This document shows, piece after piece, positions 1-64,000 of a stretch of 64,000 nt of DNA. Where the stretch lies: assembly GCA_024345305.1 (NCBI GenBank), contig BRON01000002.1, positions 1,240,001-1,304,000 of the forward strand, in the 5' to 3' direction. The stretch's first letter is position 1; each line of letters opens with the position of its first letter. A model generated the notes under the pieces. It saw only the letters and a list, made by a program, of their open reading frames with translations, ran no database searches and was not told the origin of the DNA. This DNA is from Mrakia gelida. Its lineage: Eukaryota; Basidiomycota; Tremellomycetes; Cystofilobasidiales; Mrakiaceae. The position numbers were made by a program, and so were the translations under genes.

Positions 1-3000
1 TACGAGAACGCGCTTCAAACCCTCGGTCTCAACATCCACAAGTTCCAGCTCCCGTCCTCCTTCGTCATCTTCGCCTACAAGATGCAGACCCGCTTCGACG
101 CCGTCAACACTCCTCGCTACCTCGAAGCCGTCTCGGTCATCGAGGAAAACTGGAACAACACCGGAAAGGACGACCTCCAAACCCTTCTCGTCACGGAACG
201 TTCGAGCGGACTCTACACGTCCAAGGAGATCGAGGACGCCTACGAGATGATCCCCGACCTCTCCAAGGCTAAGTCGGAGGAGATCACGGTTCCTCAGGAT
301 CAGTTCCCTCACGACTACATCACCAAGTCGTTCTGGACCGAGTTCAACAGTCTCGGAGAGAAGCACGGAGCTGGACCTGAGTTCACGACGGCCAAGGCGG
401 AGCTCATCCACGCGCTCGAGGTTATCGCTGTCGATCGGAGGTCGGATCTGGAGGTGTCGAGGCAGATCACGATGGTTGTTGAGCAGGCGAGGAGGGAGCC
501 TCCCACTCCCGAGGAAGCGTACCTGCTTCTCGGTGTCCACAACGAAGTCGACGACGAGATGCTCCTAGCGTAAGGCTCTTCTCCTTCCCTATCAGCTTTT
601 TGATTTGCTCTTGCTGACCTCTCGAATACTCTATCCCTCAGCTTGTACGACATCCGAGTACGTCGCGTCTCCTCGCTTCCCTTCGCCTCGCTCAACTCGT
701 TCGTTTTTGACTCCCTCTTCTCTCCTCTTCGGTTTCCCACAGATATCCGATCAACCCAACAAGATCTACGAATGGAGGGACGCTCTTCGGTCCATCGCGA
801 ACGCTCGGAACAGCGAGACGCTGAGGAAGTACTCGGAGACCGGTCAACGTCGTGAGTCTCGACTTCTCGTTTCCTGCTCGCTCTTTCCCTTCGCGATCTG
901 ACGCGTTCTTTTTCTTGTCGTTTCATAGCTGCTGATGTCGTCGAGGTCGAAGAAGTCTCGGAGGATCGTCCTGTTGGTCTCAACAACGTCGGAAACACCT
1001 GCTACCTCAACTCGCTCCTTCAGGTGAGTCGAGTCACGTCGCTTGTTTTCTCGCTGATTCGAGACGCGTCTCAAACTGAACTGACATCGCCTCTTCGTGT
1101 TTTCCAGTACTTCTACACCATCAAAGAGCTCCGAGAAACGGTCAGCAACTGCAGTCAGTTCAAGGAGGAACTGAAAGACGACTTGGAGAAGCGAGTCGGA
1201 GGTCGAGCTGTTTCGAGGAAGGAGATCGAGCGAAGCATTCGATGTGAGTTCTCCTCTCTCTCTCTGCTATTCTTACGACCCTCCGCTGAACGATCTCCCC
1301 TCCCTCGCAGTCACGGACTACCTCGCTACCCTCTTCAGCCATCTTGAGATGAGCGACACTCCCTCCGTCTCTCCCGAACTCGAGCTCGCCTACCTCGCTC
1401 TGGTCACCTCGAAGGACGAGGAAGCCGACGTCTCGACCACCCTACCCTCCAACACTACTGGAACCTCTCCCGATACCGACGCAACCCTTGTCGACGACTC
1501 GATGCCCCCTCCTCCACCACCCTCCAACTCTCCCGTCCCTCTTCCCATCCTCGCCGAACCAGAGATGGTCACCTCCCCAACCTCAGCAACCGTCCTCGGC
1601 AAGAGAACGAGCGAAGATCGAGACCTCATGGACGTCGACAGTCAACCCAACTCTCGCTCGTCGACCACCATCCCCGAGGAAGTCGACTTAGCGATGGACG
1701 GAGGATCGGATCACTCGTCTCACCCTTCGGTTTCGCCAGCCGTTTCGCCGTTGCTCTCGCCGCTCAGTCCGGGCCGGAAAGCTCTTCGTCAAGACTCGTT
1801 CCACTCGGCAGCAAGGTCGACGCGAGCCATGACGATCGAACCTGGGGCCAACATCCCTTCGCTCGTGTCAGAGGATCATCTCGAATCGAGCTCGTCGACG
1901 CCGTTGGTACCTGAAGGACTGGTCACTCTGCCTACGAAACCTTCTCTCCCTCCTCGTCCCATTTCGAAACCTTCAGCAGATGGACCTATGATGTTTGGCG
2001 AGTCGTTCCTCGTCTCTCTTTCGTTCATCGAGAACTCGAGGCTGACCTTGTTCGTTCGTCGACCTTTCAGGGAAACAACACGACGTCTCTGAATGCCTCG
2101 ACAACTGCCTCTTCCAGATCGAAGCTGCTATGGACCCCATGAAGCTTCAGGGATCTTCCCCTGGTGGAGCGAACTTGGTCAAGCAGTGAGTTCTCGCGCT
2201 TCCTTCGTTCGTCCTTCCTCGCGTCGAAGTCGAGGCTGATCGACGCGTCCTTCTGCCTCTCCTCTCAGGCTCTTCTACGGGAAGGCTCGTCAAACCCTTC
2301 ACTTCGAGGGAGATCTCAAGGCTTCCGCCGCTCACGACAAGGAGGTCATCTTCAACCACATCCTCCTCAACGTCGGAGAGACGGGAACGTCGAAGGATCT
2401 CTACGACGGACTCAGCGATTACTACACTCCGGAGCTGGTCGACATCGATGGGAAGAAGGCTTCAATCGAGGAGATCCCGGTCGAGTTCCCTCGCTTGCTT
2501 CATGTTCAGCTTCAGGTACGATCTTTCTCTTTCGTCCGTCGACCCTTGATCGAGAACTGACCTTTCTTTCGTCCTCGTCCTTCGTTCGCAGCGAGCTCAA
2601 TTCGATCGAGAAACCAGTCGAGCCTACAAGTCCAACGCCTTCGTCCGCTTCCCCGAGACCCTCCAGATGGATCGATACAGCGAGGAAGTCGATCCTGTGA
2701 AACGAGAAACGTCGAGAGCGAAGACGACCGAGATCAAGAACTTGCGAGAACGCGTTGATGCGCTCAAGAACTCTGGGGTGAGAGCTCTTCGTTCTTTCTC
2801 CTTCCCCCGACCCTCTCTCCTTTTCCTTAAACTGACGCCCCTCTTCCCTTTCCTTCCTTGTGTGTGCAGAAACGCCCTTACACCGAAGCCTTGGCCACCC
2901 TCATCGAGGACATCCTCCCTTCGTCGGATTGGCTTCCTTCGGCTCAGCTCGACGAGGACTTCAAGAAGGATCTCGACGCTCGACGGGGACAGATCTCGAT

Positions 3001-3588
3001 GGAGATCTTGGAGGCTGAGATGAATATCAAGACGCTCAAGGGTGAGGTGGAGGAGATCTGGCAGGGGGATGAGGCTTTGGAGTACGAGCTCGCGTCAGTG
3101 TTCATGCATCGAGGTTCGTTCGCGCTCTCTCTTCTTCGTTTCTCCCTTCCTATCTTCTTCGCTGACCTTATCCTCTCTCTCTCTTACCGCAGGTGACGCA
3201 TCGTTCGGACACTGTGAGTCTCAGCACGCTCTTCTCGTCCCTCTCGCGATTTCGATCACTGACCATCTCGTCTCCCTTCGGCCTTCCTTTCACAGACTTC
3301 CTCTACCAACGCAACCTTCCCAAAGACCCTTCCTCCTGGTTCAAGTACAACGACGCTCAGGTCACCAAGGTCACGTCTAGGTTCGTTTTCGTTTTCATCT
3401 CTCCCCACCTCTTCTCTCCTCCCGTCTCTCGCGAAGCTGACCTCGTCCCTCCCTCGTCGCGTCTTCTCCGCCCTCACAGCGAAGTGCTCGCCGACACCTC
3501 AGGAACCAACGCCAACCCTTACCTTCTCGTCTACGCTCGCAAGGATCTAGGTCTCGTCGATACCGTCAAGAGGACGCTCATCACCTGA
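1..3588 (+). CDS. UBP2: Ubiquitin carboxyl-terminal hydrolase, UBP2-like (5' end outside window)
   Basis: Cysteine protease that removes ubiquitin. The window opens inside an exon in frame 1, so the N-terminal half is missing. Twelve introns can be placed. After splicing, the Cys box reads GLNNVGNTCYLNSLLQ, with the catalytic Cys codon at 1000-1002. The family motif GKQHDVSECLDN straddles 1997/2071, and the His box FGHYFLYQRN has its His codon at 3210-3212, on a 21-nt exon (3193-3213). A long Ser/Pro/Thr-rich insert (about 1400-1970) lies inside the catalytic domain, as in large fungal UBPs. The intron 1998-2070 is GC-AG rather than GT-AG. The protein ends in a C-terminal YLLVYARKDLG segment and a stop at 3586-3588. 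The UBP family is certain; assignment to the Ubp2 branch rests on the Cys-box context (LQYFYTIKELRETV) and is likely. Confidence 0.88.
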
Positions 3589-3964
3589 ACGAAGAGTCGA
3601 GTGGAGCCAGTCCTCGTTTCGTTGCTTTTGCTTTTTTGTCGCTCTTCTCGTTTCTCCCATCTCTCGTTGTTTTGAACTTTTTGCTTTCGTTTCCTTCAGG
3701 ATCTACGATTCAAAAACAGCTCTTGATTCTTGATCTGCGAGCCAAAAACACAACGTCCCTTCCCTCCCTCCCTTTTCCTCCCTCGTCGCGACACCGTCCC
3801 GCCACAAGCCCAAACGAAAGCGAAATGAAAAAGAAAACACAGACAAATAAAGGGAAGCGATAGAGTGGGCTGAAAGAGGAAATCTAGCGAGAGAGAGAGG
3901 AAGAGAGAAAGAGGTAAGGTAGAAAAGGAGGGAGGGGAAACGAAACGAAGTCCGTCCGAGAGGT
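3589..3964. other. Convergent 3' intergenic region
   Basis: The 3' ends of the deubiquitinase (+) and the mannosyltransferase (-) face each other here. The only clear signal is AATAAA at 3846-3851 on the + strand, a candidate poly(A) signal for the deubiquitinase transcript. The rest is CT- and GA-rich sequence without coding character. Confidence 0.5.
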
Positions 3965-6542
3965 CTAGTACCTCGGCATCGACCGATCGTGACGAACGAC
4001 GACAGCTTCCGGTCCAAAGGTTCCATCGGGCATCTTCTCCCAGATGGGGTCCACGTCGGGTCCGTCGAGATCTCCGGCACCTGCGAAGCGAAAGCGAGAC
4101 ACGAACAAAGGGAGACGCGTGAGTTTGAGCTAGACGAGGGGAGGAGGGAGGGAGAGAAAGACAGATAACGAACCATCCCATCCCCAACACCAGACTGGTT
4201 GCGCGAAGGAAGAAGGGGGGAAACGAGTCAGTCGAAGAAAGAAGAAAAAGGGTGCGACGAGGGAAACGCGAGACGGCGACTCACCAAACTCTGGGTTAGG
4301 CTCAAACTGAACCTCCTCCGTCTCCTCCTTCGTGAACAGTCGATCGTGAGGTCCGTCTGCGAACAACAACCACGAAGGGAACAATTCGTCAGCTCGAAGG
4401 AAAGAAGGACGCAGGACGACGGAACGAAAAGAGATCGTTGAACGCACACCAAGTCCTATCCTGAGGATCGGTGTGAGGGTCGTCAGGGAGACCTCCGATT
4501 CGTCGGTATCCTCGGATGGCGGTGAGGTTTCGTCGATCGGGGTGGATGATGGCGTAGACTTTCTGCTCGGGGGCGAACGAGGGAAGGGAAAGGGAGGGGA
4601 GGGGGAGGGAGATCAGCGAGGGTTCGCGAAACGCGACGAATTGAGTTGGTGGGTTTGAGAAACGAACGTTATCGTAAGCGAGTTTGACTCGAGGGACCAT
4701 CATGATTCGACCGTATCCTAGAAAGCAAGGGAAGGAAGAGAGTCAGCTCAGCTCTTCAAACGAACGCGACAAAACCTCTCAAGAAAATCGTCAACTCACC
4801 AGCCTTCGTATAATCATTACAGATCAACGAACATTCACTCGCACTACACTCTCCAGCAGCGAGGTTGGCCATTCTGAACCTGACGTGCGGTTGAGCGTAG
4901 AACGGGGCGGGGTCGAGGACGGCGACTCCATTCCAGCACGACTGGACCTGAACGGGGAGATGGTTCTGGAACCGACGGGAGGACTCCGGGTGGTGGAAGA
5001 CGTTCTCGAAGGGAGCGTTCTCGAGCGCTGTTCCGTTGATGTCTCGGGCGACCCTGAGAAAGAGGGAAAGAAGGGGGGTGTCAAGGGAGGTCGAGAGGAG
5101 GGAGGGAGGAAGGGGAGATGGGAGGGAGGGGAGGGGGACGAACCAGTTATCTGCGAGCGATGGGAAGGAAGGAGGAGGGGTAACGGTCAGTAGGGAGAAG
5201 GTATAGGAGATGATGATGACGGCGATGGACGAACCGTAGAAGACGGGGGATCCCTAGAAAAAGGAAAGGAAGAAAGGTCAGCTTCGAGCTCGCGCGCGAA
5301 GGTAGGGAAGGAAGTCCGAAGCTCGAACTCGTACTCACGATATCATCGTGAAACATATAATCACTAGCACACGTAATCCCCGCATTCTGCCTCCTACTCT
5401 GCCAGATCAACTCCAACAGATCATCCACGCACGGCAAGATATCGTTCATGAACACGATCGAATTAAACACGATCTGCTTGTTCTCCCTCAACTCATGCAG
5501 CGGCACCAACGCTGCGTTCCTCACCTCCGCCAGATACTCGATCCTATGATTGAACGCTCCTCTCGTCCTCATAGAGGTCCTGATCTCTACTCGGAGGCCG
5601 GCTACCTGGGCGAGGGCGTCGAAGATTCGGAGGAGGGCTTTGGTTTGGTCGGTGGATCCGTTTTCGTAGATGGAGACGTAGACGTTGGAGTATCCGAGGA
5701 TGGCGGCGACTCGGAAGAGGGTTGCGAAGATGTCGGGGATGACGTCGAAGGAGTTGTAGAGGTTGATGGCGAAGAAGTATTGATGTTTGGAGGAGGAGAG
5801 ATCTCGTCGGACGTTGATCTGGTGGGCGGCGCCGTCTTCGTCTGAACGTTGGTCGGAGAAGGGTTTCTTGTTCTTGGAGCCCCAGGAGAAGAGTCCGCCG
5901 ACTCGTCGCCACGAGGCTTTGGCGCCGTAGAGAGGGGTGTAACGCTTTTGAGCTTGTTCGACGTACCTGAACGAAGAAGGAAGGGAAGGAGCGGCGGGTG
6001 TCAGCTCTCTTTCTCGCGTGGCTCCTTCCCTCCTTCCTCCGCCTCGCTTCTGAACGTACATGGGTTGAGCGTGTTTGAGACACTCCTTGGTGTGATGAGG
6101 TGAGAGAGTTGATAAGAGTTCGAGTACTCTGAATCGTTGATCCAAGGTTGGGAGGATGGCCGAGTTTCGACTCGACGAACGTCCGGTAGCTCCCATCGGA
6201 CGTCGAGCTTTCGTGTGAGCTCCTGACCACGATTCTATAGAGGGAGTCTGAGAACAAAGAAGCGAGATAGAAAGAGGTCAGCTCTCTCTGTCTCTTTGTA
6301 CCGTTGGTTGAGCGAGGGGGCGTCTGGCTCACGTCTCGTGAGGAGAAGAACTGAAGGGAGGGAACCGAAGAAAGGGAAGGGAAGTCAGCTCGTCTCGTTC
6401 TCGTTCTCTACCTCTCTCCCAGCAAACTCAAAGGCAGACGCGATAATGTACTCACGTTCGCGAAGAGGAGTCCTACGAGAATTCCGATGATGAGGGAGGT
6501 TGCTGTTGGCAGTCGACGCCAGACAGCCGAGAGAGGAGACAT
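3965..6542 (-). CDS. CAP59/CMT1-family (GT69) alpha-1,3-mannosyltransferase
   Basis: Predicted type II Golgi glycosyltransferase of the family that includes Cryptococcus Cap59 and Cmt1. The start at 6542 gives a short basic N-terminus followed by a membrane anchor (LIIGILVGLLFAN). Next come an 18-nt microexon (6333-6350) and a stem region. The catalytic region holds the family blocks FFAINLYNSFDVIP, VYVSIYENGSTDQTK, IEYLAEVRNAAL, SIVFMNDILPC and ITCASDYMF (about 5340-5800). The last exon ends in VVRHDRSMPRY. In the family the FMNDI acidic motif is the likely metal/nucleotide-sugar site. It has many introns, and the 3' half (3965-5200) is cut into short exons. In this non-encapsulated lineage it probably serves exopolysaccharide or protein mannosylation; the exact acceptor cannot be told from sequence. 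Confidence 0.85.
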
Positions 6543-6917
6543 CGCGAGCTCAAAGAAGGGAAGGAGGTTGAAGGAGGGAAGGAAGAGCTCCTAAGGGAGG
6601 GGTGGCGGGGAATAGAGTCGCTCTGTACGAAGAGGATCTAGGGGAAGGTAGGGGAGCGAGGGAGCGAGAGAAAAGGAAGGGAGGACGAGGGCGGAGTGAA
6701 GGGTTGAAGGAGAAGGAAGGAGCGTGAGGTGAACACAGATGGGAGAAGGTCTCGCCCTCTGCGCATTTTCGAGACGCGTTCAGCTCCTCGAGCTTGTATA
6801 TTTCTGGGGTCCTCTCTCGAAAAACAACACCTATACATCCTACTACCTCGCCTCCTAGAAGAAATCGTATCGAAAAATGAATGCAGAGATCGTAACTCGA
6901 ACCCTCCTCTCCCTGCC
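6543..6917. other. Intergenic: CMT1-type promoter and VPS23 3' region
   Basis: Both flanking genes lie on the minus strand, so this holds the 5' region of the mannosyltransferase and the 3' UTR of VPS23. I see GA/CT-rich low-complexity sequence and one ACGCGT hexamer near 6774, but no gene. Confidence 0.4.
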
Positions 6918-9157
6918 TCAGCCCTTCACGATCCTCTCGATCAAAGCGCGCTTCATGAACTGCTCCCTCGCCAGGATCCTCGTAGCTTTGAGGAACCTCT
7001 CGAGATCGATCTTCTCGTTGTGCAACGCTCGGTTCAACTGGTACAGCGTATCCGAGATCGCAGCGTCTTCGGCGACGAGGTCGATGAGTCTGGCACGCGA
7101 GAACGACGAACGCGAGCGAGACGAGCGAGAAACAAGTCAGCGATTGAGGTCCAAGTTGGAAACAGAACAAGATAGCTGAGGGAGAGATCGTCCACTCACT
7201 GATTATAAACAATCGTCGTCGAACAAACCACCTCATCCACACTGACCTCCTCCCTCCCTCCCTCTCCCATCCCTCCCACTTTCCCAACCCTCTCCTCCCC
7301 CTCCCTCACAACTCCGCCAACCCTCTCAGCAACCCCCAAGCACACATCCCTCACGGCCTTCAGCCTCCCCATCTCGTCCTCGATCGCAGCAGGCGCACTC
7401 GCGAGGTCCTCTCGGATCTGCAGGAGCTGGTGCTGGCGCGTCGAGAGGGAGGAGAGATGGGAAGCAAGGGTGGAGGAGAGACGGGTTTGGAGGGTTGAGT
7501 GGAGGAGGAGAAGTTCGGGGTTGGGAGGTGGTGGGGGTGGGGCGAGGCCGCCTGGTTGTTGTTGGGTTTGCTGTTGGGTTGGAGAGGAGGAGGAGGAGAA
7601 GGGCGCGTCGATGGAGTCCATGAGGTCTGGGATGGGTTGACGGGGAGTGGGTGCTGGAGGTGGGGATTGTTGCTGAGGAGGAGGTGGTGGTCGGTAAGGT
7701 TGTTGGTGCTGTTGTTGCTGCTGAGGGATGTAGGGAGGTTGAGACTGAGGCTGGGAGTAGGAGTTCTGAGGAGAGTGGTAGGATCCGTTCGGCGGAGGAG
7801 GTCGTTGCTGCTGCTGCTGCTGCTGGAGATACTGAGGTTGAGGAGGTTGTTGCTGTTGCAGTTGATGAGAGGGAGGAGGTGGCGACTGAGGCCCCGTTGG
7901 AGGAGGTGGTGGTGGACGATAGCTTTGCTGATGAAACGACGACGGAGGACCTTGAGGAGGAGGAGGAGAACCCCACTGTCCAGGATGCTGCTGCTGTTGC
8001 TGCTGACCAGGAGCTAACGAGGACCAGCTCTGATTAGGAGGCGGAGGTCCTCCTCCCCATGGTGGTGGTCGATACATCGCCGACGGAGACTGAGGAGCTG
8101 AACGAGGAGGAGATTGGGGAGGTAGGGAGCTGCCTCGCGCGTTGGGGGGAAGAGGAGGAGCTGGAGGTCCGGCCGAGTATGAAGGTTGCCGAGCGTGTTG
8201 CTGTTGATGTTGACTGGGATGAGGAGATGGAGATCCCGAAGGAGGTGGCGGCGGTGGAGGAGGCTGGGGTTGAGGAGGTCGGGAGTAGGTCGGGAGAGAC
8301 TGGAGAGAGAAAGAGGGAGGAGGTCGAAGGAGATGGCCGTCGAAGGTCAGCTTGAGCTCACTCTCTCCCTTCTTGCGAGTTTACGGAGCAAGGAGAGTGG
8401 ACTGACCTCTGAGCTGGGTTGATAGGAGGGCTGGGGAGCTGTGTTGTGGCGAACTGGGGACGATGTTGAAGCTTGAGGCGAGGAGGGAGGAGGAGGTCCG
8501 TTCGAGGGAGGTTGAGACGTCACGCTCGTCTTGGGCTTCGCGTAGACAGGAGGTTGGATCGAGAACGAGTCAACGAGCGACTGGAGGAGAGGTAAGATCG
8601 AGTGTGCCTGTTCCATGCCATGGGAGAGTCGAGGATCAGGTCTGTTCGAGGTGAGGGAAGGCGAGAGAGGGAAAGGAGAGGAAGGAGGAGATGGAGCTCA
8701 CCTCTGGTTTCCTTCTCCACCCGTCGAGATAGCTTCCTTGCTCTTCCTCCACCTTCCCATCCAGAGCTACACCTCTTCCCTTCCTGACCATCATCCCACT
8801 CGTGGGGACTACGTATACGAGCGGTGGGCTCTTTGGGTAGTCGAGAGGGAACCAGATGTTGAGAGGGACGTTGTACCGAGCGGACGAGTACACGATCGGG
8901 AGAGTGCCGTGAATGCAGAGGAGCAGGAGAGTTCGTCCATCGTCGAAGGCTGTAGAGGAGAGAGCAGCGATTTCAGCATGGATCTATAGACGAGAGCGAG
9001 GAGGAGAGAGAAGGAGCGACTGACTGTATTGGTCTGTCTTGACCTTGAGGGAAGGGTACGTGTCGAGGGCTGCTCCTGCCGCTTGGAACGCTTGATCCTT
9101 GTAGACGTACGCCGAGAGAGCTTGATTCAACCACTGAGCGATATGAGGAGGAGGCAT
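6918..9157 (-). CDS. VPS23: ESCRT-I subunit Vps23/TSG101
   Basis: Endosomal sorting protein that binds ubiquitin and recruits ESCRT machinery to endosomes. The start at 9157 begins MPPPHIAQWLNQAL. The N-terminal UEV domain (9157 to about 8600) includes YNVPLNIWFPLDYPKSPP and PTSGMMVRKGRGVALDGKV. The E2-type catalytic Cys is absent, as in all TSG101 proteins. A long Pro/Gln-rich linker (about 8520-7600) carries a CTG/CAG-encoded glutamine run. It is followed by a coiled-coil (LLLLHSTLQTRLSSTLASHL...) and the C-terminal steadiness box, which ends FMKRALIERIVKG at 6918. Domain order and length fit the family. It shares a 426-bp divergent promoter region with the NYN-domain gene. Confidence 0.93.
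7805..7825. repeat. CTG/CAG triplet run in VPS23
   Basis: Uninterrupted TGC/CTG triplets encode glutamines in the linker of Vps23 on the minus strand. Nearby imperfect triplets at 7700-7720, 7845-7862 and 7985-8005 extend the Q-rich stretch. Triplet runs of this type often vary in length between strains. Confidence 0.7.
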
Positions 9158-9583
9158 CCTGGGAGATGAAAAGATGAGGAAAGCGAGCTCGTCGTGGGTA
9201 GGAGTCAGATCAATCTCCGCTCTCGCTTCTCGACGAAATGAGCTTGGATCGAGTCGTCGGTCGTTTCCCTCCATCCACATTCCCCTCTCTCTCGTGAAAA
9301 CCTTCCTTTCCTCTTCTCGGTAGTAGTCCCTACAGTGCAGGCACAACAACCCGATAATAAAAACCTCTAAAACCCTCGACAAAAACAGAACAATCCCTCG
9401 CAAAGGACGTCCCTCCCTCTCCCTGTCCCTCCCTTCCCACTCCCTCCCGTTGTTCCCCTCCTTCCAATCGGTCTCAACCTCGAATCGGACACTCCCTTCT
9501 TCTCGGACCTCCTCCCTCGCCTTCCTCTCCCTCCTAACTTGCTCGATCTTCGAGCGAAATACTCAAATCTGCTCCTCTTCACC
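9158..9583. promoter_or_regulatory. Divergent promoter, VPS23 / NYN-domain gene
   Basis: About 426 bp between two start codons facing away from each other. The half nearest the + strand gene is CT-rich, typical of upstream regions in this window. The sequence ACCATGTCC around the + strand start is a good initiation context. No conserved operator could be recognised. Confidence 0.45.
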
Positions 9584-11835
9584 ATGTCCTCGTCCGTTCC
9601 AGTCGACGCCACCACCGACGCCCTCCCTCCTCCCTCCTTCTCTTCCCTCTCCCCAACGATCACCACGTTTTCATCACTCCGATTCCTTCAAGCTTCCGAG
9701 TACCCGAGGAAGAAGGATGGATCTCTCTACTCGCCCGAGTTTCAACAAGCTTCGCCTCGTCCATCAACCACCAACGCCGTCGTCCTCGGTCGGTCAGCTC
9801 CCAGCCAGATCCCAAATCGACCTCTCCCAACTCCTCCCTCCTCAGAACCCTCATCCTCCTCCGACACCGAACCCTCCTCCTCCGACGATCATCTAGGATC
9901 CTTCCCTTCCCTCCTCGCCTTCTTCGCATCAGAAAGGAAGATCGTCAAGGAGAGGGACAGGGAACGTCGTCGCTCAGCCGCGGTGGACAAGGCTGCGAGG
10001 AGGGAAGCCAGAAGTCGAGCCACCCTCAGGTACCCCAAGAGTCACGATCGTACAATCAAGGACATTCTCGCTAGGGAGCAGAGGAAGAAGGACGAGCAAG
10101 AACAAGAGGGAGAAGATGGAGCAGACGAGGCGGCGGACGACGAGGACGGTCCCGTCCTTCGATGCGGATCAATCAGACTCTCCTTCGCCTCCATGCAAAT
10201 CTCTTCCTCCTCGTCGTCCCACTCGTCGAGATCCTCTGGTGGAATCTTCATCGACGGCCGCTCCTCTTCCTACGATCAAGATTGGCCATCAACTCCTCCC
10301 TCCCCTCCCAGAACCTCGTCGAACACCACCACTCCCTCTCCCCTCTCCTCCTCCTTCACTCCCGTCGTCTCTCGTCGCCAACGAGCAGCCAAGAAGAAAC
10401 CCTCCCTTCTGCCACTCCCTTCCTCAACAGTCCCTACCTCTCCCACAAAAACCAGCCTTCGACTACCGTCAGCGAAACCCAACCCGAGGGTCCTCCCTTT
10501 CATCCTCCTCGACCCTTCGACTCCTACTCCTCCCTCGCCCACTGGACCCGTCTCGCAACTCAAGTGCCTTGCCAATAAGCTTATCGAGAGGTTTCCGGAG
10601 GATAAGGAGGGCATCAAGATGCATCTGCAGCTGGAGCAGTCGATTGCGAACGGCGAGGAGCCGACGAAGGGTACTCGCGACGACGCGTCTCGATTGAAGC
10701 AGGTTCACGTCTTTGTTGATCAGTGAGTCCTTTTCTACTTCCCCGACGGCTATATTCCCACATTTGTACTGAGGGACCTACCGAATCGTCGCTGACCCGC
10801 GTCCCTGCGATCCTTCGTTCTTCCTTCAGCTCCAACATCCTCGTCGGCCTCCTCCAACAACCCATCTCTCCTTCCCCTCACCATCGCCAACCTCACTCCC
10901 ACCTCCACCCAACTCATCACAACTCCTTCCCACCTCCCCATCCCCATCACCATCACCACACCTCCTCCACTCATCTCCCTCCCAAATCAAGCCTCTCAAC
11001 CTCCCCTCCCTCCCCAACAACTCACTTCCTCAACCCAGCACCCACTCTCTCCCGTCACCCCCAACTCCAAACCCTCTCCCACCCCTCCCTCGCCCTCCTC
11101 CTCCTCCGCGGCCGAGAAGCCAAAACCCGCGCTCTCGTCGCGTCCTCGCCTCTGCATCAACCGCTCTCGGATCTTCAGATCCCTGCTCGAGGACCTTGGG
11201 ACGTCGCGGTGCTGAGGAGGGTGAAGGAGCACGAACTCTACGAGGGGATGAACCCTGATGCTACGACGACGAGCGGGAGTGATGCGGAAGGAGGAGGAAG
11301 CGCCGCGATGAGGAGGAGGAGGAAGCAACACGCGTCGAGGAGGACGTCGAGTTTTGTCGGCGTCGGAGGGTTCAAGGAGCAGGCTGTCGATGAGTGAGTC
11401 GATTCATTTCCACCCACACCCAGACTCCTTTCGTTCGCTTCTCTCTGTCCCGCAACTGACTCTCTCTCTCTCACTCGTTCTCGCTCGTCTGTTTGCAGAC
11501 TCCTCCAACTCAAAATCCTTCAAACCATCCTTCGACATGACGTCTCTCCCTCCTCTCCTTCCCAACCCCCCTCCTCCTCACCAAGCAACACCCTCATCCT
11601 AGCCACAGGTGACTGCGCTGGCTCCCCTCTCAACCCAGGAGGGTTCCGCGAGTGCGTCGAAGTCGCTTTGAGCAAGGGGTGGAACGTTGAGGTTTGGGGG
11701 TGGAGGAGAGGGATCGGGGAGGGGTGGAGGGAGGTGGAACGGGTTTGGAATGGGAAGGGAGGGGGAGAGAAGAGGATGGTGGTAAGGGAGTTGGATGAGT
11801 GGGAGGGGTGGTTGAGAGGGGGGGAGGGGTGGTGA
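9584..11835 (+). CDS. NYN-domain (PIN-like) putative RNA-binding or nuclease protein
   Basis: Three exons: 9584-10722, 10830-11393 and 11499-11835. The first exon is Ser/Pro-rich and probably disordered, with a short basic segment (KERDRERRRSAAVDKAARRE). The NYN domain begins at the first splice junction, where VFVDHSNILVGLL supplies the conserved Asp and Ser-Asn of the PIN-like active site. It continues through ARGPWDVAVLRRVKEHELYE, KEQAVDELLQLKILQTIL and LILATGDCAGSPLNPGGFRECVEVALSKGWNVEVWGW, which gives the second acidic site and the fold's last strand. Similar domains occur in MARF1/limkain-type RNA regulators, where they bind or cleave RNA. The upstream ATG at 9539 is in frame, but 9584 has the better context. 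The cellular target is unknown. Confidence 0.8.
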
Positions 11836-12698
11836 GCGTGTGTGCTTTCTTGCTTTTTTTTGGGTGCTTGGGTGTTTGACTTGACGACTTGATACGACCT
11901 TGCTTTCCCGTTCCGTTTCGTTCTTATACTCTGTTGTGCTACCTCCTATCTAACGACGCTCCTTTTTTCTCTCTCTCTCTCGTGCTCCTGGGGCCAAAGC
12001 CAGCACGACGCGTCGTTCGTCGTCACTCTTCTCGTACCGTTAGAAGTCATGAAAGAGAGAAAGGAAGGAATAGTTAAGGGTAGCAAGAGGGTCGAAGATG
12101 AAAGATACGTTCGTAGAGTAAAGCAAAGATGAGAGCGAGAGCCAGAGGGAGTAACGAAGCTAAAGCAGAGGAGAAGAAAGCGAGCGAGCGAGCGAAGAGG
12201 ACGACGGGATGATGAGGTGAGCGAGGAAGAGCGGAGCGATAAGAGAAGACGAGGGGATAAGGTAGCGCAGAAAAACAAGCAAACAAGGAAGGAGAAGGAG
12301 ATAAGACGTGAGGGATGAGAAGAGCGAAGCTAGGGTAGAAGCAAAGAAAGATAACCTGAGGGCCCGGGAGGACGCGAAGCAAAGAGGGAAAGAACGAGAC
12401 GTTTAGCAGTAAGTACAGATGTGAAAAGTAAAGAAGGGGTATGGGGTTGAAACGAGCGAGAGGGTGGTGTAAGATACGATGCAAGGTGGTGCTGGAGACG
12501 GATAAGGAAAGATGGGAGATGGACGGGAGGTGATATGCGAAGCGAAGGGTAGAGGGATAAAATGGAGATGTGTGTATGTGTGGTGAAAGGTTGGAGAATA
12601 GATGTAGATGTTTTGATGAAAGAGGAAAGCGAGTCCAAGTCCGAGTGCGAAGAGAACGAGAGACGAGAGAAGTGCAAGAGTTGAAGCCGACGTTGGAC
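11836..12698. other. Convergent intergenic region
   Basis: Lies between the stops of the NYN gene (+) and the PUF-like gene (-), so it should hold two 3' UTRs. It contains GACGCGTC at 12008-12015 and a long GA-rich plus-strand stretch. Minus-strand ORFs here (for example 12403-12939) look like low-complexity readings. One of them encodes a hydrophobic run that I did not accept as a gene. Confidence 0.4.
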
Positions 12699-15565
12699 TC
12701 ATCGGAGCTTGGAGATTTGGGTGGAGGGCATGAGACCGCTGTAAGGGAAGGGGTGGAGAAAAGTCAGAGAAGAGAGGAGGAAAAGAGAGAAGAGGAGGAG
12801 GAAGACACGAACAGTTGTCGAAGAAGATCGTTCCCGCTCTGGGATCCTCGGATCGAGACGATATGGCATCGACAGGCCTCCTTGAGTCGGTTCTTCTCGG
12901 TGGGAGTGAGCATGGTCCAGAGGAAGCTGATGTGACCACTGGTTGAGCGAAAGCAAAAGATTAGAAGCGTTGGAGTCAGTCGCGAAGCTGGTCGAGGTCG
13001 TCGTCGCGTCGAAACGAAACGAGTGAACTCACGGGCCAACAACGGCTCCAGCGACCTCGACGATCTGGGGAGCATGGCCATCCTTCTTGACGTTGCACAA
13101 GCTCTCGACGTAGGTGTCGATTCCGGCTCGTCCCAGCTCGAGAAGGGCGGTTCGAAGGAAGGAGATCCCGTGGTGACCGATCGCGACTGGAGCAGGCGAT
13201 TCGAGAAGAGCGTTGAGGATCATGGGTCGAAGACCGGTGGAGGGGTTCGAGAGAAGCTTGGAGATGAGGAAACTGCAGGTGGAAGACGTGCTGAGTCAGT
13301 CTCGAGCTCGCCGGACAAGGAAGACAGAGCGAGGGTGAGATGAACGTACTGTCCCCAGCCTCCGTTCGCGATTCGAGAGATGTGCATCATGATCTCGAGG
13401 AGGACGGGTTCCTGTACGAGGCGAAGAACGATGTTCAGCGTGAGATCATCGAGAATTAGAAGCGAAGAGAGATGGGACTGACCATGTACTCGAGCGAAGG
13501 CCAGGTCTCGAAGACCTGCTGAACTGAGATCGTTCCGTTCTCGGTGCTGGTCGAGCACTCAGCCCACTTTCCTGCCATCTCGAGAAGAACGCTGAAAAGA
13601 GGAAGAGACACGAAGGTCAGTGGGTGCTGAGGAAAGAGAGGAAGAAGAGAACTCACGTGTCGAAGACCTCGATCTCTCCCGCCTTCTTGCAAGCGTCGAA
13701 GACCTGTAGACGAAAGGTTTGGATCAGCCTCGACTCACAGGTCTCGCATCGGAGAACTTTGAGCTCACAGCCTTCCAGAGTCTCCTAGCACCGGATTGGA
13801 AGGTCTCGGCGACTCCAAGCTTGACGAGATCGGGAACGAGGACGGCCTGATGCAAGGGAAGGAAACAGGCGCGTCAATCTGGAGAGGGTCCGTTCGACGA
13901 GGGAGCGAAGCGACTGACCCTGATGTCGGCGAACTCAGCAGTCTTGCAGACGACGTGAGTCCCGTACTTGTCGTTGGAGAGCTTGAGAAGGTGCTCCCTG
14001 CGAGGACGAGAGGAAGAAAGAGGGCGTCAACTCGAAGCGAAGACGAGTCGACCTGAAACGACGCGACGAAGACCAGCACGACGAACCTGAGACCTTCGCA
14101 GACGTCCATTCTGGCTCGAGGACCTCCACATTCGATGAGTTGTTGGACGAGGTAGTTTCCGTTTCTGAAGGAAGGGGAATATCGAGAAAGAGTCAGCGTT
14201 CGAACTCGAGAGCACGAGCCGAGACGCGACGAGACCTCTCACTCACGCAGTCTGAGCGAGCCCAATGAGCTCCGCCAAAACAGCATCGTGCACGACGGTT
14301 TCCATAGGTTGACCTCTAAGCTGATGAACCTTCGACTGGAGGCAATGAGTGAAGAAGAGACGGTCAGCTCTCGGACGACGAAGAGCAAATCGAGCGACGA
14401 GAACGAACGATGAGGAAGTTGACCGCAAACTTGAGCGCGTGTCCCTCTTGAGCAGATCGTTGAGTTCGGTGAGCGAGCGTCCAGGTGAGGGCTCGGTAGT
14501 CTTGAGGAAGGACCTGTTCGCCAAGAGAGGAGCGGGAAAGGAGTCAGGAACGGTCGTCGGTTGCAGTCGAGATGATGAGGGATTGATACGAACGAGAGAG
14601 TACGAGAAGCTCTGGGAGAGGATTCGAGCGACGACCTCGGGGTGAGGCTCGTAGGCGGGCTAGGAGAGAAGGAAGGCAAAGGACGAGGGAAGAGTCGGCA
14701 GGAAGTCGAAGAAGGCGAGCTCGATTCGCTCAGCAAACCAAACGAGAAGACTCACCTCGCCTCCCTCGCCGAGGACACCCATCGCGACCTTGACGGCGGT
14801 CTCCATGGGAGTTCCAGGCTCGGTTCGAGTCTCTCGAGCGGAGTGTCGAACGGTGAAGGAGCTGAGGTCCAGCTCGGTGGGCTGAGGGGTCGGCGAGCGG
14901 GAGCAGATCGAAGACCGGTCAGCATTCGAGCTCGAAACCACCTCAGAGCGAGAGCGAGCGGGAGAACTCGAGGAGGGTCGAGGAGGGAGAGGAGTAGAGA
15001 TGGATAATGAAGGAGAGAAGAGAAGGAGTATACTCACATCGGTCTGCTGGAAGCGTTCCTTCAACGAGAGGTTCTCGTCCCTGAGCTGGATCATCATGGC
15101 GCTCTGGTTGTTGAGCTTGGCTTCCATCTGGAAGGAGAGATCATCGAGAGGAGGAGGAGAGGGAAGAGGTCAGCCTACTTCGAACTCGCTCCCGAACTGA
15201 CGAGAAAGGGGAGGGATGAAGGAGGGAAGGAGGGAAGAGAGGGTGAAGGGAGCTCGAGCTCGAGAGCGGGACGGACGCACCTGTCGGATCTTCCTCGCAA
15301 GAAGCTCGAGAGCAGCGTCCTTGTTGGGAGGAGTGATGGTTCCTGACTTCTCGTGAATCCCAACCTTGTAGCAGCAAAGTGAGCAGAGAGAGAAGAGCGT
15401 CAGCGCTCGTTCGAAGGAGGGAGGGACGGAGGGAACCAAACTCAGGAACGAAAGTGAATTCACCTGAGAGAAGGCAGACACCAACGAAGGTCGTCGAAGG
15501 AAGATGTCCTTGTGGTTGATGACGTCGTCAGAGGGGTCGTAGATGCTGGCGTGGACAGCGTTCAT
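12699..15565 (-). CDS. PUF (Pumilio)-like helical-repeat protein
   Basis: Multi-exon gene, start 15565 (MNAVHASIYDPSDDVIN), with a short coiled-coil (MEAKLNNQSAMMIQLRDENLSLKERFQQ) in the N-terminal part. The C-terminal half contains helical repeats resembling PUF repeats: VLAELIGLAQTANGNYLVQQLI, HLLKLSNDKYGTHVVCKTAEF, GWGQYFLISKLLSN and HIVSIRGSQSGNDLLRQL. Repeats of this kind bind RNA bases in Pumilio proteins, but the base-contacting residues are only partly conserved, so this is a divergent member. Armadillo-type is the alternative. The last intron uses a GTTCGT donor near 12796. It joins LLRQL to GLMPSTQISKLR, with the stop at 12699. Intron number is high and some exon edges are provisional. 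Confidence 0.6.
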
Positions 15566-16241
15566 GGCGTGAAGATGGTGGCGAGAAGAGAGAGAGAGAA
15601 AGACGGGCTGGAGGAGACGAGGAGACGAGCGAGGAGGAGGCGTTTTGATGCGAGGGAAGCGCTAGGTTTTGGGTTGAGATTGAGTTGAGAGGTGAGTAGG
15701 AGATTGGAGATTTCCTTGAGCTGAGATCCGATGAGTACCGGTCGACCTTCGACGGGGGACTCTTGTGCTGAAATGAGAGAGGGAGAAGAAGAGGATGAAG
15801 GGAGAGAGAGAGAGAGAGAGATGTGGTTGGAGGGAAGGAAGCGAAGAGTAAGAAAGGTCGGCTTTTCAATTAGCGCCCCTAATAAAGAACGAGGGTGCGA
15901 GCAGCAACCCCTTGCGAGCAGGGAGAGAAGGGGAGGAGAGGAAAGAGACGGTGCCTGGCGATCGCGAGGGAACAAAAGTCTAGGCTCTTGACACAAATCC
16001 CCTCCTCCTTCTGCTTCAGAAGTGTCAGCTCAAGATGCGAACAGAGTCAGAGAGAGAGAGGGTCGAGCCGAAAAAAGTCTGCTGAGTTGTGCGGTCGACG
16101 TTGCTTCCCTCGGAGAAGGCGAGGGAGGAAGAGCGAGTTCAGCTTTCGTGCGTCACGTTTCCTCCCCTCCCACCTCTCACTTTCAAAACATCGAAACGAA
16201 AAATCTTCCTTCGAGCGAGACTTCTTCCTCTCCTCTCCCTC
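15566..16241. promoter_or_regulatory. Divergent promoter, PUF-like gene / ELA1
   Basis: A 676-bp gap between two divergent starts. It contains a GA dinucleotide run (about 15803-15821) and CT-rich tracts near both genes. A minus-strand ORF at 15562-15996 is low-complexity and is not supported as coding. Confidence 0.4.
15803..15821. repeat. (GA)n microsatellite
   Basis: About nine consecutive GA dinucleotides on the plus strand, in the upstream region of the PUF-like gene. Confidence 0.7.
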
Positions 16242-18159
16242 ATGGAGTACGATCCCATCACGAAGCGAGTGATCTCTGGTCCTGTGCCGACTCTCAAATC
16301 CTTCGCAACTCGAGGTGAGCTTCCACCTCTCCTTCCTTCCCTCCCTCCCTCCCTCTCGACTCTCCAGAGCTGATTCTCCCTCCTCTTCGTCTCAGTTCTC
16401 TCTTCTCATATATCCTGTGAGTATACTCTCCTCTAAACGCTGGCTCTCGGGCTTCTTGCTGACCTTCGTTCGCCTCTGTATAGCACTCGACGACATCGGC
16501 TCAACGCCTTACACCCTCGTCGCTCCTTTCCTCGCTCAATGCTCAGCTATACAACTAGGAGACATCGAACTCAGATCACCAGTCAGTCCATCCTCGTATA
16601 TGTATACCTTGTCTTGCCTCGAGTGAACTAAAAGCTAACTGCTTTCTCCTCTCTTCCCTCGGCAGCACATCCGAAAGGAGAGCCGTGAGCTCTGGAAGAG
16701 GCTCACCCTCTCGGACTTCTTCGAGGTCAGGATCCCCTACGAGAAGAGGGAGATGACCGAACCTAGGAACTGGAGGAAGGTCTACATCGTGAGTCATGTC
16801 TCTCATAGCTTGGATTGTGGGGGAGGAGGAGCACCCTCGCTGTGAAGCAAGCAGGGCAAGGAGGGAGGGAAGGTCGTCGTGAGCTCACCTCGCCGCGTGT
16901 TTGGTTTCGCTTCCTCCTGCAGGCTGCTCATGAAGCTCGTCAACAGAAGGAGCTGGACGGGAAGGCTCGATTGAAGGATAGCTACAAGGCTCTCGAGGAG
17001 AAGAGGGAAGCGAGGAAGCTGGTCTACGATCCTAGGATTAAAGGGGAGCCCAAGAGGAAGGCGTCGAGTGGTGAGTCCTCGGGTCGACTCGTTCCCTCTT
17101 TCCCTTCCCTCGTTTCTTCAGCTGATTCGGTTTTGTACGTTTATGCATCTAGGTTGGTCATCATCATCGTCATCGAAATCCTCGTCAAGCTCCATCATCT
17201 CGAAGACGCGCGAGAAGACGAAAGGATACTCCCTCTCGTTCAAGCAGCCCATCTCGCGTCCAGCACCATCACCTCGACCCTACTCCAAGCCTCCTCCCTC
17301 GTCCTCTTTCCCACCCCCTAGGAGCAGGGTCAGATCATCTTCGGCCTTCGACCCACCTAGGCGACCGTCTATTCCTCCTCCTCCTCCCTCGCCTTCGACG
17401 TCGTCCCTCAATCAGCATCCCTCCTCGTCCTCCTCGAAACCTCCACCGACCTCACTGGCTAAGTCCACCATCACCTCCACCTCCAAACCTCAATCCAAAC
17501 CCTCATCTCCAACCGTTCCCACCTTCTCCTCAGTCCTCCAAACCCTCCCTCCTCCGCTCTCGTATCGCGCACCCTCCTCGTCCTCCTCCCTCCCCGGCAG
17601 CTCCTCAGGCTTCCTCGGCCTCTCCTCACGACCCATCGACGCGTCGGAGAGGTTCGTCATCCCTTCAACACGTACCAAAGCAGCCGAGAAGGAAAGGATC
17701 GTCCCCCGAGGCGTCTACATCCCTCCTTCCTCACGCGACGAGGGAACGACGAAGGTCGCCGCCGTCAACTTCTTCGGGAAAGGACCCCCCTCAGCAGGAA
17801 GGCCGAACGCGTCGGAAGTCGTCAAGGTCTCGTCGGTACTCGTCGGAAGGTCAGGAAGCAGCAGCGGAACGGGAGGAGCGACGTCGAAGTCGAAGCACGC
17901 GTCGTCGGAAGGTTCTCCTCCTACTTCGTCGTCGAAGCCCGCCCCGTCGAGTCGAGTCGGTCCACCGTTGGCGTTCCCGGATGATCTGCCGCTGCCGGTG
18001 TCTGGTGGGTCTGGGAGTCGGCTGGGTTTGGGAGGAGGATCGGGAGTTGGGTTCGCTGGAGGAGGAGGAGGAGGAGGAGTGATGTCGCCGCCGCTGTCGA
18101 AGAGGAGGGAGCCGACGAGCATGTTCATTCCTGCGAAGAGGAAGAAGGTCGTCCACTGA
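16242..18159 (+). CDS. ELA1: Elongin-A homologue
   Basis: Adaptor of Elongin-type complexes that act on RNA polymerase II elongation and its ubiquitylation. The Elongin-A domain is assembled from four small exons. It reads SFATR, then VLSSHIS on a 21-nt microexon (16396-16416), SLDDIGSTPYTLVAPFL and LGDIELRSPHIRKESRELWKRLTLSDFFEVRIPYEKREM. This matches the family pattern around the BC-box-like region. A basic helix (ARLKDSYKALEEKREARKLV) follows. The rest, from about 17150, is a Ser/Pro-rich disordered tail typical of the family, ending MFIPAKRKKVVH; Elongin-A proteins usually end with a similar MF-P-K segment. The stop TGA (18157-18159) is followed directly by an in-frame ATG and more splice signals (see next entry). 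Confidence 0.87.
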
Positions 18160-18736
18160 ATGAAGACGTGAGTGGATACGGTCGTTCTGGCTCTTTCTTC
18201 GTCTCCTTGACTGCCGAGAATGAGCATCGAGCTGACTTCCCTTTTTCCTCCCTGCCCTCAGTTCCTGCTCAACCTCGGAACGCCACCACCATCAAGAGTC
18301 TTGGCTCGAACCTCGCTCGGCCGCTTCGTCTCCCAAGCTGTACCCTCTCGCCTTCGGGCAGAGCCTCACGTTTCAGCGAGACGCGTCCAGAGAAACTGCG
18401 AGGAAAGCACCCCCTGCTGGTTCGTCTCCCGCTTCCCCCTTCTTTCCTCGCTCGTTTCCTCTCCTTTACCCTCCTTCTATTCTCAACGCTGATCCTCGCT
18501 CCTCTTCCTTCCCCTCCTCGTCACCATGCACCACAGAGCGCGATCAGCAAGAAATCTCGAAGTTCGAAGCTCCACTCGTTCCCCACCGCAGTGGGCTGAA
18601 GCTGGATCCCTCCTCCTTCTACCCTCCCTCGTCGTCTTCTAGGTTTTCTTCTCGCCATGCGTGCCTAGCCGTATCGATAGATCGTTACATCACCTATCTA
18701 TACAACTCCTCATCAATCCCTATGTTGTTGTTTTGA
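18160..18736 (+). other. Spliced region after ELA1: 3' UTR introns or small unrecognised gene
   Basis: Directly after the ELA1 stop, an ATG (18160) is followed by two intron-like segments. The first runs 18168-18261 (GTGAGT donor, GCTGAC branch, CTCAG acceptor). The second runs 18420-18536 (GTTCGT donor, GCTGAT branch, CACAG acceptor). The joined reading from the ATG stays open to a TGA at 18734-18736 (KLYPLAFGQSLTFQRDASRE in its middle). A different frame of the second and third exons is also open to 18599. I do not recognise either product. It may be a spliced 3' UTR, a dicistronic ORF, or a stop-codon extension of Elongin-A. Confidence 0.35.
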
Positions 18737-19186
18737 CGCGAAAGGACACGTTCGGACGCGCTTTCTCGCAAAGCTATTTCGAACGTCGACCCTTTTGGCC
18801 TTTGTTTTCCTCGCAGTTCGGGCAAGGACTTTCCTCCCAAACGCCCACCTTCTCCCTTCTCTCCAACTTCAACTCCTTCCCTTCCTTCCCTTTCCCCTTC
18901 CGTTTTTTAAGGTGAGAGAGCGTCTCGTTCGAGGGGGAGGGGGGGCAGGGGAAGAGGAGGAAGGAGGGAGGTGTTGAGCTCGCGCGCGCGACCTTGCTTC
19001 TTCCCTCCGCTTTCCCTTTCCTTCCTTCCTTCGTTCCCTTTGTGCCCCTTCCTTCCCGAAACGCGAGCTGACCTTCTGCTTTCCTTCTTTTCTCTCCATG
19101 CACACCTTCAATTCTACCTCGATCTCGCTTCCTCGCTGTCTCCCTCGAATCCATGGATCGTCCTCGCCGAAACCTTCAGCCCCAAC

Positions 19187-21810
19187 ATGTCGCTCTTCGC
19201 CCTCCCCGCCGCTGCCCTCCTTCTCTCTTCCCTCCTTCCTTCTGCCTCAGCCCAGGTGACGGCAACCGGAACCATGGGGTATGTAGCCATTCTACTTCTT
19301 CTCGTCGGTTGTGTTTCGCGCTGGCCTGTCTTCTGTCTCAGGCTGCTCTCTTTCCCCCAATCGCGAACCCATTGTTCTGACCTTGTTGCTCCCCTTCCCT
19401 CGCTCGGCGTCACCCAGTGTCACCAACCCTCCCGCCGCTACCTTGGGTGTCTACAACCAGACCTCGGACTCTCGTCTGCTCTCCCTCAACTCTTACGATG
19501 ACTTGTGAGCTGCTCCCCCGTCTTCGTCCGTTCGTTTTTAGCTCGCAGCGAATCGAGATGCTGATCCCCTCCCTCCGCTCCTCTTCAGCTGCATCTTCTC
19601 CCCTATGGCTGCTGGAGACACCATCGGAGATACCGAGGAGACCCAGGTCGCTGTGAGTCAAATCTTCCCCTTCCTCCTCGAGACCTTCGAAAGCATGAAC
19701 TGATCGAGACGCGTCTCGTTCTTCTTCTTCCCTTCTTTCTCAGTGGTGCACTAGTTCGTCCACCACCCTCGTTCTCGAGCGATCCTCCTGTCCTCCTTTC
19801 TGACCCCTCTTCTTCCTCTCTCGCAGAGCCTCGAAACAACGCTCGTGTTATTCCTGACGGGTGAGTTCAACCCTCTCTCTTTCGCCCCTTTGCGAATCGA
19901 CAGGGCTATTTCGACGTGAGAGCTGATTTTTTCGCCCTCGCGCTCGGTCCTCCCTCTTCTCTCTTCTTCCAAAACAGAACTATCACTGGTCTTCACTTCG
20001 TCAAGACTCCTCTTTACGTTCAGGTTTCGGGTTGGGGAGATCTCACCGTTCGTTCCTTTCCCTCTCGTCACTCGCACGCCCTCCAGAAGACGAGGGAAGA
20101 AGAAGACGCGTCGGAACTTGGAAGAGCTGACCCTGAACTTCTACGCTTTGACCTCGAGTAGAAGCTGAACATCCAAGCTGGAGATGAGGGAGGAGAGGTA
20201 CGTTTTCGTTCAGTCTTCGTTTTCGCGTTGCTTCCCCGTTCGTCTTCGTCGCTGCTCGCGCTGACCTCCTTCACCCTTCTTCCTCCCCTGTCCCTCAGCT
20301 CGACCCCCACGGAGCTACCGGAAACGGAAACCCCGTCGGAGGAAACGTCACTTCCAACGTCAGCGGAGAGGATGTTTCGTACGAGGGTTCGTTCGACCTC
20401 CTTCGACTCGCCGCTCAACGTTCCTCGAGTTCGACGCAATCTCCCCCTGCTCGCGATCACCGTTGCTAACCCTTGCTTCTGCCTCCTCCTTTCTCGTGAT
20501 CAGAGTGGATGAACTACGTCGCCTTCGACTCCTTCTGTCTCCGAATCTGCACCGCCGAGAACGACACCTACTCTGCTGCCATCGAGTGCGAGCACACTTT
20601 CGACATGATGGGTTGCGCTTGGGTCATGCCCTCTGATCAGACTCCTGGTGAGTTCTCGTCTCTTTCAAGATCTGCCGTGGAGAGCGAGGAGGTCTCGCCG
20701 CCGACGTGCTCTCCCTCGCTCGTCTCGACGCGACTTTCACTGACTAACTGCTCTTTCTTCGCATCCTCTTTTCTAGATGTCTTCACCTCGTGTGATGCCG
20801 ACGCTGCTTACCCTCCTGGAGTCTACCCCGTCGGAGAGGCTGGATCTGGAACCACCTGTTCGTTCCCACTCTTCGTCGCTTTCCTCTCTTTCCTCCTCCC
20901 ATTCGCCTTCGTCTTCGCCTTGAGTTCGTGTTGCTGACCTCGAACGCCCCCATTATCCTTTTCCTTTATTAGCCACCTTCGCTCAGCGATACACTGGTAC
21001 GTTCCGTTGTGGAGAGAGAAGAGAATGGACGAGAGCGGGCGACGCGCTCAGTTCTGGTCGAGTTTGCCTGCTGATCTTTCCCTTCGCTTTTTCAGGTGTT
21101 TGGTCCGACGCTTCCACCACTGGAACTTACACCATTGGATACACCGGTGAGTTCCTTCGCACATCTCTCTTCCAAACATCTTCCCGAAAACGCACGGAGC
21201 GGACTCGTCGAGCTGACCTTTCGTCGACGTCCTTCTTCAGTCACTCCCTCCGCCGCCTTCTCCACTCCCGCTTCTTCCAACTGGTTAGTTCACCTTGCAC
21301 TTCCACTCACGAGCATCTTGAGACCCTGGGTCACTAGGAAGAACGGCTGATGCTGACCCTTCTTCCTCTCTTCCCTCCTCCAGTGTCACCTACTCCTCCA
21401 TCTCCAACGGACTCACCAACCTCGCTGCCGGAACCGCTTCCGTCACCGTTAACACTGCTGCTGGTGAGACCGGAGCTGCTTCGGCCGCTGCCACCACCGC
21501 TGCTGCTACCTCTGGTGAGTCAGAACCGATCCTCCACGTGTTTGATGTTTCGACCTTGTTCGCTGACCTTCGCTCGTTCTCGTTCTTCTCAGGTGCCGTC
21601 TCCGGAACCACCACCGCCAAGGCCACCGCTACCGCTACTGGAAAGTCTGCCACCACTGGAGGAACCGGCGCCAACGCTTCCGCTGCTGCTGCCAGCACCA
21701 CTGGAGCTGCCTCCTCCGCGTCGCGATCCTACGGAGCCGGCTTCCCCTTCGTTGGTTTCGCTCTCACCGTTGGAGCTGGAGTCCTCGGAGCCGGCGCTCT
21801 CTTCCTTTAA
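19187..21810 (+). CDS. Secreted GPI-anchored 'macrofage activating glycoprotein'-like protein
   Basis: Predicted cell-surface glycoprotein. The start at 19187 gives a clear signal peptide ([20 protein letters not shown], then SAQ). The mature part is spread over about a dozen small exons. One is a 10-nt microexon (19744-19753) that supplies WCT of the conserved WCTKPRNNARVIPDG block. This is followed by TGLHFVKTPLYVQVSGWGDLT, a Cys-rich region (FCLRICTAEND, CEHTFDMMGCAWVMPSDQTPDVFTSC) and TYTIGYTVTP. The tail is Ala/Ser/Thr-rich, a likely O-glycosylated stalk, and ends in a hydrophobic GPI-anchor signal (FVGFALTVGAGVLGAGALFL). The architecture matches proteins annotated under this name in basidiomycete yeasts; the molecular activity is unknown. 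Introns at 19708 and 20105 carry GACGCGTC. Confidence 0.82.
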
Positions 21811-22158
21811 GTTTGCGTGTCCACTCGGATTCTTTGCTCCTGCATAATCTCTCTTTCTCTTCCCCTCGCTCGCCCGCCCACGACCTCAACCTCACACTCT
21901 CTTTCTTCGTTGCTTCGCATTATCTTTACTATACTTCATATGCTGTGCATGGACATTTCGTTAAAACTACTTCACGACGGATTGCACTCGTTTTGTTGAC
22001 TGCTGGCGGAAGAAGAGAGAGAGCAGGCGAGAGGACGGAGTTTCCGTCGCGGACGCGTCGAGTACCCCTGCGTTGTTTCGTCCCCTTTCTTTCGAGTTCA
22101 AGCTCGAGCTCCTTCCTTCCTTCGTTCCCTCTCTCCACCACTCTCCCCTTCAGCCTCG
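21811..22158. other. Intergenic region between two + strand genes
   Basis: Holds the 3' UTR of the surface glycoprotein and the promoter of the next gene. GACGCGTC occurs at 22052-22059. CT-rich sequence precedes the next start. No further gene is seen. Confidence 0.4.
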
Positions 22159-23067
22159 ATGCCCTACTACCCCCACCGAGAAGACCGCCGCTACTGGTTC
22201 CCTGTCCTCCATCAGGCTCCAAGAAGAGAGGAACGCGACCTCGACTGGGAGGACGAGGAAGCCTATTACGAGAGACCGAACCATCGACGAGCTGTCTCGT
22301 TCGACGAAGGAAGAAGCTCAGCGTTCGTCCTGTCTCTTCTTATCATCCCAGTAGGGATGCTCATCTAAAGCTGACCTCTATCCTCGCTCTGTCCCGCTCT
22401 GAAGTCGATACATCGCTCCTCGTCGCCCAACTCCTTTCAGGGAGGAACTCCTCCCTGCCTCCGCTCTCAAGAAGCCGTCCTCTCCAACCGACTCAACCAA
22501 AGCTGAAGCCAGCTCTTCCAGGGCTCTCACCATCCATGTTGACGCTCCCAAGGAGGTCGCGAAGAAGGAGAAGGCGGAAGTCGAGCCGAGGCGATATCTC
22601 CCTCCTTTGTTGTCGCTTCGAGACTTTTGTCGGTGAGCTTCCTTCCGTCCTTCCTTCCTTTCCTCTCTTATCTCCCTGAATATTTTGAGGCTCGTTGTTC
22701 GAATGACTTGATGTTCCGCAGAGAATACCACATTCAGAAGGAAACGTTCATCAGGCTTGAACGCATGGGAGTCAAAGGACCCGCGTCGTTGCAGTACATC
22801 GACTACTCGTACCTCGTCAACCCTGAGGGAGCTTTCTACAAGGGGCAACAGGGTGAGAGTAGTTTCCTTCGACGAATGAGCTTTGAGAAGACCACCTCGT
22901 AGCGAGTGAAGAGCAGGACGAGACGAGACTGACTTCGTTTTGTGTTGTTGGGTCCGCTTTCAGTCGAAGGGCTGATGCCTCCCGAGCTTTCGGAAGTCAA
23001 GGTCGCGATGGAGAGGTGGGAAGCCGGGGTACCTGCTCGAGGGATGATCACTCGTGGCGGGAGGTGA
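22159..23067 (+). CDS. Small protein of unknown function
   Basis: Four exons can be joined in frame with canonical splice sites (donors at about 22323, 22633 and 22853). The N-terminus is rich in Tyr, Arg and acidic residues (MPYYPHREDRRYWFP). A Lys/Glu-rich stretch leads into the best-ordered part, LRDFCREYHIQKETFIRLERMGV, then LQYIDYSYLVNPEGAFYKGQQ and VEGLMPPELSEVKVAMERW. The protein ends ARGMITRGGR with TGA at 23065-23067. No signal peptide, membrane segment or known domain is apparent. The consistent frame across three introns argues that it is real. It converges on GatA, 196 bp away. Confidence 0.65.
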
Positions 23068-23263
23068 GGAGCTCAGCAAGGAGGGGGTTCGGTGAAACGA
23101 GACGCGTCTCGTCGAGCCTCCGACATTTTGATCGTAGTTTGGTTCGGTTGAGAAGGCTGGTGGTTTGTAGTTGCGTACAAGATATCGATGACACGCCTCG
23201 GTGATGCTGCCATCCCTCTCCCTTCCCAGCGGAAAGGTCTTCCTTCGAAAAACACATCGATCC

Positions 23264-25634
23264 TCACTCCTCCCCCTTCCTCTTCCTGCGCTCCCTCTCC
23301 TTCTCCAAACACTTCCCCACCTCAAATAACACCCCTTCCCCACCCCAGAACCCGACCATTCCCACCCCGACCGGCCAGCCATCCTCTCCTTCCCCAGCAG
23401 GCAAGCTCATCGCTGGCATCCCCGTCAAACTCGCCGGGACCGTCAACAGATCCTGAACGTACTCGTCCATCTCCTCCTCGGTCGAAGGACTTGTGGAAGT
23501 TGAAGAGGGGAGGAGGGAAGAAAGGAGAGGAGCTGATCGGATAGCGGAGGGGGTGAGGAGGAGGTCGACTCCCTTCGACGAGGGAGGGGTGGAGGAAGGG
23601 TGGAGGGCGGAGGCGTGTCGGAAGAGGGAGAGGTAGGATTTGGTGAGGTTTTGACGGAGAGTGAGGGAGGGGAGGTAGTAGGAGTTGTAAGCACTGCGCA
23701 AACGAGAAAGGGGGGTGAGAGTCAGTTGATGAACGAAACGCGAGGTAAAGGAGAGACGCGTCGAGTCGGGAGAGAGGGTTCGGATCGACTCGACGCGTGC
23801 TTTCGTCTTTGACGACAGGAAAGGGGGGAGAGAGAGGTCGGACTCACTCAGCGCTCAAAGCATAACTGCCCACCAGAACCCTCTTCTTCACCTCCCTTCC
23901 CATCCCTTCTCCTCTCGTCTGTTCCCAAACTCCCCTTCCGTCCCCGCCACCGACGACGGCGACCTCTCCCTCCTTCCTCTTGTCCTCACCAGCCCTGAGC
24001 CCGTACCGTATCCCATCGAACCTCGCAAGGTTACTGCATGCTTCGGCTGAGGCGATGATGTAGTAGGCTGAGAGAGCGTGTTTCGCGAGGGGAGTCGAGA
24101 CGGAGTGGAGGGTCGCGCCGAGGTCTTGGAGGAGGGAGAGGTTTCGAGTGAGAGGTGGGAGGGAACAGGGGGAGAGTTCAGTGGGGAAGGATTCCTGGAG
24201 GGAGGGAAAACGGGTTCAGAGCGGTCAGGTTTCGCAAGAGAAAGGGAAGAAGAGGGGACAAAGGAGGACGAACAATCGGAACACCAACTCTCAGTCCGTC
24301 GAGTCGACCGTTCTTGAGATTCGGAAGCAGCTCCAGGCACTTCCTCGAGATCTCGTTGGCCTTGAGACGTGTTTCGGAAGTCGCGGAGGTGGGGTCTTTG
24401 GGATCGGGTAGGGAAAGAACGTCTAGAAGGCGAGAAGAAAGTGAAGTGAGCGGTCTGCTTCATTTCGCTGCCCTCGAGTCGAAACGTTGGAAACGAACGA
24501 ACCGAATACACGCTCAACCGAAGATACATCTCGAGCCATGACTCCTACCGTATCGAGCGTGTCGGCGTAGGAAATCAGACCCCATCTGGATCAAAACGAC
24601 GCGTCGAAGAAGGAGAACGAACGAGTTAGCTCAGGCGCGAGTTCCAGAGGAGCGAAGAACGAAACGAACCTCGATATCAGCCCATACGAAGGTTTCAGTC
24701 CTACAATCCCACAATACGAAGCAGGAAGTCTCGTCGATCCTCCCGTATCGGTTCCCAAAGCCCTACGAAACGAACGCAAGACTCGTCAGCGACACTCCCT
24801 CCCTCCACACTTCAAAAGCTGCAGACAGATCTGTACTCACGCCCAAGCCATCCCGCCAGCCACAGCAGCTGCACTACCTCCACTACTTCCACCACAACTT
24901 CTCTGCTCTCGCGCTCGCCAGTCCTTGGGTTCGACGCTGGCAGCGACGAAAGGGTTGATGGGCGGAGACTCGAGCGAAGCAGGGATGTGAACGTTGTGGG
25001 AACCCATCCCGAACTCGTCGCAGGATGTTTTGCCGATGAGGTAGGCTCCAGCGTTGGAGAGGAGAGTCGTTGCCGTGGAGGAGTAAGGAGGGTGGAAGTC
25101 TGCGGACGACGACGGAGAAGAAGGGAAGGGGGGAGATGGACGAGTGAGCTTGAGCGCAACGAACGAGAACGAAGATGGGGCGAGGTGGGCGAAGATCGAG
25201 ACACGAAGAGAGCTGACCTTGTAATAAGCGAGATGAAGCTGTTGTAGGTAGAGAAGGTCCAGTGGCGAAGGTGTCCTTGACGGCGATGGGGAGGGAGGAA
25301 AGAGGATGGGCTGAGCTGGGAGGAAGGGTCGACGAGGAGGGCTCTAGAGGGAGCAGAACGATAGCGACAAGCGCGAAAGGCATGTTAGTCGAAAGGTTTC
25401 AGGAATGCACATCTATTGAGCTAGGTCTCGCTCGAGTCAAGCTCAGCATCCTGGAGTTCTACGACGAAGAGAAGACTCACGATCGTTGGTCCAAACGAAA
25501 GCGTGGACTCCTCCCTCTCCTCCCTCTCGATCTCGGATGTTCTCCTTCGCTTGCTGGATCGAAGGGTAGAAGGATGTCGAGCTGGTTCTCGTCTGAATAG
25601 CAGGTCCCAAGTTGAGTCTTCTTCTTTTGAACAT
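23264..25634 (-). CDS. HER2: Mitochondrial glutamyl-tRNA(Gln) amidotransferase subunit A (GatA)
   Basis: Amidase subunit that converts Glu-tRNA(Gln) to Gln-tRNA(Gln) in mitochondria, with GatB and GatF/C. The start at 25634 ([19 protein letters not shown]) gives a basic, Ser/Thr-rich N-terminus suited to mitochondrial import. The amidase signature is complete. The catalytic Lys is in [12 protein letters not shown], the cis-Ser in [15 protein letters not shown], and the nucleophile Ser in [26 protein letters not shown] (about 24690-24780). Later blocks are [36 protein letters not shown] and a C-terminal [24 protein letters not shown], ending at 23264. Several introns separate these, and two carry GACGCGTC (23755, 24598). 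A Gly/Lys-rich insert lies before the TRGEG block. It is divergent from ARG7, another mitochondrial enzyme. Confidence 0.93.
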
Positions 25635-25800
25635 GCTTGATCGTTGGAAGTTGAGAAGGAGGAGGTGTGAGCTCGAGCTTCCTTCCTTTCCTTCGCCCGC
25701 GGCTGACTCGACTTTCTTATCTTCCTTCTTTTTGAAAGCTCGCCTTCAACCATCAAACCACATCTTTCTCCCTCCCTTCCTTCTTCATCCTCTTCCCAGG
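25635..25800. promoter_or_regulatory. Compact divergent promoter, GatA / ARG7
   Basis: Only 166 bp separate the two starts. A possible 5' UTR intron for ARG7 is visible: GTGAGC near 25667, GGCTGACTC near 25702, then a pyrimidine tract. If real, the ARG7 transcript would start very close to the GatA start. Confidence 0.45.
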
Positions 25801-27670
25801 ATGTCCTCCCTTCGACTGTCCCTCTCTCGCTCGCCTCTGCTATCCCAGCTGGCTCGTCGTTCCTACGCAACTCCTCCTCCTCCCTCCGCCGCCATCGACA
25901 AGTCCTACCTCGTCCAGTCCTACCCTCCCTCCTCCTTCCCCAAAGGCTTCTCGTGCTCTTCCCTCCACTCTGGCATCAAGAAGAACCCCCTCGCTCTGGA
26001 CATGGGTCTCTTCCACTCCTCCCACTCCTCTAGCATCCCTTGCTCGGCGGCTGGAACCTTCACCAAGAACGCTTTCAAGGCCTCCCCGGTCGACGTCTCC
26101 ATCTCCGTCCTCCAATCCACCCGAGGTCGAGCTTCAACCCTCATCGTCAACAGTGGATGCGCCAACGCCGTCACAGGTTCCAAAGGAAGGAAGGACACCG
26201 ACCAGATCGTCTCGGAAGTCAACCAACTCGTCGGAGCGTCGAAGGAGGAGGGAGGAGGCAAGACGCTCATCGTCTCAACAGGAGTGATAGGTCAACTCCT
26301 CCCTATGGACAAAGTTCTTCCTTCCCTCCCGATCCTTCATTCCACCCTCGACTCCACCCCGGAAGCCTGGCTAGGTCTCGCCAAAGCATTCATGACCACC
26401 GACACCTTCCCCAAACTTCGAACCAGAACCATCCATCTCCCCAACGCCAACGTCGACGTTCGAATCGCTGGGATCGACAAGGGAGCAGGAATGATTCATC
26501 CTCATATGGGTCCTCCCTCTGCTGCTCCCTCCTCCGCTCCTCTTCACGGGACGTTGTTGGGGTTGATCGCAACGGACGCGGCTGTCGAGCCTGAGGCGCT
26601 CCAGAAGGCCTTGACGTACGCGGTCGATAGGAGTTTCAACGCTATCAGTGTGGATGGGGATATGAGCACGAACGATACCGTCGTGGCGTTCGCGAACGGG
26701 GCAAGTGGGATGGAGAAGGAGTTGGTGGAAGGGGAGGAGGATTGGGTCGTGTTCAGGGATGGGTTGACGGAGTTTGCGGAGGAGTTGGCCAAGTTGGTGG
26801 TTCGGGATGGGGAAGGAGCGACGAAGTTTGTTACGGTTACTGTTAAGGTGAGTAATGCTTTCGTTTTCTGACGGGGTTCGTGGGTTTGGGAGGGGAAGGA
26901 AGGGAGGAGGGAGGGAGGGAAGGAAGAGACGTTTCGACGCGCGCGACGGCCTTTTCTTTTCCTCTTCGGCCGCTGACTTCGACCCGTTCTGTGCTTGTAG
27001 GGAGCTCCCTCGTACGACCAAGCCAAAGCCATCGCCTCCCAAGTCTCCACTTCCTCCCTCGTCAAGACAGCCTTCTACGGAGAAGACGCCAACTGGGGTC
27101 GAATCCTTTGTGCCATGTTCGTCCAAACGCTTTTCTCTCCCTCCTTCCTTCTCCCTCCTCTTCTCTCCTCAACTCACACACACCTCTCCCTTTCTCGTGT
27201 CCGTTTGTCTTCCACAGCGGAGGAGTCTCCTCCCCTTCGTTCCCAGTCCTCTCCCTCTCGAAACTCCGAGTCGCCTTCCTCCCCACCGACGGATCGCCCG
27301 AGCTCCTCCTCCTCCTCAAGGGAGAACCCGTCGAGTTCTCCGAGGACCGAGCGAGTGAGATTCTCGCGATGGGAGATCTGGAGGTCGTGGTGGATGTGGG
27401 AGCCGGTGAGGAGGAGGCGAAGTACTGGACTTGTGATTTCAGTCATGTGAGTTTCGAGTGACGGTCTTTCCTCGACGAGTGAGCACAGGGTTCGAGAGAG
27501 AGAGGAGATGGAGTGCTGACTTTGGAAATACTCACTCTTGCGTCATTTTCGCAGGAGTACGTGACGATCAACGGATCTGTGAGTGTTTTCGAGACCTCTT
27601 CGCGTTTCGTTCTCCTCGCATTCCGCTCGCTGACTGACGTCCTTCTTTCGCCTTTCAGTACCGATCGTAA
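25801..27670 (+). CDS. ARG7: Mitochondrial ornithine acetyltransferase (ArgJ, glutamate N-acetyltransferase)
   Basis: Transfers acetyl from N-acetylornithine to glutamate in the mitochondrial arginine cycle. The start at 25801 gives a typical presequence ([23 protein letters not shown]). Family blocks are [42 protein letters not shown], and the autocatalytic cleavage site [11 protein letters not shown], where the Thr becomes the nucleophile of the beta chain. [17 protein letters not shown] and [16 protein letters not shown] follow. Five exons; the last two introns are short and the final exon adds only YRS before TAA (27668-27670). All catalytic residues I expect are present, so the enzyme should be active. 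Confidence 0.95.
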
Positions 27671-28094
27671 ACTCAAAATCGGCGTTAGCCGTCGTCGACG
27701 CCAGACGGGATTGGAATCGAACGAGGGACGGAGAAGAAGAAGGAGAAGGAAGGGAGACGTTTCGCGTCGAGCGCGTCGTTGTAGGTTAGTTCTCAGCCCT
27801 CACGTAGGGGCAGAGTATGCAGATTTACTATGTGCGTAGTGTTACTCGTAGGCTCTTGGCAAGATAGATCACTGCCGGCTGAGGGAAAACGGTGCGAGTG
27901 CGAGTGCGCGCACGACGTCGAGGTTGAGATCGAGACGCGTCTTCCTCTCTCGCTCCCTTCCTTTGCTCGCGAACGACAATGTCCAAAGCTCCTCTGGGAG
28001 CCACCGAGAGACCAGTCTTCATTTCAGAAAGCGCTCTTGCTCTCACTCGCTAAGCTTCTTGATTGAGAAACACTGAAAGTATCGATCTCAAAAC
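27671..28094. other. Convergent intergenic region, ARG7 / SYS1
   Basis: Two 3' ends meet here. GACGCGTC occurs at 27934-27941. A T-loop-like sequence near 27705-27725 was checked as a minus-strand tRNA and did not form matching stems. Nothing else is recognised. Confidence 0.4.
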
Positions 28095-29203
28095 TCAAAG
28101 CATCCCTCCCTCCTCCCTCCTCGCGTTCCCATTGCCACCATTGTTAATGCCTCCTGCTCCTCCCATCGTCCCCAGCTCTATCGTCTCCCCACCAGCACCA
28201 TCCCCACTCCCACCCAACCCATCTTCTCCCTCCCCTCCACCACCGCTCATCAACCTCTCCTCCTCATCACCCGGTTCACTCCCCGCTCCTCCTCCTCCCC
28301 AATCGCCAAAGCCTTCCCTCATCTCCCTCCCCACGCAAACCTGCTCCGCCCAAACCACCACCCCTAACGCTCCCGCACCCACCACGAGCCAGAAGAAGAG
28401 GGAGGTGGGGAAGGAGGCGGAGTAGTAGGTTGTGAGGAGGATGTGGACGCCGAAGAGGGTGAGGGTGTGGTCTAGGATGTGTGTTGGTCGGCGAATGAGG
28501 TGGTAGAGGTAGAGGACGCTACAGCAGCACAAGGGTCGAAGAAATAGAAGATAGCAAAGAGTTAGAGAGACGAAAGGAAGGGAGGTTGGTCGAGCTTGAC
28601 GGAACTCACTCAACAAGACAAGCTCCTCCCCAACCGACAGCAATGACCCACCCCCTCTTCGGATCGACCCTCCCATCCCACCCTCCTACCCATTCCTCTC
28701 CCTCCCCCCTGCTAGGTGCTCGTCCTGAACCCGACCCGAGCCCAGCATCGTCGTCCTCATCTGAAGTGACCTTCCTCCCTCCTGACCAGGCTCCTCCAAA
28801 CATCTCCATCCACGAGTGATGGGCTTGACTGGAAGCAGGAGGGTTGAACGTTGGACGACCTGCTAGTTCTCTCCAGTCCATGATGGTGGAGACGGTGGAG
28901 GGACCGCCTTGGTGAGCGAGGAAGGAGGGTTGCGTTAGGGTGAGGAGGAGGGGAGGGAGGAGGAGGGAGAGAGTGAGGTAGTGGAGGGATTGGAGGGAGA
29001 TGATCTGAGGCGAAGAAGGAGACGTTAGCGAGGTGAAGGAGGGAGCAGATGTCTGTATAGAGGCGAGCTCACTTGACAGATGATTCTGGTGAGAAAGGGG
29101 AGCAGGAGATGGTGAGCTTCGAGCTCGACGAGAGGAAGGCGGAAGGAAGGACGACGACGACGAACAAGATTGGATCCCATCCTTGGACCCTCCGTGAAGA
29201 CAT
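28095..29203 (-). CDS. SYS1: Golgi membrane protein Sys1
   Basis: Multi-pass Golgi protein that recruits the small GTPase Arl3 to the trans-Golgi. The start at 29203 reads MSSRRVQGWDPI and is spliced through two introns into LIICQIISLQSLHYLTLSLLLP, the first membrane segment with the family's W-D-P and H-Y-L-T signature. DWREL follows after the luminal loop. The later helices are WVIAVGWGGACLVEV, YLYHLIRRPTHILDHTLTLFGVHILLTTYY and FWLVVGAGALGVVVWAEQVCVGREM. A Ser/Asp/Gly-rich insert (about 28680-28830) and a long Gly/Glu-rich C-terminal tail make it longer than the yeast protein. The stop is at 28095. Confidence 0.88.
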
Positions 29204-29391
29204 GGCCGTTTGAAAATATGCTAGAGACTCAGATTCGACTCTCCAAAACGCGTCGCTCGAAAGTTTGCTGGCGAAAAAAAGGAAAGCGAGAGGGCTGCTG
29301 GTCGTTAAAGTCAACTCGTCCTCTCGAAATCGCTTCTGCTTTCGCTTCGTTCCGAGCTCGGTCCTTTCTCCCTCCAACCAGATCCACCAGG

Positions 29392-32300
29392 ATGGCTCCT
29401 CCCCCTCCACCCTCCATCTCAAGCTCCTCTCGAGTAGCTCACCGTCTCTTATCTAATCGACCACCCTCGTTATCTCCTCAACTCTCACCCTCCTCGTCGT
29501 CGTCAAGTTCCACACTTCCTCCATCGTTCCTCCTTCCCCGCAACCTCTACTCCTTCCTCCCATCATCGTCTTCCTCCCTCTCCCTTCGTTCCCCTCCTCC
29601 GCCTCTCTCGCCCTCCCTCCTCGCATGGAACGATACGAGGAGCGTCTTTTCTTCCTCGCCGCTCAGGATGGAGGATAAACCCCCGCCGCTGGAGATGGAG
29701 TGGTGGGATGAAGAGGAGGAGACTCCCCCGGCCAGCAGCGAGATGGGAGTCTCCACCGTCGAGGTGCAGGAGGTCGTTGTTGCGAAGAGGAACCCGTCGC
29801 TGGATTCGCTGATAGAGGAGGTGAAGGAGAAGAAGGTCCTTGTTGCTGTAGAGACGCAAAAGGAGGAGGGAACGTCTATGGATCGAGGTCAGTCGGGCTG
29901 AAGAGGAGGAGCGAGCGAGCGAATCAAGCTGACCTCGTTTCGTGTTTGCTTTGATGGTCTCGATTCTATAAAACCAGCTCCTCATCTTCGTCTACCACCT
30001 CACCTCCTCATAGCAGAGTCCCTTGAGACCGTAGAACCTGAAGGTGAGTGTTCTCCGGGGTCCAAACCTTCCCATCACTCGAGCTCACCCTCTCCTCCTC
30101 CCTCCCTCTCGTTCCTCCAGCCTCCTCAACGCCCGCCTATCTCACCCACAAGAAACCCTTCGTCTACGCTCCCTCTACCATCGCCGTCCCTGAGGAACTC
30201 CTCTTCCCTCCCGAGGTCGCAGCTCGTCTCAGATCAGAACGAGATCGACATCAGGACGCTTCGGTCGGAGAGGAGAACGAGACGGTCGATACGACTCCGA
30301 GAGTGCTGCTGCACAATTTGCCTGGGACGGCTCTACCTGTGGATGTACAGTTGCTGCTGTTGAGTGTGCTGGGCGAGGAGGGAGAGGAAGGAAGGAAGAG
30401 ATTGCCGAATTGTGAGTTTTGTATGGTTTGAGTCGACGCGTCGACGGAGTCACGGCTCGTCCTTTCGAGCTTTGTTCTACGCTCGTAGAGTTCGAAAACT
30501 GACACGGCTCGCGTTCATGATTGATTGTCTTGACAGTCACCTTCCTCACCTCCCCCAAAGCCCCCACCTCAACCCCTCGAATCGTCTCCATCCGGACCAC
30601 CTCCCTCGCACAACATCACACCCTCCTTCATTCCCTCTCCCACCCTTCCTCTCTTCCACTCTTCGCTCACTCTCTCTCCCACTTCGTCACCACCGCTTCC
30701 CTTCCCTCTTCCACCCCAAGCCAAAAGCTCGTAGGCGGGAACCTCGTCTGGACGACAGATCCAAATCCAGAGCGAACGGCGGGGAGTTTTGTCACCAACG
30801 ACGTGAAGGAGTTTGAGCTTCCTCCGGAAGAGGTGGTAGGGCCGTTGGAGGATCCGAGGGAGGAGTGGGAGAGGCCGAGGAGGGAGAGGAAGGAGTACGT
30901 GGATGAGCAGGGGAGGAGGCATCTGTTGTTGAGGGGAGTGAAGGCGCAGAAGTCGAATCGGAAGGAGGTGCAGAAGTTGTTGAGGAGGGAAGGGTTGTTG
31001 GTTACGTATCCAGGGGAGTCGAGGATTGCTAGTGAGTTGGCCAGCTCTCTTTTTTCCGTTCGTTGGGGTGGCGGAAGGGTGAGAACGAAGTCGCGTCGCG
31101 TCGAAGTCTCGAACTGAGCCACCTTCTCTTCTCTTTCTTGCCCTTTGTTTAGTTCGGTCCTTCACCCCAGAAGACCCCGAAGACGACTCAGTCATCCTTC
31201 ATATCATCATCGCTCCACCACCACCGTTTCGTCTTCCGTCGACCGACAACAACCCTTTCGTCTCTCGAGCGAACCCGGAACTCCCTCAGACCAGCAGGCT
31301 CTTTCGTCCCACCTCGACGATGTCGCAGCTGGAATTGGACTCGGACAGCATTCCCAGACTCGGAGGCAGACCTGTTTGGATCGCGGAGACGTCGAAGGAG
31401 GAGATCGAACAACTCGAGAGGTTGGAGGTCGAAGGGAGGGACGCTCAGCTGAGGAAGTCGTCCTTGTTGTCGAAGCAGAACCGAGACGCACACCCCTCCT
31501 CCTCGGTCAACTCGCACCGTCATTTTCCTGTCCTCGACGCTTCCTCCCAACAAACCATCGACATTAACCCTCCTCCCGTGTCCAATCCCTCTTCCTCCTC
31601 CTCCCTCTCCTTCCCCGAAGAACCCGTCCGCCCTCCACCTCCACCTCAAACCTTCGCAGACTTCTACAAACCCTCCTTCCAATCCTTTAAAGCCCTCCGT
31701 CTCTTCCAACTCCGCTCCAAGACCTCCAACCCTTCCTACCCAGGCTCAGGAAACGGATCCATCGCGTCCAACCTCCTCACGTCGTTCTTCCCCTCCCACC
31801 ACCCTTTCGCCAATTTCTTCCTCCCTACGGCCCTCTTCGGCTCGCCGTCCTCAAGAGCAGCGTCTTCGTCTTCGACAAGCTCGGCGGTGAGGATCCCAGG
31901 AGGTTACCATCAGATCTACAACGCTCTCCTCGTCCCGGATTTCGAACTCGATCCCTCCTCCTCCTCCTCCTCCTCCTCACCCACCCACCTCAACCCAACC
32001 TCCTCCTCCCCAAACCAATATTCTACCACCTCCAACCCATCCCCATCCCGCTCCCGATCCTGGCCCCTCCTCACGGACCCCCCTCAACCCCGAGAACGAA
32101 CCGTCTTCGTCGGAGGATTTCCCAACAACCTCACCCTCGGCGAACTTCGAATTTGGCTCACGCGTCGGTCGTTAGTTCTGGGGGACTGGACGGACTGCGT
32201 TCGGATCGTTCCGCTTCGAAGTAAACGGGACGACTGGAAGGGAGGAGGGGAGTTCCTCTTCGGGACGGGGAAGGAGAATGGGTATGCGAGACTGCCGGGA

Positions 32301-32674
32301 GGGAGGAAGACGATGGAGATGAAGGACTGGGTGGGGAAGAAGTGGTTTGAGACGGGGGGTGTTAGGTTGGAGAAGATGCAGTGAGTGGAGATGAAAGGAG
32401 ACGCGTGTTCAGTTTGGTTCGTTTCGTTTGTTCGCGAACTGACCCTTCCCCTCCCTTGTTTTGCGCTTCGTCTCTCAGTCAAATGGCAGACTTCGCCCTC
32501 GGAGAATTCCTCATCACCCTACCCACGGAAGCAGACGCTCAGCGAGTCGTACGAACGCTTGATCGATACGAGTTCCGTCCTGCGAGACTGGGGGACACCA
32601 TCTCTCACTCGGCGGTGTTTCCGTTGTCGGCGAGGATTGTACATACAGATCGGTTTGGGTTGGATCAGGTTTAG
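29392..32674 (+). CDS. Large RRM-like putative RNA-binding protein, possibly mitochondrial
   Basis: Seven exons joined in frame. The N-terminus (SSSSRVAHRLLSNRPPSL) is basic and hydroxylated without acidic residues for about 75 positions, which suggests mitochondrial import. Two RRM-like units are visible. The first is PRVLLHNLPGTALPVDVQLLL with FTFLTSPKAP after the intron at about 30414-30537. The second, C-terminal unit is RTVFVGGFPNNLTLGELRIWL, continuing after the last intron with LGEFLITLPTEADAQRVVRTLD. The middle is Ser/Pro-rich and contains a poly-Ser run encoded by (TCC)n at 31955-31978. A charged segment (REEWERPRRERKEYVDEQGRRH) precedes it. I do not recognise an orthologue by name. 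The stop is at 32672-32674. Confidence 0.65.
31955..31978. repeat. (TCC)n triplet run, poly-serine
   Basis: Eight serine codons in a row inside the RRM-like protein gene form a perfect triplet microsatellite. Confidence 0.7.
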
Positions 32675-32896
32675 TTTGGTCGGTTTGAAAGGTTTAGTGG
32701 CTGTTCGATCTTGACGATTTTTACGAGTTCGCTTTCGAGACCAAAAAGACGAAAGGCGAGCACGGGGAGTCTTTCAAGTTCTCTCTATGCTCGACTTCGA
32801 ACAGGGAAAGCAGGGAGGAGACAGGAAGACGATCAACACAACGGACATAAAAATCATGAAAGCGATCCGATCCTCGACGTCGACCCCTCGAGCTCC

Positions 32897-35800
32897 TCAG
32901 AGCTGTTTGGGAGAGTCGTGCACGGGCGAAACAGCTGGAGTCGCGAGGTCGTCCGCTCCCTGTTCAATGTAAACAGAAGAAAGCTCGTCAGATCGTGCTC
33001 TGCGTCGAAGAAAGAGGAGGGATGACATCTCGACTCACCTCTCCAAAGTACTCCCTGCTCGTCGCAGGAGGGATGAAAGGCTTGCCGGAGTCAGCAATGG
33101 CCTCCGAGAGGCTCGTGAGCTGAGGAGTACCCGCGACGCGAGGAGTGGTTGCCGGCGAGGGTCGTCGAGATCCAGGTCGGGGTCGGTGGGTGTCCACAGC
33201 GGGGATGGGGAGAGAGAATCTGAAACGAGGAAACGAAATCGACGCGTCAGAACGACGAGCTGGCTTTTTGTTTCGTCAATGGTCGATGAGCTCACCGTTC
33301 CTCGTCGCAGCCGTAAGCTTTGGGAGTGATCTTGATGAGAGTGTGCAGAGGGACGCTGATGTAGGGCAGTTGGTCCTGAGGGTAGCCGAGGAAGTAGGCG
33401 TAGCTGAAGGAGAGAGAAGACGGGCGGGAGGGTCAGTTCGGCTCGTTTCGACGGTTCGAGTATGAGAGATGAGGCTTACAGGCATCGAATGATAGCCTTG
33501 AGCGAAGAAGAGACGTAGGGAGAGGTTAGCGTCGGGGAGAGCGAGGTGATGGAGGGGAAGACGACGAAGAAGACGAACCTGATGACCGATAACAAGGATG
33601 TTCTCCTGCCTTTCCAGCTCCATGATGACGGGTTCCAGTCGAACGACGACGTCCCGATACGACTCTCCTCCTCGGTATCGGTAGTCGTACTTGTCCTGAG
33701 AACGCAAGGGATATGAAAGGGGACGGGTCAGCTTCGAATCGACGCGACGCGAGGAGTAAAGGGGAACGACGAACCGAGTCTGAAGGGGAAGGGAAGGGAG
33801 ACGAGGATGGAATAAGGTCAGCGGGAGGCTCTTTGAGAAGAGCGCGAAGGACGAGAAACTTACCTCGAGCCGCGTAATCTTCCGGGTATCGTTCCTGTAC
33901 AAACGAAAGCGACGCGAGTCAGACCCGATCTCCTCGAACGAAACGAACGCAAGACCACGAGAACTCACCTCGATCTCTTCGTAGGTCATTCCATCGCAAA
34001 CTCCTCCATCCAGCTCGTCCAAACTCTTCCAGGTCTTCTTCGGGTAGGGAAGGTGCTGAGCAGTTTGGATCGTTCGTCGCATCGTCGAAGTCCAGACCTG
34101 TCGACGAGACATGTTTGATCGAAGAGGAAGACGAAGGGTCAGCTTCAACTTCACAAGCCGGTGCGAGGAGAGTAGAGAAGAGTACTCACGGTCAACGGAG
34201 AATCTCCAACAGCGTCCAGGATGAGCGAAGGAAGCGCCTTCGCGTACATCTGACCTCGAGGCGACAGCTCAGCGTCTCCTCCGATCTTCCCTTGAACGTT
34301 GTACATCGACTCTCCGTGCTGAAAGCGATCAAGAGATAGAGTAGCGAGAGTCAGTACGCGTGTAAATCTCAGCATCTCGTGTTGAGAGAAAAAAAGACGC
34401 GTCCAAAACTCACCCTCGACAGGAAGATCGCTCTCGGCTTGAGATGCAGGTTCATCAAGTAGAACGCGACTCGACTCTCGAGGTAACCGTTGATCCTGTT
34501 GATGTGAACCGTCCTTCCGACGTTGACGACCTTGCAGTAGCTGAGATGAGGTTCCGAGACGGGCTCGTAGACGGATTCGTACTGAGCGATTCGCTTCCTG
34601 AAGTCGATCTCGGCAGCCTCCTTGGACATGTCCTTGTAGTCGGGATCTCCTGAGGAGACCTTGAGAGCGATGTTGGCGGCGATGACGGCTGGTTCATCGC
34701 AGACGGATTCGAGGAAGAGGAGGTGGAGGTTGGGTTCGAGCGAGACTCGAGCTTCGATCTTGGCTCTGCGAAGAGAAGAGCGAAGCGTAGAGGAGAGAAT
34801 CAGCAAGGGTGCGAGAAAAAGACCTTACAGCGACCAGGGTGTAACGAGAAAGGACGAACCGTCGTTCCTTCGTCGTGTTCGTCGCGTCTGAAGGTGAAGG
34901 CGAAGGGAGGAGACAATCAGCTTCCTCGCGACCTTCTTCGTCGCGCTCTCCTCGTATCAGTTCTCCAGGACTCACCCAGAATTCCAACGTTCCCCTCCCT
35001 CTTCAGCCACTTGATCAGACTCTCCAAGCTCTCCTCAGCGAGCGACTCCCTGACCGCCTTCGCGTCCGGATCCGAGTGATTGAAGTACGAGGCCGAGTGA
35101 TCTACCGTTCCTCTGCAGATAAGACGGAGCTTTTGTCAGAGGAGAGTTTCGACGATGACAGAGACGATGGCTCACTCACTCTGGGTAGTCGTTCCTAGCC
35201 TTGCGACGACGAAGCTGACCGACGTTGAACACCTTGACCTTGTACTCGAGCCACTGCGATGTCGAACGAAGGAGGGCGAGCAGGGTCAAATTCTAGCTCG
35301 ACTAGGAAACAGAAGAGACGAGCAGACTAACCTGAAGGTATCTCATGAGCTTGTTACTGAGGAAAGACTTCCCTCGAGCTGGCAGACCGACCTGAAGGCG
35401 TCGAGGAGACGAGGAGAAGGAAGAGAGATCTTGAGCTCCAGTCCGAAGCCATCGTCAGACGGAAGGAAGAACGAGACAGCTCACCATAGCAACAACAATC
35501 TTGGCCTCTGAATAGTCTGGTTTCTGAACTGCAAGATCGAACGAAGCGAGGTCAGAAAGAGGCGACGATCGGAGGGACGAAGAGCGAGTTCAGAAGGTCG
35601 ACGAAGGAGGGAGGGAAACGAGAGAGCTCACCCGTCATCCCAATCCCAGTGACCGAAGGAGCCCTCGTAGGAGCTCGAGAGTTCTTCCTGCTGAGCCTGG
35701 TGGTCGTATCGAGGTCGGTCAAGCTGATATCCCCAAAGAACGAGAAGAGATGAAGCCCTTATCAGCCCTCGAATCGGTCCGCCCTCCCCGTCTGACTCTC

Positions 35801-36081
35801 CTTCCTCGAACTCACGCTGGACCTGTAGCACCGTAGAAGGGTGTAGGAGCAGGCATCTCAATCTTCATGGCAGCATTCATGCCGCTTCCCTCTTCGGGAG
35901 CTCCTCCAGGACGACCTCTGTGCTCGGCGGGAGAGGAGGTCTCTGAGATGTTGGTCGAGCTGGCTGCTGATGACTCCTTCGACGTTTCCGGAGGGGTTGA
36001 CGAGAGTCGAAGGGATTCCATTTGAGAGACAGCTTGACGAAGAGACGAGTGCTTAGCCGGGGTGAAGTCTCGGTCAGGCAT
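32897..36081 (-). CDS. 6-phosphofructo-2-kinase / fructose-2,6-bisphosphatase
   Basis: Sets the level of fructose-2,6-bisphosphate, the activator of glycolysis. The start at 36081 (MPDRDFTPAKHSSLRQAV) leads into a Ser/Pro-rich regulatory tail. The kinase domain has the Walker A motif MVGLPARGKSFLSNKLMRYLQ, then FNVGQLRR, DATNTTKERR, LFLESVCDEP and the sugar-binding RINGYLESRVAFYLMNLH. The phosphatase domain keeps its nucleophilic His: SRHGESMYNVQGKIGGD is rebuilt across the intron near 34330-34412. It also keeps DGGVCDGMTYEEIE and ENILVIGHQAIIRCL. Both activities are therefore expected, unlike some yeast isoforms lacking phosphatase. The C-terminal exon, after an intron from about 33036, ends VHDSPKQL at 32897. 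Introns carry GACGCGTC at 33241 and 34396. Confidence 0.93.
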
Positions 36082-36408
36082 CTATAGTAGACAGGAGAGG
36101 GAAAGAAAGGAAGCGAGTCAGTGGGGGAAGGGAAGGAGAGATGGGAGCGAGCTCGGGGGCGTCTAGACTGACGATGCTTGGAGCGAAAAGAGTGGGTCTT
36201 TTGCGAAGTTTTGGAGTCGAATGTGTTAGGAAATGGGTAGGTGAAGACGTGCGCTTCTGCTCAATCTGTTTTTCCGAGGTCGAGATGGTTTTGGGGCAAG
36301 AGAACGAGGACGACGAGAGTTCGCCTTTGCTCGGGAGGATTCGATGAGCTCACTTCGCCTCCTCCCTGCTGCTCTAGCCTTCAACGTGCACGACCTCGAA
36401 ATTCCGAA
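36082..36408. promoter_or_regulatory. Divergent promoter, PFK2/FBPase2 / dynactin p27
   Basis: About 327 bp between divergent starts. No recognised regulatory site and no coding sequence were found. Confidence 0.4.
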
Positions 36409-37471
36409 ATGGCTCCAATGTAAGCATCTCGTCTCTGTCTTGCTCTCAGAGTCAATGAGATAAGCAGCAGAAGTGCAGGAATTGCTCGAGTGCGAAGGGA
36501 AGACCGCGAGTCTGTCGAGCTCAAGCTGACCGCTTCCTCCTTCCCTCTCTTCCTCTTGCTTTGCTCGTCCATCTACGCTACAGCAAAGACATCCTCACCA
36601 TCTCTTCTCGAGCTGTTGTCTGTCAGGATTCTGAGCTCAAGGGAGCCATCACCATAGGCTCAGGTCGGTCTTTCTCTCCAAGATCTCGTCCTCCTCCTCC
36701 CTCCCCTCCAGGCGAGGCTGACCTCTCTTCCTCCTCTGCTCGCTTTCCAGGCACCGTCGTCCACCCAAAAGCGACCATCTTCGCCGTAGCAGGTCCCATC
36801 GTCATCGGCTCCAACTGTATTATTGAGGAAGGAGCTGTCATTGTGAATCGGTGCGTCCTCTCAATCTCGAGCTCGAGCTCACACCATGCTTCTTCGTCGC
36901 TTCAGCTCACTCACCGCTGTCGTTCGACCTTCAATCTTCGCAGTCGGAAGGAGATCATGCGTATAGGCGACCTCAACCTCTTCTCGATCCAATCAAGAGT
37001 CGAATCGCCCGTCGTAGGCAACTTCAACACCTTCCTCCCCAAATCCCAAACCGCCTCGACCGTCCGGATCTCGAACTGTTGCGTCGTAGGAGCTGGATGC
37101 GCTCTCTTACCGACGTTCTCTTCAGAAGAAGAGGAAGAAGGAACTGAGAGTAGGAGAGAGGACGAGGTGCTGGAGCCGTATACCGTGCTGTACTTGACGA
37201 GCGACGGGGAGGGAGAGGAAGGGAGAACGGTGAATCGAAGGACTTGGGATGGGAAGGGAGAGGAAGGGGAGAGGGACTTGAGGATGAAGCACGTGGAGTA
37301 TCTGAGAGAGGTGAGTTTGCAGTCTTTTTTTCTCTGGGGCTTGTCTGTAGGAGGAAGAAGCAAGGGAGAAGGGAAGAACGAGACGACGCGTTCGACGAGT
37401 CGAGCTCATCTTTTGCTTCCTTCCCTTTGTCGCAGATGCTACCCAAGGTCACTAGAATGAGAGCTGTATGA
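36409..37471 (+). CDS. DCTN6: Dynactin subunit 6 (p27), hexapeptide-repeat protein
   Basis: Pointed-end component of dynactin, the dynein activator. A tiny first exon (MAPI) is spliced to KDILTISSRAVVCQDSELKGAITIGSG. Then come GTVVHPKATIFAVAGPIVIGSNCIIEEGAVIVNR and EIMRIGDLNLFSIQSRVESPVVGNFNTF. These are left-handed beta-helix hexapeptide repeats in the order found in DCTN6 proteins (GPIVIG-NxIEE is characteristic). A charged insert (about 37120-37290) precedes the C-terminal helix (HVEYLREMLPKVTRMRAV), with TGA at 37469-37471. Dynactin 5 is the alternative, but the GPIVIG block favours subunit 6. Confidence 0.82.
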
Positions 37472-37952
37472 GGCAAGCCCGGCCTACTTTATACCCTAGC
37501 TGACTCTAGATACCCAGCTCGATCGAATACCCTTTCCTTCCCTTCCCTCTCGACTTCGACTGCCACCTCGCAACCCTCGAGCGACGGGCGTCTCCCGCGC
37601 CGTTTTAGCCAGGCATCGGATGCCTATCGGAGGTCCCCAAGCTGTGGTCTACTACACAGACTGCGTCAAGGAAGGTCGAGCGGCGGACCAAGTAGACGGC
37701 GGGGAGGACGTCGTCGCGTCGCGATCTTGAGCGTTCACAAACTAACCCACTCTCTTCTTTCTCTCCCTTCCCTCTACACTGCTAGGAGTTGACTTTTACC
37801 TACAAGCTACTTCCAGTCTTACTCCCTTCTTTCTTTCCTGTCTCCTGCTGCCGAAGCGTCGAGCAAGTCGACAAAGCAGCAGGTCACGCCACCTGCTCTG
37901 TCGCGACGTCAACTTCCTTCCCCTCTCCCGCCATCATCAACAAATCAAGAAA
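37472..37952. other. Intergenic region before the tandem triplet
   Basis: Between two + strand genes. It has no clear coding sequence. It holds an intron-like stretch in the probable 5' UTR of the next gene (CT-rich tract, CTGCTAG near 37782, TTCCAG near 37818). Confidence 0.4.
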
Positions 37953-38477
37953 ATGCCCAGAACCACTACCCTCACACTTCCTCGAGCTACTCGATCCTTC
38001 GCCGGTCTCGCCATCGGAGTCAGGCACAAGACGACCGTCGAGGCGATGAAGGAAACAGCGGAGAAGGTCAGCTCCCTCCTTCTCTTCATCCCACTTTCCA
38101 CCGTCGCCTACTGACTCAAAGGGCTATCTTCACACAATCATCATACCTTAGGTCAACAAAGAAACCGGAAAAGTCCTCGCTGACGCCCTCGGGAAGGCAG
38201 AGAAAGTCGTGAGTCGACGCGATCCTCTCTTTTTCTCGATCTACTTCCCCTTCCCTCAGCGAACGAAGATCTGGCTGAAATACGGACGCTCCTTTTTTCG
38301 TACAGACCTCAACCCTCACTGGATCCAAGATCGACAACGAGCCTCTTGATGCTGCCAAAGTCGAGGAGGGCAAACAAACCCTCCTCCGCTCCCTCGAACG
38401 AGACCTCGAAGGGAAGTGTCATCATGTCGTCGGACGGGAGCTTCGAGGTTCCTTTGGACGAGGAGATGAAGAAGTGA
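37953..38477 (+). CDS. Tandem small mitochondrial LEA-like protein, copy 1 (probable frameshift)
   Basis: The first exon (37953-38066) encodes a presequence-like start (MPRTTTLTLPRATRSFAGLA). The second (about 38155-38208) reads VNKETGKVLADALGKAEKV, and the third begins TSTLTGSKIDNEPLDAAKVEEG at 38306. Both introns sit at the same codons as in copy 2. The third exon's frame then continues without a sensible ending to 38743, inside copy 2. The neighbouring frame instead gives a well-biased C-terminus, SDGSFEVPLDEEMKK, with TGA at 38475-38477. A one-base shift between about 38360 and 38400 would join them. It may be a sequencing error or a damaged copy. Function is unknown; the repeat-rich amphipathic character resembles LEA or stress proteins. 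Confidence 0.6.
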
Positions 38478-38634
38478 AGGGGAATCTCGATCTGGATGAA
38501 GTTGTGAGAATTTTCTCGAGCTTTCTGGACGAAAGAGAGACAGGAGGTCAAACAGTTGACGTTTCCGCGTCGACCTCATCAGCTCCGCCCTCCTTCCCTC
38601 CTTCCTTCCCACAACCCACCATCTCCTCGCCACC

Positions 38635-39181
38635 ATGCTCAGATCTTCTTTCCTCTCAACTCTCCCTCGAGCTACCTCCCAAATCACTAGAGCGAGACAC
38701 ATGTCTGTGGTCGACAGCGTCAAAGACGGGCTCGACAAAGTGAGTCGTCGTCTTCCTTCAGCCCCTTTCCCTTCCATCTCTTCCAGACTGACCTTTTCTG
38801 CTCTACATCCATCACTCAGGCCAACAAGAAGACCGGAGAAGTCCTCGCAGGTACTCTTGAGAGCGCCGAGCAAGCTGTGAGTCTCCGTTTTCGACGCGTC
38901 TCGAACGTGGGAGCTGTTCGAGTTGAGCTGATCACCTCCTTCCTCCTCCTCCTTTGTCTTCCTTTCTCACTTCACAGACATCCAAGGCCACCGAGACTGT
39001 CTCCAAGGCTGCTGGACCAGTCACCTCGGATTCCACCGAAGGGTCGACCAAGGTCGCTGAGAGCGGGAAACCAGGATACGTGCGAGTCACCTACCCTGAG
39101 CCAGCTCTCGTCAACCCTGAGGAGTGGGAGGGGAGACCGATCACGGAAGCTTTCAACCGAGTTCATCCCGCTGATAAGTGA
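38635..39181 (+). CDS. Tandem small mitochondrial LEA-like protein, copy 2
   Basis: Three exons: 38635-38739, about 38820-38877, and from about 38979 to 39181. The presequence is MLRSSFLSTLPRATSQITRA, which shares LPRAT with copy 1. Then come SVVDSVKDGLDK, ANKKTGEVLAGTLESAEQA and TSKATETVSKAAGPVTSDS, a Lys/Ala/Thr/Glu amphipathic stretch of the kind seen in LEA-like proteins. The C-terminus is different and more ordered: KPGYVRVTYPEPALVNPEEW then GRPITEAFNRVHPADK. The intron positions match copies 1 and 3. The second intron carries GACGCGTC (38893-38900). It is probably a mitochondrial soluble protein; its role is unknown. Confidence 0.75.
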
Positions 39182-39499
39182 GGGAAGGGGAGCTCGAGAT
39201 TTGATGAGTTTGCTGAGCGAGGTGAGGAAAGAAAGACGCGTCGCGATCGATCAAGTCGAAGTCAACAACGTTTGCTGCGAAAACTTCTCGTCTCATTCTC
39301 GCAGTGCCTGAACTCGAGATTTCTGAAAAGGCTCTTCGGAGCAAGAGACTCGAGTCGTCTGCCTTGACAACGGAAAATCTTCCCGAAACGCGCTTGATGA
39401 CGGAGGGGGCTTGATCCACGTCGAACCGAAGCCGACGACCTGACCTCCTCCCTCTCCCTCCAGCTCCCTCTCCTTCCCTCCAACTCTCACCCACTCCCC
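39182..39499. other. Intergenic region within the tandem triplet
   Basis: A 318-bp spacer between copies 2 and 3, with GACGCGTC at 39235-39242 and a CT-rich tract just before the copy 3 start. No gene is seen. Confidence 0.4.
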
Positions 39500-40055
39500 A
39501 TGTACCGAACTTTCAAACCCACCATCATCTTACGAGGAGCTCGACCCTTCTCCATCTCTCGAATCAGACTCGTGGAGGACACCGGGAAAGGGGAGGGATG
39601 GAAAGACGCAACGAGAAGGGTGAGTGATGAGCTCGAGCTCGTTTCCCTTCCTTCTTTCCTTCCCTCCTTCTCTTTCCTCCCCCAAACCAAAGGCTCATTC
39701 GGATCCTCTTCCTCTTACTCAGATCAACAAGCTCACAGGAGTCAGCAACCCAGATTCTCCAGGAAAGCTGGCGAACTCTCTCGTTAGTCCAACCTCCGAG
39801 CCCTCCTCCTTGATCGACTCCCGCACTTCGACGTTGTTGCTTCTCGAGCATCTTCGCTGACATCGAATATCTTTTCCCGTTCCTTCGCTTCAGGTCGAGG
39901 GAATCCACGAAGGAATCAATCCTGTAGGCGTGGACGACGCAACGAAGGAAAACATCCTCTTTCAATCCGGGGGCAAGGTCGAGCCTCCTGCCGAGTCTGA
40001 GCCCGAGTCGCTCTTCGATGAGAAGGGGAAGATTATCGAGAAGAAGAAGGAGTAG
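39500..40055 (+). CDS. Tandem small mitochondrial protein, copy 3 (divergent)
   Basis: Three exons. The presequence (MYRTFKPTIILRGARPFSIS) is rich in Arg and hydrophobic residues with no acids. EGWKDATRR is spliced to INKLTGVSNPDSPGKLANSL, then to VEGIHEGINPVGVDDATKEN and a charged C-terminus ending IIEKKKE (TAG 40053-40055). The first intron falls between R-R and I-N-K-x-T-G, the same place as in copies 1 and 2 (K-V-N-K and K-A-N-K). The second falls about 20 codons later, also as in the other copies. Sequence similarity outside those points is weak, so common origin is inferred mainly from gene structure and position. Confidence 0.72.
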
Positions 40056-40171
40056 GGGTACAAGTACGTCTCGTGATACATGAGCTCGTGTCGCAAAGTC
40101 CTTTCGATTCCAGTGGAGCTCGCGAGAAGGAGGGCAAGGACGCGTCGAGCGACAAGAAATTACCGTTGAAT

Positions 40172-43100
40172 CTAGTCCCAATGGAGTAACAGACCGAAGA
40201 GAAGAGGTAGACTGGCTAGGGAGAGGAGAGAGATGTTGAAAAAGAGGGTGCTGGGAGAACTTCCCGGCTGTGAGAAGGAGGTGAAAGACGGTGAGGAAGG
40301 GAAAAATCGAATCGTCAGTTCAGTTTCGTCGAGGAGAGATGGTCGAGGGCGGACGGGCGAGGGGGGAAGGAGATCTACTAACCACGCTTTTGGATCCACC
40401 TCGTTGAGATAAGAGAGAGGCTCGAATGGCGGTGAAGACCGAGGTCGAGCGACGAAGGGAGCTGAGGGAAACAAAGAGCAAGGACGAAGTCAGCTCGACG
40501 CCTCGAAAACCAGTCGAGGGTGCCTACTCACGAGGACGAGGAACCAGTAGTCGTCGAGTTATCGGAGGAGCCTGATCCTGTATCCGAGCCGTCGCCCGAG
40601 CTGGTGGTGACTTGAGGGGCGGCGGCGGTGAAGGGAGCGACGGGAGCTTCGACTCGAAGCGAATCGTACCAGAGACCCATGGCGTAGTTCGCTCCTCCAC
40701 AGGTCTGACTCGCGTTGGCCACGCACGGAAGAGCGCTGAAGGAGGAAGGAGAGTATCAATCAGTCAGAGAGAGTCCAGAGAGTCGCGACGAAGGAGAGGC
40801 GTCGACTCACCAAGACGAAGCGTTCAAAACTGTTCCGAATCCCTCGCCAGTGACGATGTTCTCGCTGCAGAAGCATCTGTGGAAGAGTTGAAAGTCATCA
40901 GAGTTGTCTTTATCGAGGAGTGCAAGGGAGAGTAGCTCACTGAGTGCCGTCTGAGAGAGAAGCAGAAAAGACGCGTCGAAAGTCAGCCCAGCTTCGTCCC
41001 CCTTGTTCTCTCCTCCGCTCCAACAGCAGTAGCCGGAAATATACTCACTCTCCATTCCGGCGTAGATGTAGTTCAGCGAAGTGCAGCGGTTGGTGCAGTA
41101 GGACACCGAGTTGATCCTCGACTGCTGGATGTAGTTTCCGACGAGAACTCGCGTGTTGTTCGCGTCTTGAAGGCAGTACTTCGAGTCCTTCCAGGCGGAA
41201 GAGGCGGCGAGAGGAAGAGTGGAAGCAGTGCAGGTTCCTCCAGCAACGAAGGCGGGTTCGGGAGCGGTTCCAGTGTTGGTGGTGTTGTCTGAGGGCGAAA
41301 GCGTCGTCGAAAGCACAAGGTCAGCCAAGGCGAGCGGGCAGGATGCGAGAATCTCGATCTCGCGACTGCAAGACTCACCAGCGAGGTAGCAGAGAAGGTC
41401 TGCAGAACGAGAGAGAAGACGAAGGCGAAGAGCAAAGGAGGATATCCGTCAGCTTTGCGTCGTTGATCTTGACCAGGAAGCGAAAGGAACTCACACTGAA
41501 GCGTTCCCTCTGTGAGCGAGATAGAGGTCGAGAACAAGGTCAGTCACGATCGAACGAGACGATAACACAGACAGGTGAAGGTGATACTCACGAGTCCAGC
41601 AGTTGGCGTCGTCTCCCAAAGTCACGTTCGCCGTCTTGAAAGGATCGATGATCGCGAAAGTCGGTTCGACGGTTCCTCCCAATCCGTGACAGTTGACTCC
41701 CTTGACTGCGAACGGAATCGAGAACGAGCGAGAACGAGGTTCAGTCTCTCGAGAGAAAGAGCCAACGAGCAGATCTAAAACGAGTGAGAACGACGGTGGA
41801 CGAACCTCCTTTGAACCTCGCCGAATCGAGGGCGACGTTGTCGTACGCCGCCCAGTCCTTCACTCCAGCGATGGAGAGACCGAAGGACATCCGGGTTCCA
41901 CCGAACGTGTTCTCGTAGACCTTGGCCCCGTAGTTTCGAAGGGTCGTCGAATCTCCCCAGTTCGCAGCTCCTTGGGCGATCCCAATCTTAATGTGTGCTC
42001 CGTCGGCGAGAATGGTGTTGTTGTAGACGAGAGTACCTGAGAAGTGTGGAGAGATGGATATCAGCTACGGGTACGAGAGGTTCTCATCTGCGTCTCGGTT
42101 GGCGAGAAGGAGCTTACCAGTGTCTGAGACGCGTCGAGTCGAAAGGAGAAGAACAGTCAGTCGACGAAAGTCGGAGAGGAACAGACGCCGTAATGGAGAC
42201 TCACAGGATCCAGAGTAGGGAGAGAAATCGACCATGTTGATACCTCCGAGCATGACGGTCTGAGAGGAGGAAGAGAGGGAAAGCTCGAGTCAGCTCTGCT
42301 CGACGCGTCGCGGTTCTCCTTCTTCTTTCACTCACGTTGATCGCAGTGATGGTGTTGTTCGAGACGATAGAACCAGGAGCTTGGAAAATGACGATGGCTC
42401 CATCCGAGACGTCTGACAGAAAGAAACACGGGAGTGAGCGTCGTGAGATGGAGCTTGACGCAAAGTGGACGAGGGAGGAGGGAGAGCGAAGACGAACCAA
42501 AGATTTCGTTGTTCTGCACGAACGAAGTCTTGCAGGCGAGCGAGATTCCGTCGGCGATGGGGCCCACACTGTACGAGTCTCCTGCTGGTCCGATGATGTT
42601 GTTCGAGATCACGGCTGTCGATAAACGAGACAAAACAGTGAGCACGAGGATGAGGAGGGAGCGAGGACGAGGACGAGATTCGAAGCTCACCGCCAGAGCA
42701 AACTCCTTCGATGATATGAATTGAGGACCAGCCTCGAGTGTTTGATATCTTGTTGTTGGTAATCGTGTGGTTCTTGCACGTCCCTCCTGTGAAATCGAGA
42801 GAGCGAGCGTCAGTTCGAGCTCACGTCCGATTCGAAAGAGGGTTGAGGGGTGAGAACGAACCCATCTCCAGAAGCCCTCCTCCGTCTGTCATTGGTCCCA
42901 ACTCGAGCCGGCCACCATCAATAACGAGCGAATCTACGAGGAGGTTGTTGCAGCTGCGAGAACGAAAGCGAATAGAAGCGATCAGTTTCTGAACAAAGGG
43001 GGAGGACGACGCGAAGAGGGAGGAAGGTCGAGCTCAGCTCGACGCAAGGTGAACTCACTTGATGCAGCCGTTGGCTTGGATAGCAGTAGCGATCTTCGAG

Positions 43101-43612
43101 TTCGTTACGACCAACTTGGCTCTCTGATCCCAAGGTATCGAGCTTCCTCCCTCGGTCTGCAGTCCCTGTCCGGTAGCGGCGAAGAGAATCGTCGCAGTGA
43201 CGTTGAAGACGGATCCTGGACAAAGGAGCAAGACGGAGTTCGCTCCTCTTGTTGCGAAGTACTGGTTGAACTGAGCGATGGTCGTTCCGTTCCCTACGCA
43301 CCCAGCTCTCTTGGTAAGCTCCGACTCGGTCAGCGAGGTCGAGAAGTTGGCGTAGGCGGCGATGAGCTTCTCGAGACCTCCTGCGACCGGTTCTGGAGTT
43401 GGACGAGGCGAGGCGGGAGACTCCCAGACGGTGATGTCGTCGTCTCGAGGTTGAACGACTCTTTTGATGTGGTTGGGAAGCGATCCATGAGGAGGGTGGG
43501 AGAGAGCCAAGGAGGAGGTAGCGGTGAAGGAGAGGAAGAGGAAAGTCGCGAGGAGGAGGAAGGGAAGGGATGAAAGGGAGGAGGGTCGAGCTCGCGAGGA
43601 GAGGTCCGCCAT
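40172..43612 (-). CDS. Secreted beta-helix plus WSC-domain cell-surface protein, GPI-anchored
   Basis: The start at 43612 gives an N-terminal signal/anchor (LPFLLLATFLFLSFTATSSLAL). A right-handed beta-helix follows, with repeated N-N-x-I turns: ITNNKISNT, ISNNIIGPAGDSY, VQNNEIF, VSNNTITAIN and VYNNTILADGAHI. This is the pectate-lyase/polysaccharide-lyase type of fold. After it comes a WSC domain with its cysteines (KYCLQDANNTRVLVGNYIQQ, SYCTNRC, YIYAGMENGTQCFCSENI, CALPCVANASQTCGG). A Ser/Thr/Gly linker and a hydrophobic GPI signal (NISLLSLASLPLLFGLLLHW) end at 40172. The gene is broken into very many exons, including microexons of 6 nt (42118-42123), 10 nt (40941-40950), 15 nt (41495-41509) and 21 nt (41379-41399). 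WSC domains bind wall glycans. Catalytic residues of the helix cannot be assigned. Confidence 0.8.
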
Positions 43613-44375
43613 CGGTCGTTGAGTTCGGATGGGGGTTGTGGGAGGAGCGTCGGGAGCTTCTAGAGCTAGGGAATGGGCGAGAAGATAAAACTGCTAGGGG
43701 AGAGGATGATGTGGTTGCGGAAAACCCAGCTTGTTGACCTGAATCTTTGCTGAGCTCTTCTCGAAGTTTAGATTCGAGGACCCCCCGTCCTCCCTCCTCC
43801 TTCGCGAAGCTTGTTCGAGACGTGAGACGCTGCAGTTCTCTTGGTCCGAGGCTGATTAAAAAGAAGAATGAGGAGGGAAGCAGGTTTGCGTCAGCCCTCT
43901 GGTTTGGGTGGTTCTGGTTCGAAGTTGAACGTGAAACAGGAACGAAATCGAGAGCCGAGCAGGGGCGGGAGCGACGACGCGGGTCGATCTTTGTTGCTCG
44001 CGTGCTCGTCGCGTCTTCCCGATCCTCGCTCGTCAACCCAAAGAAGCAGAGGTCGTAAGGCGAATGTAATAGAGAGTGAGCAGATCCACTACTGGTGTAT
44101 AACTAGAGCACGAGCAAGGAGGGTTGAGGGGCACTCTAAGAGGCCAGCTGAAAAAGAAAAGAAGCGAAAAAAAAAGCAGAGAGAGGAGAAGAAAGAGAGA
44201 ACGAAACAACAACGCGACTTAGATGGAACTAAATAGAGGGGGTAGACCTGGCGTATAGACTAGATCGAAAGATCAAGAGATGAGGGAAGGAAAAGAGAAC
44301 GAAGGGAGTGGGTGGGAACGAAGGCTGATTGAGATGAGAAAAGGAGAGAAGAGACGAGCGAGCGGGAGAAACAGA
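43613..44375. other. Intergenic region, upstream of the beta-helix/WSC gene
   Basis: About 760 bp between two minus-strand genes, holding the promoter of the beta-helix gene and the 3' UTR of the His-rich gene. It is GA-rich with an A-rich run near 44155-44185. No gene is supported. Confidence 0.4.
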
Positions 44376-47045
44376 TTAGAGGAAGACGATGTCGACCTTT
44401 CCGGTTCCAGCGAAGGCACCTGAGAGAGAGGAAGAAGAAAGGAAAGAGGGAGGCGGCGAAGGTCAGCGACGAGAAGACGAGCACGAGAGTCGACGCGAGA
44501 CGCGAGGGAGACGAAAGAGAAAGAAGAAGGACGAACCGACGAAGCCGTAACCAGGAGGAGGAGGGCCATGACGTCCAGGTCCCCCAGGTCCGTGAGGACC
44601 GTGGGGTCCATCGTGAGGAGGAGGTCCAGGAGGAGGAGGCGAGTGGTGGTGCTTCTTCTTGTCGCCCTTGGGCTTCTTCTCGTCGTGATGAGAGTGGTGA
44701 TGCTTCTTCTCTCCCTTAGCGGAGTGCTCCTCCTCCTCCTCGTCGTCGTCGTGATGCTGATGGTGCTGCTTGTGTTGCTTGGGAGAGGCAGAGTCGTCCT
44801 CGTGGTGGTGGTGTCTGTGCTCGTGGTGATCTCGAACTTCCTTCTTGTCCTTCCTTCCGAAGATTCCGAACTTGGCGAACTTGCCCTCATGCTCGTGCTT
44901 GTGGCAAGGACCGTGAGTAGAGTTGTGGTGGGGAGGAGCGGGTCCGACGAATCCCTTGATAAATCCTCCGGGTCTGAGAGGAGAAGAAGGGAGAAGAGTC
45001 AGCGAGTCGATCTCGCGACAAACGACGCGACGAGACGAGGGAAACGAAGACTCACCCGTGGTGGACCTCCTTGAGGACCTTGATGGTAGTGTTTCCGAGG
45101 TTCTCGTAAGCGACCTCTCCGATCTTGGCTCCCTCAACGAACTGGAGAAGGAAAAAAAACGCGAGAGTTCGAGTCAGCGACGAGTTTTCGAACAACGCGA
45201 GAAGAGACGACTGTCGACCCACCATTCCCTTGAATCCAGGAAGAACTCCGATGGTAACAGCTCCGATGTTGGAGTGAGCCTTGGTGAGGAGAGTGGTTCG
45301 GTTGGAGATCTTCTCGTCGACAAACTGAAGGTTGATAGCTCCGACGGCCGACTCAACGTGAACCTTGACGAGTCCTCGAGGTCCTCGGTGGTGGGGAGGA
45401 GGACCATGAGGAGGACCATGAGGAGGAGGAGGGCCGTGAGGAGGTGGACCAGGGGGAGGAGGGCCATCGTGGTGAGGAGGTGCATCGTGAGGCTCCTCGC
45501 CGTGAGGAGGAGGAGGTCCGTCGTGGTGTCGTCGAGCCTCGAGGGCTGTGAACGGAACGAAAAAGGAGAGCAGACAAAGCACGAAGAAAGTCAGAAAGGG
45601 TGAAGAGAGGAGCGAAAGGGACGAAACCTCGCCGTCGACTGCGACGAGGACGACAGCGAGTCCAAAAGCGGAAGAGGAGAGCGGAAACGCACCTTCTCCC
45701 TCGATCTTCTCCTCGAACTTCTCGGTGATGTTCTTGTGGTGCCTGGGTCCCTTGTGGTGAGGAGCGTGAATCGAGACGTTGGCTGTGAAAGACGAAGAAG
45801 AGGGAAGGGACAGACGGTTAGCGGAAGCGAAGAACAACAAGCGACCGCGAGAACGAAAGAGCGAGCACGAACCGAAGATCTCTCCAATGGTCGTCTTGAG
45901 GATCAACTCCCTGGAGACGTTGAACGATCCGACGATCGATCCAGCGGTGAGAACGATCTTTCCCTTGTTGGCGTGAAGGTTCTAAGGCGAGAGCAGAGTG
46001 GTGGCTGGTCAGTTTCGAAGAACGCGCGAAGGGACGAAGGCGAGAGGAGGAGGAGGAACGGACCTTGACGGAGATGGACTCAGCAGGAGAGGGGGAGAGG
46101 GAGAACCTGTTGAACCTGAATCCCTTGAGGTCGATAGCAGGGATGGAGAGGGACGATCCGTGGGCGATAAGGGAGACGGGAGGTCCACAGGCTTGCTTCG
46201 CAGGGAGGGAGACATGGATGATGAACGAGGTAGGGACGTTGGATCGCTCCTGAAGGGCAGAAACGAAAGGTATACAGGTCAGCTCTTCGTCTAGTTCACA
46301 GACTAGCACTCCAGAAGAAGATTTGAAGGACTAACGAAGACGAGACCGGCGGAAGAACCCGCAGCGACGTCCAGAATCCGCAAGGCAGTAGCATCCTCCT
46401 CGTCTCGAGAGGACTCCTCCTCGTCTGAGGAAGTAGAGACGACCTCTCCGGTGTAGACCTTCTCGACGTAGATCTCAGCAGCGACTCCTTTGGGAAGATC
46501 GGCGTTGTTAACGAAGGAGAGGGTAGCGTCAACCGAGTCGTCGAGGTGGAGGACGATCTGTCGAGCGTGGTTGGGGACGAGAACAGTGGTGTTCCCTTGA
46601 GCGGAGAGAACGGCAGCGGTAGTGGGAAGGTCGAGGTAAGATCGCTGGACAAAGACGAAGAAGGAGAAGTCAGCGGAAGGAAGAGAAAGAGAGAGAAGGG
46701 AGAGAGCGAGAGAGGGCTCACATCGTCCTCCTCGTCCTCGAGTTCGAAACCATGCCCATGTTCCCTTCCTCCTCCTCCTCGAACCATCTCCCATCCCTCC
46801 TTGAACTCTCCACTCCACATTCCCTTCAGTCCGTGGTGACCTCCGAATCCGAGTCCATGCTTGAACGAGACGAAGAGGAACCCGAGGACGGCGAGTCCTA
46901 CGAGCTTCTTGGTTCGAGAGCAATGACCCTTCTTGGTCTTGATCGACGAGGAATCCTCCGTCTCGAGAGCGATGGGTCCAGTCTTGGTGGTGGGGGTAGT
47001 CGTAGGGACAGGGAGGTAACCTCCCTTCTCTGCTGATGGAGACAT
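44376..47045 (-). CDS. Single-pass membrane protein with His/Pro-rich C-terminus, function unknown
   Basis: The start at 47045 gives a cytosolic tail of about 55 residues, then one membrane segment (LVGLAVLGFLFVSF), so type II topology is likely. The outer part has beta-strand blocks reminiscent of filamentous adhesin-like domains: RSYLDLPTTAAVLSAQGNTT, VLHLDDSVDATLSFVNNADL, GKIVLTAGSIVGSFNVSREL, LKTTIGEIFANVSI and NIGAVTIGVLPGFKGM. Two histidine-rich tracts follow. One is a PPPHGPP-type repeat (about 45370-45540). The other is a C-terminal region of HH clusters alternating with Asp/Glu and Lys (about 44560-44920). It ends AFAGTGKVDIVFL. The His tracts could bind Zn, Cu or Ni; that is inference. 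About ten introns are present. Confidence 0.7.
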
Positions 47046-47704
47046 AGCTGGAAGTGGGTTTGGGGGAGGGTGGGTGTTTGAAGAGAAGGAGGAAGGGAGA
47101 GCGCAACCCACGACTCGATGAGGTTGAGCGAGAGTGGTTGCGGACTGCGAGTCTGGCGACCGAGGTACCCCATCTTCCGCTCCTTCGCGTTTGCTGCTTG
47201 CTCCGTTCTCATTCGACATCTCGGAGGTAGAACCTTCGCCTTCTCTCGTACCAAGTTCTTCTCGCCAAATTTTTCTCATCGCTCGAAGGGAGGCAGGAAC
47301 GAAGCAGCAACGGTTATCGTCGCCCGAGGCTCCTCTCCCCTTGCTCTCTCCTCCCTCTGCTTGATTGCTCTCTATTTCCAGCCCCAGCTGCAGCAGCAGA
47401 AGCGACAGGAAGTTTCGTACTAGTCTCACTTTGCTGAGTGTCTGTTGACGTCGTTAAATTTCTTCCCTCAGCAGCAGCTCTTAATTACAATGACGACTTC
47501 CTTTCCGATCTCGCGCAAAACTGCCTATTCCGTCGACTCGCTACCCAGTCGCCCACGCTTCTCGCTCGCTTAGAAAAACTTCTCGCAATGAGAACGCAGC
47601 TCGACGCATAGATTAACGACGATCCGCCGAATCGACGAGCTGGGAGTTCCGTTCGCAGATGAGTCTTTCGCTCGCTCGACTGCAGCGAAGTAGAGTCCGA
47701 AGGA
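47046..47704. other. Intergenic region, promoter of the His-rich gene and 3' end of TRM11
   Basis: About 660 bp between two minus-strand genes. It contains AT-richer patches (near 47455-47490) than most of the window. Short plus-strand ORFs at 47118-47423 lack any recognisable content. No RNA gene was found. Confidence 0.4.
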
Positions 47705-50276
47705 TCATGCTGATTCGTCAGGCTTCTTCCCAGTCTTGAAGCCTGAGAAATACTTCTGTCTGAAATCTAAAGCGGCGGTACCGAACGGTCGAGCCTCCTC
47801 CTCTCCCAAAGTCGCCTTGTCCAGCGACGCGACGAGCTCCGTTTCCGACGAGCCCTCCGTTGGAGGAGTTCCACCGAAGCGTTCCGAGTCGAAAGCTGGG
47901 GGTCCAACGGGCTTCGCGTCGAGGTCGAGTTCCAGGGTGATGAGTCCTAGAGAAGAAAAGGAGAGAAAGGGAGGAGTCAGTTCGAGCATGACGAGGAGGG
48001 AAGGCCAAGAGAGTTCGACTTACTCCTGGCCCACTTTCCGAAGTCCTGAGTGTATAGAGAAGACGAAGAGGTGATCAGTATACGCGAGGAGAGGAGAGAG
48101 AGGAAGGCAATCAACGAACTTCGATACTGTTCGCGACCAACCTCATTCCCTCGACGACCGGGATGTCGACCTCCTCGTACTCGTCGTTCACCACCGGCAG
48201 GAAGAACACCAGCCTTCCTCCAGGTTTCAGAGCGAACCGAGCCAGGCGAGCGAGATCCAGAGCGAGGTGGGCGACTTCGTACGGGCGGAAGGGAGGGAGG
48301 TCTGCAATTCCATTTCGACGCGAGGAAGAGGAGAAGCGGGTCAGTTCGTCTGTGTTGACGCTCAGTGAGAGCTGCGAAGACGAAGAGGAGTGAAACGTGA
48401 AGCCTACAGTCGGGAAGAGAACTAGAAGCGACTCCAGCGTTGGGATGGTCGGCGGGGAAGATGTAGGGTGCGGTTTTCAGACGAGAGGGATCCTTTCGAC
48501 CGGTTCGCTTCGCTCCTGCTCGGACTCCGTAAGGTGGATCGGTGACGATACTATAGAGCACGGAAAAGAGGGGGCGGTCGAGCGTCAGTCCGAGAAGGGA
48601 GAAGCGAGTGAGGATGATAACGAGAGTCGAGACGCAGACTCACGCATCGAACATGCTTCCGATTCTCCAAGGGTTCTTGGTCACGTCGAAGATCAGAAGA
48701 TCCACTATGCAATCTAGCACTCCGTACTGAGCTGCTGAGAGGTGAATCCCGGGAGGACCTGAGGAACGGTCGGAAAAGAAACGAAGAAGGATCAGTTCTT
48801 GCTCGAAGGGTTCGTTCGACGTGTCTCGAAGACTCGAAGCTGGCTGAACGTACCGGTCCCACCCTTGACAGCATTCCTACCCTTCATCTGACGACCATCG
48901 ATGTCGCTACCCCAAACTCTAGCACCCCAGTGAGCGGCAGTGACGAGCATGCTTCCCGTACCTGCGAAAGGATCCCAGATCGCGCTTCCAGACTTTGCGA
49001 GGGCTTGGTTGGCCATCAGGAGGGAGACCTCGGCATCCATGGAGGTGTTTCCTGTCGAGCGAAAGCCAGAGCTACACGTCAGCGAGTTACGCGAGAGGAG
49101 AGGAGAGAGAAGCGAGACGCATCTGAAGCGAGAGGAGAACGAACCGATATGAGCTCGAGTCTTCAGGGAGAAGTGAGAGACAAGCACTCGGGCTTGCGAA
49201 GCAGTGATCTGTAGTTGTGAAAAGAGAGCGAGATCAGGCTAGGTTGACGAAGGCGCTACATTGGAGGCGGGGGGACGCGATGGACGAACGAGGAGAGTGA
49301 AGTAGATCATTCGAGGAGGAGGAGCAGGCGAGTCTGCTGAGGGTCGAGTGAAGCCTGGAAGTCCAGTCTCGTCTGAAGGTCAGAGCAAAGAGGAGGAAGT
49401 CAGGTCATTGGTCGAGTGAAGGCGAGTCGCAGAAAGAGAGCGCGACGCACATTCTTCGAAGATTCCAAACTCGACCTCGGCGTTCTTGAGATCGATCTTC
49501 CCAGGAAGATCAAGATGAGACAGCTCCGTAAGGTTCTCCCTGATTCTCAAAGCAACGAAGTGGTCAGTCTCGGCATTCCGGTCGAGCGAGACTCGCGTCG
49601 CGAAGACCAAAGAAGAGCAGAGCGAGGCAAAACAAACGCACCTCTGCTTCGTCAAGCTGACCGACGTTCCCCAGCTCTCGTACCGGAACTTCCATCTCTT
49701 CCAGTCTCCGTCTGACGACGAAGAGCCCTCTCCAGGAGCTGTCGAACGGACGAGAGCCTTCTCCCAAGGTCGAGCGTCGGTTGTTCGAGGGAGAGCTCGA
49801 AGGTGAGAGTTGAGGAGTTCGAGGGATTTGGACATGACGTACACTCGAGTGATGGTTCTGATGAAATTGGTTACTGAGTCAGTCTTGAGTCGAACGAGCC
49901 GGGAAGACGAGCGGACCAAGAGGAAGGGGCAGAGGGAAGGGAAAGCTCGAGCTCACCTCAGCCCAATGACTCTCTGTCCGAGAGCGAAAGCGTCCTCGTC
50001 CCTCTCGAGTGCCAGAACCAGACAGGGTCGGTTCTCATCCCAAGGTTCATCGAGCCCGCATCCTTCTCCGTTTACGCTGGCGATGAGCTCGGGCGAGAAG
50101 GGAGGGAGAGCGTAGGAGAAGTTGTTGAGCTGAGCGATTGATTCTGAGGAAAGCCGAGTGAGGACGTCAGAACTCGGAGTGATCTCGTTCGGATATTGAG
50201 AGAGAGAGTACTTACGAAGCTCAGGAAGACGGAAGGAGTTGTGAGCTGTTCCCCAGTTGAGTTGGTAGAGCTGCAT
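47705..50276 (-). CDS. TRM11: tRNA (guanine-10-N2)-methyltransferase catalytic subunit Trm11
   Basis: Methylates G10 of cytosolic tRNAs together with Trm112. The start at 50276 gives MQLYQLNWGTAHNSFRLPEL, then SIAQLNNFSYALPPFSPELI, the THUMP-like N-terminal domain. The methyltransferase part has the AdoMet motif IWDPFAGTGSMLVTAAHWGA with DID after it, and the catalytic motif VTDPPYGVRAGAKRTGRKD (about 48500-48545). LALDLARLARFALKPGGRLVFFLPV follows. The C-terminus is LDFRQKYFSGFKTGKKPDES, a typical Trm11 ending, with the stop at 47705. There are about ten introns. An in-frame upstream ATG at 50354 is possible, but 50276 fits the family better. It shares a 314-bp divergent promoter with the AIR-type gene. 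Confidence 0.92.
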
Positions 50277-50590
50277 CGGGACAAGGTCGGACGGGGAGGA
50301 AGGCGAAGGGAGAGGGTTCGGAATTTGGAGCGAACTGCTGGGAAAGAGCGTCAAGATTTTCGAGGTTCAGTTTCGGATTCGCGGAGCTCGATGCATTTCT
50401 CTTGCTGAAACCAGAGAAAGTCTACTCACTCGGGAGAGTTGTGGATACGAGCGAAGGAAGGAAACGGTGAGCTCGACGATTTGCCTTCGCCTTCGAAATT
50501 CGTCCCTTCCTTCCTCCTCCCACCTCTCCCCCTCCCTCCCCTCCCCCTCCCTTCCTCTCTTCAACCCCCACCTTCCCCGGTTGTCCTCGG
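50277..50590. promoter_or_regulatory. Divergent promoter, TRM11 / AIR-type gene
   Basis: About 314 bp between divergent starts, with a strong CT-rich tract next to the + strand start. Both genes act on tRNA or nuclear RNA, so shared control would make sense, but no specific site is recognised. Confidence 0.4.
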
Positions 50591-53500
50591 ATGTCGTCGG
50601 AACAGCCTAAATCTTCTTCCCGAAAACGGACGTCCTCGTCAGGAGCGTCTACGCCCTCCGCTTCGGCATCAGGTTCTTCGACGCCTCGAGGTGGACGACG
50701 AGCTGAGAAGGTGAATCGACCCAAACCTCGAGCGAGACAGAAGATGAAGGCAGCAAAACTCAAACAGGAAGAGGAGGACGCTATCCTGGCAGCCAACAGT
50801 TTCGCTATCAGGGACGAGGACGATCCGATGGGAGGAGCAAACGACCAGGAGGAGGAGGAAGGAGAGGAGGGAGAAGAGGTCGAGGTCATGGATCTCGCCG
50901 GCTTGGAGGGAGGAAGCAGCGATCTGGACGAGGAGATGGTAGAGGCAGCTATAGTGAGTCGATGATCTACTCTACTTCGTGCTCGAAGTGGAACCATTGA
51001 GCTGGAGTTCTTGGTGGTGGAGATGCTGACCTTGAGCTCTTCCCTCTTCCCTCCCTCCCTCCCCTCCCTCAGACGTCTCCTCCCTCTCGCCCCGCTACCC
51101 TCCCCGCAGCTCCCTCTCCTCAAGCTCCTCCACTCGCGTCTTCCTCCAAACCTACTGCCAACTCCCACGGTCTCCCCTCGAAACCTATCGCTCCTCTGCC
51201 CACTCATCGTCGTTCGCCCACCTACTCTCCCGAACCTATCACCCACGGCGCCGCTTCCAACCTCTTCTACGTCGACATCATCCCCAAAGCTCCCAAGAAG
51301 ACCCGTCAGTGGATCGACCCTGTCGCTGAGGCCGCTGCTGCTGCTCTCGCCGCTTCGGAACCTCAGGAGGAAGGCGAGGTCGAGGAAGTCAAGGACACCC
51401 TCGTTCTTCCCAGCCACATCGTGATCGAGCGGCCTGCTCCTGCTGGAGGAGATCAGGAAGTCGTCGGCGAGGGAGTTTTAACGGAGGCTGAGGTGTTTGC
51501 TGGAGAGCTGTGTGCGATTGAGTTCCTCGATGGAGTCGATGACAGACCTGTGAGTTCACGCGTTTCGAAGTCAAAGAGAAAAGCGTCGACTGACGGACGT
51601 GTTTCGTCCGACCCATAGGCTTCGAGGTACTTCGACGCTCAACCCGAGGAAGGAGCTGCCTTCGGTGCTGGAGGAAAGGCTTCGATGGTCTGCAACATCT
51701 GCAAGCAGCGAGGTCACGTCCAGAGGGAATGCACGATGCAGATTGTACGTCGCGCGTCTCGTCTCGTTTTCGTCTCTTCGCGTTGTCTTCCTCTCGTGCT
51801 GACTTCTCCCTCCATCCTTCTTCTTCTAGTGCCTGACTTGTGGAGCTGTCGATGAGCACACGACTCGGAGTTGTCCTGTGGCTCTGGTCTGTTTCGCTTG
51901 TGGAGGACGAGGTCATCGTTCGAGGGTGAGCTTCTCGTCTTCGTCGTCTTTCGCCTTCGTCTCTTGCTTCCGCTGACTCTTTCACGTCAATCTTTCGATT
52001 TTTAGGAATGCACCGCTCCACGTTCTCAGCAGCGCCACCGAGGAGCAGGACCTATGTGCGATCGATGTGGTTCAGACGTCCACCCTGCCAACGTTCGTTT
52101 CCCTTTCTCTTCGCGTCCTTCCCAGTTCGTTCCCGTCCGGTTCTCTCGTGCTGACTTTGCTCTCTTCTCTTCTTGCCACAGAACTGTCCCACTCTCTGGC
52201 GAATCTACCTCTACCTCAGTCCTCCCTCGCGAGAAGAAGTCCTCACCGAACGTCAACGACTCAAGGAGCTCGGAGGGTTCGAAGGAGACGTCCTCGAGGC
52301 TGATCCCGAGACGGAATGGGGAGACGGTGACGGAGGATGGGGAGGATGGTGCTACAACTGTTCTTCTGAAGGTCACTGGGGAGATGTACGTTTCCTTCCA
52401 TTTCTTTCTTCTCGTCGCGTCGAATTCCACGCTGACCACCCACAACCTTCTCGTCTTCCCTCTCGCTTTTCGCAGGACTGTCCCGAACCTCGAACCACTC
52501 GATCCAACCTTCAGGACTTCTCTGCTTTCTCCTCCTACAACGCCCACAACTCTCCCTTCTTCTCCCAGTCTTCGGCCGACTACCCCTCCGCCACGAGCTC
52601 GTCCATCGCTCGACCTCCTCAGTCGCGTCGTCGTTTCCAGGCTTCGGGCGGAGGACTCGCCACTCCCATGCGAGATCTCGTCGTTCCGGATCAAGTCGCC
52701 AACGTCGGGAAGCGAGGGAAGGAGAGGGAGAGAGAGCGTGCCAGGAAGTACGAGAGCAAGGAGGCTGATGAGGACGAGGGTGGGAGCTGGTTCGACAAGG
52801 CTCGAGGAGGAGGAGGAGGCGACAACTCGAGGAGGGGAGGAGGGAAGGGGAAGGACAGGGACAGAGATCGAGACGAGGATCGTGGGAGGTACGAGAGGGA
52901 CGACAGCAGTAGCAGTCGACGAGGTGGAGGAGGAGGGAGGAGGGACAACCGAGGCGAGGACGAGAGGAAGGTCGACGCTTTCTTCTCGGGAGGGTCGGGA
53001 ACGGACCTCGAGAGGGAGTTCAGGGAGACGGGCGGAGGAGGATTCTCCATCAAGGGACGAGCCTCGAACGACAGCAAGGATCGAGGAGGATCGTCATCGT
53101 CGTCTTACTCCCAGCAACAGCAGCAACGAGCTCCAGGAGGAAGTCGCTCGTCGTCGAACAACAACAACTCCTCCCTCCCTCCTCGTCCGTCTTCCTCCTC
53201 AAAACCTGGGTTCTCCTTCAAGTTCAACTCTCCCTCCACTTCCTCTTCCTCCAACAACAACAACGCTCCCTACGACGCCCCCATCTCCGCTATCCGACCT
53301 TCCCTCCTCTCCCGCATGGACGGAGGCTCCCCTGCTTCCTCCTCTTCTTCGTCTCGTGGATCCCCATCGAACTACGAGCGTGCCACCCCAGCGAACTACG
53401 ATCGTGCTTCTGCGTTCGAGCGAGGATCTGGAGGAGGAGACGGGTCGTCGTCGAAGCCTCCGAGGTCGAAGGAGCGTCGAGGGGATCGAAGGGACGGGGA

Positions 53501-53769
53501 GAGGAAGGAGAAGGAGCGAAGGCAGGAGGAGTCGGATTTGAGGGATAGGAGGAGTGGAGGTGGAGGAGTGAGTAGGGATTGGATGGATTCGCCGGATAGG
53601 AGGGAGAAGAGTGGGGGCGGGGGTGGAGGAGGAGGAGGAGGGTCGTCGAGGTGTGAGTCGTCGCGTCTCTCTCTTTTCTCTCTCTTTTCTTTCGTTGTTT
53701 TTCGAGAACACTTCAGCTGACCCAACCCTCTGTTCTCTTGTCCCCATAGATCGAGGAGGCTACCGTTGA
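50591..53769 (+). CDS. AIR2: Zinc-knuckle protein Air1/Air2-like (TRAMP complex)
   Basis: RNA-binding subunit that links Trf4/5 poly(A) polymerase and Mtr4 helicase in nuclear RNA surveillance. Five CCHC knuckles follow in order across small exons: CNICKQRGHVQREC, CLTCGAVDEHTTRSC, CFACGGRGHRSREC, CDRCGSDVHPANNC and CYNCSSEGHWGDDC (51690-52485). NCPTLWRIY after the fourth knuckle is the typical Air signature. The N-terminus is Ser/Lys-rich, then acidic. The C-terminal exon is very long and disordered, with Arg/Gly/Asp and Ser/Asn-rich stretches (52750-53650), much longer than in yeast. The last exon adds YRGGYR and the stop at 53767-53769. Eight exons. Another open frame over 52054-53541 is a shadow. 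Confidence 0.88.
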
Positions 53770-54189
53770 TCGACCCTATACATCTGTTATCTTTCGAACG
53801 AGCCGTTTCTCTTTTGCTCACCCTTCTCTCGCGCCCATCCCGCAACCCCCTCCTCTCTGGCCGCACAGTTTTGCCTGCGCTCACTTGAGCTCGCCTCGAT
53901 TCTTTGGATCTTGTTCCCTTGAGGAGTGAGCCCTGATCTGCTCGGAAAGTGAAGAAAACGAGGTGGATACTGAAAACTAGAAGGGTCGAGAAAGCTTGCC
54001 TGGTCGTCAACCGCAAAAAAAGCGAGAAGAAACCTCCTCCTTCTCGCTCGCTTCCTTCCCTGCTCCCAACCCTCACTGTCTCCTTCAAGCCGCAGGTCAA
54101 CCGAATCCCTCCTTCCTTCCCTCCCTCCCTCCCCTTCTTCCCTTTCCCCCTTCCCCTCCTTCCCATCCACCTCCTCTTCTTCAAAAGGA
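53770..54189. other. Intergenic region, AIR-type gene 3' end and C2H2 gene promoter
   Basis: About 420 bp. The last 150 bp before the C2H2 start is almost pure pyrimidine with CCCT and TTCC blocks. No gene is seen. Confidence 0.4.
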
Positions 54190-56837
54190 ATGACTCAGGG
54201 TAGTCGAGCGTACGCTGGATCGATTTCGACTTCGTCGCCAGCGTTCATCGTGGATCAGTCTCTGGCTTCTCCTCTCTCTACGTCCATGTCGAGCAACCAT
54301 CAATCCTCCGAGAGATCAGGTTGGAGAGAGGAAGGAGAACAGGAAGAGGAAGAGCTCCTTCAACAGGAGGAGGAGCAGCAGCAACTCATTCAACAGGATC
54401 TAGAGCAGGAGCAGGAAGGGGGAGAGGAGGAGGGAGGGGAGCTTCCTTTGGAGGAGGAAGGACGAGAAGGGGAGGAAGAAGTCGAGGGCGAGTGGATCGA
54501 AGGAGGGGAGGAAGAAGGAGATCAACTCGAACAACAACTCGAAGGAGATCAAGATCAAGGAGGTTGGGACGAGGAAGAACAACAACAAGATCATCAACTC
54601 GAAGAAGAACAACAACTCGACGAGGAAGGGAACCCCATTCAACTCGAGGAGGAGCAGGACCAGCTCGACCAAGACGGAGCTCAAGATCAACTCGACGACC
54701 CTCACGCTTCTCACCACCCTTCACCTTCCTCCCTCCTTCATCAACAAGAACACTACACTCCAGCAGAAGGGGAAGAAGAAGAACAGGATCCATCCGCCTA
54801 CTCCATCCCTCCTCAACCTTCCTACCACTCCATCCCAGCCGCGAACCAAGCCTCCTCCTCCTCCAACGGAGCTTACGCTCAATACTCCAACCAGCCCTCC
54901 CCAGCAGCTGCCGCAACCTACTACACCTCCCCTCACCCTCATCAAACTCCCCACTACCCTCAGACCTACGACTCCCCCTCGTCCAACAACGGCAACGGAG
55001 CGGGAGGTTCAGCAGGGCAGGCTTCCCAGCACGCCTCGCCCTACGCCGGAGGAGGAGCTTCGACTTCAGCCAACTCGTCTTCCTACCAAGCCTACCCTTC
55101 CTCCTCCTCAACCTCAGGTCAAGCTCAGTACGGAGCAGCAGCCTCGAACGCCAACTCCGCCTACGCCTACGTCCCTCAGCAGCAGCAGCAGCAGTCGAGC
55201 CAGTACACCTACCGACCCTCGCCCCCCTCCCTCCCTGCCCATCTCCAACATCAACTCCAAAGCGGAGGTCTCCCCGTCCTCGGAGCCGTCACCAGCGCTT
55301 CTCGAACGGGAGTCGAGTCCGAGCACTCCTACGATCAAGGAGAGGAGGTCGTCGCTCCCGAGGGTGGTGAAGGAGGAGGAGGAGGAAGGAAGCGACGAAG
55401 AACCGAGTACGGAGATGGCGAGGGAGGAGGAGTCGTCTACGACGAGCAAGCAGGTTCGGACGGCGAGCTTCGAGTCGAAGGCGAAGGAGACGAGGAAGAG
55501 GAGGAAGAGGACGACGGAGAGGATGGGAACTACGACGATGGGAATGGCTCGTCCAAGAAGAAGAGGAAGCAGCAACAGCAACAACAACACCAGCAGCAAC
55601 AACAGCACTCCTCGCTGATGGCGACTCATCCTCTCACCCACCTCAACAACCTCGCTCATCAACACAACCTCCAGCAGCACCAGCACCAACAGCAGCTCGA
55701 CCAACAGCAGCAGCAGCAGCAGCAGCAGAACATCAACGTCAACAACCCTCTGAACCAGCTCGATCTCGCCGGGTTGGGAGCAGGGATCTTGGACGGGATG
55801 ATTGGAGGGATTGGGAGTTACGGACACCCGTTGAACACTGGGCCTTCGGGTGCTGGGCAGAACAACAGGGACAGGGCGGCGGCTATGGCGGTTGGGAGTA
55901 GGGGACAGGGGGAGAAGAAACATATTTGTCCGGAGTGCAGTAGGGGGTTCGCGAGAGCTTATAATTTGAAGGTGAGTCTGAGGGAAGGACGCGCGCGAGA
56001 CAGAACGAGAACGAGAAAGCTGACCTTTGTGTTCGTTTTACCCTTGCCTTCCTTCCCTCTTCTCGTCTGATTCGACTTCTGTTCGATCGCCCGAAGGTGA
56101 GTTTTTTGTGTTCCGAGAAGCGAGCGAGGCGACGGTGAAGTGAAGAAGCGTTCGAGCTGACCTTTTCTCGCGTTCCCTTTTCTTCCTCCCTCCTCCCTCC
56201 CACCACCCTCCACCCACCACCACCCACCCACCCCTCCTCCCTCCCCCGCCCGCCCGCCCACCCTCCAGACCCACATCCAAACCCACTCCCCCGACCCTCC
56301 CAAACCCCACGTCTGCCCTCACGACTCCTGCGGCCACAAAGCCTTCTCTCGCTCGCACGATCTCATGCGACACAAGGGATCCGTCCACGGCGAAGGGCTC
56401 GGTCAAGCCAAGCAGTCCAACGCTCCTCGAAAGAAACGAACGCCCAAGAAGCAGCTTAAAGCGCAGGAGATGGAGGCTGTCAGGACGGTCGGGGTGATCA
56501 TGGGTGCTGGGGGGATGGGAGGGATGGAGCATGATCCGCATGGGTTGGGAGGAGTTCATGGAGGGTTCGATGGGATGGGAGGGGTGGATGGGTTGGGTGG
56601 GGGGTACAGTTTGGATTTGGGAGTTGGAGGGGAGATGGGTGGGGATGGGGGACTTGGAGGTGGGCCAGAGGGTCCGTTTGGGGAGTTTGATAAGTGAGTT
56701 TTCGAGACGCGTCGAGTTCGTTCGAGACCTCCGATGCCCTCGAACCGGTACTGACTTCCTCTCTCTTTTGCTCTACTACCCTCAGCCAACCTCTCGACAA
56801 CTCCTACGGACAGGAAGACCCGCACGGGAATCCTTAG
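54190..56837 (+). CDS. C2H2 zinc-finger transcription factor with Q-rich acidic activation region
   Basis: The first exon (54190-55971) encodes a long acidic Glu/Gln region (54310-54700) and Ser/Tyr/Ala/Gln-rich stretches. Pure poly-Gln blocks follow (about 55175-55195, 55570-55610 and 55705-55728), and a basic patch (KKKRKQ) may be a nuclear signal. The DNA-binding part is two fingers. HICPECSRGFARAYNLK is split by the intron 55972-56268 from THIQTH, and HVCPHDSCGHKAFSRSHDLMRHKGSVH follows. A basic PRKKRTPKKQ segment and a Gly/Met/Asp-rich tail complete it. The last exon ends PHGNP with TAG at 56835-56837. The finger pair resembles Crz1-like calcineurin-responsive factors in the FARAYNLK block, but target genes cannot be inferred. 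The first intron has an unusual internal AG|GTGAGT. Confidence 0.83.
55705..55730. repeat. CAG repeat, poly-glutamine
   Basis: Near-perfect CAG triplets encode a glutamine run in the C2H2 factor. Other CAG/CAA runs lie at about 55175-55195 and 55570-55606. Confidence 0.7.
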
Positions 56838-57600
56838 ATTGCTCGACCTCGTCGCCTCTCGCTCGCTCTCTCTCCTTTCCTTCTCTCTCTTTCTCTCGTT
56901 CGCTCTCGTTCGCCCTTATACAGACCTCAAAACCAAACCACCTCCATCTTCCCACGCACACTCTCACTCTCTCTATCTCCATCTCTCGTCTGCTTCACCT
57001 TATCATTATCTCTCTCTCTCTCGACCCTCGCTTCGTTCCTTTCTTATCGATTATGCCTCTCCTTCCCTCTCCCATCAAAATATTTTCGCTGCTTTCTAGA
57101 CCTAGACTACCTTCGTTTAGATCGTATGCGTTTCTCTTCTCTATCTTTGACTGTTTCGCTCTCTCTCTCTCTTTTCCGTCTTGTATCTATCGCTCGCCTG
57201 TTTTGAGTCTTTCGATGAAATCGTCCTTCGTCTGATCCAGTCTCGATGCGCCATGACTCGCTCGCTCTTCCCTCCTGGGTCTCGTTCGCTCTCGAGGGCT
57301 AGACTGCGTCGTTCGTTTTCTCGGAATCCACAGCAAACCGAGAAAGGAAAGGAAGTCGACGAGCGACGCGCGCGAGGAGTCGAGACTCGCTTGTTGAATG
57401 AGCCTACTGACGAAACCAGGGTCATAGATGATGCAACGAGATATGGGGGTATAGAAGATGGGGTGTGTGTGCGGGTAAGGAGTTACAGATGAGAGAGAAG
57501 AAAGAGAGAGGGAGAGAGAAACAAGCAAGAGTACGAGAGAAACGAGCGAGGCGAAAGCGATCTGAAAACGAAGAAGGACGAGAGCAAACGAGAGACAAGA
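56838..57600. other. Convergent intergenic region, C2H2 gene / MTO1-SUV3
   Basis: About 760 bp with two 3' UTRs. The first half has CT dinucleotide-rich tracts (56850-57030). The second half is GA-rich near 57485-57600. Short ORFs are low complexity and are not accepted as genes. Confidence 0.4.
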
Positions 57601-60424
57601 CTACAGCAAATCCGACAACTTCGAAGCGATCCCCAACGAGACCGGTACGTTCTCCCCCGCGTACCTCTGCAGATCCTCCTCGTCTCCCGGTCTGGTGAAC
57701 TTGATCCTGTTCTTCTCATGCTCGACGACCGCCTTCCTCTTCCTCCTCAACGTCTCGATATCGTCCTTCTTGAACCCCACGGGAGGGTGCATCTTGAACG
57801 CCTCCTGAGCGGTGACTGTCTTCAGTGGCAATCCTCCTGCCTCCTGGGCTGCTTTCTTGTCCTCTGCCTGCTGATGCTTCCGTTGGCGAAGGACGGCGTT
57901 CTGGTTGGAGAGCTTGTCGAGGACGAACTGGAGGCAGGTTTCGATCGTTTCCTTGAGCTCTCGGGCTTCGGTGGGTTTGTTGAAGGAGAGAGGGATTCGG
58001 AAGGAGAGCCAGAGGTAGAGGGTTCCGAGTTGATGAGCGGTTTCGAGTCGTTCGAGGTCGGTGGGGTTGACGTAGGATGGTCGGGATTTGGGGAAGGAGG
58101 GTAGAGAGGGTCGTGGTGGAGGGGGAGGGATAGATGGTGGGTTTTTCGACGACGACGATTTGCTGGCCAGTAGGAGATCCGCCTCGCGCATCCTCAACGC
58201 GTCCTCTCTCGTCGCGTCCTTCTCCATCCAGGCGACTCGCTTGATGGTGTCGAGGATCCCAGCCTCTCGAAGGCACGCTTCGAAGTCGATGGCTTGTCCT
58301 CGGAGATGATCCGAGATGAACTTTCCTAGACGAGCCACGACGACGGGGTTGTTGGTGTTGGCCGGCGCGTTGCAGAAGAGCATCTTCTCGTCGAGGGTGA
58401 GACCGGCTCCGTGCTGTTCGACGAGTTTGGAGATCTCGATCGAGCCCTTGGGATCCTGCATGATGTAGTTGGTTCCGGTTCGAGCGAGCTTGTTGAGCGA
58501 TCCGAGGACGAAGTCGAGAGGAGTTCCCGCTCCGAAGACTCCGAGGACGCGAGCGACATCTTCGACGTGGTAGTTGAGACGAGCTCGAGGGATGATGGGG
58601 ATGGCTGCCTCATAGATGCCTCGGAGGGTCTCGAGGTCGTCGGGTTCCATCGTGGTAGCCTCTCCTTGGATTCCTGTTCCGTGAAGACCGAAACGACCAG
58701 CTCGTCCTGCGATTTGCTTGACTTGAGAGACCCGAAGAGCGACGTTCTCCTTTCCGTTGAACTTGGTGAGACCCCAGAAGATGATTCGACGGATCGTGCT
58801 GGAGTACGGAAGCGGAAAGGAGTCAGTTGGGCGTGAAGATAACGAGGATGGGAAGGTCGAAAGAGAGGAAGAAGGGAACGTAGCCAACTCACAGGTTCAG
58901 TCCCATTCCGACCGCATCACTCGCCACCATCACGTCGACTCCACTTTTCGGGTCGTTGAAGAGAGCTGCCTGCTGAGCTCGAAGCTCCGGTGGGAGAGCT
59001 CCGTACGCGACGGCGCATTGCAGTCCAGTCGCGTCCTCGATCGACTTCTTGATCTCGTAGATTCCGTTTCGAGAGAGGCGAACGACGCAGTCTCCTGGTC
59101 GAATGTTGGACCATCCTCCTAGACTCTCGGACGAGATCGACATCGGCGAGAGTCGTTGGTACCGATGAACGACGAGGTCGTCTCCAATCTCCTCCGCGAT
59201 CCTCGAGATCAAGTCGACGACGGTCTCCTCTCCGCAAAGATGAACCTCCTTCGCACAGCAGTTAAGCAGGCAAGAAGTCCACCCAGCTCCTCGATCCGGG
59301 TCTCCGATCATCTGGATCTCGTCGAAGACGGCGACGTCGTGCTCCTTCTCCGAGAGAGCGGTCATCTCGACGGTGAGAGATTCGAGTCCAGCTGCTCGGT
59401 CGACGATTCGGACCTCCTCCCCTGTAACGAGGTTGCAAGCTCGACCGACTCCGTCCATGCCTGCGATGGCTCCTCGGTTGATTCGTTCCCAGACCTCGTG
59501 AGCGAGAAGACGAAGGGGACCAGCGTAGAGACCTCGGTTGGCCTTGACGAGAGCTTTGAGAGCGTTGTAGGTCTTTCCTGAGTTCGTTGGACCGACGTGG
59601 AGGTGGATCGTCCTCTTGAGCGTTCGAGCTGTCGAAGCGGGGTACCTGAACGCTGGGAATCGAAAGTCGGTCGCAGCGGCGAGTCGAGCCAGCTTGTAGA
59701 GGGAAGCGACGGTGGGCGGCTGATCCTCCTTCGTTCGAGTGTTCGGGTGGTCGACGACCGTTCGACGTCGTTCTTCGAGAGCTTCGGGAGCCCATTCCAG
59801 AAGACGATGGAGGATGCAGATCTCCGTCGCTGCCTTCCACGATCCTCCTCGAGCGTCCTCCGCGACTGCTTCGAAGTCGAGCCTGAGCGACGCGATGTCC
59901 CACTTCCTCTCCCACGAAGAGTCCTCCCCGTTCGAGAGTTCCTCGGATGCGAACTCGAGGAATGCCTTCGCGATCCGACGGGAGTCCGCTCCCATCTGAA
60001 GTCCATTCAAGGTTCCTTCGAGACCAGATTCGGGGACGTCGTGCCTTCGAAGGCTGTCGAGGAGAAGGGCTCGGATGCTCTCCTCGTCGGCGAGAGGTCG
60101 AGAAACGATCTCGGTCTTGGCCATTTTCAGTCGACGTTTCGGAGGAGGTTTGTTGTAGTCGTCGAAGGAAGGACCGGGGTTCTCCTCAACAGGTTCGACG
60201 AGGTCTGGAGGAAGATCGAGAGCCGACGCGTTGGGATCGAGCTCCAGCTCGACTTTTCCTGATGGCGAGGAGTGAAGAGCTCGAGCCTGAGGGCGGTGAG
60301 ATTGGGTGGAGGATGAGGAGGAGAGGAGAGAGGATCGAGTGGAGAGAGGGTTGGAGGAGGTTGGACGAGGGGATGAGTTGGATTTGGACGACGAGGGAGA
60401 GGATTGCTTCAAGATCGCGTTCAT
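57601..60424 (-). CDS. SUV3: SUV3 half, possible separate product from internal start
   Basis: Alternative reading of the same frame, starting at the internal ATG 60424. It would begin [20 protein letters not shown] and continue Ser/Arg-rich, with no acidic residue, for about 55 residues to [10 protein letters not shown]. That is a textbook mitochondrial presequence with an R-A-L-H/S-S type processing site. The helicase body follows: an N-terminal helical domain, GPTNSGKT (Walker A), DEIQ (Walker B), QIAGRAGR (motif VI) and the SUV3 C-terminal region ([19 protein letters not shown]). One intron lies at about 58800-58892. Whether this is an independent start or a processed half of the fusion cannot be decided from DNA alone. 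Confidence 0.45.
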
Positions 60425-63400
60425 GACGAGGAGGAGGGAGATGGGAGTCATTCCTTGGATCCTCTTCGCGACACCCTGTGGCAAGAGAAAACAGCTCGTC
60501 AGCGAAGAAGCTCAAAAGAGAGGAGTCGAGCTTCGTGAACTCACCAAAGACCTAGGCTGATCTCGAACAAAGAGAGCTCGAGCTTCGTCCGAAAGACCTG
60601 AGATGGACGAGAAGTCGGTGTTGGCTGGGATCAAGAACTCTTCTTCGCTGTTGAAGGCGTCGATCTCGGCGTTCTGTCGAGCGTCGATGTGCTCGTAGGT
60701 TCCTGGAGGAAGAGAAAAACTGGGCGTCAACACACCTGCTCCACGCTGATTCGAAGCTCGCGTCCAAACTCACTCTGGAACGATAAACGCTCGAGGACGT
60801 TGGCGTCAAATCGTTCGAGCCCAGGAACGAGAGGTGTCAGCGACGTGAGGAGGTCTTTCTGAACCAGGAGATCCCAGGCGCTGTTGAGATATAGACCCGA
60901 AACTGAGTCAGAGCAAGGTCGAGGCGATAAGGACGAAGAAGGGTTCGAGAGACTCACGATTTGGGCTCAGTGCTCCTCGAAACGAAGTTCTCGAGTCCTT
61001 GGTCGACCCAGCGAGCGGCGGTTTGCTTCTTCGCCTGCATCAACGATCTCCCGAGGTCCATATCGGAACGAGTCGATTCGAAGGTGGCCCATCGTTCGGG
61101 CGAGATGATTCCGTGGGAGTGACCTGGAGGGATCGAAGAGTCGAGCGTCAGTCGAACGAGACGTCGACAGAAGAGAGGACGAGATCTCCTTACCCTTCGT
61201 TGTCAGCCTCAGATCAGCGTTATCGGCTCGCTGAGAAATTCTGAACTCCGATCTCGAGGTAAAGACTCGGTCTGCGAAATGGCAAGAGAGATCAGCGAGA
61301 GTTCATCGAGGAGAGAAGCTGAACGAGACAAGTTCGCTCACAAGGTTCTTCCGCTCCCTTCATAGTCAGGTCGTCGATCATGACTCCGATGTATCCATCC
61401 GATCGCTTGATGATCATCTGGGGTTTGCCTGAGAGGATCGAAAGAGACGACGTCAGTCGCAGGCGACAGGGGGACGCGTCTCAAGCTTTCGAGGACGAAC
61501 CGAGAGCAGCCAACCCAGCGTTCACTCCAGCGACGATCCCTTGACCAGCAGCCTCCTCGTATCCAGTCGTTCCGTTGATTTGACCAGCGAGGAAGAGTCC
61601 CTGAGAAGAAAGAAAAGCGTCAGCATCGCTCTCGAGGACGTCAGAGGAGGAAGACGCGACTGACCTGAACTCGTTTCGTCTCGAGGGTCGCTAGAAGTGT
61701 GAAGATGGTCAGCGAAGTATATTGGGACTACGAGGGTATCAATACTTACTTTTGAGCTCCCTGGGGTCCACGAAGTCGTACTGGAAGAGGAGAGAGAAGA
61801 GTCAGCTCTCGCGACGAACGAAAGAAGAAGCGACAAGAGGGTTCTCACCTCGACTCCGTATCCTGGTCGAACCATCGTAACCTCCTCCAAACCCTTGATC
61901 GATCTCATCACTCGTTCCTGGACCTCGGCTGGGAGAGTGACCGACATGCCTGAAGGATAGACGAGATCTGAGAAGGGAAGACGCGTCAGGCGTCGAGGTT
62001 AAATGAGGGGGAAGGGATGATGAGCTGAGCTAACCGGTATCCGTTCCTTCCGGTTCTAGCCAGACACGGTGAGAAGTAAGATGTGGATGCTTGATGACCT
62101 TGGACTCGATCGATGGACAGTAGCGAGGTCCTGGATGGACGAAAACGCGAGAAGAGATCAGAAACGAACGAACTCGGAGGAAGACAAAGAACGAACCTTT
62201 GACCGTCTCTCTGATGTGAACCGACAGGTGGAGGTTCTCCTTGACGATCCTGTTGGTCTCGGGATTCGTCTCGGTGAGGAAGCAGGGGATTTGATGGTCC
62301 TGGACGAAGAGAAAGACGCGTGAGCAAGACGCGCGTGGTCGAGATTCGAAGATCAGGAGAGAGGCTCACGAGGTTGGCACCTGCCGCTCTGAGAGCTCCT
62401 TCAGCCTCGTGCAGGTAGCTGAAAGGACGACTGTTGACTCCGTTGGGTACCTGCTCCTGAAGACCGTCGTAGTTGATGGTTCGGCCGTCGAGGCGAGGAG
62501 GGGTTCCGGTCTTGAGGCGACCGAGAGCGAAATCGAGGGAACGAAGGGATTGTGAAAGAGAGGGAGAGGATGGTGGCTCCTCATGACGACCAGCTGCGTG
62601 CGTGTCGAGTCCGAGATGGATCCTGGGAAGAGAGGATGAGGAAGGGAAGGTGAGCTGGGCGCGTCTGCGTCGAGGCTGAGCGACGAAGTGGAGCGGGTGG
62701 ACTCACTCTCCACCGAGGAACGTTCCAGTACATATCACCACCTGAGAAGACTTGATAGACTCTCCAGACTCTGCAAGAAGATATCCAGATCGAGATCAGC
62801 GACTCGATCTCTCCTCAACAGCGACTCGAAGTCGAACTATCGAACTCACCTAACCTCACTCCCTCCACCTTCCAGCCATCAGGACCTTGAGCCCAAAGCA
62901 GGTTGCTGACCGATCCAGCTTGGATCTCCAAGTTCTCGACCTTCGAAAGAGCCTCCTGCATGTTCTTCTTGTAGTCCTTCCTCGACATCTGAGCTCGATG
63001 TCCCCAACCTGCTGGACCTCGAGAGCCGTTGAGAAGGTGGAACGAGATCGCAGATTTGTCTGAGGAAGAACGAATCAGTGGAGAGATATGGTCAGTACAT
63101 TTGCTTCAGCTCGAGATAGCTTGGGATCTGGTTCGACGAGCTCGAAGGTAGGGAAGGAAGAGCAGACGAGCTCGAGCTCACTCTCCCTCTTCCTTCCTTT
63201 GAGCTCGCTCGTTCCACACAACCTTCGCCCGACTAGCGACGATCAAGAAGCAAGATCTACTCACCTCCTACTACTCCCATCAGACCTCCCAGAGCATCAA
63301 CCTCCCTGACCAAGCTTCCCTTCCCGATCCCACCTAGACTCGGGTTGCAGCTCATTTCTCCCACGGTGTCGAGTCGTTGAGTCAAGAGGATCGTCTTCGC

Positions 63401-63628
63401 TCCAGTACGAGCAGCTCCAGAAGCAGCTTCGCAACCAGCATGGCCAGCTCCTATGACGATGACATCGCAGTGATCCGAGGAGGGGGTGGAGTAGGATCGA
63501 GGGGAGAGGGAGAAGGGAGGGGAGAAGGAGGAGGAGGAGAAGGAAGGTCGAAGGAAGGAGGGAGTCGAAACGTGGCCTAAGCGATGTCGAAGAGGATTTG
63601 ACCGAGCTGAGAGCAGGAGCGATCTCAT
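57601..63628 (-). CDS. MTO1-SUV3: Fusion of MTO1 (tRNA uridine-34 modification) and SUV3 (RNA helicase), mitochondrial
   Basis: The start at 63628 gives a presequence ending RSYSTPSS. The MTO1/GidA half then has the FAD site [20 protein letters not shown], the family signature [72 protein letters not shown] and [11 protein letters not shown]. Its C-terminal helices are [20 protein letters not shown] and [23 protein letters not shown] canonical 69-nt phase-0 intron (60476-60544) joins those two pieces. The same exon then runs on, with no stop, through a basic Ser-rich linker into the SUV3 helicase: [48 protein letters not shown] and [13 protein letters not shown]. The stop is at 57601. MTO1 with MSS1 installs the xm5U34 modification; Suv3 is the degradosome helicase. 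Both halves look full length and active. Confidence 0.88.
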
Positions 63629-64000
63629 CTGCGAATAGTGGAGCCGAGTGCCGAGAGGAGGGAAGGAAAGGAAAGGGTTGTTGGGGTCGAAGGCAAGCTG
63701 GAAGGGAGGAGGAAGGTGGTGAGCTCGACGACTTTTTCGGGCGCAGAGGAGGAAGCGGCGGAAAACCCTTTCCTCGGCACCTGCAGACTGCTCGTGTCTT
63801 TTCGCTTTCTCTTGACGGTGCGAGGGTTGATTCGGACTCTCTCGTGAACGATCTTTCGATCCGTAAAAAGGAACGCGAGGTTGGCTCGCTCGACGACGCG
63901 TCGCGTTTGGCGAGAAGAGCTCAAACTGGGCGTCTCAAGGACGATTCAGATAAGTTGGTCGACAGATCTGGTCCACCAGTGGCCGGCTTGTGTACCTCCT
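63629..64000. other. Upstream region of MTO1-SUV3, window edge
   Basis: Promoter and possible 5' UTR of the fusion gene, with GACGCGTC at 63895-63902. A minus-strand ORF at 63625-63924 overlaps the start in another frame and has no recognisable content. Nothing at the right edge can be assigned. Confidence 0.35.

What the first reader, a model, noticed from the sequence alone, without database searches (positions are those of the whole stretch)
57601..63628. MTO1 and SUV3 encoded as one continuous reading frame
The C-terminus of MTO1 ([17 protein letters not shown]) and the whole of SUV3 share one exon with no stop between them. The upstream MTO1 exon joins by a canonical phase-0 intron (60476-60544, GTGAGT donor, GCTGAC branch, CACAG acceptor), and the join restores the expected GidA-type sequence. 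From established knowledge, MTO1 modifies wobble U34 of mitochondrial tRNAs and Suv3 unwinds mitochondrial RNA for decay. I know of no described protein joining the two. The fusion could fix their ratio, co-localise tRNA modification with RNA turnover, or be a polyprotein cut after import.
Basis: partly seen in the sequence, partly recalled or inferred. Interest (0 to 1): 0.9.

Follow-up and report, generated by a model that had tools for sequence, protein, structure and literature searches.

The report
Two mitochondrial RNA enzymes, one gene
In a yeast related to Mrakia, one gene encodes two different mitochondrial RNA enzymes (the tRNA modifier MTO1 and the RNA helicase SUV3) as one long protein, which is probably cut in two inside the mitochondrion; a related yeast, Phaffia, has the same joined protein.

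Summary
On the minus strand, 63628-57601, a 17-exon model gives one 1580-residue frame: MTO1 (GidA/MnmG), then SUV3, no stop between. One locus was found for each family in the genome. Among the 120 listed of 1125 protein hits, one other fusion appears: Phaffia rhodozyma, 1505 aa, 53% identical over the searched region, sister to the window in both halves. An assembly or model error is therefore unlikely. One gene places the window near Mrakia (Tremellomycetes), not Pucciniomycotina. The joint looks like SUV3's own presequence region: 116 and 107 residues against a median of 113 in 86 other SUV3. It and the N-terminus are the two most presequence-like stretches in both fusions, and an R-x-L/F-x-S/T pattern sits at residue 719 of each. 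Best explanation: a tandem precursor cut by the mitochondrial processing peptidase, as shown for Arg5,6 (review passage). Cleavage is inferred. One oddity: the joint holds VEENPGP, a 2A ribosome-skipping core, the genome's only VExNPGP match. It lacks the usual Asp and is absent from Phaffia. Known kind, new pair.

The parts
57601..63628 (-). MTO1-SUV3 fusion gene, ATG to stop, 17 exons, 1580 codons
   Evidence: splice model and translation; Pfam domains
60404..63628 (-). MTO1 half, residues 1-678: presequence, GIDA, GIDA_C_1st, SAM_GIDA_C and last helix
60476..60544 (-). last MTO1 intron, phase 0, 69 nt
   Evidence: the only donor over the score threshold between 60640 and 59990
58893..60475 (-). 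junction exon: MTO1 C-terminus, SUV3 presequence region and part of the SUV3 helicase in one exon
60422..60424 (-). Met672, in-frame Met nearest before the SUV3-type presequence; Met663 (60451) is another; the next after it is Met772 (60124)
   Evidence: Met at the Met672 column in 16 of 120 MTO1 without SUV3
60254..60424 (-). internal presequence-like segment, residues 672-728: 7 R/K, 0 D/E, 22 S
60266..60283 (-). RALHSS, residues 719-724, candidate internal processing site; Phaffia has RAFSTS at 719
60170..60190 (-). VEENPGP, residues 750-756, 2A-like core with Pro where Asp is usual
   Evidence: single VExNPGP match in the genome
57601..60085 (-). SUV3 core, residues 785-1580 and stop, one intron at 58892-58799

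Best explanation
This is a tandem mitochondrial precursor. One mRNA is translated into one polypeptide with two presequences, one at the N-terminus before MTO1 and one in the middle before SUV3. The precursor is imported into the matrix, where the mitochondrial processing peptidase (MPP, perhaps with Icp55 trimming) removes the first presequence and cuts again near residue 721, releasing MTO1 with a short tail and SUV3. The fusion arose once, before Mrakia and Phaffia split, when the MTO1 stop was lost and the frame ran straight into SUV3. Shown here: the single frame, conserved domains, one locus found for each, the Phaffia counterpart, the presequence-like joint and the shared pattern. Inferred: one mRNA, import, cleavage, the single origin.
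For: One open spliced frame with both enzymes. One locus each for GIDA and DEXQc_Suv3 was found in the genome, so no second copy is known that could supply either enzyme. Same fusion in Phaffia, which forms a two-member clade with the window in both half-trees at support 1.0. Met672 to the IRALLLD column of the SUV3 core is 116 residues (window) and 107 (Phaffia); 86 other SUV3 have a median of 113 (range 1-271; the 33 of 119 with 960 aa or more were left out), three Kwoniella 113-116. In a presequence classifier (279 positives, 1116 negatives, cross-validated AUC 0.967) the two best windows in each fusion are the N-terminus and the joint. R-x-[FYL]-[ASTHG]-[ST] occurs at 719 in both; it is in residues 11-80 of 29 of 119 SUV3 and 74 of 120 MTO1, against 5 of 119 and 15 of 120 random internal windows. 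The joint is modelled with low confidence, as a disordered stretch would be. Internal MPP cutting is reported for Arg5,6 (passages).
Against: No RNA or protein data. The site pattern also occurs at 486 (window) and 484 (Phaffia) inside the MTO1 body, is missing from the Phaffia N-terminus, and is absent from residues 11-80 of 90 of 119 SUV3. Two other internal stretches of the window score high in the classifier (906, 0.974; 1382, 0.967). Keeping a SUV3 presequence is equally expected if SUV3 has its own transcript starting near Met672. Mrakia frigida proteins are in the database (ArgJ), yet no M. frigida name is among the 120 hits listed or.
Confidence: 0.62

Rival explanations
1. SUV3 is also, or mainly, made from its own transcript starting inside the last MTO1 exons and translated from Met672 or Met663; the long fusion is a by-product or supplies MTO1 only.
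For: Met672 gives SUV3 an N-terminal region of normal length; the ATG has G at -3.
Against: MTO1 still has no stop of its own, and no cryptic donor over the threshold lies in 60640-59990 (matrix from the gene's own 16 introns). Met at this column is found in 16 of 120 MTO1 without SUV3, so it needs no special reason. Upstream is coding sequence and short introns; promoters were not scanned for.
Confidence: 0.17
2. The protein stays uncut and works as a bifunctional enzyme coupling tRNA modification with RNA turnover.
For: Conserved domains on both sides; the joint looks flexible.
Against: A SUV3-type presequence region with a processing-type pattern was kept in both species. In bacterial homologues the MnmG C-terminal region contacts the partner MnmE (recalled, no call).
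Confidence: 0.12
3. Ribosome skipping at NPG|P in the joint releases MTO1 with the SUV3 presequence, and SUV3 without it.
For: VEENPGP is in frame in the joint and is the only VExNPGP-coding match in 34.86 Mb, both strands. ExNPGP-coding matches number 13; of the 8 examined, this one lies in the longest open frame (540 aa; the others 23-227).
Against: Asp is replaced by Pro; a paper on a duck virus cites FMDV work in which changing Asp abolished activity, though a natural Gly works there and Ala only weakens it (passages). The stretch before it is proline-rich. Phaffia lacks it. The 13 ExNPGP matches are hardly more than the reversed control (11). Skipping would strip SUV3 of its presequence.
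Confidence: 0.05
4. Assembly or gene-model error.
For: No reads were available.
Against: A Phaffia protein from another genome has the same fusion. A published Phaffia annotation, presumably its source though I did not verify the link, used RNA-seq (passages).
Confidence: 0.02

Closest known systems
Tandem mitochondrial precursors (Arg5,6 of S. cerevisiae, MPP cutting demonstrated; Atp25, Etp1, Rsm22-Cox11, SPAC22A12.08c and rice RPS14, internal signals and sites found in silico; review passage)
   Same: Two mitochondrial proteins in one frame, presequence at the start, presequence-like stretch with a processing-type pattern between them
   Different: Different enzyme pair; cleavage not tested here
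Phaffia rhodozyma protein P0001 (deposited as NAD/FAD-utilizing protein possibly involved in translation)
   Same: Same domain order, 53% identity over the searched region, 1505 aa
   Different: N-terminal region of the SUV3 half 9 residues shorter; no NPGP; name fits the MTO1 half only
2A and 2A-like ribosome-skipping peptides, including dual-targeting signal 2A sequences (PMC4981915, outline with abstract seen)
   Same: VExNPGP core in frame between two proteins and next to a targeting-like sequence
   Different: Pro for Asp, proline-rich upstream stretch, not in Phaffia, activity untested

Membership tests
MTO1 / MnmG (GidA) | GIDA domain with FAD-binding GxGxxG and C-terminal helical domains | tested here: met
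   GIDA 479 bits, GIDA_C_1st, SAM_GIDA_C above cut-offs; [23 protein letters not shown] present; Phaffia counterpart over the NCBIfam MnmG cut-off
SUV3 RNA helicase | Suv3 DExQ domain, Helicase_C and SUV3_C | tested here: met
   [20 protein letters not shown] in the window; matches solved SUPV3L1 chains and one named Suv3 helicase
Tandem mitochondrial precursor | two mitochondrial proteins in one continuous coding frame | tested here: met
Tandem mitochondrial precursor | internal presequence-like stretch with processing-type site | tested here: met
   the pattern also occurs once inside MTO1, and the classifier has other high internal windows
Tandem mitochondrial precursor | internal cleavage by MPP yielding two proteins | not testable with these tools
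   needs protein work
2A ribosome-skipping peptide | D-V/I-E-x-N-P-G-P | tested here: not met
   PVEENPGP: six of the seven fixed residues, Pro for Asp
2A ribosome-skipping peptide | skipping activity | not testable with these tools
   needs a translation reporter

The most novel reading that the evidence does not exclude
The joint carries a degenerate but working 2A element: partial ribosome skipping makes a presequence-less SUV3 for cytosol or nucleus, while unskipped polyprotein goes to mitochondria. This would be a fungal housekeeping gene using a 2A-like peptide for dual targeting.
Probability: 0.05. Interest if true: 0.85.

Novelty: new member of a known kind. Interest (0 to 1): 0.5.

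Why it matters
It adds a pair of RNA enzymes to the short list of mitochondrial tandem precursors, in a clade with an industrial yeast (Phaffia) where cleavage can be tested. If both enzymes come only from this precursor, wobble-U modification and RNA turnover start from a fixed ratio of the two proteins, which makes a possible coupling of the two processes testable. It also warns that the Phaffia protein is named after one half only.

Tried and rejected
Alternative splicing giving MTO1 a stop: in 60640-59990 only the known donor 60544 passes the score threshold. The alternative acceptors listed within 300 nt of it score well below the real one (best 4.0 against 13.1) and most would lose or change the conserved C-terminal helix. 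Other cryptic acceptors over the threshold (best 60205, 60511 and 60598) were seen and not followed. The matrix was built from the gene's own 16 introns, so it is not independent.

More fusions: one search scored 7979 candidates, 1125 passed, 120 were listed; by the listed domains one of the 120 (P0001) has both halves. A viral-contig scan with the junction exon matched patterns in 11 stretches, none a relative. Gene order in relatives without the fusion could not be examined with the collections at hand.

MTO1 conserved columns: 18 of 200 are changed in the window, 11 of them identically in Phaffia (my count of the list). By their names the compared MTO1 are mostly Agaricomycetes, with Microbotryomycetes and a few Ascomycota (classes recalled), so this may reflect sampling.

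2A as the main mechanism: rejected as above. The chance of an in-frame ExNPGP in a 106-codon joint is about 2e-5 from the genome rate of 13 in both strands of 34.86 Mb (my arithmetic), but the motif was chosen after it was seen.

Structure: one model of the junction exon only, mean pLDDT 72.4, pTM 0.47, 19 sequences; no fold search was run on it.

Full report
Observation. The two genes lie on the minus strand. Reading the exons gave a 17-exon model from the ATG at 63628 to the stop at 57601, with 16 GT-AG introns (59-205 nt) and a single frame of 1580 codons. Pfam places GIDA, GIDA_C_1st and SAM_GIDA_C in residues 55-670 and the Suv3 helicase domain, Helicase_C, Suv3_C_1 and SUV3_C in 936-1476. 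In the whole genome (34,857,517 bases, 25 contigs) the six GIDA matches and the single DEXQc_Suv3 match fall in this gene; these searches go exon by exon and their counts are lower bounds. Both halves look functional: 182 of 200 MTO1 columns and 90 of 94 SUV3 columns that are the same in at least 97% of 120 MTO1 and 86 SUV3 relatives are kept.

Is it real? A stop-free joint by itself is weak: 7% of nucleotide shuffles of the 311-nt joint are also open. The answer comes from Phaffia rhodozyma. A search with residues 400-1300 found 1125 proteins at E <= 0.001 among 7979 candidates. Of the 120 listed, the first, at 951 bits, is a 1505-residue Phaffia protein covering 100% of the query at 53% identity; the next, at 403 bits, has SUV3 domains only. 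It has the same domain order and an equivalent joint, and MnmG is over its NCBIfam cut-off in residues 48-669. A published Phaffia genome used RNA-seq for its gene models (passages of PMC4393869); I did not verify that P0001 comes from it, and I have no read-level support for this gene. In trees of each half the window and Phaffia form a clade of two with support 1.0, which fits one fusion event.

Which organism? The ArgJ open frame at 25597-26871 is 91% identical to Mrakia frigida and 65% to Phaffia; an unnamed metagenome protein lies between at 80%. This is one gene, so 'near Mrakia' is as far as I go. Mrakia and Phaffia are both Mrakiaceae, Cystofilobasidiales, Tremellomycetes. Proteins with SUV3 domains only in the list include Cryptococcus, Kwoniella and Kockovaella (Tremellomycetes by recall), so the fusion looks restricted to part of the class. 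An open point: M. frigida has proteins in the database, but no M. frigida name is among the 120 hits (candidate lengths about 869-2765) or (about 400-1272). The gene may be missing or split in that annotation; I had no protein search left to look for shorter pieces.

What is the joint? From the column of Met672 to the end, 120 MTO1 without SUV3 have a median of 21 residues (range 3-57). In the fusion the last MTO1 helix (665-678; predicted) runs straight on. From Met672 to the IRALLLD column of the SUV3 core the window has 116 residues and Phaffia 107; 86 other SUV3 under 960 aa have a median of 113 (range 1-271), with Kwoniella at 113, 115 and 116, Kockovaella 113 and Cryptococcus 155. So the joint looks like SUV3's own N-terminal region, presequence included. 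Residues 672-728 hold 7 R/K, no D/E and 22 Ser. A classifier trained on N-terminal against internal windows of MTO1, SUV3 and ArgJ relatives (cross-validated AUC 0.967) ranks the true N-terminus and this joint as the two best windows in both fusions: 0.999 and 0.999 in the window, 0.988 and 0.994 in Phaffia. Other internal windows reach 0.974 and 0.967 in the window and 0.858 in Phaffia. A processing-type pattern falls at residue 719 in both (RALHS, RAFST). It also occurs at 44 in the window's N-terminus but not in Phaffia's, and in the MTO1 body at 486 and 484. Reading this pattern as an MPP/Icp55 site is recalled knowledge. AlphaFold gives pLDDT under 50 for exon residues 1-103 and 113-127, that is about 655-757 and 767-781; part of this is due to the missing MTO1 body.

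Mechanism. The simplest account is a tandem precursor imported and cut internally by MPP. A review passage (PMC8847149) reports that MPP cuts Arg5,6 of yeast internally and that internal signals and sites were found in silico in Atp25, Etp1, Rsm22-Cox11, SPAC22A12.08c and rice RPS14; a 2025 paper cites Arg5,6 in the same sense (PMC12585908 passages). The MnmE family, to which the MTO1 partner MSS1 belongs, has one locus on contig 12, and RNB-type nucleases, among which a DSS1 would fall, occupy three places (partner roles recalled). So candidates for both partners lie elsewhere in the genome. One mRNA, import and cleavage are all inferred. A separate SUV3 transcript from Met672 or Met663 cannot be excluded; MTO1, however, has no stop of its own and no cryptic donor over the threshold nearby.

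The NPGP oddity. The joint reads [16 protein letters not shown]. VExNPGP-coding sequence occurs once in the genome, here (reversed control 0), and ExNPGP 13 times (control 11). Of the 8 of 13 examined, this one lies in the longest open frame, 540 aa; the next is 227. Against a working 2A: Pro replaces Asp. A paper on a duck virus 2A (PMC6249498 passages) reports that Ala at the N, P and G before the break abolished skipping, that Ala at its natural Gly (in place of Asp) or at Glu weakened it, and cites loss of activity on changing Asp in FMDV. Phaffia lacks the motif, and 1 of 239 other proteins has an NPGP (P0087, residue 131). Skipping here would separate SUV3 from its presequence, useful only for dual targeting, as described for another 2A-like signal (PMC4981915 abstract). 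I rate it at 5%.

Literature. Searches for MTO1 with SUV3 and for Mrakia with fused genes (no papers) listed nothing that describes this fusion in a title or abstract start; a passage on zebrafish Mto1 loss mentions SUV3 as a regulator of mitochondrial polyadenylation. The library holds open-licence papers only.

Verdict. Confirmed, found in a second genus, of a known kind (mitochondrial tandem precursors) with a new pair of enzymes.

Noticed in passing
25597-26871 +: ArgJ (glutamate N-acetyltransferase) open frame, 91% identical to Mrakia frigida over 98% of the query; used to place the window.
   Followed up: yes
P0068 and P0090 (one search hits, no window place): Drechslerella stenobrocha and Orbilia brochopaga proteins carry SUV3 domains followed by a PAPS_reduct domain: perhaps a second, independent SUV3 fusion, or two gene models joined alike.
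   Followed up: partly
P0045 and P0065 (one search hits, no window place): SUV3 followed by RhoGAP (Phenoliferia) and MFS followed by SUV3 (Sporothrix) in one predicted protein; more likely joined gene models, not checked.
   Followed up: no
window 60404-63628 -: 18 of 200 conserved MTO1 columns are changed, 11 of them identically in Phaffia: possible faster evolution of MTO1 in this clade, or biased sampling.
   Followed up: partly
53974-56697 +: Long Gln/Glu-rich open frame ending in C2H2 zinc-finger-like sequence (CPECSRGFARAYNL), followed by another (CPHDSCGHKAFSRSHDLMRH): probably one transcription factor gene with introns.
   Followed up: no
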